Part shown: in pieces, positions 1 through 58,254 of the stretch
Layout of the letters: every line of letters starts with the position of its first letter
Position numbering within the stretch: the first letter of the stretch is position 1
Source of the DNA: an uncultured cyanobacterium
GTDB lineage: Bacteria; Cyanobacteriota; Cyanobacteriia; PCC-6307; Cyanobiaceae
Reading direction: 5' to 3'
DNA: 58,254 bases
Assembly: GCA_903858015.1 (NCBI GenBank)
Contig: CAIOGZ010000006.1
Location: 1 to 58,254, forward strand
Program-made: the position numbers and the translations under genes
Notes under the pieces: model-generated
The model's database searches: none
What the model saw: the letters and a program-made list of their open reading frames with translations, nothing else
Told to the model about the DNA's origin: nothing

Positions 1-122
1 CAAGCAGAGGCACCGCCGGCGCAGCCAAGGCGGAACCACTCCGGAAACGACGCCCCAGACCGGGTCGGGGGTGGCTCACTTTTCGGTGTCGGAAGTGGCG
101 CAGTTTTGGATGTCGGTTGACA
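1..122. mobile_element. Terminal segment of an IS21-like element (runs off the left edge)
   Basis: Read on the minus strand from 122, the end begins TGTCAACCGACATCC and carries two diverged boxes, AAAACTGCGCCACT (93-106) and AAAAGTGAGCCAC (71-83). Multiple short subterminal repeats of this AAA(A)CTGnnCCAC kind and TG...CA ends are typical of IS21-family elements. The same layout starts at 58115 in opposite orientation, and 39 bp of it recurs at 54046-54084. No transposase domain is visible in the 70 bases left in the window, so the family call rests on the ends alone. Confidence 0.6.
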
Positions 123-210
123 TCCACGGTAAAACCAATCCGTTCAATGCCACTTTCAATAGCCGATCGCAGCCCCCCAAGCCAGGTTCAAGCTTGCGAA
201 TCAAAGGCAT
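118..210 (-). pseudogene. RelE/HigB (Gp49-like) toxin remnant
   Basis: The minus strand reads MPLIRKLEPGLGG and, after a shift at a run of six G (minus strand; 173-178), GLRSAIESGIERIGFTVDV. This resembles the core of Gp49/HigB-type RelE toxins, where a KPLxxGLxELR motif precedes a strand ending in FTVD. The fragment is cut directly by the IS21-like end at 122 and has no start or C-terminus. It is inferred to be a toxin gene broken by a frameshift and by the insertion; the match is short and from memory. Confidence 0.4.
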
Positions 211-443
211 CCCAATAGGCCAGCCCTATTGAGCGGTCTTAATGTCGCACCCAATAGCCTTGCGATCGCCTCGGCTCAGATCAAGCAACCACTCTCTCAC
301 TGGTTCCCTCCCTCCTTGAGAACGGAAGCAGACAACTCGAAGCACAGGGTGAGTTCCCATCCTGCGAATCGCCTAACTCATCGACTGTGCCATCAATGAT
401 GCGGCCGTGCCAGTCTGTGTCCCTTGGTCCCGCTCTCAGCCCA

Positions 444-532
444 TCCCAACGCTCGCCATCACCTGGCCGCAGGGACTATTTGTGGAACCAGATGATTGCA
501 GGAGGCGGCTCTGGTGTATGGCTCTGTTAGAT
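444..532 (-). other. attC-like recombination site 1
   Basis: An 89-bp imperfect palindrome. Its left arm TCCCAACGCTCGCCATCACC (444-463) pairs with the right arm whose minus-strand reading is ATCTAACAGAGCCATACACC (532-513). Unpaired bases fall within the arms and the ends are AAC/GTT triplets (GTTAGAT at 526-532), as in integron attC sites. The TAA stop of the adjacent minus-strand gene lies inside the ATCTAAC box, a common arrangement in cassettes. It would be the site of the cassette holding the next two genes. Confidence 0.6.
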
Positions 533-1291
533 TGCATCTATCAGGATGGAGCCAGTCAGATCCTCCATTTCAATCACCCTGGTTAGCTGACTAAGGCCAT
601 ATTTCATTACAACAGCATTGAGAGTAAAAGACACATTCTTACGATCTCCGATCATATCTGCGATCCAAGCCTCGCCAGCCTTCTCCAAGCTATATGGGTC
701 TCTCAAGCCTGACGCAAGAATGCCTGTTAGACCACATGATTTGGCTCGCGAGTATCTTGGAGAATAAGAATTAAGGCATATGGATATCTGTGACTCGGTC
801 GAAACGATAGCGGCATCGATCGAATCTCTATACTTGAAGAAGAGGCTTTCATAGAAGTAATGGCAAGGCCTCGCTTCTCCGTCATCTGAAAAGTCTGCAA
901 CATAAGCTGTTCCAAAGAGCATATTGGTAAAACGTTTAACGTCTGTAGAAGCTTGTTGCCCAAGACAAAGAAGCCATGGTATTCTTAATGGTTCAGATTC
1001 ACAATAGGATGATGTAGTCAGCTGTTCGTAAGCCTTCTTTAGAATTGAGCGATAAGCTGCAGTAGCACGAAGGCCCAGCGAATCCATGTAGATCTGTCCA
1101 GGCCTTAGTCTATCTTGCCTGATTCTGGAGCGTTCTGGAGATTCATACTTGGTTTTAAGCTCAACATAATATCGTTCATGCTCATCACTCAGGAAGAAAT
1201 CAGGACGCTTATCACTACCTTCTTTGATTCGTGTGCACTGAAAGCCCCAACTCTCGAAGACTTGAGCAATGTCACTCTCAACGTTGTTCAT
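527..1291 (-). CDS. Hypothetical protein with PD-(D/E)XK nuclease-like N-terminus
   Basis: 254 residues. The first 50 contain a pattern of the PD-(D/E)XK nuclease fold: P30-D31 in KRPDFFL, then E44-x-K46 in YYVELKT, preceded by a helix. The rest is not recognised. The start is supported by AGGAAG nine bases upstream of ATG. Composition is far more AT-rich than the core genes, and the gene ends inside an attC-like site, so it is best read as a mobile cassette gene. The motif suggests DNA cleavage or a restriction/repair role, but one motif match is weak evidence and a degenerate non-catalytic fold is possible. Confidence 0.65.
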   Translation of the reverse strand: MNNVESDIAQVFESWGFQCTRIKEGSDKRPDFFLSDEHERYYVELKTKYESPERSRIRQDRLRPGQIYMDSLGLRATAAYRSILKKAYEQLTTSSYCESEPLRIPWLLCLGQQASTDVKRFTNMLFGTAYVADFSDDGEARPCHYFYESLFFKYRDSIDAAIVSTESQISICLNSYSPRYSRAKSCGLTGILASGLRDPYSLEKAGEAWIADMIGDRKNVSFTLNAVVMKYGLSQLTRVIEMEDLTGSILIDAI

Positions 1292-1374
1292 TGATCGCTT
1301 CCTGTTCGGCTAGTCAAGAAATAAGAATCCACCATAGCGTACCATTGCATGGGTTGAAAGGACAATCAAAATAC

Positions 1375-1605
1375 TCAAAATCTCGGCGGCGATGGCTTAA
1401 AGCAGCTAGAGAAACTGCTTCCGTAGCTTCGAGCCTCACAGCGAAGATATTCAGTGTACTGGCGGTTATAAGACTCGATCTGTCTAGTTGCGCAGTCTCG
1501 GAATTGCTCAATATCGCGGTTGTATTCATCAACTTTTTTATTGTAGGCATCAATCTGTTGATTTGAGTTGTAAGTCCATGGTTTGTAGGGTGGCGATGGC
1601 TTCAT
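1375..1605 (-). CDS. Small hypothetical protein, Tyr/Asn/Gln-rich
   Basis: 76 residues, predicted soluble, with a repeated pattern of Tyr-Asn-x-x and charged residues through the middle (YNKKVDEYNRDIEQF, YNRQYTEYLRC) consistent with a helical or coiled segment. The C-terminus is proline-rich (KPSPPRF), echoing the N-terminus (KPSPPYKP). No domain is recognised. It shares the 450-1640 cassette-like interval with the nuclease-like gene, with 83 bp between them. No clear ribosome binding site precedes the ATG, so this could be a chance frame, although its composition looks coding. Confidence 0.45.
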   Translation of the reverse strand: MKPSPPYKPWTYNSNQQIDAYNKKVDEYNRDIEQFRDCATRQIESYNRQYTEYLRCEARSYGSSFSSCFKPSPPRF

Positions 1606-1634
1606 GCAATATGCAATGGCCTTTTCCCGGGTCC

Positions 1635-1719
1635 TTCCAACGCTAAGATCAGAAGCGGGCCGAAGGTTTTTGCATAGCCTACATCCACTGATCCCGTCTT
1701 CTGAATCTTGATGTTAGGC
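1635..1719 (-). other. attC-like recombination site 2
   Basis: An 85-bp imperfect palindrome from TTCCAAC (1635-1641) to GTTAGGC (1713-1719), the latter a perfect GTTRRRY core. The arms AAGATCAGAAGCGGG (1645-1659) and, on the minus strand, AAGATTCAGAAGACGGG match with single-base bulges. The site lies 16 bases past the stop of the next minus-strand gene, where a cassette's attC belongs. Its arm sequence closely resembles that of site 4. Confidence 0.65.
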
Positions 1720-1735
1720 ACTGCCTTGCCGCACG

Positions 1736-2383
1736 TCAGCTTGATTCAGGCGACATTTTGGACTGAATCCACCGCCGCAAAAACTTATCAAGAATAGAAG
1801 AAGTTTCGCGAAAACATTCCAGAATCTCTATCCAGCTATACTCTGGGTATTTAAGATCTTGATCTGAAACAAGCAGTTCCATCGTAAAGGCTTCTTCAGC
1901 GCAAACGGATTTAACTGCATTCGAGAAATGCGCGCTAGAGAAGTGTACATATCCTGATAGGCGTTCGTAGACATCGGGTAGCCATGGGTGGCTTTCCTTG
2001 TGTAGCTCAACTAGGTGCGCATCCGTTAGTCTTGCGCCCTCCCGGCTTTTCATTTTGTCAATTCTCTGCCCCTTTAGAACGCAATCAGCAAACTCGTGAG
2101 GCTCATTCACATGCCATGCGGCTGAAAAGCGAAGAGAGGTATCGATATGCATGCGCAGAAGGGCACGGGCGATAACCATGTTCCATGATCTCACCATCAT
2201 GGCGAAGGCGGTAGTCGTGCTTGAATGCCGCTTGACAGCAGCAAGGGCAAGAAGATCAAGAGAGAATATCGGTGCCCCAGCTGGCGTAAGAATCTCGATC
2301 AGATATCTCCTCATATGATCTGCATCCGTCTCAATTTCAGAGAGAAGATGCTCTACAGAGTGGCTTTGTACAGGATTTGTCAT
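1736..2383 (-). CDS. Hypothetical protein, cassette gene
   Basis: About 215 residues from the ATG at 2383. An in-frame ATG triplet at 2416 would give 226, but those codons overlap attC-like site 3, so the later start is preferred. The protein is soluble and mostly helical, with conserved-looking blocks RSWNMVIARALLRMHIDTSLR and an ESHPWLPDVYERLSGYVHFS segment. That pattern recalls the DUF5677/AbiV-like helical families, where a histidine follows YVH, but I cannot assign it firmly. Base composition is about even, unlike the GC-rich core. It is flanked by attC-like sites on both sides. Confidence 0.6.
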   Translation of the reverse strand: MTNPVQSHSVEHLLSEIETDADHMRRYLIEILTPAGAPIFSLDLLALAAVKRHSSTTTAFAMMVRSWNMVIARALLRMHIDTSLRFSAAWHVNEPHEFADCVLKGQRIDKMKSREGARLTDAHLVELHKESHPWLPDVYERLSGYVHFSSAHFSNAVKSVCAEEAFTMELLVSDQDLKYPEYSWIEILECFRETSSILDKFLRRWIQSKMSPESS

Positions 2384-2397
2384 CAGTTGCTTGAGAT

Positions 2398-2484
2398 GCC
2401 TAACGCTCATCATCACCCGCCCGCGGCATTCCCCTCGAATACGCAGGCTTCATGCATTGGGTCGGGCGGATGATGATGTTAGCT
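2398..2484 (-). other. attC-like recombination site 3
   Basis: An 87-bp imperfect palindrome. The left arm GCCTAACGCTCATCATCACC (2398-2417), continuing into CGCCCG, pairs with the right arm, whose minus-strand reading is AGCTAACATCATCATCCGCC (2484-2465). Bulged bases are in the positions typical of attC. On the minus strand the core is GTTAGGC, a perfect GTTRRRY. This is the clearest of the four sites. Confidence 0.7.
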
Positions 2485-2549
2485 TTCAGCGGAAGAGTTT
2501 TAGCGGCCAAGCCAACATGAAAAAATATACACTATGCTGTTAGATAAAT

Positions 2550-3131
2550 CTAGACTTTGCCGGGAGGCATCTCGTCGACTCGAAAGATAGCCATTCCGCC
2601 GACCTCCTCAAGCATGATCCTATATCTTACTCCGCCATACTCAACAGTCTTATACTCGCCTGCGTCCCACGTGTCTGCATAGTCATTGTCAAATGTTGCC
2701 CAGATATATCCCGCTTCAATTTCCTTGACGCCAACTACGTGCTTGCCATTTACAATAGACTTTGCTTGCCCAACTTTGAGAGAAAACCTTTCAGATAGCT
2801 TAGTCGTTTGCTTTAACGTCTCGTATGAGATCTTGGTTTTTGAGTGCTCTGCTTTGAGTGTCTCATGCTCTGCTTTGAGCTTATTTAGCTCCAGCTTGGC
2901 GTTTGCCGGTCCAACAAAATTTTGCAATTCATGCATAAGCTTAGGGATGTCCACGCTTTTCGTTGACTTGTAAAAACTAAGCTCATTCTCCAAGGCAGAC
3001 ATCTTGCTCTGAACCGCAACATTTGCCACGACCCATGTGCCAGCGATCAGAGCTGCTGCGGCCGAGAACAGACCTCCAAGAGGCGTAACTGATGCCAGAA
3101 ATGCAGAGACACGCTTCCTAGTTGAATTCAT
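2550..3131 (-). CDS. Membrane-anchored coiled-coil hypothetical protein
   Basis: About 193 residues from MNSTRKRV (ATG at 3131). An ATG at 3185 or a longer frame from 3332 is possible, but the extra residues look non-coding. The protein has a basic N-terminus, a hydrophobic segment at roughly residues 9-37, then a charged heptad-like coiled coil (about 40-115, with repeated LKAEHETLKAEH). It ends in a compact beta-rich domain carrying GYIWATFDND and YGGVRYRI. A single-pass membrane protein with a cytoplasmic or periplasmic coiled-coil stalk is inferred. It sits between attC-like sites 3 and 4 and is AT-rich. Confidence 0.6.
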   Translation of the reverse strand: MNSTRKRVSAFLASVTPLGGLFSAAAALIAGTWVVANVAVQSKMSALENELSFYKSTKSVDIPKLMHELQNFVGPANAKLELNKLKAEHETLKAEHSKTKISYETLKQTTKLSERFSLKVGQAKSIVNGKHVVGVKEIEAGYIWATFDNDYADTWDAGEYKTVEYGGVRYRIMLEEVGGMAIFRVDEMPPGKV

Positions 3132-3456
3132 GAAAAATTTAAGATTGGCTTGGTGGCTTGCCGATCCAACCGAGATATGGTACATCGGAGTAGTCGTAAA
3201 GCTAACTATGTATTGGGAGGTTCCGAGAACCACGCCGAGAGCACCCCTCCTTTTCCGCAAACCACACTGCAGCATGGGGCTGGATACTCGAAAACCATTG
3301 CAGTGCAGGGCTCCTTGACGACCTTCAGCCAATTATAGGGGTGGTTTGCGGGTCCGATAACCACATGTTCGCTACGATACATAGCCCGGATCGGATGACC
3401 AGATCAGCAACAAGCATGATTGTAGGCCAAGGTGCGCAGTCTGACTAATCTGATCC

Positions 3457-3540
3457 TTCGAACACCAAGAACAGAAGCCGGGATCAGCCTCGGCAAAGCC
3501 AGTAAGCACCGCACCCGTCTTCTTTGTGTTGATGTTAGAG
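3457..3540 (-). other. attC-like recombination site 4
   Basis: An 84-bp imperfect palindrome from TTCGAAC (3457-3463) to GTTAGAG (3534-3540). The arm CAAGAACAGAAGCCGGG pairs with minus-strand CAACACAAAGAAGACGGG. The right arm CCCGTCTTCTTTGTGTTGATG is nearly that of site 2 (CCCGTCTTCTGAATCTTGATG), as expected for attC sites of one array. It interrupts the toxin reading frame of the adjacent pair. Confidence 0.55.
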
Positions 3541-3695
3541 GGTTCGGACACCGGTGGAAATCTCTCCGTTAGCCGTGGTTGAGCAGACAGTAATTTGAGC
3601 CTTTCAATCAACCGTGACAGGGTAGCTTTATAGGTTATCGCCTGTAGCTCTGTGGCTGCCGATGGCTTGATTGTGAGCTTAAATACGTCCACCAT
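3541..3695 (-). pseudogene. Truncated RelE/ParE-family toxin
   Basis: The N-terminus FKLTIKPSAATELQAI is the typical first strand and helix of RelE/ParE mRNA-interferase or gyrase toxins, which are normally about 85-100 residues. Here the recognisable part stops after about 50 residues at attC-like site 4. The open frame then continues to 3372 through the site with unrelated sequence. The start overlaps the antitoxin end by 17 bp, the usual coupling of such pairs. It is probably inactive, having lost the C-terminal catalytic or binding strands. Confidence 0.55.
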
Positions 3696-3909
3696 TCCTT
3701 AGGCCTGTAACAAATTCTTCAAAGCTGGAACTTTCTTCGGCTTGTCTCTGATCAGAATCTATCAAATCATCTGCATCTTCGGCCAACGTCATACGCACTG
3801 CCTCATTGACCATGTCCGATATTGAGCGATTACATGCAGCGGCTCCCAGGTGCAGGGCCCGGTGCACATCTGCGTCGAAGTAGATGGTGGCGCGCCTTGA
3901 TTCATCCAT
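3679..3909 (-). CDS. Ribbon-helix-helix (CopG/Arc-type) antitoxin
   Basis: 76 residues. The N-terminus RRATIYFDADVHRALHLGAA followed by CNRSISDMVNEAVRMTL is the strand-helix-helix of the CopG/RHH DNA-binding fold. The acidic, flexible C-terminus (EDADDLIDSDQRQAEESSSFEEFV) would wrap a partner toxin. The toxin start lies within the last codons. A palindrome just upstream (3926-3945) is a plausible autoregulatory operator. Because the toxin is truncated, this may be a solitary antitoxin. Confidence 0.75.
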   Translation of the reverse strand: MDESRRATIYFDADVHRALHLGAAACNRSISDMVNEAVRMTLAEDADDLIDSDQRQAEESSSFEEFVTGLRNGGRI

Positions 3910-3925
3910 CGTACCAGTGTGGCGG

Positions 3926-3945
3926 CTTAACGTCGAAGCGTTAAG
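3926..3945 (-). promoter_or_regulatory. Palindromic operator candidate upstream of the antitoxin
   Basis: CTTAACG (3926-3932) and CGTTAAG (3939-3945) form a perfect 7-bp inverted repeat with a 6-base spacer, 17 bases upstream of the antitoxin ATG. RHH antitoxins usually bind such palindromes to repress their own operon. Function is inferred from position only. Confidence 0.4.
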
Positions 3946-4492
3946 ATGTCAAGCTTTTCTTCTTCCAGTCTGATCCTTATAACGAGTATGGGCGGATCCT
4001 CATAACATCCCAAACTGAGGCACAGTTTCCAGGGATGGCCTAGGTAGTTCGGCCTCCCTTGGAAAAGAGAAGATTTGCAGGGCTTTTCAACAAACCACCC
4101 CACGACTGAGTACATGGGCATAGCCCATGGTGGTGTTCGTATCGCCATAGTCATGAGCTCTTCAACTGTGCGGATGGCCTCGCCTCGTTCCAGCAGCTGG
4201 GTTCGGCTACCTTTCCCTACGCCAGCGGGGTGGAGCCCCGAAGCACGGCGCAAGCAGTTGCTCGTGGCAGGCGTTTCAGTCTCTGGCGCGGCTGGTAAGG
4301 CTCCCGGCTGCCAAGGCGCCGGAAGGCAAGCTTGAAACCTTCTGCCCTGAAGCGGCGTCCGTTTAGATCACCACCACCTTCCAACGCACATCGCATAATC
4401 CCGCTCACCACCAGGGCCGCGTCTAGCCATCACCTGGCCGGGCTGAACCCTTGTTGACGCCCCCGGTCCCGAGCGCAGTCCAGCATGGGGCG
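3946..4492. other. Intergenic stretch, no gene recognised
   Basis: About 550 bases between the cassette-like region and the AEC transporter. A 108-codon minus-strand frame (3927-4253) has no recognisable domain and no ribosome binding site. A 15-base string GCCATCACCTGGCCG at about 4428-4442 repeats part of the left arm of attC-like site 1 (455-469) and may be a decayed half-site. I see no integrase or attI here. Confidence 0.5.
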
Positions 4493-5404
4493 ATGCTGCG
4501 TTTTTGCCTGGAGCTCCTGCCGGCCCTGCTCGTGGGGCTGGTGTTGGGGCATCGCTTTCCGGCCTTGCCCGCCAGGCTGGCGGCTCCCCTGGTGGGTTGG
4601 GGCATCCCGATCACCCTGGTGGGCCTGCTGCTGCGCTCCGGTTTGGGCGGCAACCTGCTGATCGCCGGCTTGGCGGCGGCGCTGATCAACGCGATTGCCC
4701 TGGCGTTGCTGCTCGGCCTGGCGCCGCTGCGGCGGGCCCTCGCCAATGGCGGCCTGCAGCTCGGCTCGGTGGTGGGCAACACCGGCTATTTCGGCATCCC
4801 GGTGGCCCTCGCCCTGTTGCCGCCCCAAGCCCTCGGCTACAGCATCACCTACGACCTGGTGGGCACCTTGATCACCTGGAGCGTGGGGCCCCTGTTGATC
4901 GGCGGCGGCAGGCTGAGCCCGCCAGCGCTGTTGGCCATCTTTTTGACCAGCCCCGCCTTCAAGGGGCTGGCCATCGCCTTCGCCATCCACCTCACCCCCT
5001 GGGGCGCGGCCGTGGCGGCCTGGCTGTGGATCCCTTCGCGGCTGGTGTTGCTGCTGGCGCTTGCGGCGGTGGGGATGCGGTTGGGGGTGATGCTGCGCCG
5101 GCCCCAGGGGGCGGCGATCCAGGCCGCGGCACGCGGTCCGCTGGCGCTGGCCCTGGCCCTCAAGTTGGTGGCACTGCCGTTGCTGGCCCTGCTGGTGGGG
5201 CTGCAACTACGGCTGCCTGAGCTGGTGCGCAACGCCGTGGTGTTGCAGGCCGCCGCCCCCACGGCCGTGTCGGCCCTGCTGCTCGCCGAGGCGGCGGGCC
5301 GTCACCAGGAGCCCACGGCCCACCTGGTGTTGTGGAGCACGCTGTTGGCGCTGCTGAGCGTGCCGGCCTGGTGGTGGGGCCTCAGCCAGCTGCCCTTGGG
5401 CTGA
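4493..5404 (+). CDS. AEC-family (auxin efflux carrier) permease
   Basis: 303 residues from ATG 4493; a TTG at 4451 would add 14 residues of poor coding character. The protein is almost entirely hydrophobic, with about ten membrane helices in two five-helix halves. It carries the diagnostic block QLGSVVGNTGYFGIPVALAL in the first half and the C-terminal AAPTAVSALLLAE segment of the AEC/MdcF family. These are secondary transporters of organic acids or related anions in the inner membrane. The substrate cannot be told from the sequence. It is followed after 45 bases by the protease gene on the same strand. Confidence 0.85.
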   Translation: MLRFCLELLPALLVGLVLGHRFPALPARLAAPLVGWGIPITLVGLLLRSGLGGNLLIAGLAAALINAIALALLLGLAPLRRALANGGLQLGSVVGNTGYFGIPVALALLPPQALGYSITYDLVGTLITWSVGPLLIGGGRLSPPALLAIFLTSPAFKGLAIAFAIHLTPWGAAVAAWLWIPSRLVLLLALAAVGMRLGVMLRRPQGAAIQAAARGPLALALALKLVALPLLALLVGLQLRLPELVRNAVVLQAAAPTAVSALLLAEAAGRHQEPTAHLVLWSTLLALLSVPAWWWGLSQLPLG

Positions 5405-5449
5405 AGCTGCGGCGGCCCGTCAAACTTTGTTGTGCATTGCTAAGCGTCC

Positions 5450-6550
5450 ATGCCGAGCTGCGGGCCGATCAGCGCCATGGCCGTTGCAGCCTTGGCGCCC
5501 ATGGCGCCCCTGGGTCTGCTGGCGGTCAACCTGCTGGCAGCCAGCCTGGCAACAAGCCTGGCGGCGACGGCAACCCGGCCGGCGTTAGCCCGGCCGGTGG
5601 CTTTGGGAGCCCTGATCCAGCTGGCTGGCCGCCCCCTCTCCGGCGGCACGGTGCAGGGTGAAGCGCGGCTGCCCCTGGAGCGGGCCGCTGGCGGCGACAC
5701 CCCCGTGCTCGAGTTCCAGGTGCTGGGAGCTGCAAGCGGCAACGGGCCGCTGCGGCTCCTGTTGGATACCGGTGCCTCTTCCACCATGGTCACGCCAGCG
5801 CTGGCGCAGCGGCTGGGGCTGGCCAGCGCAGCGCTGCCGCCCGCGGCTTTCCAGCTGGCGGGGGGCGGCCAGGGCTGTGCGGCGCTGGCGCCCCGCCGCA
5901 CCCGCCTGCCGGATCTACGGCTTGGCGCTAGCGGCGTTGCCGCCGGCGGCGTTGGCCAGCCTGATGGCGTAAGCAGGGGGCTGTTGCTGCGGGGGGCGGA
6001 AGCCCTGGTGTTGCCGGTGGCTGCTCTGCCGGCAGGCGTTGATGGGGTGCTCGGTGCCCCGACCCTGCGGCTGCTGCCGTTCCGGATCGATCCCGTCGCC
6101 GGCCAGGTCGTGCTGGGGCCCGGGGCACTGCAGCCGCCGCCGCCCCGAGCGGCGCTGCGGCTGGCCCTGCGCTGGCATCGCCATGTGCCCCTGCTGCAGT
6201 TGGCCAGCGCTGCCGGGCCGGTGGCGGCCTTGGCCGATACCGGCGCCGAGGGGCTGTTCCTGCAGCCGGCCCTGGCGGCGCGGCTACAACCGCTGGATCG
6301 GGGCAAACCGCTGCGCTTGGTGGGCTTCTGCGGCGAGCAGCCCGTGCTGCGCCAGCGCTTCCTGGGCCTGGCCCTGCCGGGCCTGGCGCCGCCGCCCGGC
6401 CAGCCCAACCAGGGCCTGGAGGGCATCGTCACCGCCAATCCGATCTTCGCGCAGCTGGGGGTTGGGGCGATCGTGGGCCAGGAGTTGCTGCGCTATCAGC
6501 GCCAGCTTTGGCGCCTCGATCGCACGCCGCCGCAGCTGCTGCTGTGGTGA
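5450..6550 (+). CDS. Retropepsin-like aspartic protease, exported or membrane-anchored
   Basis: 366 residues. A hydrophobic N-terminal segment (about residues 10-45) suggests a signal peptide or anchor. Two aspartic-protease catalytic motifs are present in one chain: LLLDTGASSTMV (Asp106) and AALADTGAEGLFL (Asp263), each followed by the expected hydrophobic strand. This gives a tandem, pepsin-like arrangement built from two retropepsin-type lobes, seen in a family of cyanobacterial and proteobacterial hypothetical proteases. The substrate is unknown. The body is very rich in Ala, Leu and Pro. Confidence 0.75.
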   Translation: MPSCGPISAMAVAALAPMAPLGLLAVNLLAASLATSLAATATRPALARPVALGALIQLAGRPLSGGTVQGEARLPLERAAGGDTPVLEFQVLGAASGNGPLRLLLDTGASSTMVTPALAQRLGLASAALPPAAFQLAGGGQGCAALAPRRTRLPDLRLGASGVAAGGVGQPDGVSRGLLLRGAEALVLPVAALPAGVDGVLGAPTLRLLPFRIDPVAGQVVLGPGALQPPPPRAALRLALRWHRHVPLLQLASAAGPVAALADTGAEGLFLQPALAARLQPLDRGKPLRLVGFCGEQPVLRQRFLGLALPGLAPPPGQPNQGLEGIVTANPIFAQLGVGAIVGQELLRYQRQLWRLDRTPPQLLLW

Positions 6551-6754
6551 GCCGCCTCCCACAGAAGACCCCCCAGCCGCAACGGCCAGGGGGTCCACTG
6601 GAGCTGCCCGGGGGAGGGTGGCGCTCAGGCCGACGTTGGCTGGTGAGAGCGTCGGTGTTTTTGTTGTAAGGGCAAGGCGCGAGGGGGATGCAGGAGCTTC
6701 GGAAAACGAAACATCTCGGCTCGCCGGGCCCCGGGGCTGGCGAAGCGCTGGAGC

Positions 6755-6913
6755 TCAGCTGCCCAGGCGGCCGGTCGGTACCCACTGGGCCAGCAGCTGC
6801 TCGTAGCGCACCAGCTGGTAACGGGTGTGCTCGTTGGGCTGGTGGTGGTAGCGCTCGCGCAGGTCACCGAGGCGGAGCTCCATGGAGGTCAGCACGGGAT
6901 TGGTTTCGTACAT
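6755..6913 (-). CDS. Small conserved-looking protein, 52 residues
   Basis: Starts ATG at 6913 with MYETNPVLTSMELRLGDLRE and ends TGRLGS. It is a charged amphipathic helical sequence (RYHHQPNEHTRYQLVRYEQL) with strong third-position GC bias, so it looks coding despite its small size. No domain is recognised. It lies alone between the protease and desaturase genes, facing the opposite way, and would be missed by length cut-offs. Confidence 0.6.
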   Translation of the reverse strand: MYETNPVLTSMELRLGDLRERYHHQPNEHTRYQLVRYEQLLAQWVPTGRLGS

Positions 6914-7106
6914 AGGGCCCTGACGAACAGTCAAATCTTAAGACAATCTGCTGTAAGAGTGCGGTCATGCGCCCCGGTAGGGCCCCCAGGCCCATCACCA
7001 GCGCCAGCCCAAGCCCCAGCTCGAACCCGAGCAGCCCGAGCCGTTCAACTCGAACCGCACCTGCCGTTGCCGCTCACCACAATGGGGGCCCGAAGGCCCA
7101 ACCAGC

Positions 7107-8222
7107 GTGGTGAGCCACCCCCCCCTGAGCGGTTCTGAACCGCTTCCAGAGCCTGGGCCAGCCGCGGCTGGCCAGCCCAGCAGCCAACTGCTCAGCTCCG
7201 AGCTGTTGTCCAGCCTCAATCGGCGCCACGATGGCCCCGGGCTGCGCCAGCTTTGCTTCCACCTGGCCCTGCTGCTGCTGGGGGCGGTGCTCTGGTCTGG
7301 GCTGGTGCCGGCCGGCTTGCGGGCTGGAATGGTGGGGCTGGTGCTACCCAACGCCCTGGCCTGGCCCCTGGGCCTGCTCGGGCTGGTGCTGCTCGGCTGC
7401 GGCCTGGCCTTCAGCTTCTGTGCGATGCACGAATGCGGCCATCGCACCGCCTTCGCCAGCCGCCAGCTCAACGACACCGTGGCCTGGTGGGCCGGCGTGC
7501 TGAGTTTCTACAACGCCGATTTCTACCGCCGCTACCACCAGTGGCACCACCGCTACACCCACCTGGTTGGGCTTGATCCCGAGCTCGAGGACAGCCCCCC
7601 CACCAGCCGCAGCGCCTACCTCTTGGAGCTGAGTGGCATCCCCTGGTGGATCGGCAAAATCCGCGGCCACCTGGCCGGCCTGCGGGGCGACTTCAGCGGG
7701 CGGCCCTACATCCCGGCCGATGCGGTGCCGGCGGTGCGGCGCTCGCTGCGGTTGCAGGCGCTGGTTTACGCCCTGCTGCTGCTCGTCTCCTGCGCCGGCG
7801 GCCATGGCTTGCTGTTTTGGTACTGGCTGCTGCCCCTGGCGCTCGGCCAACCGCTGCTGCGCTTCGTGCTGCTGGCCGAGCACGGCGGCTGCCCCTTCGT
7901 GCCCGATGGCCTGCGCAACACCCGCACCACCCACACCCTGGCGCCGCTGCGCTGGTTGATGTGGAACATGCCCTTCCACGCCGAGCACCACCTCTACCCC
8001 TCCCTGCCCTTCCACGCCCTGGCCCGGGCCCACCACCAGCTGGCCCCCCAGCTCGCGGTTTTGGCGCCGGGCTATCTGGCGGTGCACCGCGGCTTCCTTG
8101 CCAACTTGGCCGCCCTGGCGATGCCCTCGCCCAGCGAGGCTGCGGTGAGGGAGGTTGCGGCGAGTCCGGGCCGCGATCAAGCGATCCGCGTCGGCGAAGC
8201 CCGGGGCGGCGCCGGCGCCTGA
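7107..8222 (+). CDS. Fatty-acid desaturase family membrane di-iron enzyme
   Basis: 371 residues with three histidine boxes of membrane desaturases/hydroxylases: HECGH (108-112), HQWHH (about 144-148) and HAEHH (about 291-295). Four or more hydrophobic segments place the boxes on the cytoplasmic face. The spacing fits the fatty-acid desaturase superfamily, which also includes carotenoid hydroxylases and ketolases, so substrate assignment is not safe. The N-terminus (first about 40 residues) is low-complexity and the true start may be internal. The C-terminal 35 residues are also low-complexity. Confidence 0.8.
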   Translation: MVSHPPLSGSEPLPEPGPAAAGQPSSQLLSSELLSSLNRRHDGPGLRQLCFHLALLLLGAVLWSGLVPAGLRAGMVGLVLPNALAWPLGLLGLVLLGCGLAFSFCAMHECGHRTAFASRQLNDTVAWWAGVLSFYNADFYRRYHQWHHRYTHLVGLDPELEDSPPTSRSAYLLELSGIPWWIGKIRGHLAGLRGDFSGRPYIPADAVPAVRRSLRLQALVYALLLLVSCAGGHGLLFWYWLLPLALGQPLLRFVLLAEHGGCPFVPDGLRNTRTTHTLAPLRWLMWNMPFHAEHHLYPSLPFHALARAHHQLAPQLAVLAPGYLAVHRGFLANLAALAMPSPSEAAVREVAASPGRDQAIRVGEARGGAGA

Positions 8223-8256
8223 TCTGCCGGCAGCGGAAATCCGATCGCCTATCCCA

Positions 8257-8298
8257 CTACCCAATCCCAGTGCCCAATCCCAGTGCCCAATCCCAACC
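8257..8298. repeat. 13-bp tandem repeat, three units
   Basis: The unit GCCCAATCCCAGT recurs three times with the first and last slightly altered, immediately before and across the GTG start of the next gene. One of several short tandem repeats at gene edges in this window. Confidence 0.7.
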
Positions 8299-9404
8299 GA
8301 GAGCGCGGCACTGATCGCGGCACTGCTCAATGCCCTCCTGCCAGCACTGATCGCCATTTCGAGCTCGGCCCCTTCCCCCTGGCCTGCGGCCAAACCCTGG
8401 CCTCAGCCCGGCTCAATTACCGGGTCTACGGCGAACTCAACGCCGCCCGCACCAACCTGGTGCTCTACCCCAGCTCCTACGGCGCCTGGCCCGAGGACAT
8501 CGATTGGGTCGTGGGTCCGATCCTCGATCCTGATCGACACTGTGTGGTGCTGGTCAGCCAGTTCGGCAACGGCCGCTCCAGCAGCCCCAGCAATGGCGGT
8601 CCGCCGCTGGGGCCCCACCGCTGGCGGCTCGACCACCGCGACAACCTGCGGGCCCAGATCCGGCTGTTAGAAGAGGTGTTCGGGGTTGCACGGCCGGCCC
8701 TGGTCTACGGCTGGTCGATGGGGGCGCAGCAGGCCTACCACTGGGCGGTGCTGGAACCCCAGCGGCCCCAGCGGATTTGTTGTATCGCCGGCACGGCCCG
8801 CACCACCCCCCACAACCGCCTGTTCTTGCTCAGCCTGCGCCAGGCCCTCTGCAACGATCCGGCCTGGAATGGCAGCGGCTTCGAGGCGGTGCCGGAGCGG
8901 GGCCTGCGCAGCTTTGCGCTCATCTACGCCAGCTGGGCCGCCAGCCAGAGCTACTACCGCCGCGGCGCCCACCTGGAGCTGGGCTATGCCGATGTTGAGA
9001 GCTACGTCGAGCAGGCCTGGCTACCCGCCTACCGCCGCCACGACCCCCGCGACCTGATCGCCATGCTCGATGTCTGGCTCGCCAACGACGTGGCCACCGC
9101 CGCCGGTATCACCGCCGCCGGCATCACCGGCGCGGGCATCACTGGCGCCGGCCCCAACCCAACTCCAGCCGGCGATGGCGACCTGGCCGCAGCCCTGGGC
9201 CGCATCCAGGCCCGCACCGCCGTGGTCGCCGCCAGCCACGACCTCTACTTCCCCCCGGCCGATTGCGCCGCCGAAGCGGCCCTGATCCCCAAGGCCAGCT
9301 TCCATATCCTCGATTCCGACCTCGGCCATCGGGCCGGCAACCCCCGCCAAACCCCGGCGCTGCAGGCCCAGCTGCGGGCGGTGGTGCAGGAGTTGATGGG
9401 CTAA
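8283..9404 (+). CDS. Alpha/beta hydrolase of the homoserine O-acetyltransferase (MetX-like) family
   Basis: 373 residues from a GTG; the first about 25 residues lie in repetitive DNA and the start may be later. The nucleophile elbow GWSMG (Ser about 145), a C-terminal Asp region (SHDLYFPPAD) and a His in LGHRAGN give a complete triad in the MetX-like layout. However, it differs from the true metX at 36.3 kb in having GWSMG rather than GPSLGG. An in-frame repeat GITAAGITGAGITGAG (9107-9154) sits in a surface loop. It likely acts on an acyl ester or thioester; the substrate is unknown. Confidence 0.75.
   Translation: MPNPNRERGTDRGTAQCPPASTDRHFELGPFPLACGQTLASARLNYRVYGELNAARTNLVLYPSSYGAWPEDIDWVVGPILDPDRHCVVLVSQFGNGRSSSPSNGGPPLGPHRWRLDHRDNLRAQIRLLEEVFGVARPALVYGWSMGAQQAYHWAVLEPQRPQRICCIAGTARTTPHNRLFLLSLRQALCNDPAWNGSGFEAVPERGLRSFALIYASWAASQSYYRRGAHLELGYADVESYVEQAWLPAYRRHDPRDLIAMLDVWLANDVATAAGITAAGITGAGITGAGPNPTPAGDGDLAAALGRIQARTAVVAASHDLYFPPADCAAEAALIPKASFHILDSDLGHRAGNPRQTPALQAQLRAVVQELMG
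9107..9160. repeat. Short in-frame tandem repeat encoding GIT(A/G)AG units
   Basis: Three diverged 15-18 bp units encode GITAAGITGAGITGAG inside the hydrolase gene. The length is a multiple of three so the frame is kept, consistent with slippage expansion in a loop. Confidence 0.6.
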
Positions 9405-9491
9405 GAGGGGCGCCCGCAGGCGATTCAGCCCACCTTGAACCCGCCGAACCGCCGCTTCGCCCTAGACCCACACCGGAATCCCCCCAACCCC

Positions 9492-10757
9492 ATGACTGAC
9501 CTGGCCCGCTGCATCGCCGATCGAGGCCTGCGCCACCTGCTCTTTTCCTTCACCGATTTGTTCGGGGTGCAGCGCGCCAAGCTTGTGCCGGCAGCGGCGG
9601 TGGCTGAGCTGGCGGCCAGCGGAGCGGGCTTTGCGGGCTTTGCGGCCTGGTTGGATCTCACCCCAGCCGATCCGGATGTGCTGGCCCTGCCGGATCCGGC
9701 CAGCTTGATGGTGTTGCCTTGGCAGCCGGATGTGGGCTGGGTCGCCACCAATTTGGTGGTGGAGGGGGTGCCGCTGGAGCAGGCGCCGCGGCGGGTGTTG
9801 CAACAACAGCTGGCCCAGGCTGAGGCCCTCGGCTACAGCTTCCGCAGCGGCGTCGAGCCGGAATTTTTCCTGCTGGATCCCCTCGATGGCGGCGTGGCCG
9901 ATCCGCTCGATCGCCAGAGCAAACCCTGCTACGACCAACTGGCCCTGATGCGCCGCTATCCGCTGATCAACGAATTGATCACCGCCATGCAGGAGCTGGG
10001 CTGGGGCCCCTACCAGGCCGACCATGAGGATGCCAATGGCCAGTTCGAACTCAACTGGACCTACGCCGCTGCCCTCACCACCGCCGATCGCCACGCCTTT
10101 TTCAAAGTGATGGCCGCCAGCCTGGCCGAGAAACACGGCTGCGGCGTCAGCTTTGATCCCAAGCCGATCGCCTGGCTTACCGGCAACGGCGCCCACCTGC
10201 ACCTGTCGTTGTGGCAGGGCAACCGCAACCTGTTCCACGACCCTGCTGGCGAGAAGGGGCTATCGAAACTCGCCTATCAGTTTTTGGGCGGCCTACTCGC
10301 CCATGCGCCGGCCCTCTGCGCCCTCACCAATCCGGTGCCCGCCAGCTATCGGCGTCTGGCCCGCAGCAGCACCCATTCCGGCGCCACCTGGTCACCGGCC
10401 TGGATCAGCTACGGCGGCAACAATCGCACCCACATGGTGCGCATCCCCGATAGCCAGCGGCTCGAATTGCGCCTACCCGATGGGGCCGCCAACCCCTACC
10501 TGCTGCAGGCAGCGGTGCTGGCGGCGGGTCTCGACGGCATCGAGCGCAACCTCGATCCCGGCCCCCGCAGCGATGCCAACACCGACACCGACCCCCCAGC
10601 CCCCGGCAGCAGCCGCTGCCTGCCCACCAGCCTGGAGGAGGCCCTGGAGGCCTTCGGCGCCGATGCGATCCTGCAGGCCCGTTTGGGCGAACCCTTCTGC
10701 AGGGCCTACCAAGCCCTGGTGGCCAGGCACCCCGGCCGGCTGGCCGCTGGAGGCTGA
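9492..10757 (+). CDS. Type III glutamate-ammonia ligase (GlnT-like glutamine synthetase)
   Basis: 421 residues from ATG 9492 (MTDLARCIAD). It has the glutamine synthetase N-terminal beta-grasp domain (LLFSFTDLFGVQRAK) and the catalytic barrel: EPEFFLL (metal-binding Glu), GQFELNW, NGAHLHLSLW and the C-terminal LELRLPDGAANPYL. The length and the MTDL/DLFGVQRAKLVP opening match the short GlnT/type III and gamma-glutamylmethylamide-synthetase-like group rather than the about 470-residue housekeeping GlnA. It probably adenylates and amidates a glutamate-like substrate; the acceptor amine is uncertain. Confidence 0.85.
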   Translation: MTDLARCIADRGLRHLLFSFTDLFGVQRAKLVPAAAVAELAASGAGFAGFAAWLDLTPADPDVLALPDPASLMVLPWQPDVGWVATNLVVEGVPLEQAPRRVLQQQLAQAEALGYSFRSGVEPEFFLLDPLDGGVADPLDRQSKPCYDQLALMRRYPLINELITAMQELGWGPYQADHEDANGQFELNWTYAAALTTADRHAFFKVMAASLAEKHGCGVSFDPKPIAWLTGNGAHLHLSLWQGNRNLFHDPAGEKGLSKLAYQFLGGLLAHAPALCALTNPVPASYRRLARSSTHSGATWSPAWISYGGNNRTHMVRIPDSQRLELRLPDGAANPYLLQAAVLAAGLDGIERNLDPGPRSDANTDTDPPAPGSSRCLPTSLEEALEAFGADAILQARLGEPFCRAYQALVARHPGRLAAGG

Positions 10758-11044
10758 ACTGCTGGACCTAGGAAGCCCCCAACCCCCCGCCGAGCCAGGT
10801 GGCCAGGGCAATCGTGCCCGTTTGCAACGGGCCTGCTGGCTCCCATCGCACCAGGACAATGGTTAGGAGCTATGCCGGATACTGGGCGTTTGGCTTGACG
10901 GTTGCCAGTTTTTCAATCTAACATGAAAATACAGCTTCTGGCTGTTGGGTTAATTGGGCCTGCTACCGGCTTCATGCCCTGGCTCTTGCTGGGTTGGGGA
11001 ACAGCTTATCCTTGCCAGTCAATGACCATTGATCAGCCAACCCA

Positions 11045-11932
11045 ATGAGACTTGTTCGTCTTGGTCGATCATCCCAGCCGAGCGATCGATGTGTCATCAG
11101 TCTTGGCATCGGCAGAAAGGGGCACACGATGCCGTTGGCTAGATTAGAAGAGAGCTTGCAAAGGACAGGCTTTCAAGGTGATTTTCTCGTTTGGAAAGAT
11201 GAGTTGCCACCCGGCTCACCGACCCAGATGGAATCGCCGATGGCCTTCAAAACTTTCTGTTTTTTGGAGGCCATGAAGCATGGTTACAGGTACGTTCTTT
11301 GGATTGACGCACCCTGTATTGCGCTGCGCAGTATTAATCCGATTTTCACCATAATTAGAGAAAGGGGGTATGTTATGTTCGTTGATCCCTATGGCCAATC
11401 TGTGGGCCAGTGGTGCGGTGACGATGTGCTTGAACACCATGCAATTGGCCGCGAAGCGGCCTTGAGCATGCCGGAAATTCCAACGTCTGTGATCGGACTT
11501 GATCTTTGCAGCGCGATTGGTCGCCGATTTTTCGATGAATGGCATGCTATGGCTCTTGATGGAGTGACGTTCAAGGGAACTCGAAAAGCCATTCTGTCAG
11601 TTGAAGATCATTATGCTATTGGCTGGAATAAGAATAACTGCATTTCCACCGATTCAAGGGTTGGCGGCCATCGATACGATCAAACAGCGGCTGGTATTAT
11701 TGCCCAGCGCCTAGGGATGGCTGCTTGCAGCGATGGGCTCAGGGATGTGCTCTGTCAGAAGGCGCATGTTGATCGGGGTACGATGGTCTTACACCACCGC
11801 GAGTTTGGTGAAGAAATTAAACACCTTAATGCTATTTATCGAGAAGTGTTTATCACCCAGCCTTTTCTTAGGGCTCCTTACCTACGTCTGCGCATGATCG
11901 CTCGTAGGCTGAAAGCTTTGATTCGGCGCTAG
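11045..11932 (+). CDS. Glycosyltransferase-like protein (GT-A type)
   Basis: 295 residues. A nucleotide-sugar-transferase-like fold is suggested by the N-terminal strand-helix pattern, the segment YVLWIDAPCIALRSINPIF (where a DxD motif is expected; here D-A-P-C) and a C-terminal RYDQTAAGIIAQRLG block common in uncharacterised glycosyltransferases. It is followed by a clear GT8 gene in the same direction, 240 bases on. Composition is less GC-rich than the neighbours, as is usual for surface-polysaccharide genes. Substrate unknown; the altered DxD makes the activity uncertain. Confidence 0.55.
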   Translation: MRLVRLGRSSQPSDRCVISLGIGRKGHTMPLARLEESLQRTGFQGDFLVWKDELPPGSPTQMESPMAFKTFCFLEAMKHGYRYVLWIDAPCIALRSINPIFTIIRERGYVMFVDPYGQSVGQWCGDDVLEHHAIGREAALSMPEIPTSVIGLDLCSAIGRRFFDEWHAMALDGVTFKGTRKAILSVEDHYAIGWNKNNCISTDSRVGGHRYDQTAAGIIAQRLGMAACSDGLRDVLCQKAHVDRGTMVLHHREFGEEIKHLNAIYREVFITQPFLRAPYLRLRMIARRLKALIRR

Positions 11933-12174
11933 TTCCTTCCTGATCAGCAACAAAGCTCCCCCGACCGCAGCAGGGCCTCTGGCAGCGGTTTGCAGTTGAT
12001 GCAGGCAATCAGCAGTCGCAGCGGCAAAGCCAGCAGAGTAAAGCTGCGATGCAAGCGATAAGCGTTGTCAGTAAGATATAGTTCAAATCCAAGCCTTGCT
12101 CTGGGATTGGCTAAAGTCCTTGCGGTAGCAAGTTGCAACCACTGCTAAGCTGGCTCCAGCTCTTCAGTGCTTCG

Positions 12175-13083
12175 ATGGATATTGTTTGCGCTACCGACGG
12201 CAACTATCTGCCCCATTGTGCTGCGATGCTTCAATCCTTGCTATCCCATGGCGACAAGGATCGGTTGCGTGTTTTTCTGATTATTGATAATGTTGATCAG
12301 GAGGTTTTTGCGAAGGCGGTGCCCTATCTTTATGGGCTTTTGCCCTCGATTTCCATATTGCGTGCTGATCCAGAGGCCGTGCATGGATTCCCCGTTAACG
12401 GCCACGCCACTGTTGCAACTTACTTCCGACTTCTTTTGCCAGACTTGTTGCCGAAAGGGGTGAGTCGAGTAATTTTTATTGATTCCGATACGATTGTCAC
12501 AACAAGTCTGCAGGAGCTCTGGCAGTTGCCGATGCAAGGAAAGGCCATTGCTGCCGTTCCTGATCATTGGATCTCCTGCCGCGACCATGGTTATGTGCAT
12601 GGTGAATACTTTAATGCAGGCATCATGCTGGTTGACCTGGAGCGCTGGCGCCAAGCCGATCTGCTGGCGCGAGGGCGCGTTTTTGCCAAGGCCAATCCTG
12701 ATCGTCTGCGGCATTGGGATCAGGATGTCTTGAATCATGTCTTTAAGGATGACTGGCTAACAATTGGTGAGCGCTGGAATGCCTGTCCCCATCTTTTTGG
12801 TCTGCTGGGAGATTATGATCTCTCGCCGGATCGGTTGACAGCATCGGAGCAGGCCGCAATCGTCAACCCTGCCATCATTCATTTTGCTGGCCCAGGTCCT
12901 GTTAAGCCTTGGAATGCCCGTTGCAATCACCCCCTCAAGCACCTTTATTTGGCGGCTAAGGCCCAAACACCGTGGGCAGATGTGCCCCTTGATGATTTGC
13001 CACCACCAAAATATATTCAGCTTTGGCAGCAGGGCGTTTTTCGGGCGAAGTGTCGGCTGCGGCGCATGATTCCCAACAGCTAG
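12175..13083 (+). CDS. Glycosyltransferase family 8 protein
   Basis: 302 residues from ATG 12175; an upstream TTG at 12133 is less likely. All GT8 hallmarks are visible: N-terminal DIVCATDGNYLPH, the DSD metal-binding motif in VIFIDSDTIV, YFNAGIMLVDL, WDQDVLNHVF, and the C-terminal IIHFAGPGPVKPW with its metal-binding His. GT8 enzymes are retaining transferases of galactose or glucose to lipopolysaccharide or other glycans. The enzyme is cytoplasmic and probably peripheral to the membrane. With the preceding gene it may form a small surface-glycan pair. Confidence 0.9.
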   Translation: MDIVCATDGNYLPHCAAMLQSLLSHGDKDRLRVFLIIDNVDQEVFAKAVPYLYGLLPSISILRADPEAVHGFPVNGHATVATYFRLLLPDLLPKGVSRVIFIDSDTIVTTSLQELWQLPMQGKAIAAVPDHWISCRDHGYVHGEYFNAGIMLVDLERWRQADLLARGRVFAKANPDRLRHWDQDVLNHVFKDDWLTIGERWNACPHLFGLLGDYDLSPDRLTASEQAAIVNPAIIHFAGPGPVKPWNARCNHPLKHLYLAAKAQTPWADVPLDDLPPPKYIQLWQQGVFRAKCRLRRMIPNS

Positions 13084-14297
13084 CGGTGACTTGAATCGAC
13101 TGCTCCCACCAATCCCAGCCTGATCAGGGTTTGGTCGATTGAGGCAAGGGTCTGCCATGAGCCTTGGGAAGGGGCCCAGGATCGCTGTTCGAATCTATCC
13201 GCAATTGCGATCAGTTGGGTGGCTTTTAACTGCTTGGGTGCGTCGTAGTGGGCGCTAACAAGGCTCGTGATTTCGTTGTATTGGCCGAGCTTTCGAAGCC
13301 ATTCTAGCAATGGTTCCTGGGCCCGAACAAAAACGAGCCGCTCCAATACGGGGGCGAGGCTGATGCCAAAGCTTTCGTCTGCGCCGCGAATTAAATCGTC
13401 TGCATCGGATTCCCAATCCTCCGACCAGCGAAATGGATAAAATCCAAAATGGCTGCGGGGATTGTTGCATTGATCCCCATACATTTGGCCCAAGATTTCA
13501 CCAAGCTTTGGCACGCTGACGGCGGCCGGTCGAAAGAAGTTGGCGAACAGGAGGATGCGTTTCCAGCCTTTGATTCGATTGGCTTCCGTATCGATGAGCG
13601 GATCAGCTCCCCCGTTGCGGGCATGAAACAGCAGCGGGGTTGGATCCAGCTCAAAAATCGCCGGCACCGTCGCCGTGAACGACACAAGGGCATCGGTGAC
13701 CAATAGGCAACCACTGCTGCGATCGAGGCAGGCCACCTCCACAAAGTTGCCAAGCCCAAGATCCAGGGGCCCTAGGCCGATCCAGGCCAGCTGATCGGCG
13801 TGGGGCAATCCATCGCGAAACAACACCTTGGTGCGGTCGCTGGGAAAGCCGAGCCAGGCGGAGGGAAGGCGCAGCGGAAAACTCCATTGCCCCTCACACA
13901 CCCAAACCGTGGCCTTGGCAAAGGCCCTGGCCATGGCGGGCACGGCCACCTTGTGCTCTAGGCCGGAGGCCGTTGCCAGCACAATCGTGGACACTGGCCC
14001 ATGGGCTACTTCCAGCCTGCGGAGTTCAGCCACTACCTCGGCGGTTGGGGCCACCGGCGAATAGAGCAGCAGCCCCCCGTTGACCTTCAGCACCGTCATC
14101 CGAATCGGCACGGCCACGTACCAGACGCCATGCAGTTGCTCGACACTCCAAACTCGCCCCGGCAGCAGTTCCCGGATCAGGCTGGGTCGATGGCCGTAGG
14201 GATACAAGGGCAGCAGCGGCCACCAGGGCCAACGCTGCTCAAATCGCTGCGTTGCTTCTGGTGCTAGTGGAGCTTGCGGGGCTTGGGGGATCACCAA
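13080..14297 (-). CDS. DUF4336 domain-containing protein
   Basis: 405 residues. The N-terminus WWPLLPLYPYGHRPSLIRELLPGRVWSVEQLHG and the block MTVLKVNGGLLLYSPVAPT match the DUF4336 family found in cyanobacteria and plastids. The middle holds GPVSTIVLATASGLEHKVAVPA and LVTDALVSF, reminiscent of metallo-beta-lactamase-like folds, but several metal ligands are not evident. Function is unknown. Its stop overlaps the GT8 gene's end by 4 bases in convergent orientation. Confidence 0.8.
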   Translation of the reverse strand: MVIPQAPQAPLAPEATQRFEQRWPWWPLLPLYPYGHRPSLIRELLPGRVWSVEQLHGVWYVAVPIRMTVLKVNGGLLLYSPVAPTAEVVAELRRLEVAHGPVSTIVLATASGLEHKVAVPAMARAFAKATVWVCEGQWSFPLRLPSAWLGFPSDRTKVLFRDGLPHADQLAWIGLGPLDLGLGNFVEVACLDRSSGCLLVTDALVSFTATVPAIFELDPTPLLFHARNGGADPLIDTEANRIKGWKRILLFANFFRPAAVSVPKLGEILGQMYGDQCNNPRSHFGFYPFRWSEDWESDADDLIRGADESFGISLAPVLERLVFVRAQEPLLEWLRKLGQYNEITSLVSAHYDAPKQLKATQLIAIADRFEQRSWAPSQGSWQTLASIDQTLIRLGLVGAVDSSHR

Positions 14298-14417
14298 AAT
14301 CCAGGATCGAGGCCCGATGGCTTGCCATCGTAAAGCTCCTGGCGGCAGGGGGCTGGAGCAGGCTTGGTTTGGCTAGTTGGTGCTTGGTTAGGTAGATCTA
14401 AGCAGCCCCGTTGCCGA

Positions 14418-15878
14418 TCAGCCTGCTGCTGGCGCCCGTTGTTGGTCTATCCAGCGGCGTCCCTGGCCCAGGAAGGCCGCCCAGTCGAGTTTCTCTTCGG
14501 CGGCGGCCCGAGCCACCAACAGCGGCGCTTCCTGGCGGATGCGCACCAGGTCGGGTTCGCTAACCCCCGCCGAGAGGGCCAGCATGTCGGCCATGGCGCG
14601 GCCCACCACCCGCGTTAGGTAGGCGGCGCTGAGGGCCTGGAGCGCCCCCCCCACCAGCCAGGTGGCGCCGTGCAGTTTGATCGCCCCGGCCAGGGCCTGG
14701 CTGCTCCACTCCACCACCCCCTGGGCCAGGGCCGCCCGAGCCAACTCGCTGGCGGCGATCCGCAGCTGATCCAGCGTCCAGGGGCAGTCCCAGAGGCGGG
14801 CCATCTCCCGCAGCATCAAGCCATTGGCGGCGGCCAGCACCAGCAGGTCGAGGCTGGGCAGGGGGGTGACCAGCACCCCGGCGGCCACCAGCCATTGGGT
14901 GCGTTGTTGGATCTGCAGCCATTCCCGCCGCCGCAGCCGTTCAAGCTCGGCCTGCCACTGGCCGTGCAGCTGCTGCAGCCGCCGTTTGGCGCTGCGGCTG
15001 CGCAGCAGGGGCCCTCCGCGGCTGAGCCACTGGCTGAGGGGGGCGATCGCCGCCACCAGCTCGGCCGCTGCGCCGCTCCAGATCAAGATGCGTTCCGCAT
15101 CGGCGGCGGGCCATTGCTGTTGCAGGTCGGCCCGAATCGCCTCGGCATCGGCGCCGGCGGCCGCCCGCACCAATAGCCAGATCGGTTGGTCGGCAGGCGC
15201 GGCCTCCAACCAGCGCAGTTCGGAAGCCCGCAGCGGTGGATCGATCCGAAACAGCAACCCATCGGCGGCGGCCGGACCTGGGGGCCAGGACCAGCCCTCG
15301 GCTCTGCTGCCGAGGGGCAGGCCGATCTGGAGCCGCAGCGGGTGGGGGACGCGCAGGGCCGCGGCCAGCTGCTGCGGAAGCTCGGCCTGGTCCGGTGCAG
15401 GGGCTTCCACCGCCACCAGGGCCAGCTGCAACTCGGGGGCGCGCCGGTCGTGCTCCAGCTCGGCCAGCTGGGCCCGCCGGGCTGCTTGGCCGGCGCCGGG
15501 TTCGAGGTTGTTGAACTGCACCAGCAGCGCTTCGCAGCGTTCGATCCAGCCCTTGAGGCTGGCGGGCTGGCGCCGGATCAGGGGCCGGGCGCCGGGGGCC
15601 AGCAGCCACCAGCCCCCCGCCAGCACCCCCAGGCCCAGCACCAGTCCCGCCCCGGGTTGGATCAGGTGGCCCAGCCCATCGAGGGCCACCACGCCGCCGG
15701 CAGCCAGCAGGGCCGGCCGGCCCCAGCCGGGCCAGCCGTTCAGCGCTCGGCCAGCTGCGGAGCCCGGCAGTCCAAGCCGGGCGGCGACGGCAGTCGCAGC
15801 TGCAGCGATGCCGCTGCCCTTGGGCAGTTCGGGAGACGACTGCTCGCAAAGCTCACTGGAGAACTCGGAGGGTGGCAT
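14418..15878 (-). CDS. DUF697 (YcjF-like) membrane protein
   Basis: About 486 residues from ATG 15878 (MPPSEFSSELC); a longer frame to 16040 starts in sequence with no coding look. Two hydrophobic stretches (AGLVLGLGVLAGGWWLLAP and a later TPLPSLDLLVLAAANGLMLREMARLW) flank an alanine-rich soluble middle. The C-terminal third (LIKLHGATWLVGGALQALSAAYLTRVVGRAMADMLALS) is typical of DUF697, a family linked to YcjF and small-GTPase partners in cyanobacteria. A degenerate P-loop GTPase-like region may lie in the middle, but no Walker A is seen. Exact role unknown. Confidence 0.7.
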   Translation of the reverse strand: MPPSEFSSELCEQSSPELPKGSGIAAAATAVAARLGLPGSAAGRALNGWPGWGRPALLAAGGVVALDGLGHLIQPGAGLVLGLGVLAGGWWLLAPGARPLIRRQPASLKGWIERCEALLVQFNNLEPGAGQAARRAQLAELEHDRRAPELQLALVAVEAPAPDQAELPQQLAAALRVPHPLRLQIGLPLGSRAEGWSWPPGPAAADGLLFRIDPPLRASELRWLEAAPADQPIWLLVRAAAGADAEAIRADLQQQWPAADAERILIWSGAAAELVAAIAPLSQWLSRGGPLLRSRSAKRRLQQLHGQWQAELERLRRREWLQIQQRTQWLVAAGVLVTPLPSLDLLVLAAANGLMLREMARLWDCPWTLDQLRIAASELARAALAQGVVEWSSQALAGAIKLHGATWLVGGALQALSAAYLTRVVGRAMADMLALSAGVSEPDLVRIRQEAPLLVARAAAEEKLDWAAFLGQGRRWIDQQRAPAAG

Positions 15879-16242
15879 ACGGATCCGCTGGGGCCTCAGC
15901 TGGCGGCTCGGGTATCGCCTCTTTAGCTCAGCTGCGGCTGTTCTGGCGCGTTGCGGTTGGCTAGAACACCGATCAAATCGGCTGGCGCCGATAGGCTGAG
16001 CCTTGAAACGCCCCAGTGTTTCCCTCCCACCTGGCCCCATCCCCAGCTAGTGCCTAACAGGCGCTGTCCAGCCTGACCCGAGCATTTCGGCCACCCTGGT
16101 GTCAGCTCTGCTCAGCGTCTCTAGCTTGCGCAGCGCAGCCCCGGTAGCCCGACCCCAACCTCTGCTGGATCCATCACAACAGCTTATCTGAATCTTGTCA
16201 GGAGCACCTTCCCTTCCCCGTCCCACCCCCTTAGCGCCGGCC

Positions 16243-16776
16243 ATGCCTCGCCTCACGGCACGCCAGAACGAGCAGGTGGCCCGTTGCCTTGACCAGCTCC
16301 AAGCCAGCTCCGTTTGGCATGGAGGCCTGCCGGTGCTGCTGCTCGAGCGCTGTTGGCTGCGGTTGACCCCAGTGCCGGTGGAGCAGCTGGCGCAGCGCCT
16401 GCCCCCCGACAGCAGCCGCGACGCCCCCGAACTGGTCCAGTTCCGGCGGCTGCTCGGCCAAGGGCATAGCCCCAGCACGGCCGAGCAGCTCTGCTGGCTC
16501 GAATTTGGTCCGGAGGCCTGCCGCCAGGCGCAGCGCCGCTTCTGGCAAGCCCAGGAGCAGGGCAACCAGGGCTGGAGCCTGGAGCGCTACCTGGATCTGC
16601 TGCGCCAGTACCGCCAGCGCTTCGATCAGGCCATTGGGGCGGCAGGCCAGCGGCAACTACCGCTGCTGGTGCTCGCCCGCCCGGGAGATGCTCCGCCCGG
16701 CTCTGTCCACGATCTGGTCTGGCTGGGGGCGGGCGCTAGCGACCTGATCCGGCCGATGCGCCACACTTGCGCCTGA
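16243..16776 (+). CDS. Conserved cyanobacterial hypothetical protein
   Basis: 177 residues from ATG 16243 (MPRLTARQNEQVARCLDQL). Soluble, helical and Arg/Gln/Leu-rich, with a C-terminal beta-like segment (PLLVLARPGDAPPGSVHDLVWLG). No domain recognised. It directly abuts the next gene (stop at 16774-16776, next frame open from 16777), and then trpS follows, suggesting one transcription unit. Confidence 0.65.
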   Translation: MPRLTARQNEQVARCLDQLQASSVWHGGLPVLLLERCWLRLTPVPVEQLAQRLPPDSSRDAPELVQFRRLLGQGHSPSTAEQLCWLEFGPEACRQAQRRFWQAQEQGNQGWSLERYLDLLRQYRQRFDQAIGAAGQRQLPLLVLARPGDAPPGSVHDLVWLGAGASDLIRPMRHTCA

Positions 16777-16791
16777 ATGCAGGCTGCGGCC

Positions 16792-17403
16792 ATGGCCGAC
16801 GACACCCCCCGCTCCGCCCCCTCCCCTCGGCAAGAGGGCCAAGGCCGGGGCCCCCGCTCGGGCGACAACCGGGAGCCCGGCGGCTTCCGAATCCGACTGA
16901 GCGACAACGAGATGCAGGCCGCCCGGAACCTGCAGGAGGCCTTCGGGCTCCGTTCCACCGTGGCTGTGTTGGGTTTCGCGCTGCGCACCCTGGCCCAGCA
17001 GCTGGAGGCGGGCCAACTCGATGAGCTGGTGGCCCAGCAGCGGGCCCTTGGGGCCGAGCGCGGCGCCGCTGGCCGCGGCGGTGAGGCCGGCCGGGGTGGT
17101 GAAGCTGGCCGCGGCGGTGAAGCTGGTGGCCGCGGTGGCGAGCGGCGGGGTCCCCGCGATGACAACCGCCCAGGCGGTGGCGGTGGGCGGCCGGCCCGGG
17201 CCAATCCCTTCGCCCGTCCCAGCCGGCCCGCTGCAGCGCCAGCGGTGACCAGCGAGGGGGTGGCTGAGGAGGCCGAGCAGGCTGACGCCCTAGACAGCAC
17301 CGAGCTCGGCCTTGATCCCGCCGCGGCCCCCGGGCTGGAAGCCCAATCCAGTGCGGCACCAACGGCAGAGCTCGAGGTGGCCGCCAGCGAAGCCGGCGCT
17401 TGA
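16792..17403 (+). CDS. Hypothetical protein with RHH-like segment and Gly-Arg-rich repeats
   Basis: 203 residues from ATG 16792. Residues about 25-70 (FRIRLSDNEMQAARNLQEAF, then STVAVLGFALRTLAQQLE) look like a strand-helix-helix DNA- or RNA-binding unit. Next comes a Gly/Arg/Glu-rich repeat (AGRGGEAGRGGE units) and an acidic Ala-rich tail. Such RGG-type tracts often bind RNA. The repeats correspond to 18-bp DNA units at about 17076-17140. It lies 10 bases before trpS, probably in the same operon. Function unknown. Confidence 0.65.
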   Translation: MADDTPRSAPSPRQEGQGRGPRSGDNREPGGFRIRLSDNEMQAARNLQEAFGLRSTVAVLGFALRTLAQQLEAGQLDELVAQQRALGAERGAAGRGGEAGRGGEAGRGGEAGGRGGERRGPRDDNRPGGGGGRPARANPFARPSRPAAAPAVTSEGVAEEAEQADALDSTELGLDPAAAPGLEAQSSAAPTAELEVAASEAGA

Positions 17404-17413
17404 TCCCCCTGCC

Positions 17414-18460
17414 ATGAGTTCAACGCGGCCGCGGGTGCTGTCGGGGGTCCAACCCACCGGCGCCCTGCATCTGGGCAACTGGCTGGGGGCGATCCGCAAT
17501 TGGGTCGACCTCCAGGACAGCCACGACACGTTTTTCTGTGTGGTCGATCTGCATGCGATCACGGTGCCCCACGATCCGGCCCGGCTGGCGGAGGACACCC
17601 GCAGCACCGCGGCCCTCTACCTGGCCTGTGGCATCGATCCGCAGCGCTCCACGGTGTTCGTTCAGAGCCATGTGGGCGCCCACAGTGAACTCTGCTGGCT
17701 GCTCAACTGCCTGACGCCGCTCAACTGGCTGGAGCGGATGATCCAGTTCAAGGAAAAAGCCCTCAAACAGGGCTCCGATGTGTCGGCGGGCCTGCTCGAT
17801 TACCCGGTGCTGATGGCCGCCGACATCCTTCTCTATGACGCCGATCAGGTGCCGGTGGGGGAAGACCAGAAACAGCACCTCGAACTGGCCCGGGATATTG
17901 CCCAGCAGCGGCTCAATGCCCGCTTTGGCCCGAAGGGGCCCGATGGCGAGCGCATGCCGCTGCTGAAGGTGCCCGAACCGCTGATCCTCAAGGAGGGGGC
18001 CCGGGTGATGAGCCTCACCGATGGCCGCAGCAAGATGAGCAAGAGCGATCCCAACGAGGCCTCGCGGATCACGCTGCTGGATCCGCCCGAGCTGATCACC
18101 AAGAAGATCAAGCGGGCCAAGACCGACCCGCAGCTGGGTCTGGAGTTCGGCAATCCGGAGCGCCCCGAGGCCGACAACTTGCTGGGCCTCTATGCCCTGC
18201 TCAGCGGCCGCGGCCGGGAGGCCGCCGCGGCTGAATGCGCCTCGATGGGCTGGGGCAGCTTCAAACCCCTGTTGGCCGAGGCCACGGTGGAGGCCCTGCG
18301 GCCCGTGCAGCAGCGCTACGCCGAGCTGCGCAGCGATCCAGGCCGGTTGGATCAGGTGCTGGCCGAAGGCCAGGCCAGGGCCGAGGCCGTGGCGGATGAC
18401 ACCCTGGCGCGGGTGCGCCAGGCCCTGGGCTTCCTACCCGGGCCGGCTCGGAATCGCTGA
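17414..18460 (+). CDS. trpS: Tryptophan--tRNA ligase
   Basis: 348 residues from ATG 17414. Class I synthetase signatures are present: the HIGH-type motif as HLGN (about residue 19, in PTGALHLGNWLGA) and KMSKS at about 206-210 (SKMSKSDPNE). The tryptophan-pocket segment GLLDYPVLMAADILLYDADQVPVGEDQ is also clear. The length is normal. The enzyme charges tRNA-Trp in the cytoplasm. The stop codon lies inside the first unit of a 30-bp tandem repeat, so the last few residues (ARNR) come from repeat sequence. Confidence 0.97.
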   Translation: MSSTRPRVLSGVQPTGALHLGNWLGAIRNWVDLQDSHDTFFCVVDLHAITVPHDPARLAEDTRSTAALYLACGIDPQRSTVFVQSHVGAHSELCWLLNCLTPLNWLERMIQFKEKALKQGSDVSAGLLDYPVLMAADILLYDADQVPVGEDQKQHLELARDIAQQRLNARFGPKGPDGERMPLLKVPEPLILKEGARVMSLTDGRSKMSKSDPNEASRITLLDPPELITKKIKRAKTDPQLGLEFGNPERPEADNLLGLYALLSGRGREAAAAECASMGWGSFKPLLAEATVEALRPVQQRYAELRSDPGRLDQVLAEGQARAEAVADDTLARVRQALGFLPGPARNR

Positions 18461-18507
18461 GTTCGGTACCCCTGAGTTCGGAATCGCTGAGTTCGGTACC
18501 CCTGATT
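18451..18507. repeat. 30-bp tandem repeat at the trpS 3' end
   Basis: GAATCGCTGAGTTCGGTACC followed by CCTGAGTTCG (18451-18480) is repeated from 18481 almost perfectly. The trpS stop (TGA 18458-18460) is in the first unit. The rest of 18508-18754 shows no gene I trust. Confidence 0.85.
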
Positions 18508-18754
18508 ACTGAACCATGGCCGATTCAACGATCAGCCCATCTGATCAATGCCGTGCTCGTGTCGAAACGCTGACCCGGGCCTGGCGTCGGGGCTGCTTGG
18601 CGCTGATCAGTGCTGCAGTCACAAGCATTCTGTATCCGATCGGAGCGATTCGTCAGGGCTCCAGCACAGATGGCTTGATTTGTCCAGGCCGGTGGGCGGG
18701 GGGGTGGTCGGCCCTGCGGGGCGGCAAGCAGGGTGAGCCCACCTTGAGGCGTCC

Positions 18755-19492
18755 TTGCCCTTGCGATTCCTGCCTGCCAATCTGCTGCCGCCGCAGCGCC
18801 CCCTTGCCCCAGGGCGGATCGCCCCGTTCTGTTCGGTGGCCCTGCTGCTCAGCCTGCCGCTGGCAAGCGGCCAACTCCCCGGCGCCGGCCGGCTGCAGCC
18901 ACCAGGATGGGGCCCAGGATTGGGCCAGCGCGACGCGGCAGCGGCTGCCACGGGCCCGGGGGGCCGGGCGATAGCGCAGGAGGCGCAGGCGGCGAAGGCC
19001 GCGTTGGCGAACCTCTACACGATCACGCCGGAACGGCGGGCCCTGCTCAATACGATCCGCTATGCCGAAGGCACCTGGCTGGGCGGTAGTCGGGATGGCT
19101 ACCGGGTGCTGTTCGGCGGCGCCCATTTCGTCGACCTGGCTCGCCATCCCCAGCTCACCGTCACCAACGGCTACAGCAGTGCCGCCGCCGGGGCCTATCA
19201 GTTCTTGCCCGGCACCTGGAACGAGGCGGCCCGCCGCCTGCGGCTCAACGATTTCCGCCCCGCCAACCAGGACCAGGCCGCCCTCTACCTCGTCGAGAAG
19301 CGCGGTGCCCTGGCCCGTTTCGATCGCCACGGCCTCAGCCATGACGTGCTGGCCCGGCTGGCGAAGGAATGGGCTTCGCTGCCCACGCTCCAGGGCGGCA
19401 GCTATTACGGCCAACCGGTGAAAGATGGCAACGATCTGCTCCGCTTTTTCAACGCTGAACTCAGCCGCCAACGGGCCCAGCCCACGGGCTGA
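18755..19492 (+). CDS. Lysozyme-like glycoside hydrolase (lambda-endolysin / GH104-GH24 type), exported
   Basis: 245 residues with an N-terminal hydrophobic stretch (FCSVALLLSLPLASG) suggesting export; the exact start is uncertain. The catalytic domain (about 85-240) reads LLNTIRYAEGTW with the catalytic Glu, then YRVLFGG, SSAAAGAYQFLPGTW and the C-terminal DQAALYLVEKRGAL, the pattern of lambda-R-type transglycosylases. It would cleave peptidoglycan glycan strands in the periplasm, either in wall remodelling or as a domesticated phage enzyme. It sits between trpS and the TM2 gene. Confidence 0.8.
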   Translation: MPLRFLPANLLPPQRPLAPGRIAPFCSVALLLSLPLASGQLPGAGRLQPPGWGPGLGQRDAAAAATGPGGRAIAQEAQAAKAALANLYTITPERRALLNTIRYAEGTWLGGSRDGYRVLFGGAHFVDLARHPQLTVTNGYSSAAAGAYQFLPGTWNEAARRLRLNDFRPANQDQAALYLVEKRGALARFDRHGLSHDVLARLAKEWASLPTLQGGSYYGQPVKDGNDLLRFFNAELSRQRAQPTG

Positions 19493-19498
19493 GCGGGC

Positions 19499-20011
19499 TC
19501 AGGGTTCGCGGTAGACCACCCGGCCGCGGGCATCATTGCCGATCTCCAGCAACTGCTCCTGCAGCAACCGCTCGATCTCCCCCCGAAGGGCGCGGCTGTC
19601 GGTGCCGCTGGGGAGGTCCAGATCAATCAGGGCGTCGTTGAGGCTGAATCCCCCGGCCCCGCTGCGGCGGGCGAGGCCGAGCAGTTGCCGTTCCAGCGTG
19701 GGGCGGGGCGGGGCCTGGGCCGCCGCCAGGGGCTGCTCGGGTGGCAGATCCTTGTTGGCCGCCTCGACCATCGCCGGAATCAAGAACAGATCCAGCAGCT
19801 GGCCGATGCCCAGCAGGCCGAAGCTCACCAACCAGAGGGCGCCAGTGCGCGGCTTGCGGCAATAGAAGCGATGCAGGCCGTTGAGGCCGGGCAAGCCAAG
19901 CGGTACGGCCAAGAAGGCCATCGCCCACAGCAGGTAGGCCAGTCCAACGCTGCGGCGCTCCTGCTGCAGGGCCGCCAGGGCGGTCGATGGGGAGGGCAGG
20001 CGATGGGTCAA
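19499..20011 (-). CDS. TM2 domain-containing membrane protein
   Basis: 170 residues. Residues about 20-85 form a TM2 domain: two hydrophobic helices around a short loop with the GLNGLHRFYCRKPRTGALWL motif and LLGIGQLLDLFLIPAMVE. A Pro-rich linker and a C-terminal soluble winged-helix-like region (LNDALIDLDLPSGTDSRALRGEIERLLQEQLL) follow. TM2 proteins are inner-membrane proteins of uncertain role. It is divergent from thrS, with 65 bases between starts that must hold both promoters. Confidence 0.85.
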   Translation of the reverse strand: MTHRLPSPSTALAALQQERRSVGLAYLLWAMAFLAVPLGLPGLNGLHRFYCRKPRTGALWLVSFGLLGIGQLLDLFLIPAMVEAANKDLPPEQPLAAAQAPPRPTLERQLLGLARRSGAGGFSLNDALIDLDLPSGTDSRALRGEIERLLQEQLLEIGNDARGRVVYREP

Positions 20012-20076
20012 GGCGGCGCTGCAGCCAGAGCAAGGATTCTCCTGCTTAGGATCGCGGTTTAGCGTTTCGGATTCCC

Positions 20077-21999
20077 GTGCCTGCAGCCGCCTCGACCAGC
20101 AGCAGCGCCACCCCGGCAGCGGCCGGGAGCGCCACCGCTGCGGCCGCTGGCCCAGGCCTTGAGGGGGGGGGGTTAGCCGGCCCAGACCAGGCCGGGGCCG
20201 CAGTGCCGCTCGCCCTGCCGAAAACCAGCCAAAGCCCCGAACTGCTGCGGATTCGCCACTCGATGAGCCATGTGCTGGCCATGGCGGTGCAGAAGCTCCA
20301 TCCCCAGGCCCAGGTGACCATCGGCCCCTGGACCGAAACCGGCTTCTACTACGACTTCGACAACCCTGAACCCTTCAGCGAGGCCGATCTCAAGGCGATC
20401 AAAAAGGAAATGGCCAAGATCATCGGCCGGCGCTTGCCCCTCGAGCGGATTGAGGTGAGCCGCGCCGAAGCCGAGGCCCGGATCAAGGCCCAGAACGAGC
20501 CCTACAAGCTGGAGATCCTGGCCGGGCTGCAGGAGCCGATCACCCTTTACAGCCTCGGGGACGCCTGGTGGGACCTCTGCGCCGGCCCCCACGTGGCCAA
20601 CACCAGCGAGCTCAACGCCAAGGCCTTTGAACTTGAAAGTGTGGCCGGCGCCTATTGGCGCGGCGATGAGACCAGGGCCCAGCTGCAGCGCATCTACGGC
20701 ACCGCTTGGCAAACGCCCGAGCAGCTGGCGGAATATAAGCGCCGCAAGGAGGAGGCCCTGCGCCGCGACCACCGCCGCCTCGGCACCGACCTCCACCTCT
20801 TCTCGATCGAAGACGAGGCCGGCGCCGGCCTGGTGTTCTGGCACCCCCGCGGCGCCCGGATGCGGCTGTTGATCGAAGACTTCTGGCGCCAGGCCCACTT
20901 CGCCGACGGCTATGAACTGCTCTATACCCCCCATGTGGCGGATATCAGCCTGTGGCAGACCTCCGGACACCTTGATTTTTATCGCGAGAGCATGTTTGGG
21001 CCGATGCAGGTGGATGAGCGGCAATACCAGCTCAAGCCGATGAATTGCCCCTTCCATGTCCTCACCTACGCCTCCACCCTGCGCAGCTACCGCGAACTGC
21101 CGATTCGCTGGGCCGAGTTGGGCACGGTCTATCGCTACGAGCGCCCCGGCGTGATGCACGGCCTGATGCGGGTGCGGGGCTTCACCCAGGACGACGCCCA
21201 TGTGTTCTGCCTGCCGCAGCAGATCGGCGATGAAATTCTGCGGGTGCTTAACCTCACCGAGCGGATTCTTTCCACCTTTGATTTCCGCAACTACGAGATC
21301 AACCTCTCCACCCGTCCCGACAAATCGATCGGCGATGATGCCGTCTGGGACCTGGCCACGAAGGGCCTGATTGAGGCCCTGGATCGCAAGGGCTGGAGCT
21401 ACAAAATAGACGAGGGCGGCGGCGCCTTCTACGGCCCCAAGATCGACCTCAAGATTGAGGATGCAATCGGCAGGCTATGGCAATGCTCCACGATCCAGCT
21501 GGATTTCAATCTGCCCGAGCGCTTCGATCTTCACTACGTGGCCGCCGATGGCAGCCGCCAGCGACCGATCATGATCCACCGCGCCATTTTTGGTTCGCTG
21601 GAGCGTTTCTTCGGGATCATGACCGAGAACTACGCCGGTGATTTCCCCTTCTGGCTGGCCCCCGAACAGATCCGGCTGCTGCCGGTCACCGATGAGGTGC
21701 TGCCCTGGGCCGAGGACCTGCTGGAGCAGCTCAAGCGGGCCGGCGTGCGCGCCAGCCTCGACCACAGCGGCGAGCGGCTTGGCAAATTGATCCGCAACGG
21801 TGAAACGATGAAGATCCCGGTGCTGGCGGTGATCGGCGCCAAGGAGGCCGAAGCGCGGGGCGCCAACCTGCGCAGCCGCAGCCAGGGGGACTTGGGCCTG
21901 GTGGCGGCCGAGCAGTTGCTGGCGGCCTGCAGCGCTGCCAACCAAGGTCGCCTCCCGTCCTTGCCCATGAACTTGCCCCTTAACTTGCCCACGAGCTGA
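20077..21999 (+). CDS. thrS: Threonine--tRNA ligase
   Basis: 640 residues from GTG; recognisable sequence starts near residue 45 (PLALPKTSQSPELLRIRHSM), so the Ala/Ser-rich leader may be partly untranslated. The TGS domain is absent, as in some cyanobacterial enzymes. The editing domain has HSMSHVLAMA (HxxxH) and DLCAGPHV. The class II core shows MNCPFHVLTY, motif 2 RYERPGVMHGLMRVRGFTQD and motif 3 IMIHRAIFGSLERFFGI. An anticodon-binding domain ends the protein. It charges tRNA-Thr and begins the compact thrS-glk-thrB-ndhD run. Confidence 0.97.
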   Translation: MPAAASTSSSATPAAAGSATAAAAGPGLEGGGLAGPDQAGAAVPLALPKTSQSPELLRIRHSMSHVLAMAVQKLHPQAQVTIGPWTETGFYYDFDNPEPFSEADLKAIKKEMAKIIGRRLPLERIEVSRAEAEARIKAQNEPYKLEILAGLQEPITLYSLGDAWWDLCAGPHVANTSELNAKAFELESVAGAYWRGDETRAQLQRIYGTAWQTPEQLAEYKRRKEEALRRDHRRLGTDLHLFSIEDEAGAGLVFWHPRGARMRLLIEDFWRQAHFADGYELLYTPHVADISLWQTSGHLDFYRESMFGPMQVDERQYQLKPMNCPFHVLTYASTLRSYRELPIRWAELGTVYRYERPGVMHGLMRVRGFTQDDAHVFCLPQQIGDEILRVLNLTERILSTFDFRNYEINLSTRPDKSIGDDAVWDLATKGLIEALDRKGWSYKIDEGGGAFYGPKIDLKIEDAIGRLWQCSTIQLDFNLPERFDLHYVAADGSRQRPIMIHRAIFGSLERFFGIMTENYAGDFPFWLAPEQIRLLPVTDEVLPWAEDLLEQLKRAGVRASLDHSGERLGKLIRNGETMKIPVLAVIGAKEAEARGANLRSRSQGDLGLVAAEQLLAACSAANQGRLPSLPMNLPLNLPTS

Positions 22000-22004
22000 T
22001 CTCC

Positions 22005-23042
22005 ATGGCAACCCTGCTGGCCGGCGACATCGGCGGCACCAAGACCCTGCTCAGCCTCCACACCGCCGGCGGCTCCCATCCCGAGCTGCTGGTCGAAGAT
22101 CGCTACGTCTCCGCCGATTGGCCCGACCTGGCGCCGATGCTGAACCACTTCCTGCGCGAGGGGGCCGCCAAGGCCTACCCGAAGCCGCAGGTGGCCTGTA
22201 TGGCGGTGGCCGGTCCGGTGCAGGCGGGCCGGGCCCGGCTCACCAACCTGCCCTGGGTGCTCGATCAAACCGAGCTCGCCTTGGCCTGTGATCTGCAGCG
22301 GCTTGAGCTGGTGAATGATTTTGCCGTGTTGATCTACGGCCTGCCGCACCTGCAGGCCTCCCAGTTGGCCCCGGTGCGGGCAGGGGAGGCGGTGGCGTCG
22401 GCGCCGCTGCTGGTGCTCGGGGCTGGAACCGGCTTGGGGGTGGCCTTCGGCATCCCGACGGCCGGCGGGCTTGCGGCGGTGGCCAGCGAGGCGGCCCATG
22501 CCGAATTCGCCCCCCGCACGGCCGCCGAATGGGAGTTACGGGAGTGGCTGCGCCACGACCTGAAGCTGGAGCGCGTCTCGATCGAGCGGGTGGTGAGCGG
22601 TACGGGGCTGGGCCATCTGGCCCGGTGGCTCCTGGCCCAGCGCCATCCCGATGGCGATCATCCGCTCAGTGGGGAGGCGCGTCGTTGGCAGCAGGCGCTG
22701 GCCGCGGGCCGCAGCGATGCCGACCTGCCGGCGGCGGTGGCGGCGGCGGCGGCGGCGGCGGCCGAACCGCTCGCCTGCGAGGCGCTCGACCTCTGGCTCA
22801 GCGCCTACGGCTCGGTGAGCGGTGATCTGGCCCTCGCCTGCCTCAGCCGCGGCGGCATTTGGCTGGCGGGAGGCACCGCCGCCAAGTTGTTGGCGGGCCT
22901 GCGCTCGAGCACCTTCCTCCAGGCCTTCCAGGCCAAGGGGCGGCTGGAATCGAGCTTGGCTGGCATGCCGATCTGGGCGATCACCGATGCGGCGGTGGGT
23001 AGCTTCAGTGCCGCCTGTCGGGCCCGCAGCCTGCTGGGCTGA
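22005..23042 (+). CDS. glk: Glucokinase
   Basis: 345 residues, starting five bases after thrS. It is a ROK/hexokinase-fold Glk: ATP-phosphate loop LLAGDIGGTKTLLSL, CMAVAGPVQAGRARLTNLPW, catalytic-base region LVNDFAVLIYGL, LVLGAGTGLGVAFG and EAAHAEFAPR. It phosphorylates glucose in the cytoplasm. An Ala-rich GCG/GGC repeat (AAVAAAAAAAAEPL, about 22730-22765) sits in a loop. Translational coupling to thrS is likely. Confidence 0.93.
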   Translation: MATLLAGDIGGTKTLLSLHTAGGSHPELLVEDRYVSADWPDLAPMLNHFLREGAAKAYPKPQVACMAVAGPVQAGRARLTNLPWVLDQTELALACDLQRLELVNDFAVLIYGLPHLQASQLAPVRAGEAVASAPLLVLGAGTGLGVAFGIPTAGGLAAVASEAAHAEFAPRTAAEWELREWLRHDLKLERVSIERVVSGTGLGHLARWLLAQRHPDGDHPLSGEARRWQQALAAGRSDADLPAAVAAAAAAAAEPLACEALDLWLSAYGSVSGDLALACLSRGGIWLAGGTAAKLLAGLRSSTFLQAFQAKGRLESSLAGMPIWAITDAAVGSFSAACRARSLLG

Positions 23043-23138
23043 GCCGATTCGGCTGGATCGCTGCTCCGGCGCCCCAGCTAGCAACCCGCTTGGACCCACC
23101 GGCTGCGACACTGATTGGAGTTCCAGCGAATCGACTGA

Positions 23139-24107
23139 ATGGTGCGTCCCCGGATCGGCCAGGGTGTCGTGGTGGATGTGCCAGCAACCACCGCCAATAT
23201 CGGCCCCGGTTTCGACTGCCTGGGCGCCGCCCTCGATCTTGGCAACCGTTTTGAGTTGCGCGTCATCGAGGGCAGTGGCGAGCGCTTCGATCTGATCATC
23301 CAGGGCAGCGAGGGCAGCCACCTGCGCGGTGGCCCCGACAATTTGGTCTATCGATCGGCCCAGCGGGTCTGGCGTGAGGCCGGCGAGGAGCCGGTTGCCC
23401 TCGAGGCGAAGGTGCTGTTGGCGGTACCGCCAGCGCGGGGTTTGGGCAGCAGTGCCACCGCCATCGTGGCGGGCCTGATCGGGGCCAATGCCCTGGTGGG
23501 GGAACCGCTCAACCCGGAAAAGCTGCTGGAGTTGGCGATCGATATCGAAGGCCATCCCGATAACGTCGTGCCCTCCCTGGTGGGGGGCCTCTGCATGACC
23601 GCCCGCACGGCGTCGGAGCGCTGGCGGGTGCTGCGCTGCGATTGGGATCCAGCCGTCAAAGCGGTGGTGGCGATCCCGGCGATCCGCCTCAGCACCAGCG
23701 AGGCTCGGCGCGCCATGCCCCGCAGCATTCCGATCCCCGATGCGGTGGTCAACCTCGGCGCCATCACCCTGTTGCTGCAGGGCCTGCGCACGGGCAGGGG
23801 CGAGCTGATTGCCGATGGGCTGCACGACCGCATCCATGAGCCCTACCGCTGGGGCCTGATCCAAGGCGGACGCGCCGTGCGGCAGGCCGCCCTGGCCGCC
23901 GGAGCCTGGGGCTGCGTGATCAGTGGTGCTGGACCCACCTTGTTGGCCCTGGCCCCCGCCTCGCTGGCGGCGGCGGTGAGCCTGGCCATGGTGGCCGCCT
24001 GGGAGGCCGAAGGGGTGGCGAGCAACGGTCGGGTGCTCGACCTCCAGCTGGCCGGCAGCCGCTGGCAGGCGCTTCCCGACGCAACAAGTGGCGGCGTGGA
24101 TGGGTAG
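23139..24107 (+). CDS. thrB: Homoserine kinase
   Basis: 322 residues. GHMP-kinase features: N-terminal VDVPATTANIGPGFDCLGAAL, the ATP-binding loop PPARGLGSSATAIVAGL (about residues 90-105), and the C-terminal GAWGCVISGAGPTLLAL. It phosphorylates homoserine towards threonine, competing for homoserine with metX at 36.3 kb. It lies about 100 bases after glk and before ndhD, all on the plus strand. The start could be the GTG two codons in. Confidence 0.96.
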   Translation: MVRPRIGQGVVVDVPATTANIGPGFDCLGAALDLGNRFELRVIEGSGERFDLIIQGSEGSHLRGGPDNLVYRSAQRVWREAGEEPVALEAKVLLAVPPARGLGSSATAIVAGLIGANALVGEPLNPEKLLELAIDIEGHPDNVVPSLVGGLCMTARTASERWRVLRCDWDPAVKAVVAIPAIRLSTSEARRAMPRSIPIPDAVVNLGAITLLLQGLRTGRGELIADGLHDRIHEPYRWGLIQGGRAVRQAALAAGAWGCVISGAGPTLLALAPASLAAAVSLAMVAAWEAEGVASNGRVLDLQLAGSRWQALPDATSGGVDG

Positions 24108-24209
24108 TTTTACTCAGCCATTAAAGTCCCGGCCCTTGCGGCGGGGAAGGCCCTCGATGTTCATGGCCCCCAGCCCGCCCAGCCCGCCCACCCTTCGCCC
24201 TCGCCTCTG

Positions 24210-25787
24210 ATGGACGCCACCTTGCCCCTCTCGGTCGCGTCCCTTGCAGCGGAAGGGAGCGCCAGCTTCCCCTGGCTCAGCCTGATCGTGCTGTTGCCCG
24301 CCGCGGCGGCCCTGCTGATGCCCCTGCTGCCCGGCGATGGCGACGACCCCCGCCTGCCCCGCACGGTGGCGCTGGTCGCCTTGGGGCTGGACTTCGCCTT
24401 GATCCTGTGGGTGTTCGCCAACCACTTCGATGGCGGCTCCAGCCAGCTGCAGCTGGTGGAGCGTTTTGCCTGGGTGCCGGCCCTGGGGTTGGAGTGGTCG
24501 CTGGCCACCGATGGACTCTCCGCCCCCCTGGTGGTGCTGAGTGGTCTGGTCACCCTGCTGGCCGTGGCGGCCAGCTGGAACGTGGCCCGCAAGACCCGCC
24601 TTTACTTCGGCCTGCTGCTGGTTCAGGCCTCGGCCCAGGCCCTGGTGTTTTTGTCGCAGGATTTTCTGCTCTTCTTTCTGGCCTGGGAGCTGGAACTGGT
24701 GCCGGTGTACTTGCTGATCGCGATCTGGGGCGGCAGCCAGCGCCAGTACGCCGCCACCAAATTCATTCTCTATACAGCCACCGCTTCGCTGCTGATTTTG
24801 ATCAGTGGTTTGGCCCTAGCCCTATCCGGTGACCAGTTCAGCCTCAATCTGAGTGAATTGGCAAGCCGCTCGCCTGGGGGCAGCTTCGGACTGCTTTGTT
24901 ACCTGGGCTTCTTGGTGGGCTTTGGGGTGAAACTTCCGATCTTCCCCCTCCACACCTGGCTGCCCGATGCCCACGGCGAGGCGAATGCGCCGGTATCGAT
25001 GCTGCTGGCGGGGGTTCTGCTCAAGATGGGCGGCTATGCCCTGCTGCGCTTCAACGTTCAGATGTTGCCCCAGGCCCACATGGTTTTGGCACCGGCCTTG
25101 ATCGTATTGGGAATCGTTAATATTATCTATGGCGCCCTTAATGCCTTTGGCCAGGATAACGTCAAGCGGCGGATTGCCTGCAGCTCTGTTAGTCATATGG
25201 GCTTTGTGTTGCTCGGTATTGGCGCCGTTGATGCGCTCGGGATCAGCGGGGCCATGTTGCAGATGGTCAGCCACGGTTTAATCGCCGCCGCCATGTTTTT
25301 TGTCACCGGTGTGTTCTACGAGCGCACCAAAACCCTCTCCATCCCCAACATGGGCGGCCTGGCCAAGGTGCTACCGATCACCTTCGCCTTCTTCCTGGCC
25401 AGCTCCCTGGCTTCCCTGGCCCTGCCGGGCATGAGTGGCTTCGTCAGTGAGATCACGGTGTTCCTCGGCATCACCGCCAACGGGGGCTTCACCACGGGCT
25501 TCCGGGTGATCACCATCCTGTTGGCGGCGATCGGCTTGGTGCTCACCCCGGTTTACCTGCTCTCGCTCTGCCGGCGCGTCTTCTTCGGTCCCCGCATCCC
25601 GGCCCTGGCCGTGGTGGGCGACATGAAACCGCGCGAAGCCGTGATTGCCCTCAGCCTGCTGGTGCCCACCCTGGTGATCGGCTTCTGGCCGCGGCTTGCC
25701 ATCGACCTCTACGAGGCCAGTACCACCGCCCTGGCCACCGGCCTGGCGGGCCAGGTGGCCCTGGGCCGGTGGCCCGTACTGGGCTGA
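24210..25787 (+). CDS. ndhD: NAD(P)H-quinone oxidoreductase subunit 4 (NdhD)
   Basis: 525 residues and about 14 membrane helices. The NuoM/NdhD signature region is clear: [21 protein letters not shown] with the conserved Glu, [41 protein letters not shown] with functional Lys/His residues, and [22 protein letters not shown]. It is the antiporter-like proton-pumping subunit of thylakoid NDH-1, serving cyclic electron flow and respiration. The sequence is of the NdhD1/2 type rather than the CO2-uptake NdhD3/4, judged by overall resemblance only. Confidence 0.95.
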
Positions 25788-25848
25788 TCCACAGCACCAG
25801 GGTTGCCACGCTGGAATGGAAGCCAGCTTGTATTGGCGGACCGGCCTG

Positions 25849-28032
25849 ATGACGACCCAAATGAGCTCCAGCGCCGCCCCGCTGGCCGCTGCCGAGCCTG
25901 CCCCAGCGGCTGCCGAGCCTTCCACCCCTGCACTGTTGGTCGGCGGGGGGCTGCCCGATTTTGAAGCGATCAGCCCCGACCAGGTGCGCGCCCACATCCC
26001 CGGCTTGCTCGCCGATCTGGAGGCTGAGTTGGGGGCGATCGAAGCCCAGTTGGGCGAGGCCCTAGCCGCAGGCCAGCCGCTCAGCTGGGCTGGGCTGATG
26101 GACCCCCTGCAGCGGCTGGGCGAGCGCCTGCGCTGGAGCTGGGGGGTGGTCAGCCATTTGAACGGCGTTTGCCATGGACCCGAGCTGCGCGACGCCCACG
26201 CCAGCCAGCAGGCGGCGGTGGTGGCCTTCGGTAATCGGGCCGGTCAAAGTGCCGTGATCTATCAGGCCCTGGGGCAGCTCCAGCAGCAGGGCGGCCTTGA
26301 CGCCACCCAGCAGCGGATCCTGGCCTCCGAGTTGCGGGAGCGGCAGCTGCGGGGGGTGGGTTTGGCAGGGGAGGCCCAGGTTGCCTTCAACGCCGCCAGC
26401 CAGGAGCTGGCCGAACTCTCCACCCGCTTTGGCAACCAGGTGCTCGATGCCACCAACGCCTGGACCCTCAGGCTCACCGACAGCGCCGAGCTGGAGGGCC
26501 TGCCCGCCAGCCTCAGGGCCCTGCTGGCCCAAGCGGCCCGCCAGGCCGGCGATGCTGACGCCAGCGCCGAAGCGGGCCCTTGGTTGCTGGGTCTGGACTA
26601 CCCCCGCTTCGGCCCTTTTCTGCAGTACAGCCGCCAGCGCGGGCTGCGGGAACGCCTCTACCGGGCCCACGTCAGCCGGGCCTCGGGCCTAGGCGAGGGC
26701 AGCGCCGACAATGGCCCCCTGATTGAGCGGATCCTCACCCTGCGCCAGGAGCAGGCCCACCGCCTCGGCTACGCCAATTGGGCCGAGGTGAGCCTGGCCT
26801 CGAAGATGGCCGGCTCGGAAGCTGAGGTGGAGAGCCTTCTAGAGGATCTCCGCGCCGCCGCCTACCCCGCCGCCGAGCGGGAGCTCGAGGATCTGCGCGC
26901 CTGCGCCGCCCGCCATGGCGCCGCCGAAGCCACCGACCTCCAACCCTGGGATGTGAGCTTCTGGGCCGAAACGCTGCGCCAGGAGCGCTTCGAACTCGAT
27001 AGCGAGGCGCTGCGGCCCTGGTTTCCGCTGCCCCAGGTGCTCGAAGGGCTGTTCGGCCTCTGTGATCGTTTGTTTGGCATCCAGATCGTGGCTGCCGATG
27101 GCGAAGCGCCGCTGTGGCATCCCGACGTGCGCTTTTTCCGGATCCACGATGGCGCCGATGGCCGCCCCCTGGCCGCCTTCTTCCTAGATCCCTACAGCCG
27201 CCCCGGCAGCAAGCGCGGCGGGGCCTGGATGGATGAATGCCTGGGCCGCCAGCGCCAGGCCGATGGCACGCCCGTGCTGCCGGTGGCTTATCTCGTCTGC
27301 AACCAGAGTCCGCCGCTGGGCGATACCCCCAGCTTGATGACCTTCAACGAGGTGGAAACCCTCTTCCATGAATTCGGCCATGGCCTGCACCACATGCTCA
27401 GCACCGTGGACCGGCCCGAGGCGGCGGGGATCAACAACGTCGAATGGGATGCGGTCGAACTGCCCAGCCAGTTCATGGAAAACTGGTGCTACGACCGCGC
27501 CACCCTGCTGGGCATGGCCCGCCACTGGCAGAGCGGTGAACCGCTGCCGCAGCAGGAATTCGACAAGTTGCAGGCCGCCCGCACCTTCCTGGGCGGTGCC
27601 GCAACCTTGCGTCAGGTGCACTTCGCCCTGACCGATTTGAAACTCCACAGCAGCTGGAGCCCAGACTTGGGCCTTTCGCCGGAGCAGTTGCGGCGCCAGA
27701 TCGCCACCACCACCACCCTGCTGGCGCCGCTGCCCGAGGACGCGATGCTCTGCAGCTTCAGCCACATTTTCGCCGGCGGCTATGCGGCCGGCTACTACTC
27801 CTACAAGTGGGCCGAGCTGCTCAGCGCCGATGCCTTCAGCGCCTTTGAGGAGGCTGGCCTCGACAACGAAGCCGCGATCCAGGCCACCGGCCGCCGCTTC
27901 CGCGACACCGTGCTCAGCCAGGGCGGCAGCCGCCACCCAGCTGAATTGTTTGAGGCCTTCCGGGGCCGGGCCCCAGCGGCCCATGCCCTGATCCGCCATT
28001 CCGGACTGGAGCCGGCCCCAGCCCGGAGCTAA
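25849..28032 (+). CDS. prlC: M3 family oligopeptidase (oligopeptidase A-like)
   Basis: 727 residues from ATG 25849; ATG 25861 is equally possible. The zinc site HEFGHGLHHML is at about 507-511, with the second-helix Glu in NNVEWDAVELPSQFMENW. The N-terminal helical half and the C-terminal AGYYSYKWAELLSADAF substrate-loop block are typical of thimet/oligopeptidase A. It degrades short peptides in the cytoplasm, for example cleaved signal or transit peptides. It starts 61 bases after ndhD. Confidence 0.92.
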   Translation: MTTQMSSSAAPLAAAEPAPAAAEPSTPALLVGGGLPDFEAISPDQVRAHIPGLLADLEAELGAIEAQLGEALAAGQPLSWAGLMDPLQRLGERLRWSWGVVSHLNGVCHGPELRDAHASQQAAVVAFGNRAGQSAVIYQALGQLQQQGGLDATQQRILASELRERQLRGVGLAGEAQVAFNAASQELAELSTRFGNQVLDATNAWTLRLTDSAELEGLPASLRALLAQAARQAGDADASAEAGPWLLGLDYPRFGPFLQYSRQRGLRERLYRAHVSRASGLGEGSADNGPLIERILTLRQEQAHRLGYANWAEVSLASKMAGSEAEVESLLEDLRAAAYPAAERELEDLRACAARHGAAEATDLQPWDVSFWAETLRQERFELDSEALRPWFPLPQVLEGLFGLCDRLFGIQIVAADGEAPLWHPDVRFFRIHDGADGRPLAAFFLDPYSRPGSKRGGAWMDECLGRQRQADGTPVLPVAYLVCNQSPPLGDTPSLMTFNEVETLFHEFGHGLHHMLSTVDRPEAAGINNVEWDAVELPSQFMENWCYDRATLLGMARHWQSGEPLPQQEFDKLQAARTFLGGAATLRQVHFALTDLKLHSSWSPDLGLSPEQLRRQIATTTTLLAPLPEDAMLCSFSHIFAGGYAAGYYSYKWAELLSADAFSAFEEAGLDNEAAIQATGRRFRDTVLSQGGSRHPAELFEAFRGRAPAAHALIRHSGLEPAPARS

Positions 28033-28048
28033 CCACCCCGCCTTCGCG

Positions 28049-28522
28049 ATGCAACAGCACGGCACCCCGCTCGAAGGGCTGGAGTACGGCAATGCCTGGG
28101 ACCTGCGCTCGCTGGATCAACCCCATACCAACTGGCTGGTGGGGGATCACCCGGCGATTCCGCTCCAGTCGCTGCGCTTCCAGCGCCACGGCGATCCAGC
28201 CGCTGCCGGCCCGGCCGCGGCCAGCGCCAGCGTTCGCAACCTGGGTGTCAAATGGTTCCAGCACGATCCGAGCGATGATCCGCGCTGGGGCTGCCTCAAA
28301 CCCACCAGCACGGGGCGCACCCTGTCCCTGCTGGCCTCGGCGGGAGCGTTTGAGCTCCACTTTCAGCGCGGCCGCCTGCAGCTGCGGCTGCTGCTCGACC
28401 AACCCGGTGATTTCGCGCTCTGGGGGGAGGGGTTGGAGCACAGCTGGCGGGCCCTTGCCCCCTCCACGGTGATGACCTTGCGCTGGCTGCCTGGGCCGCC
28501 TGAGCCTGCTGCTGGCTGCTGA
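28049..28522 (+). CDS. Conserved hypothetical protein
   Basis: 157 residues, beta-rich and soluble. Motifs visible: WLVGDHPAIPLQSLRF, NLGVKWFQHDPSDDPRWGCLKPTSTGRTLSLL and LWGEGLEHSWRALAPSTVMTLRW. The single-domain layout resembles cyanobacterial cupin-like proteins of unknown role. It begins 16 bases after the peptidase stop, so it is probably cotranscribed. No catalytic motif recognised. Confidence 0.65.
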   Translation: MQQHGTPLEGLEYGNAWDLRSLDQPHTNWLVGDHPAIPLQSLRFQRHGDPAAAGPAAASASVRNLGVKWFQHDPSDDPRWGCLKPTSTGRTLSLLASAGAFELHFQRGRLQLRLLLDQPGDFALWGEGLEHSWRALAPSTVMTLRWLPGPPEPAAGC

Positions 28523-28642
28523 GGCTGCCGCTGGCCGCTTGCTGGGCGGGCCCCAGGCCCGCCCGCCCGCTTGCTGGTTTGTCCGCGGCGGGGAAGCTTA
28601 GCTTCGTTCACCACTGCTGATCGCAGGCCCAGCCTTCCCACC

Positions 28643-29218
28643 ATGGCCCCCGAGCACACCCCGGCTCCCCAGCCGAACCCCCTGATCGAAGCCGCCAGCT
28701 TCTTCGACCGTTCGATTCGTCTGTTCCTCTCGGAGGCTGAGGGCGAGGCCGAGGCTCTGCATGCGGAAACCTGGATCCTGGCGGTGGCCCGGATGGCGGG
28801 TACCCAGATCCAGTTCGCCCTGGCCGGCGCCCCCAACGGCGCTGGCGATCGGGCGCGGCCCCAAGCCGGAGCCGGAGCGGCCCAGGAAGGGCCGCGGCTG
28901 GTGGGGCTGCTGCTGCTCAGCTTGGAGCAGCTGGGGGAGCCGCTGCAGGAGGCGGCGATCGATTGTCCCGCCGAAGGCAGTGCCTGCAGCCGGTTGAGCC
29001 TGGCCCAGGCCCGGGCGCGGCTGCAGCCGCTGGTGGAGGCCTGCGGCCGTTGCCATGGCCTCGGCAGCGGCGAATTGGCCGACGCCCTCGTGATCGCCAC
29101 CGCCCTGGCGATCCACCACTGCCGCGGGCTGGTGCCGGTGGCGCGGGGGGCGGGCCTGGCCGTGATCGGCCTGGTGGAGGGGGCGAAAACTGTGCCAAGC
29201 CAGCTGGCGGCGGCCTGA
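28643..29218 (+). CDS. Conserved hypothetical protein
   Basis: 191 residues from ATG 28643 (MAPEHTPAPQPNPLIEAASF); an upstream in-frame start lies in a GC-rich leader. Mostly helical and Ala/Leu-rich, with ASFFDRSIRLFLSEAEGEAEALH near the start, a CGRC pair (about residues 134-137) and a hydrophobic C-terminal helix. No family recognised. Convergent with the hydrolase gene, with 11 bases between them. Confidence 0.55.
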   Translation: MAPEHTPAPQPNPLIEAASFFDRSIRLFLSEAEGEAEALHAETWILAVARMAGTQIQFALAGAPNGAGDRARPQAGAGAAQEGPRLVGLLLLSLEQLGEPLQEAAIDCPAEGSACSRLSLAQARARLQPLVEACGRCHGLGSGELADALVIATALAIHHCRGLVPVARGAGLAVIGLVEGAKTVPSQLAAA

Positions 29219-29229
29219 TCCGCCCGGGA

Positions 29230-29910
29230 TCAGGGCCGCAGCAACTCGGCCACCACCGGATCCAACGATCCCGGCTCCGCCATCAGCCGGTTGTGCCACC
29301 ACACCGGTAGCGGAAACCGGGGCCCCACCGGCAACACGGCCTCCCAACCCGGGAAGACGGTGAGATCGGTGGGGCAGTAAAAGCTGCAACATTCGATCTG
29401 CCGCAGGGGTTCCGGCTGGCTGGCCAGGCGGCGCAGCAGATCGCTGCCGGGCTTCATGTCGGCGATGCCGGCCAGGGGCCAGCGGGGCCAGGGCACGGCC
29501 GCCAGGGTGCCGCGCTGGGGGCTGGCCACACTGGTGAAGCGGCGGGTGCGGCGATGCCCACCTTCGAGCTGGATCCAGACCCGGCCGATCACCCCGCCCA
29601 TCGAAAACCCCATCAAATCCACGGCTTGGTCGGGGCCAAAGGCCGCCTCGATGTGGCTGCCAAGTAGGGCGGCCAGATCCTCGAGCGGAACCGAACCGAG
29701 CCCATGGGGGAGATGGGGAACCAGCAGGGGAGAGCGGCGACCGGCCAGGCGGCGCCGCAAGCTGTCGAACAGGCGCGGCGTATCGAACAGGCCGTGCACG
29801 AGCACCAAGGGCGGGCTGGGGATGTCGCCACCGGCGGTGCTGCCACCGACGGTGGTGCCGCTGGTGGGGTTCGAGGTCGAAGCGGAGGAAGGAGGCGAGG
29901 AAGGAGGCAT
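29230..29910 (-). CDS. Alpha/beta hydrolase (lipase/esterase-like)
   Basis: 226 residues from ATG 29910; the open frame extends further upstream only because it reads through folB in another frame. LVLVHGLFDTPRLFDSLRRRL supplies the oxyanion-hole region, VDLMGFSMGGVIGRVW the nucleophile elbow GFSMG, and a C-terminal His lies near LPVWWHNRLM. It resembles triacylglycerol-lipase-like or PGAP1-like bacterial hydrolases. It is 58 bases downstream of folB on the same strand. Confidence 0.8.
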   Translation of the reverse strand: MPPSSPPSSASTSNPTSGTTVGGSTAGGDIPSPPLVLVHGLFDTPRLFDSLRRRLAGRRSPLLVPHLPHGLGSVPLEDLAALLGSHIEAAFGPDQAVDLMGFSMGGVIGRVWIQLEGGHRRTRRFTSVASPQRGTLAAVPWPRWPLAGIADMKPGSDLLRRLASQPEPLRQIECCSFYCPTDLTVFPGWEAVLPVGPRFPLPVWWHNRLMAEPGSLDPVVAELLRP

Positions 29911-29968
29911 CGAGCAGCTCCGGTTGGGTCGGCGGGCGCGGGCGGTGGCCCGGGCGGCTGGCTGGAGC

Positions 29969-30403
29969 TCAGGCCCAGCGGCGCTGGCGGCGCACCGCCA
30001 CGCTGCCGGTGAAACCAGCCACGGGCACCCGGCACTTGGCGACTTCCAGCCAGAGGCCCACCGGGCCGTAGAGGTGCTCCAGCCGATCGAGCAGCTGGTC
30101 ACTGAAGTGCTCCAGGGTGAGGCAGCGCAGGCTGCGGGCCAGGCGTTGCAGGGCCACGATCGCCAGGCCGTAGTCGAAGCCGGCGCTGAGATCGTCGCGG
30201 CTGGCGGTGGCGGAGAGGTCGGCGGCGATGGCGAAGTCAACGCGAAACCACTGGCCGTGCTCCCGTTCGTGCTCGAGCACACCCACGTGGGCCCAGAGCC
30301 GCAGATCCCGCACCAGGATCCGATCGCCGAGCTCGAAGTTGCTGGGCTGGAAGTTGCTGGGCTGGAAGTTGCTGGGCTCGAAGACCCTGGCCGATGGGTT
30401 CAT
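29969..30403 (-). CDS. folB: Dihydroneopterin aldolase
   Basis: 144 residues. The folate-pathway FolB core starts at about residue 24: [20 protein letters not shown], the substrate-binding Tyr in GFDYGLAIV, the Glu in [14 protein letters not shown] and the catalytic Lys in [18 protein letters not shown]. The N-terminal extension is a three-unit repeat ([16 protein letters not shown]) from 15-bp tandem DNA. The start codon overlaps the proA stop by four bases (ATGA), so the two genes are translationally coupled. Confidence 0.92.
30334..30378. repeat. 15-bp tandem repeat (three units) in the folB 5' end
   Basis: GAAGTTGCTGGGCTG occurs three times in a row, the last with one change. It encodes the FQPSN repeats at the FolB N-terminus. 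A frame-preserving length suggests slippage expansion. Confidence 0.85.
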
Positions 30404-31740
30404 AGCGGTAGGGCCCGGTGGCTGAATTGGCGGCTGCCGTTGGCGTAGTCGGCGGCGATGTGGCCCTCGCCCCGCAGGCGGTAGCGGTAGGTGATCAGCC
30501 CTTCAAGGCCCACCGGGCCGCGGGGCGGCAGGGTTTGGGTGCTGATGCCCACTTCGGCCCCGAAGCCATAGCGGAAGCCATCGGCGAAGCGGGTGGAGCA
30601 GTTGAGATAAACCCCGGCGCTATCGACGGCCGCCAGGAAGCGATCGGCGGCCAAAGGATCGGTGGTGCAGATGGCGTCGGTGTGGCGGGAGCCGTAGCGG
30701 CGGATGTGCTCCAGGGCCTGGTTGAGGTCGTCGACCACCCGCACGCTTAAAATCAGACCGGAGTATTCGCTGCTCCAGTCGTCTTCCGTGGCGGCGAGGC
30801 CAATGCCGAGGGCGCAGGCGCTCGCATCGCCGCGCAGCTCCACCCCGGCGGCCTCCAAGGCCGGCACAGCCCGCCGCAGGAACTCGGGCGCCACGGCCCG
30901 ATGCACCAGCAGGGTTTCGATCGCGTTGCAGGCCGCCGGGTATTGGGTTTTGCTGTCGAGGCTGAGGCGCAGGGCTTGGTCGAGGTCGGCGGCGGCATCC
31001 ACGTAGAGGTGGCAGATGCCGTCGGCATGGCCTAAGACCGGAATGCGGGTGTGGTCTTGGATGTAGCGCACCAGGGCGTTGGAACCCCGCGGAATGATCA
31101 GGTCGACCAGGCCATCGAGCTTGAGCATGGCCAGGCTTTCCTGGCGGCTGGTCAGCAGCTCAAGGCAGCTCGGATCCACGGCCGTGGCGGCCAGGCCGCG
31201 GCGCAGGGCGGCGTGGATGGCGCTGCAGCTGCGGGCCGCCTCCCGTCCCCCCTTGAGCAGGGCCCCGTTGCCGGAGCGGATCGCCAAGGCGGCGATCTGA
31301 ATCACCGCATCGGGCCGGGCTTCAAAGATCACCCCCACCACCCCCAGCGGCACGCTGAGCCGCTCCAGCACCAGGCCGGTGTCGAGTTCGGTGTGGAGCT
31401 GCCGGCGCCCGAGCGGATCGTCGAGGGCCGCCAGCTGCCGCACCCCTTCAATCGCCCCTTCCAGCTTGGGCAGGTCGAGCTTCAGCCGCGCCACCAGGGC
31501 AGGGGCGAGGCCATCGGCAGCGGCGGCCTCCAGATCGGCCTGGTTGGCCGCCACGATCGGCTCGGCAGCGGCGGCGAGGGCCGCAGCCATCGCCTCAAGG
31601 GCGCTGCGGCGCTCGGCGTCTGTGGTTTGGGCCAAGCCGGTGGCGGCCCGCCGCACCGCCACAGCCCGGGCCAGCAGCTCGGGGGAGGGCTCGGGCAGGG
31701 CGGCAGGGTCGGCGGCGCTGGGGTTGGGGCTGGACATCAT
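30400..31740 (-). CDS. proA: Glutamate-5-semialdehyde dehydrogenase (gamma-glutamyl phosphate reductase)
   Basis: 446 residues from tandem ATGs at 31740/31737. ProA features: N-terminal [13 protein letters not shown], the NADP-binding segment [29 protein letters not shown], and the catalytic Cys in [14 protein letters not shown]. The C-terminal [36 protein letters not shown] is a ProA signature. It reduces glutamyl phosphate to the semialdehyde in proline synthesis. It is coupled to folB. The long upstream open frame to 32004 lacks coding character. Confidence 0.95.
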
Positions 31741-32006
31741 CGGGCCATCATCCACCGGAGCTGGCGCCGCTGCCAGCGGCAGGAAAGACGGTCGCGCCCA
31801 GGACCCCGCGGCAACGTTTGCTGTTGTGCTCCAGATTGCTGGCTCGAACGGCACCGAGCTGGCGCGGTGGCGCTGCTGTTGACCCCAGGGCAGCACGGAC
31901 AAGCTCTGGAACCGCCCAGCTGGCTGCGCAAGTTCGATACGAACAATCCCTCGGCTTCCTCGCCAACAGGGGCGCGGGGGATCATGGCGACAGCAACGCT
32001 CCATCG

Positions 32007-32951
32007 ATGCCAGCCAATCAAGCCTATCGGAAGCTCGTGCAAGCTAAAATCCGCGCCCAGATCGAAGTCACCACCCAATCAAGACCGATATTTTTTGCCG
32101 GCGCCGGGCTCTCAAGGCGCTACCTCAATACTCCGGGATGGTACGCCCTTCTGGTGGAGGTCTTGACGCTAATCGGTGATAAGAAAGGGTTGGACTTCTA
32201 CCTGCAGAAAACTGATAAGAGCGCCCTGGATGATGATTTGATCGAAGTGGCCGACATCATCGCCGAACTGGCGCACGAATGGGCCTGGAGCGAGGCGGGT
32301 AGGCAATACTTTGAACAGCACCTCTACCAATCCCAGGTTTCCTACAAGGTTTTCTTTAAGCGGATGGTGGCAAGGATCATCGGAGAGCACAGAACCATCA
32401 GTGCGGATTACGCAGACGAGCTCGCCGCGCTCAAGGCGATGGATGCCAAGGAGATCGTAACCACGAACTACGACAACTTTCTATCCGAATTTCTTGGCTA
32501 CTGCAAACACAACGGCCGTAGAGTCAATAAGTCGAACGGAGAGGGTGTGGTGCTCCACGCCCACGGCTCGATCGATGATCCCGATGGCATCATCATCCTG
32601 CCCTCCGACTACAAGGACTTCTCGATCACACACCGCTATTCATTTGCCAAGCTTCTGGTTTATTTCATTGAGGATCCCTGTGTCTTCATTGGCTACAGCC
32701 TGTCCGATCCCCACATCAAACAACTGATTGTTGATGCGGCCGAAGCAACCACCAAAACCTACCTGCCGAATGTGTTTCTCGTCTCCTGGTCGGAGCAAGA
32801 TGGTGCTTGCGAAAGCGTGTCAGAACCCTATTTGGTCGAACACCAGGGTCGGTACGCCAAGATCAACTTGATCAACACTCCCGATTTTGGCTGGATCTAC
32901 CAATCGTTTCCCCAGAAGGGCGATGCCACCAGCGTGGCCACGGCAAGTTGA
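32007..32951 (+). CDS. SIR2-family NAD-binding protein (SIR2_2-like)
   Basis: 314 residues from ATG 32007 ([15 protein letters not shown]). Sirtuin-fold motifs: [20 protein letters not shown] (NAD loop), [15 protein letters not shown] (Asn and Asp), [12 protein letters not shown] with the catalytic-type His, and [16 protein letters not shown]. Such SIR2 domains in bacterial effectors hydrolyse NAD, often as antiviral abortive-infection proteins. Here the domain stands almost alone with a short C-terminus. It is less GC-rich than proA and lies against the broken end of the porin pseudogene, as if inserted there. Confidence 0.8.
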
Positions 32952-32969
32952 TGGCTGCCTCTCTCCCAG

Positions 32970-33650
32970 CGGAGTGGTTTGGCCGAGGGGCCGGCTGAGG
33001 TCGATCAAGGCTGCTGTGATCGTGATGTTTTCGGTAACTTGTACCTCATACCACCATTCCCAAATCAGGCCGCCATCATCAGCCGACTGCGATCCTGTCA
33101 GGGCGGTGGCAAACGCGGGCTGGCCCACCGCCAAGCTTGGCTGCTGGGCTGCAGATAGCCACCTAGGCCAAAGGCATTGGTGCGGGCATGGCCATGGTGA
33201 TCAATCGCCCGTTCGTTTCCATAGGCCAGTTGCAGCCTACCTGTAGCGCCTGAGCCTGCGGTACCGATACCCCCTTGACTCGAATCAGCGCAATCTCCAT
33301 TGGCTGCAACGTAATTTGCACTGATGCTGAGTGCGTTCTGTTTCCACCAGATGCCAGCGCCTGGACCAAGATTTTTGCTGTAAGCGGCGGGGGCTTCGTT
33401 GACGGTTAAAACGTTCAGGATTGTGTCCGATGGATAGGCACTGGGCCAGAGGGCCAGCATATCTTCCTGGCCGACGCGCGGGCCCACCGTGGCCATAAAG
33501 CCTGGGCCGATCGGGAATTGAGAGAAGAGCTTGTCGATCCCTAGCACATTGCCGCAATCAGCATCGCCGCATTCCTCCTGGAAGGCGATCTCCAGTTGTG
33601 AAAGCCCCAGGGCCACCAACCAGGCGTTGAAGGGAGCGATCGAGGCAGGC
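32970..33650 (-). pseudogene. Iron-uptake porin (SLH/OprB type) fragments, frameshifted
   Basis: Minus-strand frames give the porin barrel in pieces. IGPGFMATVGPRVGQEDMLA, LWPSAYPSD and SISANYVAANGDCADSSQGG are in one frame (33098-33600). After a frame change comes the C-terminal part: PAFATALTGSQSADDGGLIW and ENITITAALIDLSRPLGQ (about 33000-33120). These match the cyanobacterial SomA-like SLH-domain porins. The final strand is missing near 32960, close to the SIR2 stop. The stretch between the SLH domain and the barrel is replaced by a 44-bp metY copy (33603-33646). Confidence 0.8.
33603..33646 (-). repeat. 44-bp inverted copy of a metY segment
   Basis: The minus strand here is identical over 44 bases to 35827-35870 inside metY, encoding SIAPFNAWLVALG in both. 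The match starts at the string GCCTCGATCG, which the porin sequence also carries at its NACLDR codons. This suggests a junction made at microhomology or by template switching. Confidence 0.9.
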
Positions 33651-34223
33651 GTTGAGCAGGGCCGCCGCCCCATAGCGGCCCATCGCCTGGCCGCCCCTGA
33701 AGCTGCCGCTGGGGTAGCCGGCCACGCAGCCGTAGCGGTCGACCAAAGTGGAGAGGGTCTGGTACGCCCAGTCGGTGGGCCTGAGGTCGGTGAACTGGGA
33801 CATGCTGGTGACTTGCTCCTGTCCGCTGTAAGCGTTCACAGCGGCAAGGTTGAGAGGGGTAAGCGGGAGGGTTGGTGGCGATTTGCTGGCCTGCCCTCGC
33901 GGTGGCGGGGCTGCCAACCACGACCCTTGAGCCGGCTTGGCTCCACCGCCGCAATCCTGCCATTGTTCCAGCAGTTCGGTCCATTCAAGGCGCATCTGAT
34001 CAAGCTCCTTGATGCGTTGCTCGATGCCCGCCAGCTTCGATTGAATTGAGGTTTTCAATGCAGAGCAATTGCAGATGCCGGAACGCCTCACGTCAACAAT
34101 GCTGCGCAGCTCACAAAGGGGAACATCCAGTGCCCTGAGGGAGCGAATCAATGACAATTCAGTGTAGATGTTGTGGTCAAACAAGCGATAGCCGCCCTGG
34201 CTTCGGCCGCTGGGACTGATCAA
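33647..34223 (-). pseudogene. Truncated MerR regulator fused in frame to a porin SLH domain
   Basis: The frame opens at a TTG with LISPSGRSQGGYRLFDHNIY, the second half of a MerR winged helix. A stop four codons upstream shows that the helix-turn-helix start is lost. The MerR dimerisation coiled coil follows (ICNCSALKTSIQSKLAGIEQ, then RIKELDQMRLEW). After a Pro-rich joint the same frame runs into a porin SLH domain: VTSMSQFTDLRPTDWAYQTL, DRYGCVAGYPSGSFRGGQAM, then AALLNACLDR. It looks like a deletion fusion of a regulator to the porin's periplasmic anchor domain. Confidence 0.8.
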
Positions 34224-34983
34224 TCCTTGATCGCACTAAAAACGAATCGTTTTCACCGGCAGGCCCGATCACTGGGCAACCTGGCCAATCCCCAGCGCCG
34301 GGGCGCCGATGCTGTTGTCAGTGGATACCGGTGCGATGGCTGCTACGGGTGGTATGGACGCCATGACGGTTGCCTGCGGCTAACCGCAGCACGATTTCAG
34401 CCCAGTGGACAATCGTGTCAGCGTCTTTGATTGATGGCAAGCCTGGCTGGTTCTGCCATTCCATCAGCGGCCCTTCGCCTTTGCCAGGGAATCAGGATCA
34501 CTCCGAAGGGGTCTGTTGCAGCGAGATTGCTCAGTATCCCCATCCGGTCCTGCTCCTCCAAGGCGCCGTCGCTGTCCCATTGGAGGCAGGTGATCGCGAC
34601 CGGATGGTTGGGCTCTCTGGGGTGCTTGGAGGCTGGGCGGCCTCGATCAGGAAACGCGGGGGCCATGGCTACGCTATGCGAGGTTTGGTTTCAGCATGGA
34701 TTGATAGGCCGGCAGCATGGGTTGTTTCAGCCACAGCCCCATGGCGTTTCGACAGCATCGCCATCATCCTCTGCCTTTGCACCTGCATCTGCCTTTGAGC
34801 CTGCATCTGCATCTGAATCTGCATCGTGATCTAAATCGTGATCTATTTCGACATCTAAATTGACATTTGTTCGATACCGATCATTCCAGACGTGCCCGGA
34901 TGCACGTGCCCCTGTTGCCATCGCCACAGGGAGGGCCTTCGCCAGGGCCATAGCGTTGGTTTGGCCCTAGCTTCTGCTCTGCT
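34224..34983. other. 760-base stretch without a convincing gene
   Basis: Holds decayed-looking sequence upstream of metY. From about 34770 to 34860 it contains a degenerate hexamer tract (CATCTG/GATCTA-type units, CCTGCATCTGCATCTGAATC) that in one minus-strand frame would encode Asp/Ala-rich repeats (HDLDHDADSDADAGSKADAG). A minus-strand frame at 34418-34666 looks partly coding but is not recognised. The metY promoter should lie in the last 100 bases. Confidence 0.5.
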
Positions 34984-36297
34984 GTGACATCAACCTGGTC
35001 GTTTGAGACGAAGCAGATCCATGCCGGGCAGGTTGCTGATCCGAGCACCAATGCCCGGGCTCTGCCGCTTTACCAGACGACCTCGTTTACCTTTAACGAC
35101 ACCACCCATGCGGCCAATCTGTTTGGCCTCAAGGAATTTGGAAATATCTATACCCGCATCATGAATCCCACCCAGGCGGCGGTGGAGGAGCGGATTGCGG
35201 CCCTGGAGGGCGGGGTTGGTGCGCTGCTGCTGGCCAGCGGCCAGGCCGCCGAAACGATCGCGATTCTCAATCTCGCGGAAGCCGGCGATCACATCGTTTC
35301 CAGTCCCTCCCTCTACGGCGGCACCTACAACCTGTTCCATTACACGCTGCCCAAACTGGGGATTGAGGTGTCCTTTGTGGCCAATCCCGACGACCCCCAG
35401 TCCTGGCGAGATGCCGTGCGGCCGAATACGAAAGCCTTCTTCGGTGAATCGATCGCCAATCCCAAAAACGACATTCTCGATATTGAAGCGGTGGCCGCCG
35501 TCGCCCATGGGGTGGGCGTTCCCCTGATTGTGGACAACACGGTTGCCACCCCCTATCTGATCCGGCCGATCGAATGGGGCGCCGACATCGTGGTCCACTC
35601 CGTCACCAAGTACATCGGCGGCCATGGCACCGCCATCGGTGGTGTGATCGTCGACAGCGGCCGCTTCGACTACGCCGCCCAGCCGCAGCGATTCCCCAGT
35701 TTCAACCAGCCCGACCCCAGCTATCACGGTCTGGTCTATGCCCGCGATCTGGGCGTCAACGGAGGCCTCGGCGCCAACCTCGCCTTCATCCTCAAGGCCA
35801 GGGTGCAGCTGCTGCGTGATCTCGGCGCCTCGATCGCTCCCTTCAACGCCTGGTTGGTGGCCCTGGGGCTGGAGACGCTGTCGTTGCGGATTGAGCGCCA
35901 CACCGCCAATGCCCAGGCCGTTGCCCGTTGGCTGCAGGCTAGGCCCGAGGTGCTTTCGGTGAACTATGCGGGTCTAGAGAGCAGCCCCTGGTACCAGCGG
36001 GGCCGCAAGTACGCGCCGCTGGGAAGCTCCGGCATCCTGGCCTTCGAGATCCAGGGCGGTGTGGAGGCCGGCAAGGCGTTTGTGGAGGCGCTCAAACTGC
36101 ACAGCCATGTGGCCAACATCGGTGATGTACGCAGCCTGGTGATCCATCCGGCCTCCACCACCCATTCCCAGCTCTCAGCCGAAGAGCGGCTAGCTGCCGG
36201 CGTCAGCCCGGGGCTGGTGCGTCTATCGGTGGGTCTGGAGAATCTGCAGGACATCCTCACCGACCTGGACCTGGGCTTCGCGGCGCTGGTGCGCTGA
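34984..36297 (+). CDS. metY: O-acetylhomoserine sulfhydrylase (direct sulfhydrylation)
   Basis: 437 residues from GTG 34984. Cys/Met-metabolism PLP enzyme: SWSFETKQIHAGQ-type opening, LASGQAAETIAILNL, FGESIANPKNDILDIEAVA, and the PLP lysine at about 209 in VVHSVTKYIGGHG. The C-terminal RSLVIHPASTTHSQLSAEE is typical of the family. It makes homocysteine from O-acetylhomoserine and sulfide. MetX follows after 35 bases, so the pair forms the methionine branch operon. A 44-bp piece of this gene is copied, inverted, at 33603-33646. Confidence 0.95.
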   Translation: MTSTWSFETKQIHAGQVADPSTNARALPLYQTTSFTFNDTTHAANLFGLKEFGNIYTRIMNPTQAAVEERIAALEGGVGALLLASGQAAETIAILNLAEAGDHIVSSPSLYGGTYNLFHYTLPKLGIEVSFVANPDDPQSWRDAVRPNTKAFFGESIANPKNDILDIEAVAAVAHGVGVPLIVDNTVATPYLIRPIEWGADIVVHSVTKYIGGHGTAIGGVIVDSGRFDYAAQPQRFPSFNQPDPSYHGLVYARDLGVNGGLGANLAFILKARVQLLRDLGASIAPFNAWLVALGLETLSLRIERHTANAQAVARWLQARPEVLSVNYAGLESSPWYQRGRKYAPLGSSGILAFEIQGGVEAGKAFVEALKLHSHVANIGDVRSLVIHPASTTHSQLSAEERLAAGVSPGLVRLSVGLENLQDILTDLDLGFAALVR

Positions 36298-36332
36298 TCG
36301 ATCGATTGTTTGTTTGTTTGATTGATAGATCG

Positions 36333-37535
36333 ATGTCGCCCTACGCCCTTCCACCGCCAGCCAGCGGTGCCTGGCGGCAGGGGGATCACCCCGGTGAGCG
36401 CAAGTTCCTGTCGCTCGGTGGTTTCCGCACCGAATCGGGATTCACCTTCCCGGAGCTGCAGGTGGCGTACCAGAGCTGGGGCCCCCTCCATCCCGACCAT
36501 TCCAATGCCATCTTCATCGCCCACGCCCTCAGCGGCGATTCCCACGTCTGCGGTAACGCTGGCCCGGGCCACCGTCATCCAGGCTGGTGGAATGGCCTGG
36601 TCGGACCCGGCCGGCCGATCGACAGCCGACACTGGTTCGTTGTCTGCGCCAACGTGCTGGGAGGCTGCCAGGGAACCACTGGCCCCGCCTCGCCAGCACC
36701 GGATGGCAGGCCCTGGGGGAGCCGCTTCCCCCTGATCACCGTCGCTGACATGGTGGAGGTCGAACGCCGCTTCAGCGAGGCCCTGGGCATCCGGCGCTGG
36801 GCCTGCATGCTCGGTCCATCGCTCGGCGGGATGCGGGTGTTGGAATGGCTTGTTGCCCATCCGGAGCGGGTGGCAGCGGCGATCGTGATCGGCGTGAGCG
36901 CAGCGGTGGGCGCCGACCAGATCGGCAGCCATGGGGCCCAGATCGAAGCGATCCGCGCCGATCGCGGATTCCGGGGCGGCGACTACTACGACGCCCCCGA
37001 TGGCGAGGGTCCCCACCGCGGCCTCGGTGTCGCCCGCCGCATCGCCCAGCTCAGCTACCGCAGCCGCCATGAACTCGAGATGCGCTTCGGCCGAAACCCC
37101 CAGGCCGAGGAGGATCCCTATGCCTGGGACAACGGCCGCGCCGGGGGTCGCTTCGCCATCGCCTCCTACCTCGACCACCAGGCTGACAAGCTGGCCCGTC
37201 GCTTCGACGCCAACAGCTATATCGCCCTCACCGAGGCGATCAGCCTGTTCGATCTCGGCCGCGGTCGCGGTGGCGTCGAGCAGGCCCTGCGGCGCCTCAG
37301 CCAGCCGCTCACCGTGGTCGGTGTCGACAGCGATCGCCTGTTCCCCCTGGATCAGCAGCAGCAGATCGCCGCCTTGGCGCCAGGATCGGGCCCGCTCAGG
37401 GTGATCCGTAGCCTGCACGGCCATGACGGCTTCCTGGTCGAAACCGATCAGTTGGCCGCTTGCGTCGGCGAGGCGCTGGGCGTTGGCTGCCGAGGGCTCT
37501 GGGCTCGATCTGGCAACGGGATAGGGCCTGGCTGA
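36333..37535 (+). CDS. metX: Homoserine O-acetyltransferase
   Basis: 400 residues from ATG 36333 (MSPYALPPPASG). Alpha/beta hydrolase acyltransferase: FTFPELQVAYQSWG, HALSGDSHV, nucleophile elbow GPSLGGMRVLEW (Ser about 163), the triad Asp in VGVDSDRLFP and the triad His in LHGHDGFLVE. It acetylates homoserine (acetyl- or succinyl-CoA preference cannot be read safely) to feed MetY. Just before it, 36298-36345 holds a run of GATCGAT/TTGTTTGTTTG repeats. Confidence 0.95.
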   Translation: MSPYALPPPASGAWRQGDHPGERKFLSLGGFRTESGFTFPELQVAYQSWGPLHPDHSNAIFIAHALSGDSHVCGNAGPGHRHPGWWNGLVGPGRPIDSRHWFVVCANVLGGCQGTTGPASPAPDGRPWGSRFPLITVADMVEVERRFSEALGIRRWACMLGPSLGGMRVLEWLVAHPERVAAAIVIGVSAAVGADQIGSHGAQIEAIRADRGFRGGDYYDAPDGEGPHRGLGVARRIAQLSYRSRHELEMRFGRNPQAEEDPYAWDNGRAGGRFAIASYLDHQADKLARRFDANSYIALTEAISLFDLGRGRGGVEQALRRLSQPLTVVGVDSDRLFPLDQQQQIAALAPGSGPLRVIRSLHGHDGFLVETDQLAACVGEALGVGCRGLWARSGNGIGPG

Positions 37536-37654
37536 GGCGAGCCCGCTCAAGCAACGATCCCGGCGCTGCAACACGATCGAGGATCGCAAGCTGCAGGATT
37601 GGAGCGGTCAGCGCTAGACGCTTCTATCAGCCGCTCTTTCAGCTACTTCTTGAG

Positions 37655-38779
37655 CTACTCCGTCAGCCGCAGCCAGGCGGCGGAACCGGCGAAGGCGGCC
37701 GCCAACCACACCCAGGCGTGCAGGCTGAAGCTCATCACCCCGCCCACGAAGCTGCTGATGTTGCAGCCATAGGCCAGAAAACCGCCGTAGCCCATCAACA
37801 GGCCACCGAGGCCGGCGCGTAGGTGTGCGCGGTCCAGTCGCAACTTGGCTCCTTGGCCGAGTGCTGGTCTGCGCTGCCAGAGGCCCGTGGCGCAGGCGCC
37901 GTAGATCACCGCCAGGTCCACCACCACCGCCTCGTGCTGCAGCCAGTTCGCCGGTGAGGACAGCAGCGCCAACCTCGCAGGAGCCGACCAGAAGCCGCTG
38001 GTGGCCGGATCCCAGCCGAGGCCCTGGGCGGCATGGGCACCGGTGAGCCCGAGCCCCCACAGCACCTTCCACGGTTCACCGCTCACCACCAGCAGCAACA
38101 GCAGGGCAGCGGCCAAAAGGATCGCTCCTGGCCAGCCCGATCGCAACGACGCTTGGTGGTCCTGGGGTGCTGCCAGCCGGAACGGCAAGCCACAGGCCAG
38201 GTTCAAGATGAAGAGCCACAGCCCCACGGCGGCCAGCTGCAGGAGAACCGCCGCCCAGAGGGGAACCAGCTGCAGCAGATCGATCGGGGCGATGCGAAGC
38301 GGGAGGGCCTGCTCCCAGAGGGGACGCTGCAAGCTGCCAAGGAACACTCCCAGAACCAGTCCGCCCAGGGCGAGGGCGAAGGAGGCATCGGCGCGGGTAG
38401 CGGAGGCGAGGGTGCCGCTGCCACAGCGGCCGGCGGCTTGCATCCCAACCCCAAACAGAAAGGCCCCGAGCACGAGGGAGCCCGTGATCGGCGCGTGGGT
38501 CAGACGAAAGGTCCATCCCAAAGCGGGGGCCAGCAACAGCAGAACCGCCGTGCCAAGGATCAGCAGCGCAAGCAGAGCAGCGATTGGCCGGAAGGCGTGA
38601 GGATCCCCCTCCAGCAGGATTTGCCGGAAGGGTGCCGAGAAACTCACCCGGAAGTGAACCAGGATCCAGCCGATCGCGCAGCCGATCCACCAAACGAACG
38701 CCGTGCTGGTCTGGACCTGAGCCCAGGCCAGGCCGGGCAGGACAGCCAGAACGGCCAGGGTCTGCTGGCGTCGGTTCAT
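37655..38779 (-). CDS. YeeE/YedE (TsuA-like) thiosulfate transporter
   Basis: 374 residues, about nine to ten membrane helices. The family's conserved cysteines are present: AGRCGSGTLASATRAD, NLACGLPFRL, and AYGCNISSFVGG near the C-terminus. In TsuA these cysteines pass thiosulfate across the inner membrane. The start overlaps the stop of the 47-residue gene upstream (ATGA). Context with a rhodanese, a carbonic-anhydrase-like enzyme and metXY supports sulfur uptake and assimilation. The substrate is inferred from family and neighbours. Confidence 0.85.
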   Translation of the reverse strand: MNRRQQTLAVLAVLPGLAWAQVQTSTAFVWWIGCAIGWILVHFRVSFSAPFRQILLEGDPHAFRPIAALLALLILGTAVLLLLAPALGWTFRLTHAPITGSLVLGAFLFGVGMQAAGRCGSGTLASATRADASFALALGGLVLGVFLGSLQRPLWEQALPLRIAPIDLLQLVPLWAAVLLQLAAVGLWLFILNLACGLPFRLAAPQDHQASLRSGWPGAILLAAALLLLLVVSGEPWKVLWGLGLTGAHAAQGLGWDPATSGFWSAPARLALLSSPANWLQHEAVVVDLAVIYGACATGLWQRRPALGQGAKLRLDRAHLRAGLGGLLMGYGGFLAYGCNISSFVGGVMSFSLHAWVWLAAAFAGSAAWLRLTE

Positions 38780-38919
38780 CGGCGCTTCGGCTTGCTCTTG
38801 GCCGGTTGCTCGGAGTCGCTGTCGCAGGCATGGGCCGCCGGCGTGGCCGTGAACCAGGGGAACACGACAAGCAAACCAACCAAGAGCAGCAGAATTTGGG
38901 TGGGTGATTTAGGTAGCAT
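38776..38919 (-). CDS. 47-residue exported cysteine-containing protein
   Basis: ATG at 38919. The N-terminus MLPKSPTQILLLLVGLLVVF, followed by PWFTATPAAHAC, is a clean signal peptide with an AHA cleavage motif just before Cys32. The mature part is short, acidic then basic (CDSDSEQPAKSKPKRR). It starts five bases after the rhodanese stop and its stop overlaps the transporter start, so it is embedded in that operon. A role as a small periplasmic thiol partner is only a guess. Confidence 0.7.
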   Translation of the reverse strand: MLPKSPTQILLLLVGLLVVFPWFTATPAAHACDSDSEQPAKSKPKRR

Positions 38920-38924
38920 CGGCC

Positions 38925-39890
38925 TCAGTTCTTGAGCGACGTTTCCGGACCAGTCTGAACCGGGTTATCCGTTGCGCTGTATTCAGTCCAGGAGCCTTCA
39001 TAGAGGCGGACCTTCGGATAACCCAGCAGGTGCTTAAGCACCACATACTGCAGGCTGGCCTCACGCCCAGTGGTGCAGGAAATGATCACCGTCTTATCCG
39101 GGGTTACCCCACGGCTCACAAACAGCTGCCGCAGGGCCTCGATCGATTTGAGCTTGTGGGGATTCTTGAGGGCCTCATCGGTATTATTGGCTTCAGTAAC
39201 CGATTGCCAGGTGATATTGATAGCCCCAGGGATGTGGCCATTGCGGATAAAAGTCTGGTCCGTTCCTTCAAACAGAGCCTTGGGTCGCGGATCGACAATC
39301 ACGACATCAGGTTTGCCGACCAGAGATAATACTTCCTTCAGGGAAATGGCCAGGCCAGGAACCGTCTTTGGATTGAAGACTCCAGGCTTGTAGCTGGGGA
39401 ACACCTTGGTGACCGGCTGCCCCTGGGCTTTATACCCGGAAAAACCACCATCAAGAATGCCAATGGTAGGCACGCCACTCTTCTCCAGAATGTAGGCCAC
39501 TAGAGACGCCCCCAGTACATTATTGGCATCGGAGTACACCAAGACCTTGTCCGTGTTGGAGATGCCGGCCTTGCTCAGCAGGTTGGCGAGATCAGCAGCG
39601 GGCCAGATCTGGACGGGCAGCTTGCCGTTGGGTCCGCGGAAGGCCTGCTCGGAAAGGTGCACCGCCTTAGGCAGATGGCCACTGAAGTAATCAAGGGGCG
39701 GAACAGGACGAACATCCAGCACTTTCCATTGGCCGCTGCTGGCCCCTGCGGCAGCCTGCTCAGGCGAAACAAGACTGATCTGGCCAGCCTTTGCCGCCTG
39801 GGAAGCCGAAACCAGCGGCAGTAGAACGGATAGCACCAGGGCTGAACCGCCCCCGAGCAAATGGCGACTAGAGAAGGGGAAAACGTTCAT
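38925..39890 (-). CDS. Exported thiosulfate sulfurtransferase (tandem rhodanese)
   Basis: 321 residues from ATG 39890 (MNVFPFSSRHLLGG) with a signal peptide ending near SASQAAKA. Two rhodanese domains: the first (WKVLDVRPVPPLDYFSGHLP, then VLVYSDANN) lacks the active Cys. The second carries it in VIISCTTGREAS (Cys about 272), giving the usual inactive/active pair. It should act in the periplasm, transferring sulfane sulfur from thiosulfate. It is cotranscribed with the small exported protein and the transporter, and probably the carbonic-anhydrase-like gene upstream. Confidence 0.9.
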   Translation of the reverse strand: MNVFPFSSRHLLGGGSALVLSVLLPLVSASQAAKAGQISLVSPEQAAAGASSGQWKVLDVRPVPPLDYFSGHLPKAVHLSEQAFRGPNGKLPVQIWPAADLANLLSKAGISNTDKVLVYSDANNVLGASLVAYILEKSGVPTIGILDGGFSGYKAQGQPVTKVFPSYKPGVFNPKTVPGLAISLKEVLSLVGKPDVVIVDPRPKALFEGTDQTFIRNGHIPGAINITWQSVTEANNTDEALKNPHKLKSIEALRQLFVSRGVTPDKTVIISCTTGREASLQYVVLKHLLGYPKVRLYEGSWTEYSATDNPVQTGPETSLKN

Positions 39891-40016
39891 GGCAGCCTGG
39901 TTACTCGGCACTGATCAAGCGATCAAAAGCTAGGAGCCGAGCCCCGCTGCCCAGGTTGCTTGAACTACAGGGGTGGCTGGTTTGAATCACACGGAAGCGT
40001 GGCTTCGACCACGCCT

Positions 40017-40625
40017 TCAACGCGCCGCTCCAACGGCACTGGCCTCCTCAATCTCCTCCAGAATGCCTGTTTCCACCTGGTAGATGAAGCCGTAGATCGG
40101 TATCCGAGCAGGCACCAGAGGATGCTCACGAATGCGGCGAACATCGTCGACCACACTCTGGCGCTGATCGCTGATCGTGAGCCAGTTGATGAAATCCCCA
40201 GCCTTCGAGCCCGGCCCAGGACCCACGTCGCTGAAGCCATCAGCTCCAAGCACCGCCGTCTGCAGGCTGTTGGCCAGCAGTGAGCGGATCGCACTGTCGG
40301 TGAAGAACTCCATGCCGCAGTTGCTGTGGTGAATCACATACCACTCCTGGGTGCCGAGGAGCTTGTAGGAGATCACCAGGGAGCGAATGGCGTCGTCACT
40401 GGCGCGGCCACCGGCATTGCGGATCACGTGGGCGTCACCTTCCTGCAGTCCGGCATAGGCGGCCGGATCCAGTCGGGCATCCATGCAGGTGAGGATGGCG
40501 ATGCGGCGCGCCGGCGGCAGCGGCAGGGAACCCTTCTTCCCAAAGGACTCGCTATAGCGCTGATTGGCCTGCAGGATGGCGGCGCGTTCAGCCATGGGGA
40601 GATCGGGAATGCGGAATGGAGCCAT
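40017..40625 (-). CDS. Beta-carbonic anhydrase-like zinc enzyme (possible COS hydrolase clade)
   Basis: 202 residues from ATG 40625 ([18 protein letters not shown]). Zinc ligands Cys47, His100 and Cys103 ([11 protein letters not shown] and VIHHSNCGM), with the Asp49-Arg51 dyad. The short form, lacking long N-terminal arms, and the [22 protein letters not shown]-type layout resemble the Rv1284-like clade, which also holds carbonyl sulfide hydrolase. Its place upstream of a rhodanese and a thiosulfate transporter makes sulfur chemistry plausible. CO2 hydration is the default function. Confidence 0.8.
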
Positions 40626-40908
40626 CCTGTTGCGTGCCACTGCAGGGTCATCGGCACAGCACAACAGGCATCGGTATCGTCGGGTACACCGGGTCAGCGC
40701 GGCACAAATGAAAAGTGAAACAAGGTTTGAAACTGGGCACTTTGAGATGGCGAGGGAGGATGGGCGCTCGTTCTCGCAGAGCCCCAGGGCCAGTTAGTCC
40801 ATCATCTGGGCCATTGCCAGCGCGGCAGGGGCGCCACGAGCACAACCAGGCCGACGTCTGGAGGGCCCCATACTCTTGGCGGCAAGAAGCCTGGACCGCG
40901 GCGCAGCC

Positions 40909-43773
40909 ATGGGCGCGATCTTCATCAGCTACACCGGCCGCGATCCCGAGGGTGATGCCTGGGCCGATCGGCTGGAGGAGTGGTGCGGCGAATGGGGTTA
41001 TGGCTTCTTCCGCGACAGGCACCCCGGCCAAGGCGTGAAGGCCGGCGATGATTGGCGCGCCAGCCTGAATCGGCAGCTGGGCCGGGCCCAGGTGGTGATC
41101 AGTCTCTGCAGCCCCAGCTATCAACTCTCGTCCTGGTGCATGTGGGAGCTGGCGGCGGCAGAAGAGCGCGGCAAATGGATCATTCCTATTCAGTTCGGCA
41201 AGCAGGAGGTGCCCTCCCTGCTGGGCCACCGGCAGGTGATCCAGGTGGCCAACGCCCGCCAGCCCACGGCCAGCCAGCTGGCGGAGGTGAAGAAACGCCT
41301 GGCGCGGGTGCTGCGGGAGCAGCTGGATTGGCGGAGGTTGCAGCCTTGGGATCCGAGCCGCACGCCCTATCCCGGCCTGCTGGCTTTTGAGGCGGAGCAG
41401 GCGCCGGTGTTCTTCGGGCAGGACAAGGCGATTGAGAAGCTGGGCGAGCGGCTGGCAAGCCTGGCCCAGCGGGCGCCGGCCGCCCTGCTGGTGCTTGGGG
41501 CGTCTGGCACGGGCAAGTCGTCTCTGGTGCGTGCCGGGGTGCTGCCGCGGCTGGCGGCGGATCGGGATCGCTGGCAGTTCCTGGCGCCGTTCCGGCCGGG
41601 GCTGATGCCCTTCACGCGCCTGCGCAGGGTGCTCGCCCAGGCCCTGGCCGCCTTCCCCGAGGCCCCGCCAGGGCCGGCACACGAGGCGGAGGTGATCGCC
41701 CTGGGGCGCCAGCTGGATTGGCTCCAGGCCCAAGCCGAGAGGCCGGTGCTGCTGGTGATCGACCAGCTGGAGGAGCTCTTGGTGGAGGGCAATCCCGAGG
41801 CGGAGCGGTTTCTGGCCTTTCTGGAGGGGCAGCTGCGCCGCGAGCTCAGCGGCCTGGTGGTGCTCGCCACCCTGCGCACGGACTTTCTGGCCGTGCTGGA
41901 GAGCCGTTGGCCGGGCCTCACCGAGCTGGTTGAAACCACCTCGCCGGAGCCGATCCCGCCGCAACGCTTCGGGGAGCTGATCAGCGGCCCGGCCGCCCGG
42001 GCCGATCTGCGGCTGCAGCCGGGGCTGGCGGAGCGGCTGGTGGCTGAGAGCGGCGGCCGGGATGCCCTGCCCCTGCTGGCCTTCACATTGGAGAAGCTCT
42101 GGCGCAAGCGGCAGGAGCGAGGGGCGGCGGTGGTGGAGCCGAACGGTGCCCGCTGGGATCTCACCCTGGCGGACTATGGGGCGCTGAAGGGTGTGGACGG
42201 TGTGGTGGGCACCCAGGCGGAGCTCTGCTGGGATCCACGCACCAGCGATGCGGCCGATTCCGAGGCCCTCGAGCAGGCCTTCGTGCACCACCTGGTGCGG
42301 CTGAACGAGGAGGGGCTGGCTACCAAGCAGCCGGCCCGCTGGGGGGAGTTGCCGGAGCGCAGCCGGCCGCTGCTCCAGCGCTTCGTGGAGGCCCGGCTGC
42401 TGGTGAGGGGCAGCGGCGATGGGGGCGATCAGGTGGAAATCGCCCACGAGGCGCTGCTGCGCACTTGGGAGCCACTGGTGGGTTGGATCGAAGCAAACCG
42501 CATGGAGCTGGAGCAGCGGCGCCGAGTGGCGCGCCTTTGCGGGGATCTGGCCACGGGCCAGCCGCCCCAGGCCCGGCTGGCGGCGTTGCAAGGGTTGCTG
42601 GCCCTGGCGGAGACCGATCCCGAGGCGGTGGCGCCGGCGGCGGAAGCCTTTGGGGCGGTGTTGGCGAACCCCGACGGTGACCCGCGGGAGGGGCCCCTGG
42701 CGATCCAGCTGCTGGAGCTGGTGGGCGGTGAGGCCAGCGTGGCGGGTTTGAGCGCCTTTTTGGAGCAAGGGCAGATCCTGGAGCTGCAGGACACGGCGCT
42801 GGCCGCCCCGCGCCTGAAGCTGCTCTGCCAAGCGGCTTCGGCGGTGCAGCGGATCCATCGCCACACCCCCCCGGCGGCGGCTGGGACAGCCCGCTGGTTG
42901 CTGCTGCCCAGCGCCACGGTGCGCGACGACGGCAGGGCGGTGCGCACAGAGCTGGTGCGCCTGCGGTTGTGGGCCACACCAAGGCTGGAGACGCCGGGAG
43001 CCTGGTTGGAGCCTCTGGGGGAAGGCGTGGCGCTCACCATGGTGACCATCCCACCCGGCCGCTTTGTGATGGGTTCCCCGCCGCATGAGGTGGAGCGACG
43101 AGACCCTGAAGGCCCTCAGCACCTGGTGGAGCTGGAGGGCTTCTGGATGGCCCAGACCCCGATCAGCCAGGCCCAGTGGCGGCAGGTGATGGGCACCAAT
43201 CCATCCGAATTTCAGCGCGATCGGGCTGATCGAGACCAACGGCCGTTAGAGCATGTGAGATGGCAGGAGGCCATGGCGTTCTGCGCCAAGTTGCGTGAAC
43301 GCACAGGCCGCCATTACAGCCTTCCCAGTGAGACCCAGTGGGAATACGCCTGCCGAGCGGGCACCACAACGCCGTTCCATTGCGGTGCCACTCTGATCAG
43401 CGAGTTGGCCAATTTCGACGCGGGTTTTACCTACGGAGCTGCGCCCGAGGGGGACGCTCGGAGGCAAACTTCGCCGGTGGATCAGTTCCCCGCCAACCGC
43501 TGGGGTCTGTTGGATCTGCATGGTAACGTCTGGGAATGGTGTCTGGATGATTGGCATTCCAGCTATCAGGGAGCTCCGGAAGATGGTCGAGCTTGGTTGG
43601 ATCGTCAGGGGACGAGACGTCGTGAACGTGAGGGAAGGGAGTGTGACAAGCTGCTGCGCGGCGGCTCATGGGGCAACGACCCCGCGAATTGCCGCTCGGC
43701 TTACCGCGACGACCGCCCGGACAACCGCATCATCGACATCGGTTTCCGCGTCTGTTGCCTCCCCCAGGACTAA
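40909..43773 (+). CDS. TIR-STAND ATPase-formylglycine-generating-enzyme-like fusion protein
   Basis: 954 residues from ATG 40909 (MGAIFISYTGRDPEGDAWAD). TIR domain 1-135 with the putative catalytic Glu in WCMWELAAA (about 80). Then the nSTAND1 signature TPYPGLLAFEAEQAPVFFGQ, Walker A GASGTGKSS (197-205) and Walker B VLLVIDQLEELL (Asp about 285). A helical middle follows. From about 705 an FGE/SUMF-like C-type-lectin domain begins (MVTIPPGRFVMGSP, LPSETQWEYACRAG, NVWEWCLDDW, RGGSWGN). TIR effectors degrade NAD in antiviral responses; STAND proteins act as sensors. Its C-terminus resembles a diversity-generating-retroelement variable region. Confidence 0.9.
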   Translation: MGAIFISYTGRDPEGDAWADRLEEWCGEWGYGFFRDRHPGQGVKAGDDWRASLNRQLGRAQVVISLCSPSYQLSSWCMWELAAAEERGKWIIPIQFGKQEVPSLLGHRQVIQVANARQPTASQLAEVKKRLARVLREQLDWRRLQPWDPSRTPYPGLLAFEAEQAPVFFGQDKAIEKLGERLASLAQRAPAALLVLGASGTGKSSLVRAGVLPRLAADRDRWQFLAPFRPGLMPFTRLRRVLAQALAAFPEAPPGPAHEAEVIALGRQLDWLQAQAERPVLLVIDQLEELLVEGNPEAERFLAFLEGQLRRELSGLVVLATLRTDFLAVLESRWPGLTELVETTSPEPIPPQRFGELISGPAARADLRLQPGLAERLVAESGGRDALPLLAFTLEKLWRKRQERGAAVVEPNGARWDLTLADYGALKGVDGVVGTQAELCWDPRTSDAADSEALEQAFVHHLVRLNEEGLATKQPARWGELPERSRPLLQRFVEARLLVRGSGDGGDQVEIAHEALLRTWEPLVGWIEANRMELEQRRRVARLCGDLATGQPPQARLAALQGLLALAETDPEAVAPAAEAFGAVLANPDGDPREGPLAIQLLELVGGEASVAGLSAFLEQGQILELQDTALAAPRLKLLCQAASAVQRIHRHTPPAAAGTARWLLLPSATVRDDGRAVRTELVRLRLWATPRLETPGAWLEPLGEGVALTMVTIPPGRFVMGSPPHEVERRDPEGPQHLVELEGFWMAQTPISQAQWRQVMGTNPSEFQRDRADRDQRPLEHVRWQEAMAFCAKLRERTGRHYSLPSETQWEYACRAGTTTPFHCGATLISELANFDAGFTYGAAPEGDARRQTSPVDQFPANRWGLLDLHGNVWEWCLDDWHSSYQGAPEDGRAWLDRQGTRRREREGRECDKLLRGGSWGNDPANCRSAYRDDRPDNRIIDIGFRVCCLPQD
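43655..43773 (+). other. Candidate diversity-generating-retroelement variable region (C-terminus of the TIR-STAND-FGE protein)
   Basis: Encodes LLRGGSWGNDPANCRSAYRD followed by DRPDNRIIDIGFRVC. At positions where FGE-type variable proteins usually have AAC codons, this gene has GAC, CGC, ATC or GGC, all reachable by substitution at A. The Asn/Asp/Ile cluster before IGFRV and the hairpin just after the gene fit a DGR target. No template repeat or reverse transcriptase is in the window, so this is a candidate only. Confidence 0.4.
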
Positions 43774-44457
43774 CTCCTTTACCCTTAAATGCTTTATTTC
43801 TTTACACTTGGCTGTTCCCTGGCAGGCGCCAAAGGCGCCTCGATTTCCGGAGATTTCAGGCCTTGCCGCCCACCCGTCCTCCTCCCTCTCCAGCGGTAGC
43901 TCGAAGCTCAGAGTGAAGAAGGACCGCGCACGTGCAGGGTCCTGCACACCCACCTCAGCCATAGCCCTGCCGCAGCCGCGATCCATGGGCAAGTGCAACT
44001 GGAGGGCCGGGCAACAAGGGCAGATGAGTGGTGGAAAAGTGTTATTCAAGCGAGGCCAGCTGCAGAAATCGTTCCCTGAGATCGGCGTGGCTGGCGGTGA
44101 GATCCACGGTGGCAAAGCGGAGGCGATGGCCCAGGATCAATACAGATTCATCCACCTCGATGTGGCACCAGGTGATGGACACCAATCGCTCCAGAATTCA
44201 GGCTAATCGTGCCGAACGAGAACAGCTGTCCGGCGACAATGAAGTTGGCCGGGCGCCAAGGGGGTTGACGCGGGACAGACGCGGGACAACAGCGCCCGGT
44301 GGAGCGGGTGAGAAGGTATGGGGCAGGGACATTCTGCGCCAAGTTGGCTGAATGCACAGGCCGTCAATACAGCCTTCCCAGTGAGGCCCAGTGGGTGCCA
44401 GGTCAGCGATTGCTGAAGCGCCCTGGCAAGGGCACATGACCCCTCGCCCCTGGCGCC
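43774..44457. other. Gene-free 680 bases with an FGE fragment and a hairpin
   Basis: A perfect 7-bp hairpin AGGCGCC-AAA-GGCGCCT (about 43829-43845) lies about 60 bases after the TIR-STAND stop. At about 44327-44394 a stretch nearly identical to 43273-43340 encodes TFCAKLAECTGRQYSLPSEA, a second FGE-domain fragment. Between them, a minus-strand frame (about 44200-44055, no start) reads VSITWCHIEVDESVLILGHR and may be another gene remnant. Confidence 0.6.
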
Positions 44458-44706
44458 ATGAACCCCTTGCTGCGGCTGCTCGGAGCGGCCGCCTCCCACG
44501 GCCTGCTCACCGGCCAGCTCGTCTACTCGGTCGCCTTCGTCGGCGCCTGTGAGCTGCCCAACTGGCTCCTGGCCCCGCGCCAGATCAATGCCTGCCTGGA
44601 GAGGTGGATGACGGTCAGAGCCCTGTTCTTCCCCTCCGGCATGCAGCTGGCCGCCGCCAGCGCTCAGCCGGCCCTGACGCCCGGTCGGCGGGGGGTGTTC
44701 CGATGA
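44458..44706 (+). CDS. Small hydrophobic protein of the duplicated C39 module, copy 1
   Basis: 82 residues, MNPLLRLLGAAASHGLLTGQ, then LVYSVAFVGACELPNWLLAP and CLERWMTVRALFFPSGMQLA. One or two membrane-like stretches, one of them rich in Cys/Trp. No family recognised. The stop overlaps the start of the peptidase gene (ATGA at 44703-44706), so the two are coupled. A near-identical but damaged copy is at 46560-46803. Confidence 0.65.
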   Translation: MNPLLRLLGAAASHGLLTGQLVYSVAFVGACELPNWLLAPRQINACLERWMTVRALFFPSGMQLAAASAQPALTPGRRGVFR

Positions 44707-45516
44707 GCCGCCCCATCCCCACCCACGACTACGTGACGCACTTCGATCCGGAGCTGCCGCACCACCGGGCCTGGCCGCAGGCGGCATTGGAGCGCCTGGT
44801 GAACCATGAACCCGAGGCCCTGGTGGAGGGCGGCCCCCTCTGGCGGCTGTGGAGCACCGCGCCGGCTGAGGCCGCTGGCACGGAGGCAGAAGCCCCAACC
44901 GGGGCCAGCGGTAGCCGCCACCCCAACCCCCTGGTGGGTATGCCCCACTTCCGGCAGCGGGACTCCGCCCAGCGGAGCCAGCGGGATCGCACCTGCTTCT
45001 CTTCCAGCTGCGCCATGCTCCTGGAGGCCCTCAAGCCCGGCACGCTTCCGGGCGCCAATGGCGACGACCAGTACCTGGCGGTGATGCAGCGCTACGGCGA
45101 CACCACCGACGCGGGCGCCCAGCTGCAGGCCCTCGCTCATTACGGCATCACCGCCCGGCTGGTGCAGGACGCGGACTTCCAGTTGCTGGAGCAGCAGATC
45201 GCCCGTGGCATCCCGGTTCCCTGCGGCACCATCCACCGGGGCCCGGTGGATCGGCCCGCCGGCTCGGGGCACTGGCTGGTCGTCGTGGGCCATTCCCCCA
45301 CCCATCTGGTGGTGAACGACCCTTGGGGGGAGCCCGATCTGCTCAGCGGGGCCACCCTCAACCCCAACGGCAAGGGGCTCCGCTTCTCCCGGCAGAACGA
45401 CCGCTGCGCGGGCCTGCGGCTACGGCAAGCGTTGGATGGTGGAGCCCATCGGCGGCAGTGCCTACCGCTATGCCCCGGGCAAGGGCTGGACGGTGGTGGT
45501 GGATCGAGCGGCCTGA
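44458..45516 (+). repeat. 1.06-kb direct repeat, unit A
   Basis: Matches unit B (46560-47616) over its whole length, covering the small hydrophobic gene and the C39-like gene, with many point differences. The units are separated by a toxin-antitoxin pair and about 400 bases. Confidence 0.85.
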
Positions 45517-45602
45517 GGACGCAGCGAGCCAATGCTCGTTTTCGACTGGCTCACGTCGCTGATGTCGATGGCTGCAGCAGGAGAAAGCCGGCGTCTGGGT
45601 GA
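44703..45602 (+). CDS. C39-like cysteine peptidase, copy 1 (3' end frameshifted)
   Basis: 299 residues as read. The papain-like C39 core spans about residues 78-220: MPHFRQRDSAQRSQRDRTCF, SSSCAMLLEALKPG with the catalytic Cys, GSGHWLVVVGHSPTHLVVND with the His, and PWGEPDL with the Asp. Near 45415 the reading leaves the ancestral frame. A +1 shift restores GYGKRWMVEPIGGSAYRYAP and a stop at 45514-45516. The same shift is present in copy 2. C39-like domains process bacteriocin-type peptides or act in phage and toxin proteins; the target is unknown. Confidence 0.7.
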   Translation: MSRPIPTHDYVTHFDPELPHHRAWPQAALERLVNHEPEALVEGGPLWRLWSTAPAEAAGTEAEAPTGASGSRHPNPLVGMPHFRQRDSAQRSQRDRTCFSSSCAMLLEALKPGTLPGANGDDQYLAVMQRYGDTTDAGAQLQALAHYGITARLVQDADFQLLEQQIARGIPVPCGTIHRGPVDRPAGSGHWLVVVGHSPTHLVVNDPWGEPDLLSGATLNPNGKGLRFSRQNDRCAGLRLRQALDGGAHRRQCLPLCPGQGLDGGGGSSGLRTQRANARFRLAHVADVDGCSRRKPASG

Positions 45603-45910
45603 GAGCAGAACTGCTCAATCGTCTCTGCCTGCTGGAGCAACAGGGACGCCGTCGTGGCGTTGCTGGCGTTGCCGATGGCCAGGTAGACAACCTTGGGCGG
45701 AAATCCCCAGGCCACGCTGAGATCGAGGAAGTCCTCGTCCTTGGTGACCAGTACGAGAACCTGCTGACTGGCCCATTTCCAGATCGCGGTGTCACTGGCA
45801 CCGCCGAGACCGATCAGGCGTACATGGGTGGAGTGCGGGAACCTCTCGATCAGCAGCGGTAGCAACCGCTCCGAGAGGTTTTCATCCAGCAGCAACTGCG
45901 GTGGACTCAC
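45551..45910 (-). CDS. DUF5615 PIN-like toxin
   Basis: 119 residues. LLLDENLSERLLPLLIERFP opens a PIN-like nuclease fold with Asp9-Glu10. VLVLVTKDEDFLDLSVAWG holds the second acidic cluster (D-E-D), and VVYLAIGNASN follows. DUF5615 proteins pair with DUF433 antitoxins in a VapBC-like system and are predicted RNases. It lies 10 bases downstream of the DUF433 gene on the same strand. Confidence 0.85.
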   Translation of the reverse strand: MSPPQLLLDENLSERLLPLLIERFPHSTHVRLIGLGGASDTAIWKWASQQVLVLVTKDEDFLDLSVAWGFPPKVVYLAIGNASNATTASLLLQQAETIEQFCSHPDAGFLLLQPSTSAT

Positions 45911-45920
45911 GCTCGACGGC

Positions 45921-46154
45921 TCAAACCGCAGCTGGGCTGGTGATCAGGCGTTTTTCGCGCTCCGCCGCAAAGGCCAGACATGCCAGCACGTCCTCATGGG
46001 TGAGCTGGGGAAAGTCCTCCAGAAGTTCTGCTTCCGTGCTGCCGGCAGCCAGGGTGCCGAGCACATCGCCCACAGTCAGGCGCGTGCCCCTGACGCAAGG
46101 CTTCCCAAAGCGCACCGCTGGGTCAATGGTGATCCGCTCAAGCATGTCCATCAC
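45921..46154 (-). CDS. DUF433 antitoxin
   Basis: 77 residues. ITIDPAVRFGKPCVRGTRLT, then VGDVLGTLAAGSTEAELLED and FPQLTHEDVLACLAFAAERE, are the complete DUF433 signature, a helix-turn-helix-like domain. It is partner and probable autoregulator of the DUF5615 gene immediately downstream. The pair sits between the two C39 modules, facing the other way. Confidence 0.9.
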   Translation of the reverse strand: MMDMLERITIDPAVRFGKPCVRGTRLTVGDVLGTLAAGSTEAELLEDFPQLTHEDVLACLAFAAEREKRLITSPAAV

Positions 46155-46559
46155 TGCAGGCTAAGGGGATTTTCTGGGGGACGTCCCTTAGGGGGCCAGC
46201 CCCTGTGGGGCTCTCGGCGCCGAGTCCATGGCCATGCTTTCTGCTGCTGCCTCGCCGTTCTGCCGGCCCATCGCACCGGAAGGTGCGTTCTGCAAACCAG
46301 AGCAGGATCCTGCAGCTGCGGCGAGGGCTGCCGCTGCGCCGCACCTGGATCGAGCAGCCCTATGGCGAGGAGGAAATCACCCTGCTGGAAGAGGAGGTGA
46401 TCCCGGCGATCCAGCTCGGATCGACGGAGCGTTCGCTGCACCCAGCGGCGGACGATCACGCCGCCCTGCGCCAGCAGCTGGTGGGGGCGGGCTGAGGCCC
46501 CCTCGGGGTTCTTGCCAGGCCCGTGGCAAAAAGCAGAGGACCCGCCGCCCTCTGGCTCC
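46155..46559. other. 400-base spacer with palindromic element and unrecognised frame
   Basis: AGGGGGCCAGCCCCT (46190-46204) is a G/C-rich palindrome-like sequence sharing AGGGGCTGGCCC (minus strand) with the large palindrome in the SDR gene at 57.4 kb. A plus-strand frame ending at 46495 contains TWIEQPYGEEEITLLEEEVI, which looks coding but is not recognised and has no credible start. Confidence 0.45.
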
Positions 46560-46803
46560 ATGAACCCCCTGCTTGCTGGGAGCGGCCGCCTCCCATGGCC
46601 AGCTCACCGGCCAGCTCGTCTTCTCGGTCGCGTTTGTTGGAGCCTGTGAGCTGCCCAACTGGCTCCTGGCCCCGCGCCAGGTGAATGCCTGCCTGGAGAG
46701 GTGGATGACGGTGAGCGCCCTGTTCTTCCCCTCCGGCATGCAGCTGGCCGCTGCCAGCGCTCAGCCGGCCCTGACGCCCGGACGGCGGGGGGTGTTCCGA
46801 TGA
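46560..46803 (+). pseudogene. Small hydrophobic protein of the C39 module, copy 2 (5' frameshift)
   Basis: The first codons ATGAACCCCCTGCTTGCTGG have lost five bases relative to copy 1, which breaks the frame after the start. Translation could only resume from a TTG at 46573 (LGAAASHGQLTGQLVFSVAF). The rest is nearly the same as copy 1 and overlaps the following gene by ATGA. Confidence 0.65.
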
Positions 46804-47616
46804 GCCGCCCCATCCCAACCCATGACTACGTCGCGCATTTCGATCCGCGGTTGGAGTGGCACCGGGCCTGGCTGCAGGCGGCGCTGGAGTGGCTGGTGGA
46901 CCATGAACCCGAAGCGCTGCTGGAGGGCGGGCCGCTCTGGCGGCTGTGGAGCACCGCGCCGGTGGAGGCTGCTGGAGGGGCGGCGGAGGCCCCCACCGGT
47001 GCCAGTGATCGCCCCGACCCCAACCCCCTGGTGCGTGTGCCCCACTTCCAGCAGCGGGACTCCGCCCAGCTGAGCCAGCGGGATCGCACTTGCTTCTCCT
47101 CCAGCTGCGCCATGCTCCTGGAAGCCCTCAAGCCCGGCTCGCTCCTGGGCGCCAACGGCGACGACGCCTACCTGCAGGTGGTGCAGAGCTACGACGACAC
47201 CACCGACGCGGGCGCCCAGCTCCAGGCCCTCGCACATTTCGGCGTCACCGCCCGGCTGGTGCAGGACGCGGACTTCCAGCTGCTGGAACAGCAGATCGCA
47301 GGCGGCATCCCGGTGCCCTGCGGCACCATCCACCGGGACCCTGACCATCGACCCACCGGCTCGGGTCACTGGCTGATCGTCATCAGTCACACCCCCACCC
47401 ACCTGGTGGTGAATGACCCGTAGGGAGAGCCGGATCTGCTCAGCGGCGACACGCTTAATGCCAAAGGCATGCGGCTCCACTTCTCCCGCCAGAACCACCG
47501 CTGCGCGGGCCGGCGGCTACGGCAAGCGCTGGATGGTAGAGCCCATCGGTGGCGGGGCCTACCGCTACGCCCCCAGCAAGGCGTGGGTGGTGGTGGTGGT
47601 GGATGGGGTGGGGTGA
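46800..47616 (+). pseudogene. C39-like cysteine peptidase, copy 2 (nonsense and frameshift)
   Basis: Keeps the Cys block (SSSCAMLLEALKPG) and the His block (GSGHWLIVISHTPTHLVVND), but the Trp codon of the DPWGE motif is TAG at 47421-47423. That cuts the protein at 207 residues, just before the Asp region's end. Downstream, the same +1 frameshift as in copy 1 separates the final GYGKRWMVEPIGGGAYRYAP, with a stop at 47614-47616. It is the decayed paralogue of copy 1. Confidence 0.75.
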
Positions 47617-47869
47617 GGGTGGGCGAAATGGCTCACCGTTGCCAGCAGGGTCACCCCAGATCAGCGAAGGCAGATCCGATGGGTACGCACTGAGGGTTAA
47701 AGTAGTAAGGCCAAGACCGTTTAAATATGACAACTCGACAAATGTTGGCCAATCTGCAAAGCAAAAGAGGTCTTGATTTTGACATACAGACAAATTGGGG
47801 TCGATTTAGCACTGTTCAACTCAGTAATCAATCTCCAGAAAAGCCAAGGATTTAAGGTATCCAACATAC

Positions 47870-50800
47870 ATGCCTAAGCTGGGTCCAATCGATTTTGATG
47901 TCTCCATTTTTGATGCGCTGCGCGATGACCGTCTTGTAGTCTTCGCCGGTGCTGGTGTATCAATGGGACCACCCTCGAATCTGCCAGACTTCAAGAAGTT
48001 AACATGTGAAATAGCGCAAGGCTCCGGGCTCACCCCCGAAGAACCCCTGGATCGATTTCTTGGCCAGCTACATCATGACGGAGTATGTGTACACGAGCGG
48101 GCCGCGCAGTTCCTTTCGCCCGAGGAAAGCGCTCCCAATACACTACATCACAACCTGTTAAGACTTTTTGGGTCGGCGGAGCGTGTCAGGATCATAACTA
48201 CCAACTTTGATCTTCACTTCGAGGCAGCTGCCACTACGGTATTCGATGCTTCTCCCTTAGTATTCGAAGCACCCGCCTTGCCACTGGGTGACAGCTTTTC
48301 AGGTATCGTGCATATTCATGGTTCACTGCGGAGGGCACAAGATCTTGTGCTTACAGACTCGGACTTTGGACGTGCTTATCTAACAGAGGGCTGGGCACGC
48401 AGGTTTCTTGTTGGTGTCTTCCGTAAATACACAGTTCTATTTATCGGCTACAGTCACAAAGATACCGTAATCACCTATCTAACCCGTGCCTTGCCGCCCG
48501 ATAGCGTCGCTGGCCGCTTTGTTTTGACAGATGACGATGGAAACTGGGGTTTATTCGGCATCACGCCCATTCGATATGTGAAGGGTACTGGATCTGATCG
48601 ATTTAATGAGCTTTATGCTGGTGTTCAGCGACTGGCAGAGCTGAGCGCAAGAGGTGCATTAGACTGGGAATCAAGACTTACTGAAATAGGCAGCAGTTCT
48701 CCGCCCTTGGATGAAGATGCGATAGATGAGGTACAGCAAGCATTACGTGATGTTCCCAGAACACGTTTTTTGCTCAAAGTTGCACAAAATCCGAAATGGC
48801 TCCATTGGCTGAACGAGCGAAAATATCTCGATGAACTTTTTGGCGCTACTGACCTATGTGAAAGAGACTTGCTCCTTGCCCGTTGGCTGACTCACCATTT
48901 CGCAATTGACCATTCGGATGATGTCCTCAAAATCGTTGCAGGCCATGGACTGAAGTTGAGTCCCAAGCTTTGGCATTTGATTGTACGTGAGATCGGCCTC
49001 CAGAAAGAAAAACCGCTGAAAGACTCTGGGCTTCGGCGCTGGGCTACCATACTGCTGGCAAGCAAACCTTCAGATGCAAATACCCCTTCATTGAGGTGGT
49101 TAGCTGAGCGCTGTGCGAACCAAGGGTATATAGGTCTGACATTAAAAATCTTCATGACTATGTGCGAGCACCGACTTGTTGTCAACCCCACCTTCGCTTG
49201 GTCTATCGACGATGACCGTAAGAATGGCTTGCTAGACGCAACTTGCCTTCTTCAATCTGATCACTATTCACTGAATAATCTTTGGAATAATCAGCTAAAA
49301 CCGCTACTTGTGCAAATTGCTCAGCCGCTGTTGTCGAGTGTTTCGCAGCGCCTCGAAGAGATACACCACGTTATGGCAGATTTGGGAATAGCATCTCGTG
49401 AGTTGGATCCATTTAGCCATAGGCGCAAAGCCATAGAGTCACATGAGCAATATGGGGAGAACAATGCGGTTGATGTCCTAGTTGATGCCGTCAGGGATAC
49501 ACTTGAGTGGCTTGCCGAAGATTCGCCGACGTTATTGAGCTCTTGGATTGAGATGCTCGTAATTTCGGATGCTCCTCTTCTACGTCGTCTTGCTATTCAC
49601 GCGATAACGTTGAATCCGCAACTGTCGCCTAGTGATTGCCTTTATTGGGTGCTTGACCGCATAGGCCTCCATAAACTCTCTGAGTTTAATGAAGTTCTTC
49701 GTGCTGTTACCCGAAGTTATGTGGGAGCAGATGAACAGGCCCGAAAAGCTGTTGTTGATGCAGTTCTGGCTTATATGGCACCCGATTATGAGCATTATTC
49801 GGGCAAGGAGCGATCCGCCCGTTGGCACTTCGACTGGTTGTCATGGCTACTTGAGTCGAAGCCTGATTGCGTCCTAGCGAATGTAGCGTTGTCACCAATT
49901 AAGGCAAAGTTTCCAGAATGGTGCCTATCGGAATCTCCAGCCCGCTCTTTCTCGATTGAGTGGGAAGAGATAGATTTTTCAAAGAGCCCTTTCTCTGTCG
50001 AGCAGCTACTAGCAAAAGATCCTCAGAGACAGCTTGACGAATTACTCACTTTTACTGGTAATCGGTTGAATGGGCCATGTCGTGAGGGGTTATTGGAAAG
50101 TGTCAGCGAGGCTTGCAGGCAGAACACGAATTGGGCATTGTTGTTGGGAAAGGCTCTTGCCGGACAGGCACTGTGGTCTTCTGACTTGTGGCCTCAATTG
50201 GTGCGTGGACTTCAAGAGTCTGACCTTCCAGTTGAAGGCTGGCATCAATTGCTTGAATTATTATCAAATCCCGCTTTGCAATCTTTCCATGTCCGCGATA
50301 TTGCGAATCTTTTGCACTCTTTAGTAAGAGACGGCGGCAAAGCGTTTGCGCTTGAGCTGCTAGACAACGCGAACAGTATTGCTCTATCTATCTGGCAATT
50401 GCCTGAACTCGATATTCACGATGAAATAAGTACTGGATGGCTGTTTCGCTCACTCAACTGCCCTGCTGGTGTAATTGTCCAGACTTGGATTAAGGGCCTG
50501 TCGCTGCTTGTGAAGCGCGAGACAGGAGTTCGGCGAGCATTGCCAGAACAATATTCCTCTTGGTTCACCCTTGTAGTTGAGGATCCAACCCCCAAAGGAG
50601 GCATGGGCCGTTGCGTGCTTGCAAGCCAAACTGCATTCCTATTTGGCTTGGACGAAGAGTGGACCTGCCAGAATATCATTCCACTCTTCAGTGATCGAAG
50701 TGAACAGAAGTTTCACCAAGCCTGGAACGGCTTTCTCGGGTTTGGACAATTGCGCCCTGCGCTTATTGATCATATGCAGCCAGCATTTATTGCCGCAGTG

Positions 50801-51388
50801 ACGCGACTCGACCACGAAGCAAAAGAGCTACGGCAAAGTTTCATCGAGCACTATACCGCTCTAGCAGTCTTATGCATTGCAGATCCGAAGTTGAAATTGC
50901 TACCTAAGCTTTTTAATCAAGGTTCTCAAGATGATCGATTGGTCTTTGCGTCAACACTCGGATCCTTCTTGCGAAAGAAGCAACAAAGCAAAAAACAGCA
51001 ACTCTGGAGAGACTGGTTGAAGCAATATTGGGAGGATCGGCTGCAGGGGATTCTCGCACCACTTGAAGAGTCTGAGATTTTGAAGATGCTGGAATGGCTT
51101 CCACACTTTGGGAATATTTTCCCCGAGGCGGTAGCCTTGGCAATTAAATTCCCTGCAATTACTATCGAGGGCATTTATGTTTTGTATGAACTGCGGCAGA
51201 GCAAGCTGGTTCGGGAATTTCCTAGTGAAACAGCCAAACTGCTTATTTATCTTGCTGGTTGTCAAATTGAATATCACAGTGATGAATTGGAGCGCATTCA
51301 AGCTGACTTGCCTCCTATTTCTTCAGAGATCACGAAAGAGCTAATGGAGGCATTTGCGCATGCTGGGCTAAAGTTTACGACCGGTTAA
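47870..51388 (+). CDS. Large SIR2-domain protein (DUF4020-like), predicted anti-phage NADase
   Basis: 1172 residues. The N-terminal sirtuin fold (about 1-270) has VVFAGAGVSMGPPSNLPDF, ITTNFDLHFE (Asn112, Asp114), VHIHGSLRRA (His150) and LFIGYSHKDTVI. The remaining about 900 residues are helical and repeat-like, probably a sensor array, resembling SIR2-DUF4020 proteins and the defence-associated sirtuins (DSR1-type). The expected action is NAD depletion on infection. The gene is markedly AT-rich against neighbours above 65% GC, a sign of transfer. Single-gene unit; the start is supported by an AAGGTA-like sequence upstream. Confidence 0.85.
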   Translation: MPKLGPIDFDVSIFDALRDDRLVVFAGAGVSMGPPSNLPDFKKLTCEIAQGSGLTPEEPLDRFLGQLHHDGVCVHERAAQFLSPEESAPNTLHHNLLRLFGSAERVRIITTNFDLHFEAAATTVFDASPLVFEAPALPLGDSFSGIVHIHGSLRRAQDLVLTDSDFGRAYLTEGWARRFLVGVFRKYTVLFIGYSHKDTVITYLTRALPPDSVAGRFVLTDDDGNWGLFGITPIRYVKGTGSDRFNELYAGVQRLAELSARGALDWESRLTEIGSSSPPLDEDAIDEVQQALRDVPRTRFLLKVAQNPKWLHWLNERKYLDELFGATDLCERDLLLARWLTHHFAIDHSDDVLKIVAGHGLKLSPKLWHLIVREIGLQKEKPLKDSGLRRWATILLASKPSDANTPSLRWLAERCANQGYIGLTLKIFMTMCEHRLVVNPTFAWSIDDDRKNGLLDATCLLQSDHYSLNNLWNNQLKPLLVQIAQPLLSSVSQRLEEIHHVMADLGIASRELDPFSHRRKAIESHEQYGENNAVDVLVDAVRDTLEWLAEDSPTLLSSWIEMLVISDAPLLRRLAIHAITLNPQLSPSDCLYWVLDRIGLHKLSEFNEVLRAVTRSYVGADEQARKAVVDAVLAYMAPDYEHYSGKERSARWHFDWLSWLLESKPDCVLANVALSPIKAKFPEWCLSESPARSFSIEWEEIDFSKSPFSVEQLLAKDPQRQLDELLTFTGNRLNGPCREGLLESVSEACRQNTNWALLLGKALAGQALWSSDLWPQLVRGLQESDLPVEGWHQLLELLSNPALQSFHVRDIANLLHSLVRDGGKAFALELLDNANSIALSIWQLPELDIHDEISTGWLFRSLNCPAGVIVQTWIKGLSLLVKRETGVRRALPEQYSSWFTLVVEDPTPKGGMGRCVLASQTAFLFGLDEEWTCQNIIPLFSDRSEQKFHQAWNGFLGFGQLRPALIDHMQPAFIAAVTRLDHEAKELRQSFIEHYTALAVLCIADPKLKLLPKLFNQGSQDDRLVFASTLGSFLRKKQQSKKQQLWRDWLKQYWEDRLQGILAPLEESEILKMLEWLPHFGNIFPEAVALAIKFPAITIEGIYVLYELRQSKLVREFPSETAKLLIYLAGCQIEYHSDELERIQADLPPISSEITKELMEAFAHAGLKFTTG

Positions 51389-51802
51389 GGGTTGCTTTGC
51401 GTGTCCGGATTTGTTTGTGACGAAAATCGGTTCTGATTTGGGTAATGACGGCGAATAGATTTCTACACTCCTGGTACGGGATGTGCGGCCCTTGCAGGGT
51501 ATGATGTTGACTGATTAAATACCATGTCTATTCCCGCTTTCCTCGCTTTTGCTAGAGCCGATTGAACAGCCGCCATCAATAGTGACTAGTTCTGCGCTGT
51601 CATCTTAAGCCATGGGAACTCGCTTTTCATCACTTTTGAGGCTTCTAAGCCCATCCAAGGCATTGGGCGAGCATCAACGACCACAACTACAGCTCTCCCC
51701 TATTCCGCTCCATTTCCCCCAAAGGCACCACCCCCACACTTCATGCCCGCTCAATCTCCTCCCATCGGCTCTATCTCACCACCACACCGCTGAGCAACCA
51801 GC
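51389..51802. other. Gene-free stretch
   Basis: No credible gene. It contains CCCCCAAAGGCACCACCC (51716-51733), which recurs at 52478-52495, so the broken toxin-antitoxin pair lies between two direct copies of an 18-bp string. Confidence 0.5.
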
Positions 51803-52144
51803 TCACGAGGAACACCAGCCCCCTGCAGCTTCCGCCCCCTGGCGTGCAGCACCCGCCAGCTGGGAGGAACCTTGATCAGGAAGCCCCGATCCCGCAGGAA
51901 GTGGAGCACCTCGCCGTTGGCGTAGCGGGTCAGGCGGGCGTGGGCCGAAAGCCAACCCACTCAGGCATCTGCCGCACCCACAAGCTCCAGCAGGATGCGC
52001 ACACAAGCTGACCGCAGATCCTAGGGCAGCGTGCCGATCCTCCGACGCACAAGCGGTGTCGCCAGCGTGGTCATGCAGCTTGACGTTGGGCCCATCCGTG
52101 AACGGGAAGGCCACCAGAACGATGTCAAAGCGAGCCAGCATCAA
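51803..52144 (-). pseudogene. MazF/PemK-type toxin, degraded
   Basis: MLARFDIVLVAFPFTDGPNV is the diagnostic N-terminus of MazF/PemK RNases (normally about 110 residues with later strands and a conserved Ser/Thr). After about 22 residues the frame turns into low-complexity sequence, and a different frame (51751-51960, VLHFLRDRGFLIKVPPSW) appears coding. The gene is therefore broken by frameshift or rearrangement. The start overlaps the antitoxin stop (ATGA). Confidence 0.6.
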
Positions 52145-52359
52145 GCGGCCACAACCGGTTCGCCGTCACTGAAGCGATACAGATCAGCTTCCTGAGCGAG
52201 GTCATCGAAGGCTTGACCCGCCTGGGTAAGTTCGGCCAGATCTTGGCTGCTCAGATCAACGGACTCCCTGCCGAGCTGCTCCAGCAACCAGCGGCGATCC
52301 TCATCAGGCAGGCTCCGGATCACCTCCAGGAGGTTCTTGGTGAGCTGGGGGTTGGTCAT
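52141..52359 (-). CDS. Antitoxin-like small protein
   Basis: 72 residues: MTNPQLTKNLLEVIRSLPDE, DRRWLLEQLGRESVDLSSQD, ending in an acidic tail (LYRFSDGEPVVAA). The short helical N-terminus with LPDEDRRWLLEQL and its four-base overlap with a MazF-type toxin identify it as that toxin's antitoxin. It is now orphaned because the toxin is broken. Confidence 0.65.
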   Translation of the reverse strand: MTNPQLTKNLLEVIRSLPDEDRRWLLEQLGRESVDLSSQDLAELTQAGQAFDDLAQEADLYRFSDGEPVVAA

Positions 52360-52489
52360 GGCCTGATGCTATCGCCGATTCAGATCTTCCCTGTGAGGCA
52401 GATTCTGAGCGTCACCCTGACATTTCTTCTCTCCAGGCTCGCCGCCTGGGCACCGTGACTCACAGCGGCTCTCCCACCCCCAAAGGCAC

Positions 52490-52713
52490 CACCCTTGCTG
52501 CAGAGCGGCGACGTAACGCTGCCGCAGGGTTGAGGCCTCCACCAGGTAGCTGCTGCCTCCCCAGGAAAAACGCGGTGCCCCCAGCTGCTCAATCAACACA
52601 TCCGCGATCAGGCGCGCGTGGCGGCCGTTGCCGTTGGGGAAGGGTTGGATCGAGACCAATCGGTGTTGGAAACGGATCGCAAAGGGGCGTCGCGCCGTCC
52701 GGCAGGCTGTCGT
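52490..52713 (-). pseudogene. Mobile mystery protein B (Fic/DOC domain), internal deletion
   Basis: The minus strand holds RFQHRLVSIQPFPNGNGRHA, the Fic motif (HPFxxGNGR type; first residue here Gln), then QLGAPRFSWGGSSYLVEAST and LRQRYVAAL. The normal start (LNDSLPDGATPL) is present just after protein A but in another frame. It joins at about 52685 directly to the last third, so about 300 bases are missing. The C-terminus is also lost near 52490. Confidence 0.75.
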
Positions 52714-53175
52714 TCAATCCCACAGCCGGGTGCCGCTGCTGCGCAGGATCTCCTGGGCCATGGCTTCGAGGCGATCGCGCGGGCTGGTCGAAGGTGCATC
52801 AACCGGCTGGGCCTCCAGCGCCATGGTGCGGCCGGCACGCTCCTGCCACTGCTGGGCCAGCCGCAGGGCCTGCTGCCGCCGCATCTGGCGAAGCGGCTGT
52901 CTGGGCACCAGGGCATAGTGCAATTCGCAATCGAGGGCCTCGGCCATTCGCCGCAGGGTGGCGAGCGTGATGGCATCCGCCGCTTCGGCCTGCTCCAGCT
53001 TGCGCACCCCCGATGCCGTGATTCCCAGGCGCTGGCCCAGCGCAACGGAAGTCATGCCAAGGGTTTCGCGGATGGCCCGCAGCCAGCCCACAGGCGGCCG
53101 TGGCGGCAGGGGGTGGCTGGCGGCGCCCAGAAGGACAGCATCCAACTGATCGAGGCGAAGCTCCTTGGCGTTCAT
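52714..53175 (-). CDS. Mobile mystery protein A (XRE-type helix-turn-helix)
   Basis: 153 residues from ATG 53175 (MNAKELRLDQLDAVLLGAAS). The HTH is at about 38-65 (RETLGMTSVALGQRLGITAS, then GVRKLEQAEA), followed by ITLATLRRMAEALDCELHYA and the C-terminal helix. Protein A normally precedes the Fic-domain protein B on mobile elements and is its likely regulator or antitoxin. Here B is deleted, so A is orphaned. The longer frame to 53262 is not needed. Confidence 0.8.
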   Translation of the reverse strand: MNAKELRLDQLDAVLLGAASHPLPPRPPVGWLRAIRETLGMTSVALGQRLGITASGVRKLEQAEAADAITLATLRRMAEALDCELHYALVPRQPLRQMRRQQALRLAQQWQERAGRTMALEAQPVDAPSTSPRDRLEAMAQEILRSSGTRLWD

Positions 53176-53529
53176 CAGTGAAGGGGGAGTGATTAGTCCC
53201 TCCTGGATCCAGCAGGCGCAACCTATCATTCCCGACTGTGTGCCGCCAGAGGGAGTCATCACTCTTTTTGGTGAGGATTGAGCTTTGCTCCAGGTGGCTC
53301 CACTTGTCTGGCCCGATGGGACAACCGCTCAGCCGGCTCGACACGGTTGTCGTCAATGATTGCCCGGTGTCAACTACTTAGGCGCGCCCGCCTACCTAAT
53401 CGTCGCCGAACATCAATGATCAGGCGCTGGCCCATTGCTGGGCTGTGTTCAAGACAAATTCGGCCAAGGACGTCCTGATCTAGCCAACAAGCAGCCTCCA
53501 TCCACCTGGTCCTCCGCCCGGCACCGGAA

Positions 53530-54270
53530 GTGAAAGGGCACCTGAACGGTGTGGCCTCAACCACATCGGAGGCTCGGTGCGAAGCGCTAACACCGATGGG
53601 AGCCGCTCCCTTTGACGTTGTGACCCTTGCCTCTGATCCCAGCCGTAGCCTTGATGATTGGGGCGGGGGTGATCCGTTGACGGTGCTGTTCAAAGGCGAA
53701 CAACCAAGGTCTGCTGCCGTGAGCGGGGAGGGGTGGAATCTGGCCGAACTGGTGGACTCCCTGCGGGGCTGCCGCGAGCATTCACCGCTCAACAACCGCA
53801 GCACCATCGAACCGGCGGCGCTGCCCTCGCCGAAGCTGTTCACCAAGGTACTGGAATCTCTGAAGGCTGCGCTCTATCCCCGCCGACTCGGTCCCTCGGG
53901 TTCCGAACGGGGAGCCGTGGCCCTGCGGGAGGCCAGCATCGATGACTTCGTGGGCCTCACCCTCCACGATTCCCTGCTGGCGCTCCGGGATCAGATCCGC
54001 ATCGAACTGGCGACCCGTCCCAGGGATGGCGAAAGCCGCGGCGTCTGTCAACCGACATCCAAAACTGCGCCACTTCCGACACCGGCGTGGACATCCACCC
54101 CGGAGCCGTGATCGCTAAGCGTGTCCGCTTTTATCAGGCTGTGACGCTTGGTGCGAAGTCGTTTCCGCAGGATGAGAATGGCTATCTGGTCAAAGGCAAA
54201 CCACGCCATCCGATCGTGCAGGATGAGGTGGTGATCTATACGGGTGCTGATGGAGTTGGGGAGGGAGCTT
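53530..54270 (+). pseudogene. Serine O-acetyltransferase pseudogene with IS scar
   Basis: The N-terminal helical domain is recognisable (LAELVDSLRGCREH, VLESLKAALYPRRLGPSG, DDFVGLTLHDSLLALRDQIR). The sequence then runs into a 39-bp IS21-like end at 54046-54084. It resumes in another frame with the hexapeptide-repeat domain: VDIHPGAVI, then RVRFYQAVTLGAKSFPQDEN, YLVKGKPRHPIVQDEVVIY. The loop with the active-site His between PGAVI and RVRFYQ is deleted, and the C-terminus is lost after VVIYTGA. It would have made O-acetylserine for cysteine. Confidence 0.85.
54046..54084 (+). mobile_element. Solitary 39-bp IS21-like end
   Basis: Identical over 39 bases to the reverse complement of 84-122. It begins TGTCAACCGACATCC and stops after the first internal repeat, at CGACACCG. 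No element follows; serine acetyltransferase sequence resumes at once. It is a remnant left by imprecise excision or recombination. Confidence 0.85.
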
Positions 54271-54284
54271 GTGAGCCAGGCTTT

Positions 54285-54542
54285 TCAAGTGGTTTGAAGG
54301 TCCAGCTGGATCTCGCGGGCGAAGAATCGCTTGCGCCAGGCCTCGCTTTGCTGCTGCCAGATCCAATGGTCGCCCGTTAGGCGGGCGGCGTAATAGTTCA
54401 GCTGCTGCAATGTGATCTCAAAACCGTGTTCCGTCGCAAGCTCCAGAATCGCCTCAGGAGTCTGCACCTTGCGCAGTTTTTCTTGGATTTCGGTGCTGAA
54501 GGATGCCAGCGCGGCGAACAGATAGAGTTGGTCAGATGCCAT
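54285..54542 (-). CDS. Nif11-like leader-peptide family protein
   Basis: 85 residues. LYLFAALASFSTEIQEKLRK, TPEAILELATEHGFEITLQQ and LNYYAARLTGDHWIWQQQ fit the Nif11 domain (helix, PEAxxxLAxxxGF, helix). Many Nif11 proteins are precursors of ribosomal peptide natural products with a Gly-Gly cleavage site and a Cys-rich core. This one has neither, so it may be a stand-alone Nif11 protein of unknown role. It lies between the serine acetyltransferase pseudogene and cpcBA, on the opposite strand to both. Confidence 0.7.
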   Translation of the reverse strand: MASDQLYLFAALASFSTEIQEKLRKVQTPEAILELATEHGFEITLQQLNYYAARLTGDHWIWQQQSEAWRKRFFAREIQLDLQTT

Positions 54543-55056
54543 GGCTGAGAAAATCGTGACTTGCTTAAAGTAGAGCGATCAACCGTGGCCTGTTGTGGCG
54601 GCATTAACATTGCAGGCATAACTTGGCAACACGAATCTGTGTCCAGGCCTGGGTGCAGGCCCTGGGGTTTAGCGGCGCGACGCATCTCTCGCCAGGGAGA
54701 CTTGTGATTTCAGTTACATTGCCTTGTGTTTTCAGTTGCAATGGTCCTTGTGATTGTCGGCTCGAACTGATGGCTTCATCCCCATGGGTGGGCACTTGTC
54801 GCATCAGATGCGCAGCTGTGAATTGGGCAGCTCTGTCTTTGCAGCCTGGCGGAGATGTGCCTGAAAACACAACTCAGAGCGGAGACAATGACCCTTTGTA
54901 ACGCAAGTTGGCAGGGGCGCTGCAGCTATCCAACAATCCGTTTGTGACCGGGCCACCTATCGCGCTGCCTGGCGGCTGAAAAGCCACCAGTTCGCCCGTG
55001 GTCTTGTCCATCTCCACCTCACGCTCGGCTGTTGTCGAGAGTTGTCCTTATCTGCC
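54543..55056. other. Upstream region of cpcBA, no gene recognised
   Basis: About 510 bases that should contain the phycocyanin promoter and leader. A short near-direct repeat (TTTCAGTTACATTGCCTTGTG, then TTTTCAGTTGCAATGGTCCTTGTG) sits at about 54709-54755. No canonical ribosome binding site is seen directly before the cpcB start. I see no other gene. Confidence 0.45.
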
Positions 55057-55578
55057 ATGACCTACGACGCCTTTACCAGGGTTGTTGCCCAGGCTGATTC
55101 CCGCGGCGAATTCCTCAATGCCGGTCAGCTTGACGCGCTGTCGGCCGTTGTCGGCGACAGCTTCAAGCGTCTCGATGCTGTGAACCGCATCACTTCCAAT
55201 GCCTCGAAGTTGGTCACCAATGCCGCCCGCGATCTCTTCGAACAGCAGCCGTCCCTGATTGCGCCCGGGGGTAATGCCTACACCCATCGCCGCATCGCTG
55301 CCTGCCTGCGCGACCTGGACATCATCCTTCGCTATGTCACCTACGCCGTTTATTTAGGTGATGCCTCGGTGCTGGAGGATCGCTGCCTCAATGGCCTGCG
55401 GGAAACCTATCTGGCCCTGGGTGTGCCTGGTGCTTCGGTGGCTGAGGGTGTGCGCAAGATCAAGGATGCAGCGATTGCCCTGGTGCTCGACCGTAGTGGC
55501 ATCACCCCTGGCGACTGCTCTGCGCTCGCTTCCGAGCTTGGCACCTACTTCGATCGCGCTGCCGCCGCCGTCAGCTGA
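55057..55578 (+). CDS. cpcB: Phycocyanin beta subunit
   Basis: 173 residues from ATG 55057 ([20 protein letters not shown]). Both bilin-binding cysteines are present: Cys83 in [11 protein letters not shown] (the standard beta-82 site) and Cys154 in [12 protein letters not shown] (beta-153). The methylated-asparagine region GGNAYT is also there. It forms alpha-beta monomers with CpcA for phycobilisome rods on the thylakoid surface. The strong GC bias matches the core genes, so the gene is native despite the mobile neighbourhood. Confidence 0.96.
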
Positions 55579-55626
55579 ATCGACTGTTTTCACAGCGCTC
55601 CAAACTCCTTATTCATCTTCTGAGCC

Positions 55627-56118
55627 ATGTCCAAAACGCCACTGACAGAAGCCGTTGCCGCCGCTGACTCCCAGGGCCGCTACCTCAGCAACACCGAGCT
55701 CAACGCTGCCTTCGGTCGTTTCGAGCGGGCTGCCAACGCCCTCACGGCCGCCAAGGCCCTTACCGCCAAGGCGGATGAGCTGGTCAACGGTGCCGCCCAG
55801 GCCGTCTACAACAAATACCCCTACACCACCCAGCAGCAGGGTCCTAACTTCGCCTCCGATGCCCGTGGCAAGGCCAAGTGCTCGCGCGACATTGGCTACT
55901 ACCTGCGTCACATCACCTACTCGCTGGTGGCTGGCGGCACCGGCCCGCTAGATGATTATCTGATCGCCGGTCTCGATGAGATCAACCGGGCCTTCGAACT
56001 GTCCCCCTCCTGGTACGTCGAGGCCCTCACCTACATCAAGAACAACCACGGCATCGCCGGCGACCCCGGTGTGATCGCTAATAACTACATCGATTACGCC
56101 ATCAACGCGCTCGTTTGA
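55627..56118 (+). CDS. cpcA: Phycocyanin alpha subunit
   Basis: 163 residues from ATG 55627 ([20 protein letters not shown]). The bilin Cys85 lies in [17 protein letters not shown] (standard alpha-84). The globin-like fold and the C-terminal [21 protein letters not shown] are normal. It starts 48 bases after cpcB, forming a two-gene operon. No linker or lyase genes (cpcC, cpcD, cpcE, cpcF) follow within the window; a terminator comes 44 bases after the stop. Confidence 0.97.
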
Positions 56119-56162
56119 TCCCATGCTACCCACGCTTGTCTGAGGGGTCCTAATCCAACTTC

Positions 56163-56187
56163 AAGGGGTGCGAGTCCCCCCTTTTTT
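56163..56187 (+). terminator. Rho-independent terminator of cpcBA
   Basis: AAGGGG (56163-56168) pairs with CCCCTT (56178-56183) around a 9-base loop. A run of six T (56182-56187) follows. Position 44 bases after cpcA fits termination of the operon. Confidence 0.7.
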
Positions 56188-56241
56188 AATTGGCGACCCA
56201 TGGGCCGATTGCGCGAAAGCAGGATGCTATTGATAGACCGT

Positions 56242-56270
56242 AAAAAGGGGATGGTCTTGCAACCATCCCC
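56242..56270 (-). terminator. Strong hairpin with T-run on the minus strand
   Basis: GGGGATGGT (56247-56255) and ACCATCCCC (56262-56270) form a perfect 9-bp stem with a 6-base loop. On the minus strand it is followed by five T (56246-56242). It would end leftward transcription from the short-chain dehydrogenase gene or insulate cpcBA. Confidence 0.7.
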
Positions 56271-56560
56271 TCGGGAACCCACTTCGCTCTATGTCAGAGC
56301 TCGCTTTCAGTATGGCTCCCTATTTTTAGAACCATTGTATGGCCAGACACCTGGCGTGGTCGCGGCAATGCCCATGCCTTTCTTGCCTAAAATCTCAGCG
56401 TAGTTGCGATGGCAAGGCCTGCTCCTGAACCCGTCCGATCGCCATCGCAAGCGATCAGTCCGGGCCCTGGGGGACTAGGCAACAAGGTTCATGCTCGGCA
56501 CGGATGCCATCAACGCCCGCAACACCGCGCTTGAGCATCGCGTTGATCGCGTGCTCGACC
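56271..56560. other. Spacer with a short unexplained frame
   Basis: On the minus strand, 56455-56570 reads CEVEHAINAMLKRGVAGVDG then IRAEHEPCC before a stop. It looks like the tail of a lost gene but is not recognised. Nothing else is seen. Confidence 0.4.
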
Positions 56561-57715
56561 TCACAAATCCCGCAGCTGGCCGCAGTTGGCGGCAGCCTGG
56601 GCGGTGAGGGTCCAGAGCTCCCGGGCCAGGTGGTCGGAGCGGGCCTCCAGGCTGGGCTGGCCCACGGCAAACCGCAGCCGACCTGGACCGAGCACCCTGT
56701 TGCTCCAGTACTCGAAGCCAACGGAGTCCGCTGAGGTGGCCAGGTCTGCCAGCAGAGCGCCGGCCCGCTGGGGCGTTTCGGTGAGCCGCAGCAGGTCGCG
56801 GGCGACCAGGGCAAACAGGGCCTGCCCAAAGGGGTTCTGGCTGCGGCTGTAGCGGAAGAAGCCGCCGCTGCTGCGCGGGATCACCAGCCCTGGGCTCCAG
56901 GCCAGCACCGGCAGGGCCTGGCCCTGCTCCCGCAGCCGCCGCTCCAGCTGCCGCGCCATCAGCAGGTTGCAGAGCTTGCTGTCCTTGTAGGCCTTCTCGG
57001 CATTGAAGGGGCCACCATTGAGCATCGCTGCGCCTGGCCCCTGGCGCAGCCCGGCCAGATCACCCAGCCCAGCGGGTTGGCCCACCTTGCCGCCGGCGCT
57101 GCTGGGGTCATGCACCTCCGAGCTCGTGACCACCAGCCGCGGCGCTGTGCCCTGCAAAAGCAGCGGCAGCAGCCGCTGTAACAAAACCTGGTGGGCCAGG
57201 TGGTTCACCGCGACCGTGAGCTCAAAGCCCTGCGCCGACCAGCGCGGTTCGCGGGCGCCGCTGTACTGCAGGCCGGCGTTGAGCACCAGGCTGTCGATCG
57301 GCTCTGCAGCGGCCAGCAGATCATCTGCGCAGCGCTCGATGCCCGCCAGATCCCCCAGGTCGCAGATTGGGGTTGCCAGCCTGCCCCCTAGGGGCTGGCC
57401 CGCCAAGGGCTGGCCCCTAGGGGGCAGGCCCGCCCGGGGGCGGTGCGCGAGGTGGGCCAGCTCCTGGCCGAGGTGATCGGCGCTGGCGGCATCGCGGCAG
57501 AGCACGGTGAGGCGATGGCCAGCGGCTAGAAGCTGCTGCACCGCCTGAAAGCCGATGCCTGAGCTGCCGCCGGTGAGCAGCACGTGCCGCGGCGGGCCAG
57601 GGGGGGCGTTGGTGCCAGCCTTTTGATCAGCGTCGGCAGTTTGATCAGCCTCAGCAGTTTGATCAGCCTCGGCAGTTTGATCAGCCTCAGCACCTGGATC
57701 ACCGTCAATAGCCAT
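56561..57715 (-). CDS. Short-chain dehydrogenase, protochlorophyllide-reductase-like
   Basis: 384 residues. Rossmann motifs: HVLLTGGSSGIGFQAVQQLL (TGxxxGIG), LVLNAGLQYSG, LVVTSSEVHDPSS (catalytic Ser region) and the YKDSKLCNLLMARQLERR active site (YxxxK). The YKDSK-LCN block and C-terminal layout resemble light-dependent protochlorophyllide reductase, but the conserved POR cysteine/insert region is not clear, so a POR paralogue is the safer call. The N-terminus is an acidic repeat (AEADQTAEADQTA) from 18-bp tandem DNA, and residues about 95-120 are encoded by a large palindrome. Confidence 0.8.
   Translation of the reverse strand: MAIDGDPGAEADQTAEADQTAEADQTADADQKAGTNAPPGPPRHVLLTGGSSGIGFQAVQQLLAAGHRLTVLCRDAASADHLGQELAHLAHRPRAGLPPRGQPLAGQPLGGRLATPICDLGDLAGIERCADDLLAAAEPIDSLVLNAGLQYSGAREPRWSAQGFELTVAVNHLAHQVLLQRLLPLLLQGTAPRLVVTSSEVHDPSSAGGKVGQPAGLGDLAGLRQGPGAAMLNGGPFNAEKAYKDSKLCNLLMARQLERRLREQGQALPVLAWSPGLVIPRSSGGFFRYSRSQNPFGQALFALVARDLLRLTETPQRAGALLADLATSADSVGFEYWSNRVLGPGRLRFAVGQPSLEARSDHLARELWTLTAQAAANCGQLRDL
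57380..57428. repeat. Large palindrome inside the SDR gene
   Basis: CCTGCCCCCTAGGGGC (57380-57395) and GCCCCTAGGGGGCAGG (57413-57428) are perfect 16-bp inverted repeats around 17 bases. Each arm is itself nearly palindromic at CCCCTAGGGG. It encodes an in-frame Pro/Gly/Leu-rich insert (LPPRGQPLAGQPLGGRL) between the NADP-binding region and the next helix. Confidence 0.8.
57622..57693. repeat. 18-bp tandem repeat (four units) in the SDR 5' end
   Basis: TTTGATCAGCCTCAGCAG-type units occur four times with 1-3 differences, encoding the ADQTAE repeats at the protein's N-terminus. Frame is kept. Confidence 0.85.
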
Positions 57716-58114
57716 GTCGTTTGTCTGCTACCAAAGGCCAGGCGGGGCTGGACGTTCATCTTGATTGGTCGTTAGCAGCAGCGGAGCAAGGGTCACCTCA
57801 GCCGATCCCAGCGGCTGGGCTGACAGGGCAGCCGCTGGCGGCCATCGCTAATCCAGGCTTCGCCTGGGGCGCCAGCGGCGCCCAGCCCCGCTGGCGGCTC
57901 CCGCTTTGCTCGAAGCCTTGCCCGGCTTTTTCCCAGGCGATGCGGCCAGCCAGCAACGACCGCCGGATCTGGAGGGGACGCTGCGCTGCATCGTCGGCCT
58001 GGGCAGCCCATGAAGGATCGCATCGTTGCCATCACCCTCACGCCTCTGCAGATCGACACCTTGGCTGGCAGTCACCGCACTGGGTGCCAGCAATTCGGCC
58101 GGGATGCTGAGCTT
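57716..58114. other. Gene-free stretch before the right IS end
   Basis: About 400 GC-rich bases with short palindromes (for example GGCGCCAGCGGCGCC at about 57869-57883) and no convincing gene on either strand. Confidence 0.5.
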
Positions 58115-58254
58115 TGTCAGCCGACATCGAAAACTGAGCCAGCGCCGACACCAAAAGTGAGCCACCCGGAAGCGATGGGGGAGCCGATGCCGGCCGCGTC
58201 AGCGGCGGGTCATGACTCTCCCTTGCAACGGTCATCAGCGACGGCATCGACAGC
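58115..58254. mobile_element. Left end of an IS21-like element (runs off the right edge)
   Basis: Begins TGTCAGCCGACATCG and carries AAAACTGAGCCAG and AAAAGTGAGCCACC boxes in the same layout as the end at 122-71, with several differences. The element body would extend beyond 58254. No transposase sequence is recognisable in the part visible. Confidence 0.6.

What the first reader, a model, noticed from the sequence alone, without database searches (positions are those of the whole stretch)
33603..34223. Chimeric locus: truncated MerR fused to a porin SLH domain, with a 44-bp metY patch at the break
One frame runs from the second half of a MerR DNA-binding domain into the SLH domain of an iron-uptake porin. 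Directly after the SLH fragment, 44 bases are an exact inverted copy of metY (35827-35870), after which porin barrel sequence resumes. The junction shares GCCTCGATCG between porin and metY. A templated patch copied from a gene 2.2 kb away at microhomology points to template switching or end-joining repair. The fusion frame is open for 221 codons.
Basis: seen in the sequence. Interest (0 to 1): 0.6.

Follow-up and report, generated by a model that had tools for sequence, protein, structure and literature searches.

The report
Decayed porin gene with copied patch
A dead outer-membrane porin gene in a cyanobacterium carries a 44-base stretch copied backwards from a nearby gene exactly where a piece of the porin was lost, which is a rare but known kind of DNA-copying accident and not a new fusion gene.

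Summary
The sequence observation holds. Bases 33603-33646 are an exact reverse complement of metY 35827-35870, the only two copies found in the genome at up to 3 mismatches. It is a strong outlier: the longest comparable local inverted repeat in 728 kb of control stretches is 22 nt.

The "chimeric fusion" reading does not hold. Close relatives carry an intact merR directly upstream of an SLH iron-uptake porin on the same strand, so the two were neighbours already. The window copy is a decayed version of that pair: merR is full length with two in-frame stops, the stretch between the genes is mostly deleted, and the porin has three further internal deletions. The 221-codon frame is a by-product; the porin barrel is out of frame with it.

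The patch bridges one deletion: about 396-399 nt of porin replaced by about 22-25 nt of metY, with 11-nt microhomology at one end and partial microhomology at the other. Best explanation: one local inter-strand template switch. No Ku gene was found. An amplification artefact is unlikely but only raw reads can exclude it. A clean fossil of a known mutation class, of modest interest.

The parts
33948..34364 (-). merR relic, ATG to the last codons aligned with the intact G034 gene; two in-frame stops (34269-34271 and 34236-34238)
   Evidence: (71% aa identity to G034 merR, 1 TGA and 1 TAG inside)
33558..34223 (-).
33856..33866 (-). deletion scar between merR and porin: 11 nt here against 132 nt in G034 (net ~121 nt, including the porin signal-peptide region)
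33636..33855 (-). porin SLH segment, 84% nt identity to G034; its last 11 nt (33636-33646) are shared with metY
33603..33646 (-). 44-nt patch identical to metY sense strand; replaces ~396-399 nt of porin (net -374 nt, frameshifting)
35827..35870 (+). donor segment inside intact metY
34984..36297 (+). metY, O-acetylhomoserine sulfhydrylase, intact 437 aa
33210..33602 (-). porin barrel segment after the patch
33209..33209 (-). deletion scar, net ~78 nt against G034
33143..33208 (-). porin barrel segment
33134..33142 (-). deletion scar, net ~145 nt against G034
32962..33133 (-). porin C-terminal segment; the last residues are not recognisable where the SIR2-like gene ends
31818..32951 (+). SIR2_2-domain gene abutting the 3' end of the porin relic (neighbour, not part of the patch)

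Best explanation
The locus is a decaying merR-porin gene pair. Shown: in-frame stops and at least four deletions have wrecked it, and one deletion is bridged by metY sequence. Inferred mechanism: while porin DNA was being copied, the growing strand came off its template at GCCTCGATCGC and paired with the same 11 bases on the opposite strand of nearby metY. It copied about 22-33 bases there, then returned to the porin template about 400 bases further on, at a second short match around CCCTGGGG. One event thus made both the deletion and the patch. The 221-codon frame is an accident, probably without a working product.
For: Intact collinear merR-porin in relatives. Deletion breakpoints coincide with the patch ends: in 9 of 13 homologs examined the spacing could be read, and all 9 have 414 nt where this copy has 40 (for the other 4 the right side was not read). 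The 11-nt left microhomology is exact in 7 of 13 homologs, including two other porins of the same genome (C53, C64). The last 11 nt of the patch match 7-10 of 11 positions in the 8 homologs scored. The donor is 2.2 kb away and inverted; a donor placed evenly over the genome would fall within that distance about 0.12% of the time. The patch is identical to the genome's own metY, against 2 mismatches in G014. Relaxed constraint: 55 nonsynonymous and 37 synonymous changes on this lineage against 33 and 50 on G034's, Fisher p = 0.010 (sums, tested). No Ku found.
Against: The right-hand microhomology is not fully shown: none of the 8 scored homologs has all 11 bases. The left one is inexact in 6 of 13 homologs, among them the nearest merR-linked ortholog, G034 (8 of 11). 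The pre-event sequence is unknown. Per-segment rate counts are small, and in the merR part the relic is not farther from the outgroup than G034 is (52 against 57 aa differences). No second isolate or raw reads were available. Strand and fork direction are unknown.
Confidence: 0.62

Rival explanations
1. [quoted passage not shown]
For: Short patch, same-genome donor, microhomology. SPDIR is named as a recombination process with relaxed identity needs in PMC7192050 (one passage seen); its details are recalled, since a recalled DOI for the primary paper is not held.
Against: A free fragment could come from anywhere; a donor within 2.2 kb is expected about 0.12% of the time if donors are spread evenly.
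Confidence: 0.22
2. Laboratory artefact: a chimera made during whole-genome amplification, or an assembly error. Amplification chimeras are mostly local, inverted and primed by short matching stretches.
For: The geometry matches MDA chimeras: 406 of 475 inverted, 337 of those under 10 kb apart, priming at matches of up to 21 nt (PMC1855051, abstract and passages). Draft assembly of 100 contigs; how it was made is not known to me.
Against: No other local inverted exact repeat of 24 nt or more in 328 kb of the same assembly. The patch is flanked by porin on both sides and needs two switches. Completeness is 99.93%, unusual for an amplified single cell (recalled). An overlap misjoin should bring metY flanks along, which is not seen.
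Confidence: 0.1
3. End joining after a double-strand break captured a 44-nt metY fragment.
For: Deletion plus filler is typical of end joining (recalled).
Against: No Ku in the held assembly, while the same search found Ku in 1 of 14 control genomes, Bacillus subtilis. An 11-nt match is longer than end joining needs (recalled). Ku-independent end joining was not tested.
Confidence: 0.04
4. The fusion frame or the patch is functional, for example a MerR-SLH protein or a regulatory match to metY.
For: Frame open for 221 codons.
Against: The DNA-binding half is interrupted by two stops; barrel out of frame; signal-peptide region lost; excess of nonsynonymous change; the 44-mer is absent from 40 of 41 other genus genomes at up to 3 mismatches, and in the remaining one lies only in metY.
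Confidence: 0.02

Closest known systems
Local inter-strand template switching (quasipalindrome-type, FoSTeS/MMBIR-type templated insertions)
   Same: Short insertion copied from a nearby inverted segment, microhomology at the switch, return to the original template
   Different: Arms are 2.2 kb apart rather than close together as in quasipalindromes (recalled); a ~400-nt deletion accompanies the patch; seen only as a fossil in a bacterial pseudogene
[quoted passage not shown]
   Same: Short same-genome patch joined at short matches
   Different: Donor is local and inverted; large deletion spanned; no evidence for free single-stranded DNA
MDA amplification chimeras
   Same: Local, inverted, primed by short matches
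   Different: Appears once, as a two-sided patch, with none elsewhere in the sampled tenth of the assembly
Som-type iron-uptake porin (NF033921, por_somb)
   Same: G034 ortholog matches above cut-off (256.7 against 100 bits)
   Different: The window copy is a pseudogene with deletions and a foreign patch; the relic itself was not scanned with this model

Membership tests
Local inter-strand template switch | Insert is a copy of the opposite strand of a nearby site | tested here: met
   Exact inverted copy, 2180 nt between arms, only two copies in genome
Local inter-strand template switch | Microhomology at the outgoing switch | tested here: met
   GCCTCGATCGC, 11 nt, exact in 7 of 13 homologs, two of them in the same genome
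Local inter-strand template switch | Microhomology at the return switch | tested here: inconclusive
   8 scored homologs match 7-10 of the last 11 nt, none all 11
Local inter-strand template switch | Arises during replication or repair synthesis | not testable with these tools
   Fossil only
SPDIR | Short patch from the same genome or taken-up DNA (size limit recalled) | tested here: met
   44 nt, own metY
SPDIR | Donor is free single-stranded DNA, position-independent | not testable with these tools
   Donor proximity (0.12% expectation) argues mildly against
Ku-dependent end joining | Ku gene present | tested here: not met
   PF02735: no match in this assembly; the control search found it in B. 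subtilis, 1 of 14 control genomes
MDA chimera artefact | Local inverted joins recur across the assembly | tested here: not met
   0 inverted exact repeats of 24 nt or more within 6 kb in 328 kb of the same assembly; only part of the assembly was sampled
Pseudogene of a MerR plus Som-type porin pair | Intact collinear orthologs, in-frame stops, frameshifting deletions | tested here: met

The most novel reading that the evidence does not exclude
A single replication-fork error with a 2.2-kb reach jumped between strands and back in a cyanobacterium in which no Ku was found, deleting ~400 nt and writing in metY sequence. If such scars recur in decaying genes of this group, local strand-jumping would be a measurable route by which bacterial pseudogenes shrink and acquire patchwork sequence.
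Probability: 0.5. Interest if true: 0.42.

Novelty: new member of a known kind. Interest (0 to 1): 0.3.

Why it matters
Here donor, recipient, breakpoints and intact relatives of a templated scar in a wild bacterium are all readable at once. The case separates a genuine copying scar from an apparent gene fusion, and it gives a concrete target for a survey of how bacterial pseudogenes lose sequence. It does not reveal a new system or a new protein.

Tried and rejected
Dispersed repeat: rejected, two copies in the genome and, in 41 other genus genomes, one match within 3 mismatches, in G014's metY. RNA element: no Rfam match in the window at gathering thresholds or in 32900-35000 at E up to 1. 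Inversion by recombination across the 44-nt arms: rejected, metY is intact across its arm and merR, SLH and barrel keep the order of relatives. Ancestral porin-metY adjacency: no merR-porin match in the eight fetched metY neighbourhoods (G029, G014, G010, G030, G007, G023, G024, G025), as far as the fetched stretches reach. Naming the species: the genome-contig scan gave named relatives only (Vulcanococcus sp. Clear-D1, Synechococcus sp. UW140 MAGs, an uncultured cyanobacterium, two Acidobacteria); the tool says own records may be left out. Primary SPDIR paper: two recalled DOIs are not held; a full-text search for the hyphenated phrase gave none, a search for the acronym gave three papers, of which one shows a passage on it and one shows none in its main text. 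Literature searches for bacterial templated patches: only listings with abstract beginnings were seen; in the rows listed I saw no paper on such a scar in a cyanobacterial pseudogene, but the lists are capped and the library is partial.

Full report
What is there. The window (contig 6 of a 3.84-Mb, 100-contig genome) holds, on the minus strand between 34364 and 32962, a merR-like gene followed by an SLH/Som-type porin. On the plus strand next to it lies an intact metY (34984-36297). Bases 33603-33646 are an exact reverse complement of metY 35827-35870. No other copy with up to 3 mismatches was found in the genome. Of 42 genus genomes (own included), one other, G014, has a copy within 3 mismatches; it is single, has 2 mismatches, and lies inside metY.

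Is it more than chance? I counted exact inverted repeats spaced 60-6000 nt in 20 stretches of the same genome (328,164 bases) and in 200,000 bases each of two single-contig relatives (G020, G023). Counts at 24 nt or more were 0, 0 and 0; the longest was 22 nt. The window has one, of 44 nt. In the window as a whole, without the distance limit, there is one other exact inverted repeat of 24 nt or more, 39 nt long and about 54 kb apart.

MerR and porin were neighbours already. In G034, merR (143 codons) is followed on the same strand by the porin, with every porin segment of the window matched in order. G022 and G028 show the same, and G021 shows merR followed by an SLH part cut by its contig end; in G032 the contig ends about 440 nt past merR. 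Comparing positions, more distant merR homologs (53-60% identity) in several genomes, for example G010, G025 and G031, instead lie downstream of a porin on the same strand, so the association is old but its order varies. The G034 porin is an iron-uptake porin by NCBIfam (256.7 bits, cut-off 100). The intact G034 merR matches several metal-responsive MerR models below their cut-offs, so its ligand is not assigned. The G034 contig has the same number and length (18,215) as a named MAG contig, CAIOCZ010000176.1, so this comparator is probably a MAG.

The window copy is decayed. merR reads from an ATG at 34364 with a TGA at 34269-34271 and a TAG at 34236-34238, also flagged by the protein search. 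The merR matches of G034, G022, G028, G032 and G021 have none; five more distant ones (G030, G031, G033, G037, G029) have one stop each, which I did not examine. In the window merR's own stop is not retained, and about 121 nt between the genes, including the porin signal-peptide region, are gone. Together these make the 221-codon frame. Inside the porin, three further deletions of net ~374, ~78 and ~145 nt are seen against homologs. The ~374-nt one shifts the frame, so the barrel is not in the fusion frame. The 3' end is lost beside a SIR2_2-domain gene. With G022 and G028 as outgroups, changes assigned to this lineage are 37 synonymous and 55 nonsynonymous, against 50 and 33 for G034 (sums over five segments; Fisher p = 0.010). 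This supports relaxed constraint; the merR segment alone shows no larger amino-acid distance to the outgroup than G034's (52 against 57).

The patch junctions. I examined 13 of the 27 loci with a porin match. In the 9 that could be read at both sides, 414 nt separate the end of the CGC of the SLH segment from the Leu codon of the barrel motif L-E-I/V; here it is 40 nt. On the left the patch begins in 11 bases shared by porin and metY, GCCTCGATCGC, found exactly in 7 of 13 homologs including two other porins of this genome (C53 and C64); G034, G039, G035, G022, G028 and G026 differ at one or more positions. On the right the last 11 bases match homologs at 7 to 10 positions, none at all 11 (8 of 9 homologs scored; L014 did not fit the script's search pattern and dropped out). 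Hence about 396-399 nt were replaced by about 22-25 nt of certain metY origin, with up to 11 nt of ambiguity on each side.

Mechanism. One event that made both deletion and patch is the simplest reading, because deletion ends and patch ends coincide. The donor lies 2.2 kb off and in opposite orientation; a donor drawn evenly from the genome would lie that close about 0.12% of the time. This favours a switch to the opposite strand at or near one fork over capture of a free fragment (SPDIR). Ku-type end joining is disfavoured, as no Ku was found while the control search found it in Bacillus subtilis. The strand jump, the copying and the return are inferred, not shown.

Artefact check. MDA chimeras share the local, inverted, short-match signature (PMC1855051, abstract and passages), so the possibility is real. 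Against it stand the absence of any similar repeat in the sampled part of the assembly, the double-sided patch, and the several independent signs of decay around it. Only reads can settle it.

What is known. Templated insertions by template switching are an established kind (listings and abstract beginnings). SPDIR is named in a passage of PMC7192050; its first description is recalled, not read. This case is a well-resolved member. In the rows listed I saw no paper on such a scar in a cyanobacterial pseudogene; the lists are capped and the library is open-licence only.

Verdict. Observation confirmed; interpretation partly supported. The title of the finding should be turned round: it is not a chimeric gene with a patch at the break, but a dead gene pair in which one of several deletions was bridged by copying a piece of the neighbour.

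Noticed in passing
window 31818-32951: SIR2_2-domain gene (best PADLOC model PDC-S25, matched over positions 13-302 of 517) abutting the porin relic; possibly a shortened defence gene whose arrival clipped the porin's 3' end.
   Followed up: partly
window 84-122 and 54046-54084: 39-nt exact inverted repeat about 54 kb apart, perhaps a mobile-element remnant.
   Followed up: no
window 44505-47340: Many exact direct matches at a constant spacing of 2097 nt: probably a diverged tandem gene duplication.
   Followed up: no
window 34770-34823: Three 18-nt imperfect tandem units between merR and metY.
   Followed up: no
L052 (G024:C133) 281-1022: metY and metX match the window only in broken pieces with missing stretches, suggesting a decaying met cluster in that species; metY is patchy in the genus (long matches in 9 of 42 genomes, own included).
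   Followed up: no
window, whole: CGATCG is enriched (54 against 19.7 expected from base composition), recalling the cyanobacterial HIP1 palindrome (recalled); the left microhomology contains it.
   Followed up: partly
G030:C50, G031:C230, G033:C82, G037:C114, G029:C44: More distant merR homologs each reported with one stop inside the match; could be further decayed merR genes or read-through of the natural stop.
   Followed up: no
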